Part shown: in pieces, positions 1 through 25,089 of the stretch
Layout of the letters: every line of letters begins with the position of its first letter
How positions within the stretch are numbered: position 1 is the stretch's first letter
Source of the DNA: a virus
IMG/VR virus record: IMGVR_UViG_3300042731_002523
Span: 1 to 25,089 of that record
DNA: 25,089 bases
Strand: one strand, 5' to 3'
Notes under the pieces: generated by a model
Database searches by the model: none
What the model saw: only the letters and a program-made list of their open reading frames with translations
What the model was told of the DNA's origin: nothing
Program-made: the position numbers and the translations under genes

Positions 1-749
1 GTGACAATTATTAATGTCATGATAGCACGTTGAATCAAAAAAGGAGCACTTCCATCTTCTTCCACATATCCAAACGATCCAACAATTCTCTGATTCTGAT
101 CACCAGCCAAGAACTTTCTCTCAGTACTCGACTCATAAATAGAACCACTCGACTTCTTGAGCTTGATTCTAGGATTACGTCGATCGTCAGGATATGAACG
201 GTTATAAACAACGTAATCATCAGTTGAAAGTGTATTATCAAAGTCATCATTAATATACAACTCATCCAACGAAATGATCGGAACATCAAGATGCATAACT
301 CGAGAACCATCACCATCAAGATTCATCGTCAATGACTTAGGTGTAAACCATCGACCAGTCATATGCTCAATCCACGATTGCCATCCATATGAAAGAATCA
401 ACGCTCGATCATCTGCCAACTCTGTATCATCGATTCCCTCATTTCGAATATCTTGAAGAGAAACAATAAGAGCAGTATCTGAACCTTGAATAGGTGGAGA
501 AAGTGATGACTCATTTGTTGAAACTGAATGGTAATATGAAGTCTTGTACCAATATGAAATTGAAGGGGCTGTGTTATCAATGTACTCATAGAGATTCGTA
601 CCAGCAACAAGAGTAATTCGAGTCCCTACACCAGTAATTTCAACATAAGCTCCAGTTTCAGTATCAGATCGATATACCTTGATCTGATCGAATTGAGTCA
701 TAACATTCGTAAGCTCTTCGACCATGATCCGAATCTTTATAGTCGCCAT
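1..749 (-). CDS. Head-tail connector-like protein with N-terminal Fn3-like domain (3' end missing)
   Basis: I translated the minus strand from the ATG at 749; it stays open to the window edge (249 complete codons), so the C terminus is missing. The start overlaps the stop of the upstream gene (TAATG), which suggests translational coupling. Residues about 20-88 have a fibronectin-III-like pattern (VYRSDTETGAY, then a YEYIDNT and SYWYKTSYY strand pattern, then ESSLSPPIQG). Residues about 112-249 resemble the gp6/gp15-type head-tail connectors: an alpha-helical LILSYGWQSWIEHMTGRWF stretch, a basic/hydrophobic stretch with DGDGSRVMHLDVPIISLDEL, and a late AIMTLII helix. Such proteins sit on the portal dodecamer and close the head. 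The connector assignment is by recognised motif pattern only; the Fn3 fusion is inferred. It is moderately secure. Confidence 0.62.
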   Translation of the reverse strand, partial: MATIKIRIMVEELTNVMTQFDQIKVYRSDTETGAYVEITGVGTRITLVAGTNLYEYIDNTAPSISYWYKTSYYHSVSTNESSLSPPIQGSDTALIVSLQDIRNEGIDDTELADDRALILSYGWQSWIEHMTGRWFTPKSLTMNLDGDGSRVMHLDVPIISLDELYINDDFDNTLSTDDYVVYNRSYPDDRRNPRIKLKKSSGSIYESSTERKFLAGDQNQRIVGSFGYVEEDGSAPFLIQRAIMTLIIV

Positions 750-1018
750 TACTCTTCCTCCGCAGAAATGATAACTGGTCGAAGTTCAACAGTCGATGCT
801 GTATTAGGCTTCAAATCAGTAGCCGATAACGTTGTAGGTACATAATCAGTAGATTGCTCCTCAGCAGAAACAATATTAGGATCAAGAACAACAGCACTAG
901 AAACTTCTGGAGATAAAACTACTGTACTTAGACGAGGACTATCAACATCTGTAATTTGTGAAGAAGCACCAACCTCACAAATGATTCCACGTGTTGCTAT
1001 GGCAACTGCTGATCCCAT
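749..1018 (-). CDS. Small repeat protein of unknown function
   Basis: An 89-aa protein. The ATG at 1018 is chosen over the in-frame TTG at 1021; an AGGA lies a few bases upstream, inside the end of the preceding gene. Residues about 30-89 are a degenerate repeat built on S-T/A-V-x-L-x-P-x-I/V-V/I-S-A-E-E: STVVLSPEV, SAVVLDPNIVSAEE, SATDLKPNTA, STVELRPVIISAEEE. The pattern predicts short beta strands separated by prolines. It lies between a membrane/coiled-coil protein and the head-tail connector, in the virion operon, with a one-base stop/start overlap to the connector, so a small virion or assembly role is plausible. I do not recognise the family. Confidence 0.68.
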   Translation of the reverse strand: MGSAVAIATRGIICEVGASSQITDVDSPRLSTVVLSPEVSSAVVLDPNIVSAEEQSTDYVPTTLSATDLKPNTASTVELRPVIISAEEE

Positions 1019-1021
1019 CAA

Positions 1022-1702
1022 TCATTCCTGCTTTACCCTAGTTTTACGCAACAAGCTTCTAGCCTGACGTTGTTCTCGAAGAGTTGGCAACTTTGAAACA
1101 ATATCTTCAATATCATCATCAGTAAGTTCTTTATGATCATGGTTACTAATTTTCACTACCTCTTGTGGTACACCATCAATAGCTCGAATAATGGTTGTAA
1201 TATCCTCTTGCTGCTGTCTCTTATGATCAAGAAACTCAATTTTTAACACCTTATTCATCTTAGCATTATTGTCGATACTATGCTTCATGGTCTCTTCAGA
1301 ACGAACCGAATAAATCAAAACGCAAATAATAGGAATGATCAACATAGAGACAATTGCTAAAACTCGCTTTCCAATACGACCATGCCCATTGACCGTCGTA
1401 TCAATACGAACAATGTCTTCATCAATAGTTGGATGAATACATTCATGATTAATATCTTCCTCGAGAACTTTGACACGCTTGTCGACTTTTTCACACTCTT
1501 TCAAATGAAGACGAAACGCTTGATCTGTACTTCGTGCAACATCACGAACTTCACGAACATCCTTGACTAATGGTTCAAGGACTTGGGAACGAGTGTTCTT
1601 CTGATCAGTTGACAGTGCAACAAGTTTAGAACTGATAGCTACTAACTCACTCTTTGGAACCGTACTTGTACGCTTACGATGATCATCAGCATCCGAAGGC
1701 AT
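1022..1702 (-). CDS. Single-pass membrane protein with coiled-coil flanks
   Basis: A 226-aa protein starting at the ATG at 1702, with GAAGGTGG upstream as ribosome binding site. Residues 1-110 are hydrophilic and largely helical, with heptad-like stretches (about 40-82). Residues about 113-132 are a strong hydrophobic segment (VLAIVSMLIIPIICVLIYSV) flanked by basic residues on the N-terminal side. The rest is charged and helical, ending in a very basic tail (SLLRKTRVKQE). The size and single central membrane span do not match a classic small holin. Possible roles are a holin-like or spanin-like factor or a membrane-associated virion protein; none is shown by sequence. Its place in the structural operon is the only context. 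Confidence 0.72.
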   Translation of the reverse strand: MPSDADDHRKRTSTVPKSELVAISSKLVALSTDQKNTRSQVLEPLVKDVREVRDVARSTDQAFRLHLKECEKVDKRVKVLEEDINHECIHPTIDEDIVRIDTTVNGHGRIGKRVLAIVSMLIIPIICVLIYSVRSEETMKHSIDNNAKMNKVLKIEFLDHKRQQQEDITTIIRAIDGVPQEVVKISNHDHKELTDDDIEDIVSKLPTLREQRQARSLLRKTRVKQE

Positions 1703-1716
1703 GGTAAACCACCTTC

Positions 1717-3294
1717 CTATACACTACGAATCATACGATACGACGCTAACTGACCTGTGACTTCATATGCTGCGTCTATAAGATATGTAGCAATCAAACC
1801 AGTTGTTTCAGAACCACCATCAGTCGCAGCCTCGGCATTCGTTCTTGAATCAAATATCCGAAGCCTACCTGACAACAACTGAGATGGATTAGTCACATCA
1901 TAACTGGTGTTATCCAGAAACGAATTCTCGTGGGACAAACCAAGAAGTCGACTCAAATCAACCTGGATAGCTTCTGGAACGAAACCATCACTAACTACCG
2001 TGCATCCAGGACCCGAATTATCTTCTATAGTCCCTAATCCCCGAAGAACCGTTGTTCCTGCTGTCAAGCTCGAAGCCAACTTCACCGTTCCAGAATTGAT
2101 ATCGATGTTTGCTACCTCAGAGCCCGTCTTATTGATCAATTCAATGCCACCATTATAATTCCGAAGATTCAACTGTTGGCCGCTACCTCCCAAATCTATA
2201 GTGGGAGTACCCATCCCAGTAACATTGGAATAACAATCAATAAAACTAGCCACTACTCCTCCGCCCAAAGTAATCGTTCCATCAAGACCGCATCCATAAA
2301 GCATCCCAGACACATAATCCAAATCTCCAATTGAACAATACTCCAAATGATTATTCCCATCCAAGGTTCCTTGAATGTTGCATTGTTCAAATTTACAGTT
2401 CGTAACATTAGCTCCTGCATTTATCGTAATCGAAGTCAAAGTCTGAGCATCCCCCATAAATATAAATCCGTCTGAATAGTCCTGGGAAGTCAACGTCAAT
2501 CCATTACGTATCCAAAAAGTCTTGATCCCTCTTTCAACGGCTATGAGCAAAGCATCGGCCATGTTATTGACAGGCTTCAAACCTGTTCCAACTGGATAGG
2601 ATGTGCCACTCCAAGAAGACGTCGTATCTACCATCACAGTATCGGCAAAAACACTATGCTCAAGTGCTGCCTGCTCCACCAAAGTAGCCGAACTCGAAGC
2701 CGTATAACTTACCTGAGTAGCAAATGTTGAAAGAATCGGATGCATTTCAGCACCGACCGCATCAATAGCCGTAAGATTTCCTCCTTTAATCGTACATTCC
2801 CGTACATTCCAAATTCGATAAGAATCTGAAATGTCCCAGTCATTCTCCGCTCCACCAACCAAAGGCCAATGAATTATCTGATTCTCCGAGTCAACTCGAA
2901 GAACCGTAGTAGACGAACCATCAGTATCGTTCCATACAATAGCTCCCGGGACGATTCCATCAGACTCAAACGTCCCTCCGGAATCGTAAAGAATCCTCCC
3001 GCCAGGGTCTGACGACGTAGCAGACCCTATAGAATCTGGTGTCGTGTGAGCAGAAAAGGCCCATTTGACATCACGACACACAACAGTCAAGCCAACGCTC
3101 TCGAGACCGCCCAAGGGCTGTTTCCCATAGCCATCGAGCATGTGAGGATCATCAACCTGATCGATCTTCTGTTCATAATCCCGAATCGTATCAACGATAT
3201 CTTGAATCGTTATATCTGTGACTACTGAAGAATCCACGAGTGCCAACCTCGGAGACTGCCCCATGTAGAAAGTAACATTAGTAATTACAGACAC
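1717..3294 (-). CDS. Large beta-rich structural protein, probable fiber or spike
   Basis: 525 aa. The start is the GTG at 3294: a GGAGG lies six bases upstream, and the ATG at 3296 is out of frame and reads a stop within four codons. Residues about 1-60 contain a helical part (IQDIVDTIRDYEQKIDQ), followed by beta-rich sequence. Residues about 240-430 have the short turn-rich strands and repeating N/C/G ladder of a right-handed parallel beta-helix (ITINAGANVTNCKFEQCNIQ, then EYCSIGDLD, LYGCGLDGTITLGGG). The C terminus (GLIATYLIDAAYEVTGQLAS) is more globular. This architecture is usual in phage spikes and head or tail fibers. It is the third of three large beta-rich genes in a row. The exact position in the virion is unknown. 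Confidence 0.72.
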   Translation of the reverse strand: MSVITNVTFYMGQSPRLALVDSSVVTDITIQDIVDTIRDYEQKIDQVDDPHMLDGYGKQPLGGLESVGLTVVCRDVKWAFSAHTTPDSIGSATSSDPGGRILYDSGGTFESDGIVPGAIVWNDTDGSSTTVLRVDSENQIIHWPLVGGAENDWDISDSYRIWNVRECTIKGGNLTAIDAVGAEMHPILSTFATQVSYTASSSATLVEQAALEHSVFADTVMVDTTSSWSGTSYPVGTGLKPVNNMADALLIAVERGIKTFWIRNGLTLTSQDYSDGFIFMGDAQTLTSITINAGANVTNCKFEQCNIQGTLDGNNHLEYCSIGDLDYVSGMLYGCGLDGTITLGGGVVASFIDCYSNVTGMGTPTIDLGGSGQQLNLRNYNGGIELINKTGSEVANIDINSGTVKLASSLTAGTTVLRGLGTIEDNSGPGCTVVSDGFVPEAIQVDLSRLLGLSHENSFLDNTSYDVTNPSQLLSGRLRIFDSRTNAEAATDGGSETTGLIATYLIDAAYEVTGQLASYRMIRSV

Positions 3295-3309
3295 ATCGAA
3301 CCTCCAGAA

Positions 3310-6300
3310 CTACGGCATGTTTACAACCTCGTCATCCTGCAGATTCGCATTGGCACTGAATCCAGTAGTACCAAATGTTCCTGTCCCCTTGCTAGGCAAA
3401 TACCCCTTCTTCCTAGCAACCCAATAAACATTGATGTTGGCAACATACTGGAGTGTATTCGATACCGAAGAACCAGTAGCCTCTTCCTCGAGCAAGCAAA
3501 TATGAAGATCATCAGCAAGCACAAGATCCTGACCACCTGTCACAGCTCCAATTGTTCCTGATGTCAACTCAACCCAATTGTTCGTACGATCGATAGTGTC
3601 ATACGGGAAACGGAGATAATTACCAGTATCATTTGGATCAAGTGCTCTTACGACACCGGCATCAGGAACATCACTGGGCAATGGAGATACGCTACGATCT
3701 TGTGCAGCAATCAAAATCTTAGTATCTCCAGATTGATTGTACCCACTTCCAACAGCTCCTACTTGGAACTCAGTTCGTTGAATTGTCTCTGAATCAGCAG
3801 CAGCAGTTCGATAAATAGCACAGCGAACTCCATCCTCCACACCGAGAAGCTGAACAGCCTGAAGGTTTGGAGGCGTACGCACATCACCATCATTTGTCTT
3901 CGTCTTGAAGTTCTGAATATCAGCAACATCCAAATCTTCTTTGACCACACACCAACCTTGAGCATAGAAGACCGACCCACCATTCGATCGTCCGATAGGC
4001 GAGATAATGTCCTCAGCATATGTTGGTTGTAGTGCTCTGAAGATACGACCCTCAGTCCCAGATGCAGCAGTACCAGGACCACCAATAAGAGTAGTACTCT
4101 CCTTGGCTGTGTTGTATTTCTGCCACTCATGGCAATTGTTGATCGACTGCGGATCGGCATCGGTTATATCTGGGCATACCAAACCGGTATAATTCTCCGT
4201 TCCACTTCCATCTCCGATGTCGAATGGGTAGGTACTTTGAGTCGCGTTTGACGCCGGAGTAAATGTTGCACCAGAAACTGAACCAGTAATCTGACCTGTG
4301 CTAGGTGCATTCGAGTTGGCATCCATGAAGTAACAGTCACCAGAACTGTCGACTGCCATGAAATAACCTTCCCAAGAAGAACCAGATTGTGTGCAGTTCT
4401 CACCATAAACAAACGTTCCTGAGACAGGTACGGATTCAACAAACTTTCGATCCACAACAGCAAGTCGAATGTCTGTTCCATAACCAGCCACAAGATTGGA
4501 AACAGATGAGAACGTACATGTTGCAGAACTCACCTCACCTGTGATCGTTTCTGCTGAACCAAACTGCGTACCTGGAGTCTTCAAAACATAATCAAGAGTA
4601 TCTCCTGTCGTATCCTCATCGACAACGATACCTCGAGCACCAGTTGTACCACCAACAATCACCTCTCCAACAGTGAATCCACCAGTTCCAGTGTAACTAA
4701 TCTGATGTGTACCAGTTGTATTATCGAGATCATCATCACAACTGATTGGAGGAGCTGCCAGAGAACCAACAACCGAAGTCTCAAAGTGACCGTAGGTGTA
4801 CAAGTACTCTCGACAAAGAGTCAAAAGCTTTCCATCATTGATGAGCTGACCAAGTGTCGTAACATTTGGATCAATATACCGAACATCTGTCCTCGTCTTG
4901 TTTTTGACAAGAACATTGATCGACCCCTCCATCCAAAACTGATCAAGCACTCGTTCATCTTGCTCGATGTAAATATTAGGCTGGGGCGTCGGGTTCGAAG
5001 AATCATAGAGAAATCCATGGTCCCCAACAGTCGGATGCGTAAGCGTTGTCTGAACATTTGTCCAAACATCAGTATTTGCGGAATTTCTCCAAGAACCAGA
5101 ATCCAAAAAACGGAAAGAAAGATCTGGAATTCTCCAACTCCCTAGGATGACATACAGAGAATCTCGAACCTTACCATCAACAGCGATCTTATCGTCCAAC
5201 CAATCCAACTCATCAGCAACATCCTGTAGATATGAGAAGAAATTGTTTGAACTTCGAACGATATTGATAGACCCAGACGGATAAATGCCGCCTTGAGACT
5301 CGAGCTGTTCATCAATAATAGTTCCCGATGGCAAGTTGAGCGTAGCTGCATCGAGATACATATTCTGTGAATCTTCAACACCAGCCCATGTTGTCCAAAC
5401 TCCATCCACTTTCGATTGAATGTTATCTGTATTGACCCAACCCGTTCCAGTCTCATCACCAAGAACCAATTTACCAGTTGAATCACCATCATCAATAACA
5501 TAAAGAACTCGACCTTCTGTTCCCGAGACACTTCCTTTCACATATTGATTAGCCTCAAACACTTTACCAGCAACAAGATTATCGTAGTAAACACAATCGA
5601 GAATACGAAGAGTCTCATCATCCGTCCATGGAGACGACCCAGAGGTATCTGAATCAACAATTCGAAGAGATCCTGTAGCCGTAGCACCATAAACCGCAGC
5701 AACTTTTCCAACTGCTCCACTTGTAACAGACGTCACTCGCGCATCAACTGGAATGTCGATCGTGCCTCCATCGTAGTGAATAATGACGGAATTATTTTCA
5801 TCCGTCGGACCTGGAGGTACCAGCGCAGATGTCGTTGTGGCGTCAAACTTGGTATCATTGTCCGTACCAGTTCCACGTGCATCAGCTACGTCAGACTGAC
5901 CACCACTAATATCCAACTGTTCATTATCAGTAAACGCCGCAGACATCGACGTTCCGTAAATCGTTCCTTCGCCATCTGAATCTTCGTAGTTATAGGTGAT
6001 GAACTTAACATCGATAGTACTACTAGAAGAATTACCAGAAATCGTATCGCCAACTTCAAATCCACCGTTAGCTGTTATTCCATCGAAACCAAGCTCAGAC
6101 ATGATGTCGAGAGTTTCACCGCTTTGAAACTTACCTACAACATCTGTCAACGTAAGAGTACCAGTAGTCACAGTCCCCGTAGTAGAAATGACGCGACCGA
6201 TAGCTCCACTTGTGGCTCCAATGATGAACTCACCAACAGCTGGCTGAGTTCCAGTTCCAGTACCGTAGGAGAGAACACCATCAACGTGACGTATCTCTTC

Positions 6301-6339
6301 ATTTTCCTCGTCAATATCCCAACAATAAGGAATAGTCAT
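3310..6339 (-). CDS. Very large virion protein with repeated beta modules
   Basis: 1009 aa from the ATG at 6339 (GGAG seven bases upstream). A module of the form GE-x-I-x-G-x-TSGA-x-G-x-V followed by a G-T-L strand recurs at about residues 35-80, 200-246, 265-300, 555-612 and 635-690. Such modules form small beta domains in phage fibers and baseplate-like proteins. Residues about 365-520 are a different, globular region (LQDVADELDWLDDKIAVDG, then RFLDSGSWRNS, DQFWMEGSINVLVKNKTRTD) that may be the assembly or trimerising core. The last 35 residues (KKGYLP, then a G-rich linker, then ANLQDDEVVNMP) resemble the C terminus of the 712-aa protein encoded at 6578-8716. A structural, fiber-like role is well supported by size, composition and context; the exact role is not. 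Confidence 0.78.
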   Translation of the reverse strand: MTIPYCWDIDEENEEIRHVDGVLSYGTGTGTQPAVGEFIIGATSGAIGRVISTTGTVTTGTLTLTDVVGKFQSGETLDIMSELGFDGITANGGFEVGDTISGNSSSSTIDVKFITYNYEDSDGEGTIYGTSMSAAFTDNEQLDISGGQSDVADARGTGTDNDTKFDATTTSALVPPGPTDENNSVIIHYDGGTIDIPVDARVTSVTSGAVGKVAAVYGATATGSLRIVDSDTSGSSPWTDDETLRILDCVYYDNLVAGKVFEANQYVKGSVSGTEGRVLYVIDDGDSTGKLVLGDETGTGWVNTDNIQSKVDGVWTTWAGVEDSQNMYLDAATLNLPSGTIIDEQLESQGGIYPSGSINIVRSSNNFFSYLQDVADELDWLDDKIAVDGKVRDSLYVILGSWRIPDLSFRFLDSGSWRNSANTDVWTNVQTTLTHPTVGDHGFLYDSSNPTPQPNIYIEQDERVLDQFWMEGSINVLVKNKTRTDVRYIDPNVTTLGQLINDGKLLTLCREYLYTYGHFETSVVGSLAAPPISCDDDLDNTTGTHQISYTGTGGFTVGEVIVGGTTGARGIVVDEDTTGDTLDYVLKTPGTQFGSAETITGEVSSATCTFSSVSNLVAGYGTDIRLAVVDRKFVESVPVSGTFVYGENCTQSGSSWEGYFMAVDSSGDCYFMDANSNAPSTGQITGSVSGATFTPASNATQSTYPFDIGDGSGTENYTGLVCPDITDADPQSINNCHEWQKYNTAKESTTLIGGPGTAASGTEGRIFRALQPTYAEDIISPIGRSNGGSVFYAQGWCVVKEDLDVADIQNFKTKTNDGDVRTPPNLQAVQLLGVEDGVRCAIYRTAAADSETIQRTEFQVGAVGSGYNQSGDTKILIAAQDRSVSPLPSDVPDAGVVRALDPNDTGNYLRFPYDTIDRTNNWVELTSGTIGAVTGGQDLVLADDLHICLLEEEATGSSVSNTLQYVANINVYWVARKKGYLPSKGTGTFGTTGFSANANLQDDEVVNMP

Positions 6340-6341
6340 CG

Positions 6342-6581
6342 TTACTCTCCTTCTAACCTATACTTTTCAGGCCAGCGATCCTCAGGAATACCATTCCTTT
6401 TAGCCATGACAATGTACGCTTCACGTTCATCATCAAAAGCCGCAACCAACCTCCCACGCCTAACCCATATGACATTTCCGGTTGATTTATTGATTTTCCT
6501 AGCAGCTCCACAAAGACGACACATATCGTCCTCGTTCAAATCCCCATCACAACAATAACACTTGTCGCCAATATTAGTCAT
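6342..6581 (-). CDS. Small zinc-ribbon protein
   Basis: 79 aa. The ATG at 6581 overlaps the stop of the upstream gene by four bases (ATGA), and its stop is two bases before the start of the next gene, so all three are probably co-translated. C8/C11 (CYCC) and C21/C24 (CRLC) form a treble-clef or zinc-ribbon knuckle, followed by basic residues (AARKINKSTG) and a short RWPEKYRLEGE tail. It could bind zinc and fold on its own. It lies between two giant fiber-like genes, which is odd for a nucleic-acid-type domain. An assembly factor or minor virion component is possible. No family is recognised. Confidence 0.78.
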   Translation of the reverse strand: MTNIGDKCYCCDGDLNEDDMCRLCGAARKINKSTGNVIWVRRGRLVAAFDDEREAYIVMAKRNGIPEDRWPEKYRLEGE

Positions 6582-8716
6582 GGCAAATTGACCGTTTCAT
6601 CCTCTTCTAGTTTAGCTGTAAATGTCATTCCAGTCGAAGTAATAGTAGATGGATTTCTCTGATACACATAACCTTTCAGTCGAATAACAATATCCACTGT
6701 TGTATCTGAGACATAATTGTAAGTTGCATCAGAGTATACACCACTTGCATTTGTTTCACCTTGACTAATCAAAGAACCATCTGATGTCTTCTCAATCCGA
6801 ACACGGACACCTTCAATGTTATTGAGCCAAGCATCTTTACAAGTGACTGAAAGAGTTACCGTACTTTTGACGGTTGTACTACCAGGAATTGTAGCTGTCT
6901 CAATGGCTTTGGATTGATTAGGAGCATCTGTAGCTCCAGAACTACTAACAACTACAATGCCACCAGTCCGAACTTTGTAATACGCATCATCATTTGCTTG
7001 AGCTGTCCATGTACCACCAGAGACAGCACGCACACTCATATTCCCAGGCTCTCCAGCCCCAGCCCCAGCATCATAACCAACGTCAAGATAATTCGATCCA
7101 TCACCACCAGAGTATTCAACAGTCACAACGTAGTTCACCGAATTCGTAAGTGTAATGTTGTTATCCGTAGTAACCTGATTGAATCGAAATCGAACCTCTG
7201 CATAGCTTGCAGTAACTGCAGTAGCAATATCTACGTTTTCAGATGTAGCTAAAGCTGTTCCGGTAGGAATACTTGAACTTCCAAAAGTACCACTATGAGT
7301 ATAAACCTTCGCAACAATGTTTCCCGTTGGAGAACCAGTTTTCTTGAGATAGAAAACAGCATTCGCCAATTCATTTCCATCTCCAGTAAAGGACTCACCA
7401 ACAGCATCATTAGTCAATGACCCACCAATACTTTGAGTCGAATCCTGAGTTGTATAGGTTGCTGTATCCGTACCACTAGCACTATTATCTACATCATTCG
7501 TACAACCACTAAAATTGACATTCGTCAATGAATAATTACCAGCAGTATCAATATGAATACCAGTAGCACAATTAATCAAACTACAATTACTAACATTATG
7601 ACTCGTCGATGAAATACCTATAGCACCAACACCATCACCACCATCAGGAGCATCGATAAAGTTACAATACTTGACAATCATCGTACTAACTTGAACTTCA
7701 CCACATGCAATGAAATTGCAATCGATAGCTTCACGACCAGTGGCAGTCACAGGAAACTGAAACGTACCCCAGTTCACAAATGTCGATCCATACAACTTCA
7801 ACTCATCAATATCAGTATCGGTAGCTGTGAAGAATGGAATATGTGCTGTACTGATTGCTTGAAGAGTACAACCCTGAATACCTCGAGTTCCTGATTTAGC
7901 ACCAATCTGCCATTTAATAGTTCCTGTCGAATTACCTTCAACAGTAATACCAGTAAATCCAGCATTAATTCGAACATCAGGAATAACAATAGTTTTCCCA
8001 GTATCAGAAAACTCCATATCTCCTGAAGAAGTATCACCAAACCTAAGTGGTGCAATCATTCGATATACACCTTCAGGAGTCTCAATGAGTAACCCTTCAC
8101 TTGAATTTCCAGATACAATGTCATCAAAATCTGCAACAGAACTTAAAGTCGTCGTAATCTTCAATCCGTCATTGCCAGAAGAAATTCTTAGGTAGTCAAA
8201 AAAACAATTGTATGTAGCTTTTGAATTTTGGGTGTCGTTATAGAACCCAATCCCAAGTCCATCACAATTTACTGGATTTGGATCGGTACCTTCGTTTGCG
8301 TCAAAGGTACCACCTAGATAGCAGACAAATGTTTGCCACTGACCCCCATAATCAGGAGCACCTGTAAGATTCATATACCCAATATTCGAAGAACTATCGC
8401 GAACTAGAATGTAGATTCCACTGATGTCAGTCGTTGCTGGATAAGCTCCACAACTGTAGAACTCCCCCATGCACCCCCAAACAAAGAAGTGCTCTCCAGA
8501 GTAATCTGTTGCTGTGAATGTGTCGTAGTAACAGTCAGCATCACCATTATCAATATTATGCGCAAGAACAGAAGAACCGCTTTTCACAGGTGTATAAGTA
8601 GCTGTAGTAGATAAAACAGAACCTTTACCATAAGATATAGGAGTTTGACGAGTAAAATTCCCCGTAACATCTGCAGTCTCGAGAGTGGTTAACTCACTAG
8701 CTACAACGATAGCCAT
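6578..8716 (-). CDS. Large beta-helix virion protein with Ig-like C-terminal domain
   Basis: 712 aa from the ATG at 8716 (AAGGA upstream). Residues about 1-200 are a beta-sandwich-like region with a concanavalin-like pattern (YYDTFTATDYSGEHFFVWG). Residues about 225-420 are a parallel beta-helix: short N/C/G-rich strands such as GCTLQAIS, DCNFIACGEVQVS, IVKYCNFIDAPDG, HNVSNCSLINCATGIHI. Residues about 430-580 are another beta-sandwich (FYLKKTGSPTGNIVAKVYTH, SVNYVVTVEYSGGDGSNYL). Residues about 605-712 are a carboxypeptidase-regulatory/Ig-like domain (TLSVTCKDAWLNNIEGVRVR, ending KLEEDETVNLP). The multi-domain layout fits a receptor-binding or head fiber. Which appendage carries it is not visible. 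Confidence 0.78.
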   Translation of the reverse strand: MAIVVASELTTLETADVTGNFTRQTPISYGKGSVLSTTATYTPVKSGSSVLAHNIDNGDADCYYDTFTATDYSGEHFFVWGCMGEFYSCGAYPATTDISGIYILVRDSSSNIGYMNLTGAPDYGGQWQTFVCYLGGTFDANEGTDPNPVNCDGLGIGFYNDTQNSKATYNCFFDYLRISSGNDGLKITTTLSSVADFDDIVSGNSSEGLLIETPEGVYRMIAPLRFGDTSSGDMEFSDTGKTIVIPDVRINAGFTGITVEGNSTGTIKWQIGAKSGTRGIQGCTLQAISTAHIPFFTATDTDIDELKLYGSTFVNWGTFQFPVTATGREAIDCNFIACGEVQVSTMIVKYCNFIDAPDGGDGVGAIGISSTSHNVSNCSLINCATGIHIDTAGNYSLTNVNFSGCTNDVDNSASGTDTATYTTQDSTQSIGGSLTNDAVGESFTGDGNELANAVFYLKKTGSPTGNIVAKVYTHSGTFGSSSIPTGTALATSENVDIATAVTASYAEVRFRFNQVTTDNNITLTNSVNYVVTVEYSGGDGSNYLDVGYDAGAGAGEPGNMSVRAVSGGTWTAQANDDAYYKVRTGGIVVVSSSGATDAPNQSKAIETATIPGSTTVKSTVTLSVTCKDAWLNNIEGVRVRIEKTSDGSLISQGETNASGVYSDATYNYVSDTTVDIVIRLKGYVYQRNPSTITSTGMTFTAKLEEDETVNLP

Positions 8717-9123
8717 GTTCCATCCTTCACTACTCTATCCCAAAGAACAATCGCTAAAGCTTGATGTCCCCATATAGTATCTTGACCAATAGAAACTCTT
8801 ATCGGATTTTCTATTGGAGGTTCTTTATAATAGTGATCAGGACCAACAACATATACAACATTTCCAGGATGACAGAATGAACCTAAGTCTAGTTGTACTC
8901 CAGGACACAAAAAGACAACACGATCACTCAAAGATTCGAACTGTGATATTGCTTGATCAAAAGTACTCACAACATTCGAAAGATGATTCATACGACCAAA
9001 TGTATCAACCATAAGTATTTCAGCACTAAACATCCGAGCAACATCAGAATAGTAATCGTGAAGATATCGATCAGGAGTCCCCTCCTTGTAAGACAAGTGT
9101 ACAATTACTCCAACTCGACTCAT
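8701..9123 (-). CDS. Possible SPOUT-fold protein in the structural operon
   Basis: 140 aa. The ATG at 9123 is preferred to the in-frame TTG at 9138 because AGG lies seven bases upstream of the ATG. Its last 16 bases overlap the next gene. The N terminus (MSRVGVIVHLSY) looks like the first strand of a Rossmann-like fold. Near the C terminus, VVYVVGPDHYYKEPP at residues 89-103, then PIRVSIGQDTIWGHQALAIV at 107-126, recall the knot motifs of SPOUT RNA methyltransferases (G-x-E-x-x-G, then I-P-x-SLN-x-x-x-A). The usual SLN is replaced by IWGHQA, so activity is doubtful. This is a fold-level guess; an uncharacterised phage protein is equally possible. The gene itself is well supported. Confidence 0.7.
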   Translation of the reverse strand: MSRVGVIVHLSYKEGTPDRYLHDYYSDVARMFSAEILMVDTFGRMNHLSNVVSTFDQAISQFESLSDRVVFLCPGVQLDLGSFCHPGNVVYVVGPDHYYKEPPIENPIRVSIGQDTIWGHQALAIVLWDRVVKDGTWLSL

Positions 9124-9144
9124 AACTAAACCTAACAAATACTA

Positions 9145-9444
9145 TCATAAATCAACTACAACTCTACCATCAGAATAATAAAGTGTAACTTTCAAAATAT
9201 TCCGACCTTTACTCATACAGACACGCTCACCTTTAGAAACTTCACCATTAACAATCAACTCAATCCAAATACGAGATGTTCCATTCGATACGGTAGGTAA
9301 ATCAACCCGATGACCAGCTTTATCAATGATGGCCACCCGACTAATTTTTCGTTGTTCTTTAGGTGAGTCTAAGAGACAAAGCTCGTCCTCATTATTAGGG
9401 TCGAGCTTTCGAGTTATCCCGTCTCTGTAATGAACAAGGATCAC
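9145..9444 (-). CDS. Small virion-operon protein of unknown function
   Basis: 99 aa starting at a GTG (9444) that overlaps the TGA of the upstream gene (GTGA), so translation is probably coupled. There is only a weak ribosome binding site. The sequence is beta-rich: residues about 30-60 (ISRVAIIDKAGHRVDLPTV) and about 62-99 (RIWIELIVNGEV, NILKVTLYYSDGRVVVDL) could form a small beta sandwich. There is no signal peptide or membrane segment. Its place just after the capsid gene suggests a decoration, head-completion or joining protein, but I see no diagnostic motif. Confidence 0.72.
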   Translation of the reverse strand: MILVHYRDGITRKLDPNNEDELCLLDSPKEQRKISRVAIIDKAGHRVDLPTVSNGTSRIWIELIVNGEVSKGERVCMSKGRNILKVTLYYSDGRVVVDL

Positions 9445-9725
9445 ACTCGCGTCACATTGAATCTCTTGTCAGACTGGAAAAAGGCAATCGCCTCTTCACC
9501 AGTAACCATGAACTGACGATCCTTGACAAATACACGTCCTTGACGACGAAGAGAAGCGGCTCCGGTCAAAACCACCTGAGCCCTTGGAGGCTCTTTGGAT
9601 GATTCCTTGGTAGCTTTCTTTTGAGCTTCAACCTTCTCAGAAGAATCATCTTCAAGTTGCTGCTCAGGAGGAGATGATTCCTCAACAGGCTTACGAGTTC
9701 TGGTTTTCTTTTCCTTCTTAGCCAT
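9441..9725 (-). CDS. Lysine/glutamate-rich small head-region protein
   Basis: 94 aa from the ATG at 9725, with an excellent GGGAGG six bases upstream. Residues 1-50 are a low-complexity, highly charged tail (KKEKKTRTRKPVEESS, KKATKESSKEPP). Residues 51-94 are a compact domain with R-x-G-x-V-F-V-x-D-x-Q-F-M-V-T-G-E-E-A-I-A-F-F, a pattern I associate with small proteins encoded next to phage major capsid genes. A disordered tail on a small fold would suit a capsid-bound or completion protein. Function is not established. The 17-bp dyad at 9740-9756 lies just upstream of its ribosome binding site. Confidence 0.75.
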   Translation of the reverse strand: MAKKEKKTRTRKPVEESSPPEQQLEDDSSEKVEAQKKATKESSKEPPRAQVVLTGAASLRRQGRVFVKDRQFMVTGEEAIAFFQSDKRFNVTRV

Positions 9726-9739
9726 GATTCCTCCCGAGA

Positions 9740-9756
9740 TGTAAAACGGGTTTACA
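9740..9756. promoter_or_regulatory. 17-bp dyad, copy 1
   Basis: TGTAAAACGGGTTTACA, a near-perfect palindrome centred on G with one mismatched pair. It lies in the gap after the capsid gene, just upstream of the 9725 start. The same sequence on the opposite strand is copy 2 at 13587-13603, and a perfect version is copy 3 at 19785-19801. An operator for a dimeric DNA-binding protein is the simplest reading. A terminator is unlikely because no U-tract follows. Confidence 0.55.
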
Positions 9757-9765
9757 AGAGGAGTA

Positions 9766-9817
9766 AGTACCGGACTTGGTCATCAGAGCACCAACTACTC
9801 CTCACAAGCCCGGTACT
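9766..9817 (-). ncRNA. Stable hairpin in the mRNA between the capsid gene and the next gene
   Basis: On the sense transcript AGUACCGGGCUUG (9817-9805) pairs with CAAGUCCGGUACU (9778-9766): 13 pairs, with a 26-base loop, the only non-Watson-Crick pair being G-U. On the other strand that pair would be A-C, so the structure is favoured on the leftward transcript. No U-tract follows, so a classic terminator is unlikely. A stability or processing element after the capsid gene is plausible. A second 8-base inverted repeat (9758-9765 with 9796-9803) competes with it. Confidence 0.5.
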
Positions 9818-9832
9818 CACAACCACCAACCC

Positions 9833-11035
9833 CTAGTTGAGCCCGATGTTGATTCCCTTCACAATTGCTGTGACCTCTTCCACATTGACAGAAATACGAG
9901 TAGTGATCGCGAACTGAGTCACACCCTTGTAGATGTCACGATCTCGCTCGATAGTGATGTCCCGACCGATTGCCAGAATGAGATTCATGTAATCGTTCAG
10001 AAGCATCTGACCCTGTGAATGATAGGTCACCTTGAACACACCACTAACAACGGCACCTGCAACCGTCGTTGAAATAGTTCCAGCAGTCCGATCAACCGTG
10101 TAATCGGTTGTCTCGACATAAGGAGTCACCGCACTGTTGCTGAGCGTAATCGGAGTAATTGTCACATCCTGCCCAATCGGACCATACCGTAGTGACTGAG
10201 TGTCAGGATGAGCACCAAACGTAATATGCTCCACCACTCGAGGCTCAGCCTCAAGAAGTGGAACACCGACAAGAGGAACACCGAACGGAGTGAGTGGAGC
10301 GATCGTTCGATTGGCTTCGTCACCAGCTGGAGTCTGACGTGCTCCAACCTTCTCACGATAAAGCTGTTCATGATCGAGAGAACAGATGAAGCGAAGATTC
10401 TGACGAACTCGACGGAACTTGACTGGCATCGAGTTGATCATACGAGAGAAGACGATTGAACCAATGTCTGCACCTTCAGCATCATAGATGTTTCCACTAT
10501 CAGCAGCACGAAGCCAACCAGCGAACTGAGCCATGAATGCGTCTTTGATCACATCAGTGGCATGACCACCTTCGATCAAATCAGCTTCGATCCTTGCTGG
10601 ACCGAGAACATCACCATTGATCATCAGCTCTTCGAGGTCATTTGCGGTTTGCGTGGCCATGAGCCGCGTAACCGTATCTTCGACACGCTCTCCCTCGATA
10701 GACTGATCTGGGAAGTTGTCGCTGATCTCGAAAGGAGTCATCTGATCCTTTGGAGTCAACTCGACCTTCGACGTGGTAACTCCGCGGCGAACCTGAGGAG
10801 ACTGTGCTTCAGCCTTCGGAACCGTCACACGAGCACCAACACCGATCTTATCGATCTGCATCGTCTCGTTACGGAATCGAACGACACGAACATTGTTTTT
10901 AAGTTGCGTGACGTCAACCACGAAATCAATGAACTGATCGGACTGAACCGGGTTGAGCTTTCCGGCCGTCGCCAATGCATCGGTCGTGATGACTGCCTTC
11001 TGGATCATCTCTTCATTTGTCATTTGGCGAGTCAT
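9833..11035 (-). CDS. Major capsid protein (HK97 fold) with inserted beta domain
   Basis: 400 aa from the ATG at 11035 (GGAGG seven bases upstream). The protein builds the icosahedral head. Family features seen: the N-terminal helix-rich part, ANDLEELMINGD at residues 131-142, typical of the spine-helix/E-loop region, FGVPLVGVPLLEAEP at 251-265 of the A domain, and the long C-terminal strand-helix (LILAIGRDITIERDRDIYKG). Residues about 290-342 form an extra beta module (TDYTVDRTAGTISTTV and KVTYHSQGQ) inside the A domain, which may project from the capsid surface. There is no long N-terminal delta domain, as expected when a separate scaffold exists. The protease and scaffold genes lie directly upstream. 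Confidence 0.88.
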   Translation of the reverse strand: MTRQMTNEEMIQKAVITTDALATAGKLNPVQSDQFIDFVVDVTQLKNNVRVVRFRNETMQIDKIGVGARVTVPKAEAQSPQVRRGVTTSKVELTPKDQMTPFEISDNFPDQSIEGERVEDTVTRLMATQTANDLEELMINGDVLGPARIEADLIEGGHATDVIKDAFMAQFAGWLRAADSGNIYDAEGADIGSIVFSRMINSMPVKFRRVRQNLRFICSLDHEQLYREKVGARQTPAGDEANRTIAPLTPFGVPLVGVPLLEAEPRVVEHITFGAHPDTQSLRYGPIGQDVTITPITLSNSAVTPYVETTDYTVDRTAGTISTTVAGAVVSGVFKVTYHSQGQMLLNDYMNLILAIGRDITIERDRDIYKGVTQFAITTRISVNVEEVTAIVKGINIGLN

Positions 11036-11078
11036 TTTCTTTCCTCCCTATGCCTCTATTTCCCCAGCCGACGGCTGG

Positions 11079-12647
11079 CTAGTCCTCGACCTTTTCCCCA
11101 TGTGCGTACTTACCCTGAAGATGTGATGGCATCAGTGGCGAGAACACACTCTTGGGTTCTGACTCACCACCATCGTCCGTATTCCCTTGCGTCTCGTCTG
11201 GAGTACTTGCACCCTTCGCAACAGCACGATCGTTGTCCAACTTCTCGATCTGCTCAGCCTGCTTCTGCACAGCTTCCTGTAGCGTATCAACTGCTTCCCG
11301 CACAGGAGCCATAGCCTCAGTCACAGCATTGGCGATCGTATCTGCAAGCTTATCACTTGCCGATGTTTCCGCTGTTACATCTTCCGCCGGCGCAGGCTTC
11401 TTCTTTGCCTTTTCAGTCGGCTCCTCCTTTTCCTCGGCATCAGTCTTCTTCTCGACTTCAACCTCGGGCTCCTTGGCGTTTTCGGACGAGTCGGACGACT
11501 TCACTGCCTCCTCCTCGACCGACTTCCCTTCGGTCTTCTCCTTGGACATCTCTGTCTCCTTCTCGTCACGATCCTCACCAAGAGAATCGGAAATCTCTTC
11601 AAATGGCCCCAGAATAGCATCTAGAGCCGCTGCATCAATCAACATCGAAATCGCATCCCCAATTTTCCAACGAAGATCCCAAAGCTCATCAACACGCTTC
11701 GTATCGACTTCGAGCATTGAAATGACATCCTTGAGTGTACTGATTGCATCCTCTGCCTGCTTTTTGACATTGTCAATATCAAGCTCAGGTTGCGGCGCAT
11801 CAGCAGATTTGAGTAGGGCTGCGATCTGATCCCTCATTGTTTCCTCCGAAGCTTGTTTCTTAGTATTTGCAGCAAGAATCTTTCTTGCCTTCGCCTGCAA
11901 TTTATCCTTCAGATCATCCGAAAGCTTCGATTGAGGAATGCGAGCGATGGCATTACGTAAATGTGGAAGATCCACATTCCCATTTTTATTTTTGTAAGGA
12001 AACTTTCTAAGCGAACGAGGTTTCGTTTTTCCATCGTCATCCTTTTCACCACCAGGAGCGATGTACAAAAACGCAGAATCAGGCAAGTCATTAATATAGG
12101 CACGTGACCACACTGCCATTTCAAGACCTACATACGAATCCTCAATCGCAGAAATCGCAACATCAATATCATCAAGAGAACTCATGAAGTTTTCTGTTAT
12201 TTCATCAGACTTCATGATCTCTTCACTAGCCTTGGCGACTTTACTCGTAACCACCTCGAGCATCAATACCATCTTATCGCGAATAGGACCAGGAATTGAA
12301 ACATCCTCGAGCGCACCATCATCTGTAAAAGCAAGTTTCACATCCTGGATTGAATCAGATGCACCATTGAGGAGAGATGTCACTTGTTGTGGGATAACAC
12401 CATGTTCATTGTCGACATCAGCTTTTTCAAGCCATGCACACAAAGTATTAACACGACTTGTAATACCGCCAAGATATGATTCAACGGCTTTCGCAAGATC
12501 TGTAGCCTCGCCACTTTCTTTTACCTTCAGTCCTTTGGCAATGAAGAACTTCTCATTGTTGGCTCCAAGGTCAACGAGCGAGACCTTGTCTGGACGGATA
12601 TCTGTCAACTCACGCTTAGGTTCTTTTTCTTTTTCTTCTTTGGTCAT
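11079..12647 (-). CDS. Scaffold-like head assembly protein
   Basis: 522 aa from the ATG at 12647; an in-frame GTG at 12656 is possible but has no ribosome binding site. Residues about 15-40 (RPDKVSLVDLGANNEKFFIAKG) match the start of XkdF-type phage proteins. Residues about 185-262 (YINDLPDSAFLYIAPGGEK, then RKFPYKNKNGNVDLPHLRNA) are a domain often fused to phage prohead proteases. Residues about 290-355 are helical. About 355-450 are a long acidic/lysine-rich linker (KSSDSSENAKEPEVEVEKKT), then a coiled coil at about 455-490 (EAVDTLQEAVQKQAEQIEK), and a short tail, which is how phage scaffold proteins look. It probably guides capsid protein assembly and is degraded by the protease encoded upstream. 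The role is inferred from composition and gene order. Confidence 0.75.
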   Translation of the reverse strand: MTKEEKEKEPKRELTDIRPDKVSLVDLGANNEKFFIAKGLKVKESGEATDLAKAVESYLGGITSRVNTLCAWLEKADVDNEHGVIPQQVTSLLNGASDSIQDVKLAFTDDGALEDVSIPGPIRDKMVLMLEVVTSKVAKASEEIMKSDEITENFMSSLDDIDVAISAIEDSYVGLEMAVWSRAYINDLPDSAFLYIAPGGEKDDDGKTKPRSLRKFPYKNKNGNVDLPHLRNAIARIPQSKLSDDLKDKLQAKARKILAANTKKQASEETMRDQIAALLKSADAPQPELDIDNVKKQAEDAISTLKDVISMLEVDTKRVDELWDLRWKIGDAISMLIDAAALDAILGPFEEISDSLGEDRDEKETEMSKEKTEGKSVEEEAVKSSDSSENAKEPEVEVEKKTDAEEKEEPTEKAKKKPAPAEDVTAETSASDKLADTIANAVTEAMAPVREAVDTLQEAVQKQAEQIEKLDNDRAVAKGASTPDETQGNTDDGGESEPKSVFSPLMPSHLQGKYAHGEKVED

Positions 12648-12701
12648 CGTAACCACTTACAAGTTATACACGCTCACGTGTGGAAAGAGCAAGTACGATT
12701 G

Positions 12702-13574
12702 CTATGCAACCTTCAACTTCTTTCGCAACTCACGTACCCTTGCAAGCCCAGCAATCGACCAACTATTCAATTCACCCTTCTTAACTCTATCCCAAAGTGT
12801 ATCAGAAATAACACGAGCGTACATAATCCATGTTCCTTCAGGAAATGTAATATCACTTTCTTCTTTCGTCTCATGATCAGGATCAAGTGCAGGAACTTCT
12901 ACATTATAAGTCTTTTCCTCATCAAGAATAAAGCTCTGAAGAACACGAATAGCATCAGGGACAACTTCATCATCATGCATGACATCAATACCATGCTCAT
13001 CATCTTGAAGATAATTCTCCATAAAATAATACGATGCAGCCCTAACTGTTTCCTTATCATAAATCTCACCATGGAGATCAGTTTTGTCAGGAACCAAAAC
13101 AGCAGCTGCAATAATTCTCTCCTCAGTAACACTCTTCCACACATCAGTAGTAACAACACCACTCATCTTTTCAACTTCTAGAATTCGCTGATTTTTATCT
13201 TCTTCACTCAAATACACCGCAAGTGGTGAATCAAACATACCAGCCATCTCAACACGATAAGCACAAAGAGTCTCTCGCCATACTTCCTCTTTGTGTAAAT
13301 CCTTGGTCAAATTGAATTCAGCCTCGTTATCAAAACGAAACTCATAACCCAACTTGACAACACCAACAATCTTCCCACCAACCATCACGTAATATGGATG
13401 TTCAGAAGATTTCTCAAGAGGCTCATCATAAACGATGACTCTCTTCTCATTGCTAAAAACAAGATCAGCATCATCAGACGACAACTGCAATGCATACTGG
13501 GATTGTTCTGTTTCCTCATAAAGGAAGGACTGTACAAACTCTTCGACTCTATCCATATTCATGATGATCCCCAT
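12702..13574 (-). CDS. Prohead maturation protease, XkdF-like (serine)
   Basis: 290 aa from the ATG at 13574; ATGs at 13562 and 13556 are alternatives, with GGGGA before 13562. Residues about 153-285 match the XkdF phage serine protease family: VLVPDKTDLHGEIYDKETVR, then DVMHDD with H200, RVLQSFI with S214, and FPEGTWIMYARVISDTLWDR followed by NSWSIAG near the end. H200 and S214 are the candidate catalytic residues. The enzyme would cut the scaffold and capsid proteins after assembly. About 150 N-terminal residues are an extra domain (YYVMVGGKIVGVVKLGYEF) not seen in short proteases. It follows the portal by 31 bases containing the 17-bp dyad and precedes the scaffold and capsid genes in the usual order. 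Confidence 0.8.
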   Translation of the reverse strand: MGIIMNMDRVEEFVQSFLYEETEQSQYALQLSSDDADLVFSNEKRVIVYDEPLEKSSEHPYYVMVGGKIVGVVKLGYEFRFDNEAEFNLTKDLHKEEVWRETLCAYRVEMAGMFDSPLAVYLSEEDKNQRILEVEKMSGVVTTDVWKSVTEERIIAAAVLVPDKTDLHGEIYDKETVRAASYYFMENYLQDDEHGIDVMHDDEVVPDAIRVLQSFILDEEKTYNVEVPALDPDHETKEESDITFPEGTWIMYARVISDTLWDRVKKGELNSWSIAGLARVRELRKKLKVA

Positions 13575-13586
13575 AATAGCCGAAGT

Positions 13587-13603
13587 TGTAAACCCGTTTT
13601 ACA
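13587..13603. promoter_or_regulatory. 17-bp dyad, copy 2
   Basis: TGTAAACCCGTTTTACA, the reverse complement of copy 1 (9740-9756). It fills most of the 31-base gap between the portal stop and the protease start, on the upstream side of the protease-scaffold-capsid cassette. It is a probable protein-binding site. Confidence 0.55.
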
Positions 13604-13605
13604 AA

Positions 13606-16434
13606 TCAGTCATCAGCCACAATACGCATAAACGTATTCCTCTCAACGTCATCAAGGAAGCCCTCTACGCTATCTCGATCAAGTATATGCTTCACAAAAG
13701 GAATGACAGAATCAAAATCAATAAATGACTTTGTACTCTCAATACCAGGTCCACTAAGAGCACTCGATTGACCAAGTTGGAGTTCGTAATTTTTTTCCAA
13801 CATAGTCATAGAGAAAGGTTGATCTGGTTTAATATTTGGAAGAGGCTCAGGTATTGGTTCACCAAGAACATCTTCCACAATCCTTGAAGATGTTCTAGGA
13901 GTCAAACCACCACTCCTCTCTGCAGTAGCCAACACCTGAGTCAACTCATAATTGTCTGTGACATTTGGTTTGTTTGATTTAAAGATCACAGACGATACAC
14001 CAAGACGCATGATAATAGTATTCGTCCACATTCGATCAATCGCTTTACGCTCAGGGAGAAAAATTTGTTCTTCAGCAAGCTTCCTACTTGCCTCAGCAAC
14101 AGCACGATTATAATCTTCAGAATTTCCTGAAATAAGAATCTTCCCATTATTCCTTGTAACAATCGTTCCATTCTGAGTCGTGAAACAACAAACCTGACCC
14201 TTATATGAAATCCAAGTCATCATTCCGTGTACATCACATGAATGATTGATCGGATTGGCACTGATAGTAATCACCCACTTTGGCGACCAACCTTCATCTT
14301 CAGGAATCACATATCGAGACGATGTCCGATATCCAAGACGGAAACAAAGCTCTTGGAAAAGATCCGCCAAAAACTCACTCGTCGTTGAATATATACCACT
14401 ACCTTCTCGACCACGATGACACCAAGACCCATCGCCATCCATCAGAGCACGATAAAAAATTCCGAGTTGTCTACGTGAAAGATCAAGAATCCATCGTGGA
14501 AATCTCTTATTCTTCGATCCGATACCACAATTTTCCCTAAGCCATGTCCACAACGATACATTAGAAAACTTTACAGCACCTTGATTATTCTCAATCTCTC
14601 CACTACAAGGATCGAATCCCATCTGTTGAACCACATTATCCATTCGCTCCAAAATACGTCCGACGTTCTGACTGAGGACAATCGGACCACGAATATCTGT
14701 AGTTGAACCTTCTGAAACAAAGTACCCAAGAAACTCCAAAAACAAATCCATGGAATAAGTACCAACACGTTCATGCTCTCTATCAGCACTCAACTTCCGC
14801 ATAAAATCTCGATGTACATTCTTCGACTTTATTGAATCAGATGAAGCATTAAGACGTGATACATGTGGAATAGAATATTCCTCGCGTTCCTCTCCACTCC
14901 ACTCAAGCGAAGACAACATAAACTCACGATGCCACTTCTTTATATCTTGTGCCTCAACAAAATCCCACTCACCAGAACCACGCTGAAGCATCCTATGATT
15001 TGGAGTAACAACAGCATCTATAGCTCGCCCATTTGAAAATCGAACAAGCTTACCATCGTAGTCATACACATACCGCCCAGATGGAACCTGAAACTCAAGC
15101 TCTCCTGACTCAGGTCGAACAGTCGCAATTGACTCACCATCACGAATATCATCAAATCGCTTCCATCCATCAGCAGTCAAAAACTCAGTCTCAACAGGAA
15201 CACAACGCCCCACGAATATAGGTGGTAATCTAAATGATCGCCGGATCATCTCATTGTTCATCGTGATGTAGTCTTTGAACATTGCATCAGCATGTTGGAA
15301 TTCAGTCAAAGGCTTCAAATCCATCTTCATAGCAGATGGATCTCTCATAGCGTCACCAACAGGCTCAGCCTCAATGAGCAATATAGTTGCGTAGTTCTTA
15401 TTACCCTGAATTCGCTCCTCGACAAATTCCTTCATACGATCAAGAGAACCATCAGTCACAGCAACATTCGTAGCCAACAATGCCATACCAGGCATTTGAT
15501 TGTTCTCAAACGTTGTATAATTGATTTCCTCAGCTGCACGAGAACCATAAATAGCAAAGACTCGACCAATCCACCTCGGAAGTCCATACGGGCTACGCGA
15601 ACTATACAATTTCAAATGAATAATCTCATGAGCACGTTTACCTTGAGATACACCCTTGAACTCTCCAGTTTCCGAATTTAGATCCCTCGGATCATTCCAC
15701 TCTTTAAAGTAAACAGCCTTCGCACCTGACTCACGAATCTGAACAAACCTTCTAAACTGCTTACTATCTGGAAAGATCGACATACGCCACGAACCATCTG
15801 GATTCTTCACAGCTCGTGGAACTTCATATGGAGTGTACTCATCACAAAGTTTGCAAAGACGAACAGTCCAACTCGGAAGATGTTTGAGTCCTGCAGGAAC
15901 CGATGGCTGATTGACCTTCGGAATAACTTCAATATACGCATTACCAGTCGTCTCAAGATCTTTCCGTACACGAGCACGTAACTCTTCAAACGACTCCTGT
16001 TCTTGATCGATAACACTATTCGAAAAGAAATTCTCAATAATAGAAATCTGCTTTTGAATCTCTAATGGTGTTTGCTCATTCTCACTTTGAACACCTGGTC
16101 TAGGAACAATACGATGCCCAAGCTTTTCAATATTGATTGCCATCGCATCAACCGATGGCGTCATCTCACCACATTTCTCTGGCATAGTTGCCAGCTCATA
16201 CATATTGAACGGAGGAATAATGGCATTATACTGATCGTAATTTCGAGCAAATGGATCTTCATCCAATGCCTTGCTCTGTTCACGAGCATCGGCATTATCT
16301 TGCTTCTCAACCTTCTTTGAATTTTTTGTCACAAACATCTCTGAGAATCGCTTCTTGACGACTCCCCAAAGATTAGGTTCTTCTCTGCGTCGACGAGGAG
16401 TTTGAACAACTTTGTCATCTTCAGCTTGTGCCAT
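13606..16434 (-). CDS. Portal protein interrupted by an intein
   Basis: 942 aa as translated, 581 aa after splicing; ATG at 16434 with AGGAGA upstream, the ribosome binding site lying over the terL stop. N-extein residues 1-410 and C-extein 772-942 form a PBSX-like portal: LATTGNAYIE-type motif (LETTGNAYIEVIP), HLKLYSSRSPYGLPRW, NNEMIRRSFRLPPIFVGR, then SEDYNRAVAEASRKLAEEQI. The portal forms the dodecameric ring for packaging and joins terminase and connector. The intein (C411 to N771) sits between VGR and SED in the conserved portal motif. The first extein residue after the intein is Ser. It lies directly after terL and before the protease. The join of the two exteins reads as a continuous portal sequence, so splicing must occur for function. 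Confidence 0.9.
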   Translation of the reverse strand: MAQAEDDKVVQTPRRRREEPNLWGVVKKRFSEMFVTKNSKKVEKQDNADAREQSKALDEDPFARNYDQYNAIIPPFNMYELATMPEKCGEMTPSVDAMAINIEKLGHRIVPRPGVQSENEQTPLEIQKQISIIENFFSNSVIDQEQESFEELRARVRKDLETTGNAYIEVIPKVNQPSVPAGLKHLPSWTVRLCKLCDEYTPYEVPRAVKNPDGSWRMSIFPDSKQFRRFVQIRESGAKAVYFKEWNDPRDLNSETGEFKGVSQGKRAHEIIHLKLYSSRSPYGLPRWIGRVFAIYGSRAAEEINYTTFENNQMPGMALLATNVAVTDGSLDRMKEFVEERIQGNKNYATILLIEAEPVGDAMRDPSAMKMDLKPLTEFQHADAMFKDYITMNNEMIRRSFRLPPIFVGRCVPVETEFLTADGWKRFDDIRDGESIATVRPESGELEFQVPSGRYVYDYDGKLVRFSNGRAIDAVVTPNHRMLQRGSGEWDFVEAQDIKKWHREFMLSSLEWSGEEREEYSIPHVSRLNASSDSIKSKNVHRDFMRKLSADREHERVGTYSMDLFLEFLGYFVSEGSTTDIRGPIVLSQNVGRILERMDNVVQQMGFDPCSGEIENNQGAVKFSNVSLWTWLRENCGIGSKNKRFPRWILDLSRRQLGIFYRALMDGDGSWCHRGREGSGIYSTTSEFLADLFQELCFRLGYRTSSRYVIPEDEGWSPKWVITISANPINHSCDVHGMMTWISYKGQVCCFTTQNGTIVTRNNGKILISGNSEDYNRAVAEASRKLAEEQIFLPERKAIDRMWTNTIIMRLGVSSVIFKSNKPNVTDNYELTQVLATAERSGGLTPRTSSRIVEDVLGEPIPEPLPNIKPDQPFSMTMLEKNYELQLGQSSALSGPGIESTKSFIDFDSVIPFVKHILDRDSVEGFLDDVERNTFMRIVADD
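14122..15204 (-). mobile_element. Intein with LAGLIDADG homing endonuclease, in the portal gene
   Basis: 361 residues, portal residues 411-771. The splicing block A begins with Cys (CVPVETEFLTADGWKRFDDI). Block B is VVTPNHRML, with the Thr-x-x-His. Block F is about 746-763 (GQVCCFTTQNGTIVTRNNG). Block G ends ISGN, followed by Ser. The penultimate residue is Gly instead of the usual His. Two LAGLIDADG-type motifs are seen, FLEFLGYFVSEGS (acid E575) and IFYRALMDGDGS (D666), about 90 residues apart, so the endonuclease looks intact. The element would cut intein-less portal genes at the VGR-SED site. Confidence 0.88.
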
Positions 16435-16443
16435 CGATATCTC

Positions 16444-18051
16444 CTAAGACCCGAATACACGTGGTTCTTCACGTCGCTTACCACGACGTCTTCCACCACG
16501 CATAGCTCCCCACACAGCAATGTAAAGAGCATCAAACAAATCCTTCAATTTCACATGTGGAAAACCGGTCAATTGACCCTCGAGTTTATCCGATCGACCC
16601 TTACGATGAAACACCTTACCTTTTTCATAATAGTCTTGAAATGCAATAGCTCGCGTTATCTTGTCTTCTGTCGTCCAAACAGGATGCGTTCTAATGTCAG
16701 GAAACTCTTCAGCTGCTGTCGATTCTAACACAGCTTGGTAAGCATTTGCCTCAACATATGAACGTACTGGGTCCCATGTATCAAACATCTCAACCAACAA
16801 CTCTTTCTGTCGGTTGAACGTGAATCTACCTGAAATATGATCAAGAACATAAATTTCGAAAATTTTAGGAATAATACCAACAACTACAATTGCAAATTCA
16901 TCAGCAGACGATTTGACAGAAGCGGCAAGGTCAACCCCCATCCAAACCATCATACCCAACCGGTTGACCAATGCCGCTGGTTCATCATCATAATACCTAA
17001 ACCAATCAGCTGTAAAGTAATCACCTCTAAGAAACTCAACACGATTCTGATACTGTGATTCAAAATCACCTCGAGTCATACCCTCACGTCGAGTAAGAAC
17101 CTCTTCAACCGAAAATCCAACTGGGTCCCAAACTGTAGCATTCTCAGGAAGACTAAATGAACCATCGTCATTCTCGATAAGATCTACTGCTTCACCAGTA
17201 TCCAAACCAAAAACACCTGGCATAATGAAAAATGAATTACGGAAGTTCGGATCTTGTTCAATCAGATAACCATACAAATCCTCTGGGTGATAGCGAGTAC
17301 CAAGCACTCGCATTTCACCACCATACTTAAGACATGGAAGTAATGACTTATAAAAAAATCGTCTAACAGTCTCACGACTTGCTTCAGTTTTAGAATTTCG
17401 CTCTTCAACAAGATCATCACAAATAATCAAATCAAAGTGCTTTGAAACAATAGCACCATCAACACCACCAATATGAAATGAATGTTCCTTCTGACCTGGT
17501 TCACGGCCATAAATACTCGCAGCTGTTTCGTCCCATTTATCTCCAACAAGACGACCAAAAATTTGCATTTCTTCCAACTTCTCAAGATTACCCTTGACAG
17601 CTGCAAGAAATGACTTTGCCTGATCTCCAGTACGTGATGCAATGAGTACATTGATTTGACGATCCTGTAGTGCCCGCATAATGACATAACAAATGTCACA
17701 TACAGTCGACTTACCAGAACCGCGCGGTCCTAATAGACCTGCGTATCTTTTTCCCTTCTGTTCTACCTGTTCAAAGAACTTAATGTAGGCAAGATGATGA
17801 GACCGAACTTCCAAACCAAGCAGTCGCATAAGAATATCGATACGACTATTCTCAAGAATCTCTCTACGGTAAATCTCCTTTTGTAGAACATCCATCTGCA
17901 GAACTGCAGAGATAAGTTCATCTTTACGACGTGGTTTTGCATTTGACGAAGCAAGATGTTCCGCATATGAAGACGTGGCTACATCATAACTGCTCTCCGA
18001 CTTCTTCGAAATCCGCTTCGATGATCTCTTCTGACCCCTCCTCTTTGGCAT
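16444..18051 (-). CDS. Terminase large subunit
   Basis: 535 aa from the ATG at 18051, chosen because GAGGG lies five bases upstream; an in-frame GTG at 18069 would add six residues. It is the ATP-driven packaging motor and nuclease. The ATPase shows Walker A (GPRGSGKS, about residues 107-115) and Walker B (LIICDD, about 209-214), followed by a Glu-containing stretch (LVEE). The nuclease domain shows GVDLAAS (about D374), YVEANAYQ and KDLFDAL (D504 and D507). The N terminus is a basic tail (PKRRGQKRSSKRISKK). It overlaps the end of the small-subunit gene by 68 bases and is directly followed by the portal. Confidence 0.9.
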   Translation of the reverse strand: MPKRRGQKRSSKRISKKSESSYDVATSSYAEHLASSNAKPRRKDELISAVLQMDVLQKEIYRREILENSRIDILMRLLGLEVRSHHLAYIKFFEQVEQKGKRYAGLLGPRGSGKSTVCDICYVIMRALQDRQINVLIASRTGDQAKSFLAAVKGNLEKLEEMQIFGRLVGDKWDETAASIYGREPGQKEHSFHIGGVDGAIVSKHFDLIICDDLVEERNSKTEASRETVRRFFYKSLLPCLKYGGEMRVLGTRYHPEDLYGYLIEQDPNFRNSFFIMPGVFGLDTGEAVDLIENDDGSFSLPENATVWDPVGFSVEEVLTRREGMTRGDFESQYQNRVEFLRGDYFTADWFRYYDDEPAALVNRLGMMVWMGVDLAASVKSSADEFAIVVVGIIPKIFEIYVLDHISGRFTFNRQKELLVEMFDTWDPVRSYVEANAYQAVLESTAAEEFPDIRTHPVWTTEDKITRAIAFQDYYEKGKVFHRKGRSDKLEGQLTGFPHVKLKDLFDALYIAVWGAMRGGRRRGKRREEPRVFGS

Positions 18052-18709
18052 ATTGACCCTCGACCGCACGTTTCAAAATATTACTATAAGCCGGTGGCAA
18101 TTGTGGATTGCCTTGCATTACGTTTTGGAAAAACGACATTCGCTCTTCATACAATTGTCGAATTTCTTCATTTGGAAGTGTAACAAGATTAATCTCACCA
18201 AGAACTCTGACCTCTTTTGCTCGCTTGTCAATAATGCCAAGTTCTTGACCAACTCTCAACATATCTTCAGTCAATTTCGCTTTTGCCTTGATAGCCCCAA
18301 CAACACCAGATTTTCTTGGATCGTCTTCCATATGTAATCTAGTGAACTGGTCAAGTTCTCTAATATATTGTTCAGTCCGCAACATGTACAAATAGTACCG
18401 ATGGGCAGTTCCCATATTGGTGAACTTTGCACCTTCTGTCTCGAGCAACAACATTTCAACTTCATCGTAAATCTTGTCATCAATACCTAATCGTTCTTTG
18501 ATTTCCTCACGAGAAAGACCTTCAGCTAGAAAAGCACGCATATACGTAGTTGCATTCCTAATCCAACGCTCGCGTAAGTACTGCTGTCTGTTCGGTTCAT
18601 ACTGATTGAGAGGTGGAAGTTCATCACTTGGATAACGTTTTCTCTCATCAGTTTTAGGAACAGAAGCCACAACTTTCTTTTGTTCTTCGATTGGTTTTCT
18701 AACACGCAT
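17984..18709 (-). CDS. Terminase small subunit-like protein
   Basis: 241 aa from the ATG at 18709; a longer start at 18754 (MMIEFD) would run through a promoter-like region. No Shine-Dalgarno precedes either ATG. Residues about 59-88 (AFLAEGLSREEIKERLGIDD) are a helix-turn-helix of the kind that recognises the packaging site; residues about 90-200 are helical (YRYY-like NMGTAHRYYLYMLRTEQY, then KAKLTEDMLRVGQELGIID), fitting oligomerisation. The acidic C terminus (EEGSEEIIEADFEEVGEQL) may contact the large subunit. The assignment rests on the helix-turn-helix, length and location before terL; it is the first gene of the leftward operon. Confidence 0.72.
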   Translation of the reverse strand: MRVRKPIEEQKKVVASVPKTDERKRYPSDELPPLNQYEPNRQQYLRERWIRNATTYMRAFLAEGLSREEIKERLGIDDKIYDEVEMLLLETEGAKFTNMGTAHRYYLYMLRTEQYIRELDQFTRLHMEDDPRKSGVVGAIKAKAKLTEDMLRVGQELGIIDKRAKEVRVLGEINLVTLPNEEIRQLYEERMSFFQNVMQGNPQLPPAYSNILKRAVEGQYAKEEGSEEIIEADFEEVGEQL

Positions 18710-18718
18710 TGTATAAAC

Positions 18719-18747
18719 ACTATACGAATATAATCGATCAAATTCAA
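18719..18747 (-). promoter_or_regulatory. Promoter for the leftward packaging/structural operon
   Basis: A -35 box TTGAAT (18747-18742) and -10 box TATAGT (18724-18719) are separated by exactly 17 bases. The start point would fall around 18711-18713, only a few bases before the ATG at 18709. This supports the shorter start for terS and a leaderless or nearly leaderless mRNA. Confidence 0.5.
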
Positions 18748-18757
18748 TCATCATGCA

Positions 18758-18763
18758 TATAAT
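18758..18763 (+). promoter_or_regulatory. -10 box directly before the Dam start
   Basis: TATAAT lies six bases before the ATG at 18770, so the start point would be at or next to the ATG, a leaderless arrangement. The -35 region 17 bases upstream is a poor match (2 of 6). No Shine-Dalgarno is present. A four-codon mini-ORF (ATG at 18762, M-H-V-stop) overlaps the Dam start. Confidence 0.35.
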
Positions 18764-18769
18764 GCACGT

Positions 18770-19603
18770 ATGAAGCCTCTATTGAAATGGGTTGGATCAA
18801 AGCGATGGATCTCTCGTCGCATTGCAAATATAGTCCGCGAAGACATACTAACTAGTGGTAAATATCACGAACCTTTTGTCGGAGCTGGCTCAGTATTATT
18901 CGAATTATCAGATCTCGAAAACAATAAAATTGCTTCAGATATTGTCGAACCACTAATTGAAACCTATAGAGCCATTCAACAAAATCCAATTGGAGTATGG
19001 GGTCAATTACACAAACTCAATGAGAATGGTCTAAACAAAGAAGAATACAATTTACGTCGTGATATCTTCAACAAAGGGCAACAACATTCACTAGAAGAAT
19101 GGATTGCTCTGTTCATATATCTCAACCACTCATGTTACAACGCACTATGGCGAACAAACAAAGATGGAGACTTCAATGTCCCATTCGGAGACCATGCTAA
19201 TCTACGCCTACCAGATCAAGCTGACTTTCTCCGAGCAAGCCAATCACTACAAAACACATCATTCACACTCATCTCTCACCCAAGACAAGTTCTCGTCAAA
19301 CTGTTTAGATCTGTCAAAGGAGGGGATGTAGTATTTGTCGATCCACCGTATCTCAATACATTCGATGGATACGACGAATATACACACAACACTACTAAAA
19401 GCTTTCATGAAGAACTCGCATGCATTCTATGGAATCTCAACATCCGTGGAGCCACCATCATCGCAATGAACTCAAATTGTGATGAGATACAAAAGTGGTA
19501 TGGTGCATTCTGTGATATTGAAATTATAAATCGACATCAAAATGTCTCGGGCACAAATAGTGGGAGGGGGACATGGGATCAAGTTCTCGCGATAGCAAGA
19601 TGA
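18770..19603 (+). CDS. dam: DNA adenine methylase (D12 class, Dam-like)
   Basis: 277 aa. Start is firm because MKPLLKWVGSKRW is the normal family beginning. It transfers methyl from S-adenosylmethionine to adenine N6, probably in GATC. Motifs: KWVGSKR (6-12) and EPFVGAGSV (34-42) bind the cofactor, and DPPY (191-194) is the catalytic site. There is a target-recognition region between about 60 and 160. The likely specificity is GATC by family; this is not proved. It is the first gene of the rightward block, divergent from the terminase operon. It overlaps the next gene by 31 bases or by 4, depending on that gene's start. Confidence 0.9.
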   Translation: MKPLLKWVGSKRWISRRIANIVREDILTSGKYHEPFVGAGSVLFELSDLENNKIASDIVEPLIETYRAIQQNPIGVWGQLHKLNENGLNKEEYNLRRDIFNKGQQHSLEEWIALFIYLNHSCYNALWRTNKDGDFNVPFGDHANLRLPDQADFLRASQSLQNTSFTLISHPRQVLVKLFRSVKGGDVVFVDPPYLNTFDGYDEYTHNTTKSFHEELACILWNLNIRGATIIAMNSNCDEIQKWYGAFCDIEIINRHQNVSGTNSGRGTWDQVLAIAR

Positions 19604-19842
19604 GTTGTGTCCTATGTGACAAGAACCTAGATATTAGACGTGATAGTGGATCACTCGTTACTGAACATGGAATCATGTGTATAGCCTGTGGTCTCGAGTA
19701 CAAAACCAAGAAAGCCAATCTCAAGGAAGAATCCAAAAAATGGATCATCTATGAACTCAAGAAGTGGTTCCGCAAGACCAGAAGTGTAAAACGGTTTTAC
19801 AAACGGCAAAGGAAGTTGCCACTAAACGGAGGGGACAAATGA
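19573..19842 (+). CDS. Small zinc-ribbon protein
   Basis: 89 aa. The ATG at 19573 has a strong GGAGGGGG just upstream, but lies in the Dam coding region; an ATG at 19600 (MSCVLCDK) overlaps the Dam stop as ATGA and would give 80 aa. C12/C15 (CVLC) and C36/C39 (CIAC) form a zinc-ribbon pair. The C-terminal half is strongly basic (KKWFRKTRSVKRFYKRQRK), suggesting nucleic-acid binding. The perfect 17-bp dyad (19785-19801) is inside its coding sequence. No family is recognised; it is one of several small cysteine-rich genes in this block. Confidence 0.65.
   Translation: MGSSSRDSKMSCVLCDKNLDIRRDSGSLVTEHGIMCIACGLEYKTKKANLKEESKKWIIYELKKWFRKTRSVKRFYKRQRKLPLNGGDK
19785..19801. promoter_or_regulatory. 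17-bp dyad, copy 3 (perfect)
   Basis: TGTAAAACGGTTTTACA, a perfect palindrome about a central G, inside the 3' part of the zinc-ribbon gene and 37 bases before the start of the next gene. It shares 16 of 17 bases with copies 1 and 2. Coding sequence does not by itself require a palindrome here. Confidence 0.5.
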
Positions 19843-20042
19843 AGGTGAGGAAGCCTCTACGCCCAACAACAACCTGGGCTTTCAAACACGTCGCTGGAAA
19901 CAGCAACTTATGCTCCATCTGTACTATCCGAGACATACAAGGATGCTGCCCTAGACTTGGGTTAAAGAAAGTCCACAGAGATCGCATGGTTGCTGTCCGT
20001 TGTGCATTCTTCACAACCAATAAGCTGTCTCAGTCCATATAA
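19839..20042 (+). CDS. Small cysteine-rich protein of unknown function
   Basis: 67 aa. The ATG at 19839 overlaps the previous stop as ATGA and has GGAGGGG five bases upstream, so this start is preferred over the longer in-frame one at 19764. C25/C28 (CSIC), C36/C37 and C55 could bind one zinc ion. The N terminus is basic (MKVRKPLRP). No family is recognised. It is a real gene by spacing, coupling and start signal. Confidence 0.62.
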   Translation: MKVRKPLRPTTTWAFKHVAGNSNLCSICTIRDIQGCCPRLGLKKVHRDRMVAVRCAFFTTNKLSQSI

Positions 20043-20043
20043 T
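20038..20043 (+). promoter_or_regulatory. -10-like box before the J-domain gene
   Basis: TATAAT lies seven bases before the ATG at 20051, as at Dam (six bases). The gene has no Shine-Dalgarno. No good -35 is seen. It could give a leaderless mRNA, or be chance in A/T-rich sequence. Confidence 0.25.
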
Positions 20044-20050
20044 ATCCTTG

Positions 20051-20365
20051 ATGCCTACAATGGGCCTAAAAGAAGCTAGAGAAATACTCGGCGTCGACGC
20101 CAACGCCGATATTAAGGAAGTCAAATCACGCTATCGTCATTTAGCTATGAAGCATCATCCTGATCATGGAGGGGATATAATAAAATTCAAACGTGTCGCA
20201 AAGGCGTACGACACAATAATCAACTGGGGCGGAACAGACATAGTCGCAAGGACTGTCGAAGACGGGATCTTCGATAGCATGTGGGATGAGTGGTTCACCA
20301 AACTCTCGTCAGAAGATCAGAACACGATTACCGAAGAACTCGAGCAAATCGAACACAAAGAGTAA
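20051..20365 (+). CDS. J-domain (DnaJ-like) protein
   Basis: 104 aa from the ATG at 20051; an in-frame TTG at 20048 precedes it and there is no Shine-Dalgarno. Residues about 5-60 are a J domain: EAREILGVDANADIKEVK, then YRHLAMKHHPDHGG, with the diagnostic HPD at 36-38, and KRVAKAYDTI. The J domain stimulates an Hsp70 (DnaK) ATPase. There is no G/F or zinc region, so this is a short type III co-chaperone. The C-terminal part (DGIFDSMWDEWFTKLSSEDQ) is acidic and probably binds the client or partner. The following gene encodes a DnaA domain-IV-like protein, suggesting a role in replication. Confidence 0.86.
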   Translation: MPTMGLKEAREILGVDANADIKEVKSRYRHLAMKHHPDHGGDIIKFKRVAKAYDTIINWGGTDIVARTVEDGIFDSMWDEWFTKLSSEDQNTITEELEQIEHKE

Positions 20366-20741
20366 TGGTCTTCAGCTCATTGACGAAGAACGTAAAACCA
20401 TTCTCGGGATATTCGATATATTGCTCAATGGAACCGGTGACGAAAACAAAGAAATGTGTCTACGTGCAGTCGAAGATTTATTTACACTTGTCTACAAAAG
20501 ATGCCTCACAGGTAAAGTCGATAACATTGGAATAACTATCCACCCTGTTATTCGTGAAGCTGTACAAAAGTTCAACGTACCAGCTGAAGATATTATAGGT
20601 CCTAAAAGATCCAAAAGTGCAACATATGCACGTTTATGGGTAGCACGTAAACTACGTCGTAGTGGAATGAGTTATCCACAAATAGGAAAAATACTAAACC
20701 GAAACCACACGACAATCATGACTTTGTTAGGAGCAAGATAA
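20286..20741 (+). CDS. DnaA domain IV-like DNA-binding protein
   Basis: 151 aa if the ATG at 20286 is used, which would overlap the J-domain gene by 80 bases; the first about 28 residues (SGSPNSRQKIRTRLPKNSSK) look like out-of-frame J-gene sequence, so the true start may lie near 20367-20380 at a non-ATG codon. Residues about 87-149 match DnaA domain IV: a FNVPAEDIIGPKRSK turn, then YARLWVARKLRRSGMSYPQI, then NRNHTTIMTLL, corresponding to the G-R-D-H-T-T-V signature. No ATPase (domain III) is present. It could bind DnaA boxes and recruit or block the host initiator. A perfect DnaA box lies in its own coding region. Confidence 0.8.
   Translation: MSGSPNSRQKIRTRLPKNSSKSNTKSNGLQLIDEERKTILGIFDILLNGTGDENKEMCLRAVEDLFTLVYKRCLTGKVDNIGITIHPVIREAVQKFNVPAEDIIGPKRSKSATYARLWVARKLRRSGMSYPQIGKILNRNHTTIMTLLGAR
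20672..20680 (+). promoter_or_regulatory. Perfect DnaA box inside the DnaA-like gene
   Basis: TTATCCACA, the consensus DnaA box, occurs in the part of the gene encoding the helix of domain IV (S-Y-P-Q). One such box is expected only about once per 130 kb counting both strands, so chance in this window is near 0.2. It could be a self-control site or part of an origin, or chance. Confidence 0.3.
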
Positions 20742-21280
20742 TGGATGAGAACATCAAAGGATTACGCCCATCCATGAGTGAAGCATGTAGAGCTATGTGC
20801 TTTGATTGTACTGCCAACTTCGCTGACAAACGACGAGACTGTATGATCGTCAATTGTCCACTCTATCAACGCATGCCATATCGTAAGAACGCGAATATTC
20901 GATATGATTGGATCTTCGGAAAATGGAATAGACAACTCATTGTCCAAGCCGAAGAACTCGGAATCACAGATCCAAAAGAATTCGCTATGCATAAATGGGG
21001 AAAGAACGGAAAAATTCGAATCCCTATGAGTAAACTATTTCGAGCAAAATGTTTCAGATGTTGTGCAGATTACTATCAAGGAAAACTAGAAAAAGGTCGA
21101 GTAGACTGTGGTGTAGCTTCTTGTCCTATTTACTATTGGACACCATATAGACAACAACTTCCAAACTATGATTGGATGTTCGAACTTGATTACACACGTA
21201 AACACAGACTAGCTCTCTCAGCATTAGGTTACACAAAAGAAGAATATGTACATCATCTACTCGAAGAAAAGGACATATAA
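20741..21280 (+). CDS. Tandem zinc-binding phage protein
   Basis: 179 aa; the start overlaps the previous stop by one base (TAATG), with AGGAG upstream. Two copies of one domain: residues about 11-60 have C20, C23, C34, C39 (RAMCFDC, RDCMIVNCPLYQRMPYR) and about 95-145 have C104, C107, C123, C128 (RAKCFRC, VDCGVASCPIYYWTPYR). Each copy is followed by NYDW/RYDW-type aromatic residues and a helical LGxTxxEx part. The single-copy pattern C-x2-C ... C-x4-C-P-L with a PYR end is widespread in small phage proteins of unknown function; the tandem form is unusual. Zinc binding and nucleic-acid contact are inferred. Confidence 0.8.
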   Translation: MDENIKGLRPSMSEACRAMCFDCTANFADKRRDCMIVNCPLYQRMPYRKNANIRYDWIFGKWNRQLIVQAEELGITDPKEFAMHKWGKNGKIRIPMSKLFRAKCFRCCADYYQGKLEKGRVDCGVASCPIYYWTPYRQQLPNYDWMFELDYTRKHRLALSALGYTKEEYVHHLLEEKDI

Positions 21281-21591
21281 TGAGCAAAGAAGATGATCCC
21301 AAACATCCACTATGGTCAACATTTGAAGACGAAAACCCACCAGAAATCATGTACGCTGGCTACTACAAAGGATTAACAGGTAGATGGCTCATGACAAGTA
21401 TGAGCTACAATGAAAACACACCAAGATTTATATGTGGTCTACTAGATAGACCTGCCAAGATTCTCAAATACAAACTCATTGACGAGTATGATTACCCGAT
21501 GGATGAACGAAAAGAACACAGAAAAATCAAAGTCAAGAAACCGATACGTGTTCGAAAACCAATACGTGTCAGAAAACCAGTAGGAGAATAA
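21280..21591 (+). CDS. Small protein with basic repeat tail
   Basis: 103 aa; start overlaps the previous stop by one base (TAATG) and AAGGA lies upstream. Residues about 1-80 are a compact, aromatic-rich fold (MYAGYYKGLTGRWLMTSMSY, RFICGLLDRPAKILKYKLID). The last 22 residues are a basic repeat, KKPIRV-RKPIRV-RKPVGE, encoded by an 18-base tandem repeat. Nucleic-acid or membrane contact by the tail is possible. No family is recognised. It belongs to the rightward operon and is followed closely by the endolysin gene. Confidence 0.75.
   Translation: MSKEDDPKHPLWSTFEDENPPEIMYAGYYKGLTGRWLMTSMSYNENTPRFICGLLDRPAKILKYKLIDEYDYPMDERKEHRKIKVKKPIRVRKPIRVRKPVGE
21535..21588 (+). repeat. 18-base tandem repeat, three units
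   Basis: Units at 21535-21552, 21553-21570 and 21571-21588 share AAACC and, in units 1 and 2, ATACGTGT. They encode the basic KKPIRV/RKPIRV/RKPVGE tail. The third unit has diverged. Confidence 0.7.
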
Positions 21592-21592
21592 C

Positions 21593-22393
21593 ATGCCAGG
21601 AGTACTTATACGTCAACATGAAATCGAAGTACCAGGACTCACTGTTCTCAACCCATTCGATGAAATTATCTATGCACTTGCCGACGAAGACTATCGCGAT
21701 CGACCAAACACATGGGTTCGAGGAATAGTACTTCACACAACAAAAGGAATACCAGGAGGACGAGACAGAAGAAAACAAAACATCCGACAAGGTATCGGTC
21801 CCAATACAAGACGAGATGAACGTCTCGCTAAAATGTGGTCACTCGACGACCGAAAAGCAGGAGCACATCTCATCGCTGACCATGACGCATCTTGGGTATG
21901 TACATGTGATCTTCAGGAACATTCAGCATTCCACGCTGGTAATGTCAATAATGTCACAATCGGAATCGAGATCTATCAAGGAAACGACGCAGAACTGTAT
22001 GAGACACAACTCTTGTCTGTCGTTCACATGGTAGACTTTCTCACACGAACATTCTCAATCCAACGTCAAATTCATTGGCCATATAAACGTCATGCAATCA
22101 AACGAGGACTCAGAAGAGGAATCGATATGGTCGGTATCTACGGTCACCGCGATTGTTCAAACAACCGCGGAAGAGGAGATCCTGGCGATGCCATATTCGA
22201 AATCCTAAACGATCATGGATATGAATCATTCGACTATGAAGAAAACGAAGACAAACGAGAATGGAAAGGACGTCAACGCGAATACCATCTTCTTGAAGAT
22301 GGAATACCAGGGCCTCGTACAGCACAAGCACTACTAAATGACGGATGCCCACATGGACTATGGGTAAGACGTCCAGGAGATAACGATGAGTAG
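21593..22393 (+). CDS. Endolysin: N-acetylmuramoyl-L-alanine amidase
   Basis: 266 aa; ATG at 21593 with AGGAG upstream. It cuts the amide bond between muramic acid and the peptide stem of peptidoglycan. Amidase_2/PGRP features: RGIVLHTTKG with H48, AGAHLIADHDASWVCTCD, HSAFHAGNVNNVTIGIEIYQ with H114, and GIYGHRDCSNNRGRGDPGDA with H185 and D196. H48, H185 and D196 are the likely zinc ligands. Residues about 236-266 contain DGIPGPRTAQALLNDG, as in short peptidoglycan-binding repeats. There is no signal peptide, so release by a holin or other membrane factor is expected. It overlaps the exonuclease start by eight bases. Confidence 0.88.
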   Translation: MPGVLIRQHEIEVPGLTVLNPFDEIIYALADEDYRDRPNTWVRGIVLHTTKGIPGGRDRRKQNIRQGIGPNTRRDERLAKMWSLDDRKAGAHLIADHDASWVCTCDLQEHSAFHAGNVNNVTIGIEIYQGNDAELYETQLLSVVHMVDFLTRTFSIQRQIHWPYKRHAIKRGLRRGIDMVGIYGHRDCSNNRGRGDPGDAIFEILNDHGYESFDYEENEDKREWKGRQREYHLLEDGIPGPRTAQALLNDGCPHGLWVRRPGDNDE

Positions 22394-22994
22394 AGAACTA
22401 GTATTTCTAGACACAGAAACAACAGGTCTTATTCCCGGCTACCACGAAATCATAGAAGTATGCATGGTCAAACATGACCTTGAAACAGTATCCACAATCG
22501 AATGTCCAGAACGCAAAAGTCAAGTCTACAACATGTTCCTACCAATGCACATAGATCGAATCGATCCAAAAGCTGTTGAATACAATGGATTCGATATGAA
22601 CGAATGGATCGCTAGAGGTGCAATCAAACTGAGCGAAGGAATCAATGAAATAATTGACTACATGGAAGATTGTATAGTTGTTGGTTTCAATCCATGGTTC
22701 GATTTGCGATTTATTGAAGCCTATTGTAGAGATCATAACCTTGCAAACTTAATGACATTCACAAACGAAGAATCATTCTCTTGTCTCAGTATGCACTACC
22801 ACGTCATCGACATAAACTCAATGGCATACCCACTCAAAGCCAAAGGTCTCATCAACGGAGTCAAAGCAAAAGACATCTGTCAATTTTTTGATATCGATTA
22901 CAGAAATGCACATCGTGCATGTAATGATGTCGAACTCTCTATTGAATGCTTCAGATGTCTGCTAGATATAACAGACTACAAAGATCTAGGATAG
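22386..22994 (+). CDS. DEDDh 3'-5' exonuclease (DnaQ/RNase T-like)
   Basis: 202 aa; ATG at 22386 with AGGAGA upstream. Removes nucleotides from 3' ends using two metal ions. Motifs: Exo I FLDTETTG (D9, E11), Exo II VVGFNPWFDLRF (D106), Exo III AHRACNDVELS (H176, D181), the full DEDDh set. There is no polymerase or second domain, so it could act as a free proofreading, recombination or RNA-processing exonuclease. It is the last gene of the rightward block and its stop overlaps the stop of the opposing metalloprotease gene by 19 bases. Confidence 0.9.
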   Translation: MSRELVFLDTETTGLIPGYHEIIEVCMVKHDLETVSTIECPERKSQVYNMFLPMHIDRIDPKAVEYNGFDMNEWIARGAIKLSEGINEIIDYMEDCIVVGFNPWFDLRFIEAYCRDHNLANLMTFTNEESFSCLSMHYHVIDINSMAYPLKAKGLINGVKAKDICQFFDIDYRNAHRACNDVELSIECFRCLLDITDYKDLG

Positions 22995-23584
22995 TCTTGC
23001 CGAACTCGCTCGACATCACGTTCTGTGATAGAGCACGTTGTCAATGGCGGACTCGCCATACACGAATCTAAATCAACGCTCACAACATCATGAGTAAGAC
23101 CTAGGCAATGACCTAGTTCATGGATAAGTCTTGCTCTGAAGATACCTGAGTCATAGGAATGTTCTGCATCGATGACGACATCTGCTCGTAGAATTTCTCC
23201 GGCGTCATTCCAAGTGAGATCAGCGATGCCGCCAGGCCCAGGCTCGTCCCAGTCAGGATCAGGCAATGCCCCAACCCAAACAAGAATGATCCCATTACGC
23301 TCATTGGGATCATTACCATCCACTTCATCGAATCTTTCACTGTCAATACCCCCGCTAAAAACAACTGTTGGAAAGAACCACTCGTTCATATCATCTAAGA
23401 CTTCGTAAAACACATCAGGATGTTCAATCGTCAGATTCCCTATCACTTCCCATGGCAACACCATCGGAATCAGACTCGTTCCGTTCTCGACAATGAACCC
23501 TTTGTCCATATCGTTGAGACGATTTCGTTCGCATTCTGATCCCATTACGAACATCATCAATGGAATCATCATCAGTCTTTTCAT
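22976..23584 (-). CDS. Secreted matrixin-like zinc metalloprotease
   Basis: 202 aa; ATG at 23584, with GAGGTGA upstream. Residues 1-18 are a signal-peptide-like segment (KRLMMIPLMMFVMGSEC) whose cysteine is not in a standard lipobox. The zinc site HELGHCLGLTHD (H155, E156, H159, G162, H165, D166) is the extended metzincin motif, and M176 in DSCMASP fits the Met-turn. A calcium/aspartate-rich stretch precedes (DPDWDEPGPGGIADLTWNDA). This matches the matrixin/pappalysin type. It would cut proteins outside the cytoplasm; substrate unknown. It lies in a block with a beta-helix spike, so surface protein or matrix degradation is possible. A host-derived gene is also possible. Confidence 0.85.
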   Translation of the reverse strand: MKRLMMIPLMMFVMGSECERNRLNDMDKGFIVENGTSLIPMVLPWEVIGNLTIEHPDVFYEVLDDMNEWFFPTVVFSGGIDSERFDEVDGNDPNERNGIILVWVGALPDPDWDEPGPGGIADLTWNDAGEILRADVVIDAEHSYDSGIFRARLIHELGHCLGLTHDVVSVDLDSCMASPPLTTCSITERDVERVRQDYPRSL

Positions 23585-23647
23585 GACTCACCTCATAAGA
23601 ACGAAACCAAGGTTCCCAACGAACATCCATATCGCCCCAATTCGTTA

Positions 23648-23830
23648 CTAACCCATATCGATTTCTCTAAAATTCTTCCATCGCTTATTCAGTTCTTTTA
23701 ACTCACTCTTCGACAAACCATTTGTAACACGTTCTGGGATTTCATCTGGTAAGGGAAGTCCTAAACGATGAATCTTAACAAGAATCCCAACAGCTTTATC
23801 AACTTTACTTTCTTGAATATCCACCTTCAA
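23648..23830 (-). CDS. Small helical protein of unknown function
   Basis: 60 aa. The ATG at 23830 overlaps the upstream stop as ATGA, so translation is probably coupled to the spike gene. The sequence is helical and charged (KVDKAVGILVKIHRLGLPL, LSKSELKELNKRWKNFREI). No family is recognised. It could be a chaperone or accessory protein for the spike, judged only from position. Confidence 0.6.
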   Translation of the reverse strand: MKVDIQESKVDKAVGILVKIHRLGLPLPDEIPERVTNGLSKSELKELNKRWKNFREIDMG

Positions 23831-24948
23831 CTCCCAACCGTTCGAGTCAATCTTCCACCAGGATCACTAAGAGTTCCTATATACGACCCACCATCCATAA
23901 TACATGCACCTGTACCATTATCCAAAGTCACATCCCCTTGAACATGACAATTTAATAGACGACCTTGACAATCAGGTTCTGCCAACCAATTTCCTTGAAC
24001 ATAAGAATTCTTCAGCCAACATTGAGAACTATCATCCATATTGAAATGTCTACCAACATTAATAGACCATGGATATCCATCAAACCCTATAAACCCATCA
24101 TTCAAAAGTTGAAAATCCTGATACGTATCAAAAGATCTAGAATACAAACCATAATTCCCATCATCATGTGCTCCATCAGCATGCAATGAATCAAAATCAA
24201 CAATACATGAAACTGTCTTTACACTACCACCAAATTCGACACTCGGATATGCACAATTCCTAAATTCAAAAGAACCTGTATTTGTATATTTCAAAACTGG
24301 ATATCCAGCATTTTTACAATAGAAGACAGCGTCTAATCCACAATTATAAAACATTCCACCAGTAGTAATAGTATAACCAGCAGCCCCCATGAACTTCGTA
24401 GTTGTCGGAGATGCATCACCTTTGACACCAAGCATCTCAACAACATGCTCAGTCTTTCCACCAGGATGTAATATGCGAAAATTATTCATAAGAAAGTTTT
24501 GCATTCCAGGACCATTATTGACTAAATCAGAATAAACTCCACTTGATCTATATACCTCAAGACTATCTCTTGTAGCATTCGTAAGAGTAACAGGAACACC
24601 TTCAAGAGGAGCTATAGCACATGATGTTCCTGGTACAGCAGCAATAATCGACAAGTTATCTGTAATACCAGCAATCAAATTTTCTAGATAAATACCAGGA
24701 TAAACAACAATGAGAGCATACTCTTCACTTGTATCTATATTATTCTCAATACAATCAATAGCATCTTGAATTCGAACATACGGTAAAACGAAAGATCCAT
24801 CGGCATCATTTTCTGGAACATCACGATTCTTATCAACGTAACGAACCTTTTTAGAATAACCCAACAACTCAGAAAGAATTAACTGATTTCCATTCCTAGA
24901 ACCAGGATTGAGATTTCTTCCACCATCGAAATAATGTGAATTAGGCAT
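23827..24948 (-). CDS. Beta-helix tail spike-like protein
   Basis: 373 aa from the ATG at 24948 with GAGGG upstream. Residues about 35-115 (KKVRYVDKNRD, then FVLPYVRIQDAIDCIE and IVVYPGIYLENL) match the start of pectate-lyase-like parallel beta-helix proteins. Residues about 200-373 continue the helix with short N/C/G strands (GMFYNCGLDAVFYCKNAG, SFEFRNCAYPSVEFGG, GRLLNCHVQGDVTLDNGTG). This is typical of phage spikes that bind or cut surface polysaccharide. No catalytic residues can be assigned. Alternatively it could be another fiber like those at 1717-8716. Confidence 0.75.
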   Translation of the reverse strand: MPNSHYFDGGRNLNPGSRNGNQLILSELLGYSKKVRYVDKNRDVPENDADGSFVLPYVRIQDAIDCIENNIDTSEEYALIVVYPGIYLENLIAGITDNLSIIAAVPGTSCAIAPLEGVPVTLTNATRDSLEVYRSSGVYSDLVNNGPGMQNFLMNNFRILHPGGKTEHVVEMLGVKGDASPTTTKFMGAAGYTITTGGMFYNCGLDAVFYCKNAGYPVLKYTNTGSFEFRNCAYPSVEFGGSVKTVSCIVDFDSLHADGAHDDGNYGLYSRSFDTYQDFQLLNDGFIGFDGYPWSINVGRHFNMDDSSQCWLKNSYVQGNWLAEPDCQGRLLNCHVQGDVTLDNGTGACIMDGGSYIGTLSDPGGRLTRTVGS

Positions 24949-24965
24949 GATATCCCTCTATGATT

Positions 24966-25089
24966 CTATTCTGATTCTGGCTTCACCAGTTTGAGATCAT
25001 CAGGTGTAAGATCTTTAGAACCACTAGGAACATGTTTCAACACTCGCTGTCCATAAAGAGGATGATCCGATGGTAGATCAAAACGCTCA
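24966..25089 (-). CDS. C-terminal end of an unidentified protein (5' end missing)
   Basis: The last 40 codons of a leftward gene read from the right edge to the TAG at 24966: ERFDLPSDHPLYGQRVLKHV, then PSGSKDLTPDDLKLVKPESE. It is open through the window edge and the next gene follows in 17 bases with its ribosome binding site in between. There are too few residues to name it. Confidence 0.5.
   Translation of the reverse strand, partial: ERFDLPSDHPLYGQRVLKHVPSGSKDLTPDDLKLVKPESE

Follow-up and report, generated by a model that had tools for sequence, protein, structure and literature searches.

The portal gene of IMG/VR virus record IMGVR_UViG_3300042731_002523 (the whole stretch analysed, 25,089 bases, is called the window here) is interrupted by an insert that, judged from its sequence, is very probably a class 1 intein able to splice and to move, with a homing endonuclease of the LAGLIDADG type. 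It belongs to a lineage that resides mostly in portals and appears to have entered the same loop of these proteins repeatedly. The window intein itself adds to the known portal inteins; the recurrent targeting of the loop is the more interesting and less expected part.

Results

The precursor of the portal and the intein is encoded by a 942-amino acid open reading frame on the minus strand (13606..16434), which starts with ATG and has no internal stop. Its upstream neighbour is the terminase large subunit (TerL) gene (16444..18069, minus strand; PHROG 38, E=3e-70) and its downstream neighbour is an XkdF-type head protease gene (12702..13574, minus strand; Pfam Peptidase_S78_2, E=1.8e-19), neighbours expected of a portal gene of the PBSX/HK97-like kind. 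On the opposite strand, a D12-class N6-adenine DNA methyltransferase gene (18770-19603, plus strand) adjoins the packaging genes. At three other loci (L002:2709-4988, L005:2804-6091 and L026:1289-3631) the portal frame extends into a protease-like C-terminal part (VGGAVLVPG...DLQGD), unlike in the window, where the protease is encoded separately.

The precursor matches the PHROG 12 portal profile (E=1e-22) and Pfam PF04860 (above cutoff), and its match to TIGR01540 stays below that profile's own cutoff. Every match to Pfam Phage_portal, PHROG 12 portal and TIGR01540 portal_PBSX ends at residue 409, and a LAGLIDADG_3 match falls inside the insert. Portal profiles and alignment with intein-free portals assign residues 1-410, ending in ...LPPIFVGR, to the N-extein (15205..16434, minus strand); the class 1 intein with its LAGLIDADG endonuclease follows (361 amino acids, residues 411-771; 14122..15204, minus strand), and then the C-extein, SEDYNRA..., of 171 amino acids plus the stop codon (13606..14121, minus strand). 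The exteins (1-410 and 772-942) were joined in silico solely as an empty-site test. The TIGR01540 match then crossed the joint, spanning 72-446, and rose from 113 to 129 bits.

The junction, VGR↓C...GN↓SEDYNRA (arrows mark the ends of the intein or the insertion point), was fixed by aligning the precursor with portals of other viral contigs that have no intein, where the insert shows as a clean gap. Such portals, with 59-62% identity to the exteins, are without the insert precisely at VG[R/Y]↓[S/A]xDY, as in VGY↓SDDYNRA (L006, 62%) and VGR↓AEDYNRA (L008, 59%); the intein-free L026 and L003 read IGR↓SDDYNRA and VGA↓SEDYTKA. The genome scan yielded two intein-free portals only. Another contig, which carries both L005 and L007, has a 364-amino acid intein at the identical residue that is 55% identical to the window intein (full-length tblastn E=8e-129), and L077, L078 and L079 have inteins at the window's site that are 42-43% identical. 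Since relatives lack the insert exactly at the joint and another virus has a 55%-identical intein there, this is a real insertion. At the level of sequence, chance is excluded as the origin of the insert pattern by the same-site homologue together with the 76 family members described below.

A prior sequence-only reading had placed an intein of 361 residues in the portal gene, with a spliced length of 581. Both figures are correct, and the placement is borne out by the open 942-residue frame, the intein-free relatives and the same-site homologue. The claim that the exteins rejoin as a normal portal motif (VGR, then SEDYNRA) agrees with the intein-free relatives and with the TIGR01540 match across the joint. 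That reading had proposed aligning the portals of relatives in search of intein-free alleles at VGR-SED, which were found, and would have been overturned had relatives shown the 361 residues as ordinary portal sequence; portals that lack the insert are complete.

All splicing blocks are on the minus strand. Block A (CVPVETEFLTADG; 15166..15204) supplies the nucleophile Cys1, present in 76/76 homologues. Block B (NGRAIDAVVTPNHRML; 14986..15033) contains the TxxH motif as T67-P-N-H70, with Thr67 in 73 and His70 in all of the 76. Block F (KGQVCCFTTQNGTIVT; 14155..14202) has Cys340 at F:4 (Cys in 75/76), and block G (GKILISGN; 14122..14145) ends in Gly360-Asn361, followed by Ser+1 (Gly in 66/76, Asn in 74/76). 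The +1 residue is Ser, Thr or Cys at all 78 loci counted. The class 1 residues (C1, TxxH, N361 and S+1) are thus complete. The penultimate His, typical for class 1 and not required, is replaced by Gly360; its lack does not exclude class 1, because known splicing inteins lack it too, and it is a family trait, since Gly360 is shared by 66 of the 76 dereplicated homologues. The class 1 intein of mycobacteriophage Bethlehem gp51 (RDF) has a Gly-Asn end and splices, and changing its Gly to His slows splicing (PMC5050341). Given this precedent and the frequency of Gly in the family, the Gly-Asn end is best read as the family norm and no defect. The Cys at F:4 raised the possibility of a class 3 intein, which was rejected: Trp at B:12 and Thr at G:5 are absent (Met72 and Ser359) and Cys1 is present. 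A degenerate intein was also discarded, as there is no stop and no catalytic residue is lost.

The endonuclease domain has LAGLIDADG motif 1 (LGYFVSEGST; 14701..14730, minus strand), with the acidic Glu165 (E or D in 71/76 homologues), and motif 2 (YRALMDGDGSW; 14422..14454, minus strand), with Asp258 (D or E in 74/76) and the LAGLIDADG_3 match. The intein family profile matches the solved homing endonucleases PI-PkoII (E=3e-16), PI-SceI and I-DmoI. The domain is under purifying selection (dN ~0.43, with dS saturated), and its identity of 58% is the same as that of the N-terminal splicing domain. The sequence-only reading had listed blocks A, B, F and G, two LAGLIDADG motifs and final residues Gly-Asn instead of His-Asn, and all were found as described; the homing endonuclease it proposed is upheld by the two motifs with both acidic residues and by the PI-PkoII match.

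The trees of the inteins and of their hosts disagree. The window intein has that of L005 as its sister (99% SH-aLRT), but the extein tree joins each of the two portals to an intein-free one, the window portal to L006 and that of L007 (L005) to L026, with high support in both cases. A clade uniting the portals of the two carriers is rejected by the AU test (p=3e-4), as is one of all five site-a carriers (p=1.3e-6). Between the window and L005, the exteins are 47% identical and the inteins 55%. Because the extein and intein trees conflict (AU p=3e-4), the sequences indicate that the intein moves independently of the portal, which fits homing; part of the patchy distribution could reflect losses in lines descended from a carrier. 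The 30 bp upstream of the intein (15205..15234, minus strand), presumed to be the left half of the homing site, match L005 at 27/30 nucleotides and are the ten most similar codons between the two exteins. The same codon is used at 8/9 shared residues versus 0.47 elsewhere (P=0.012, a single weak test). This similarity is the trace expected of co-conversion during homing, and the flank may be a co-conversion tract; selection on the cleavage site would look alike. The contig with L026, the intein-free partner of the L005 portal in the tree, belongs to a MAG that bears the label 'archaeon isolate H03M_Hermod_104'; these viruses may infect archaea, or the contig may be misbinned.

The family was gathered by an intein-profile search that started from the portal intein; the best 80 of 138 loci were kept, and the dereplicated family has 76 members. 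Portals host 58 of these 76, an upper estimate of their share given the portal-intein start and the best 80 of 138 loci, followed by nucleotidyltransferases (9), RNA polymerase beta subunit-like genes (4, read by eye), terminases (3), a helicase and one unassigned host. The RNA polymerase-like relatives (L102, L116, L126 and L127) are in long open reading frames with the motif LNPTGIP↓SRINLGQVLE and probably come from large phages. A search of a plasmid collection found one radical-SAM intein. The portal hosts fall in six PHROG families (12, 2662, 9232, 10963, 1216, of the SU10 type, and 37955). Portal identity was profile-tested for ~33 loci, with 28 clear matches; for L025, L047, L051, L091 and L097, with a weak or no portal match, it rests on the junction motif and kinship.

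All but one of the portal inteins (57/58) are at three neighbouring sites within ~10 residues, in a loop before a long helix; site labels were assigned by eye from the junction sequences. Site a is G-x↓[S/T], as in the window, and in some families is shifted downstream by as many as two residues. Site b, NRA↓[T/S]A, is about six residues past site a, and site c, NRAVAF↓T, three residues past site b (L095). Inteins group by site in the tree, with 4 changes for site b versus 26 when shuffled and 3 versus 15 for site a, so that site a was apparently entered about three times. One portal (L044:1921-4032) is occupied at both site a and site b, by complete inteins that only five extein residues (TSNRA) separate. 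They belong to different clades of the intein tree, which indicates that this loop was invaded twice and led us to reject a tandem duplication. Another portal (L065:748-5727) has, besides a site-a intein, a second unrelated-looking intein-like insert near its N-terminus, which by eye starts with Ser and ends with His-Asn. In a portal-like open reading frame with an intein at NRA↓SS (L047:1789-5700), the frame continues into a DNA topoisomerase IB domain.

In a model of the precursor, the intein separates a helix (residues 384-400) from a long helix (774-810), which RLPPIFVGR-SED would join after splicing, and a weak profile alignment puts the HK97 portal residues VPPHLVG-D304 at the junction. 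In the SPP1 portal, the tunnel loop follows stem helix alpha5 and precedes long helix alpha6, and mutations in this loop disrupt DNA packaging (PMC9701221); in the P23-45 portal, the channel is narrowest at the loops (PMC7234808). On the basis of the secondary-structure order and the weak HK97 alignment, we infer that the intein is in or beside the portal tunnel loop. The P23-45 portal gave no usable profile alignment as a map of the tunnel loop, and a PDB sequence search with the portal family found nothing at E 0.01. Structure comparison relates the precursor model to portals (HK97 and GTA, VIA Z ~16) and, over different residues, to the endonuclease parts of PI-PkoII and TliVMA (Z 12.5); Foldseek also matched it to PI-SceI. 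Confidence in the models is low (mean pLDDT 50 for the intein alone and 56 for the precursor), worst around the junction, and the model of the intein alone (mean pLDDT 50) carries none of the claims made here.

Discussion

The residues suggest the following pathway. The 942-amino acid precursor would be translated, Cys1 would attack the junction at Arg410, the chain would pass to Ser+1, and Asn361 would cyclise without a penultimate His, releasing a free 361-amino acid intein and a 581-amino acid portal subunit. Unspliced subunits should form no working channel, because the insert sits in the loop that links the stem helix to the long one, the inferred tunnel loop, and splicing should precede ring function, as twelve unspliced copies would put twelve 361-amino acid bodies at the channel. 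Head assembly or packaging is therefore likely to require splicing. During co-infection, the endonuclease would cut intein-free portal alleles around VGR↓SED and repair of the cut allele would copy the intein in; the outcome of such movement is seen in the tree conflict.

Nothing was found in favour of reading the insert as a normal portal domain peculiar to this lineage and no intein, and the probability of this is negligible; complete portals without the insert in the alignment, together with homologous inserts that have the same end residues in nucleotidyltransferase, terminase and other non-portal genes, refute it in practice. An intein that splices and whose endonuclease no longer cuts, so that it is resident and vertically inherited, is a minority possibility, unlikely but the strongest of the alternatives. 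In its favour, the 55% identity of the sister inteins means that the last transfer was not recent; on the other hand, both acidic residues are kept, the endonuclease is as conserved as the N-terminal splicing domain, and the carriers' portals do not form a clade (AU p=1.3e-6, five site-a carriers). It is more doubtful still that portal assembly is governed by slow or conditional splicing as a regulatory switch, in which Cys1, Cys339 and Cys340 would sense the redox state. The replacement of His by Gly and the two adjacent cysteines in block F would suit such a switch, and some inteins (DnaB, SufB) are redox-responsive (PMC6195587), but in the sole tested phage Gly intein the Gly form splices faster than the His form (PMC5050341), and close portal relatives work without an intein, so no switch is needed.

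Active-site intein hotspots are known in polymerases and terminases. It is probable that the intein of the window represents a portal-specialised lineage that targets the tunnel loop at three sites within ~10 residues, crosses very different portal families and can occupy one portal twice. If so, the portal tunnel loop is the structural-gene counterpart of those hotspots, and mobile inteins would have a favoured home in a structural protein of the virion instead of a nucleic-acid enzyme. That inteins have inserted here repeatedly and independently, in several families of portals, suggests that this is where the portal is most sensitive, and points to one short loop as its least changeable part. 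Two questions become testable: does portal assembly have to wait until splicing is done, and by what route does one family of inteins arrive at the same loop in portals with little sequence in common? Text searches of the literature, with most subscription journals outside their scope, returned no report of portal inteins at this loop.

Portal inteins and class 1 inteins ending in Gly-Asn were both published in 2016 from mycobacteriophages (PMC5050341). Kelley et al. described six portal inteins in cluster C1 mycobacteriophages, with a patchy distribution among related phages (PMC5050341). These PORT inteins resemble the window intein in residing in portal genes and in being patchy among related phages. 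In the C1 portals of JayJay (L033) and Colt (L034), which are kin of that group by portal similarity and may not be among the six, the inteins are elsewhere, at HW↓CRLFY and KFS↓TLN, and the C1 portals belong to a different, larger family than the window portal. Since the insertion sites differ, the window intein was rejected as the same element. The portal intein of Gordonia phages Woes and Hail2Pitt (L032) also ends in Gly-Asn, is 24% identical over its whole length and has intein-free siblings; its portal is of the Mu type by appearance, and its site (VEYLE↓SQMRGADF, by eye) is unlike that of the window. The nucleotidyltransferase inteins of cluster C1 and other phages, 28% identical to that of the window, are among its nearest full-length relatives in isolated phages. 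In metagenomes, too, such inteins belong to the same family as that of the window; they have another host gene and site and form a separate clade (99*). The Bethlehem gp51 intein is likewise of class 1 with a Gly-Asn end, in a different host protein. PI-PkoII, PI-SceI and TliVMA, whose hosts are cellular (archaeal and yeast), have the same LAGLIDADG endonuclease fold as the window intein.
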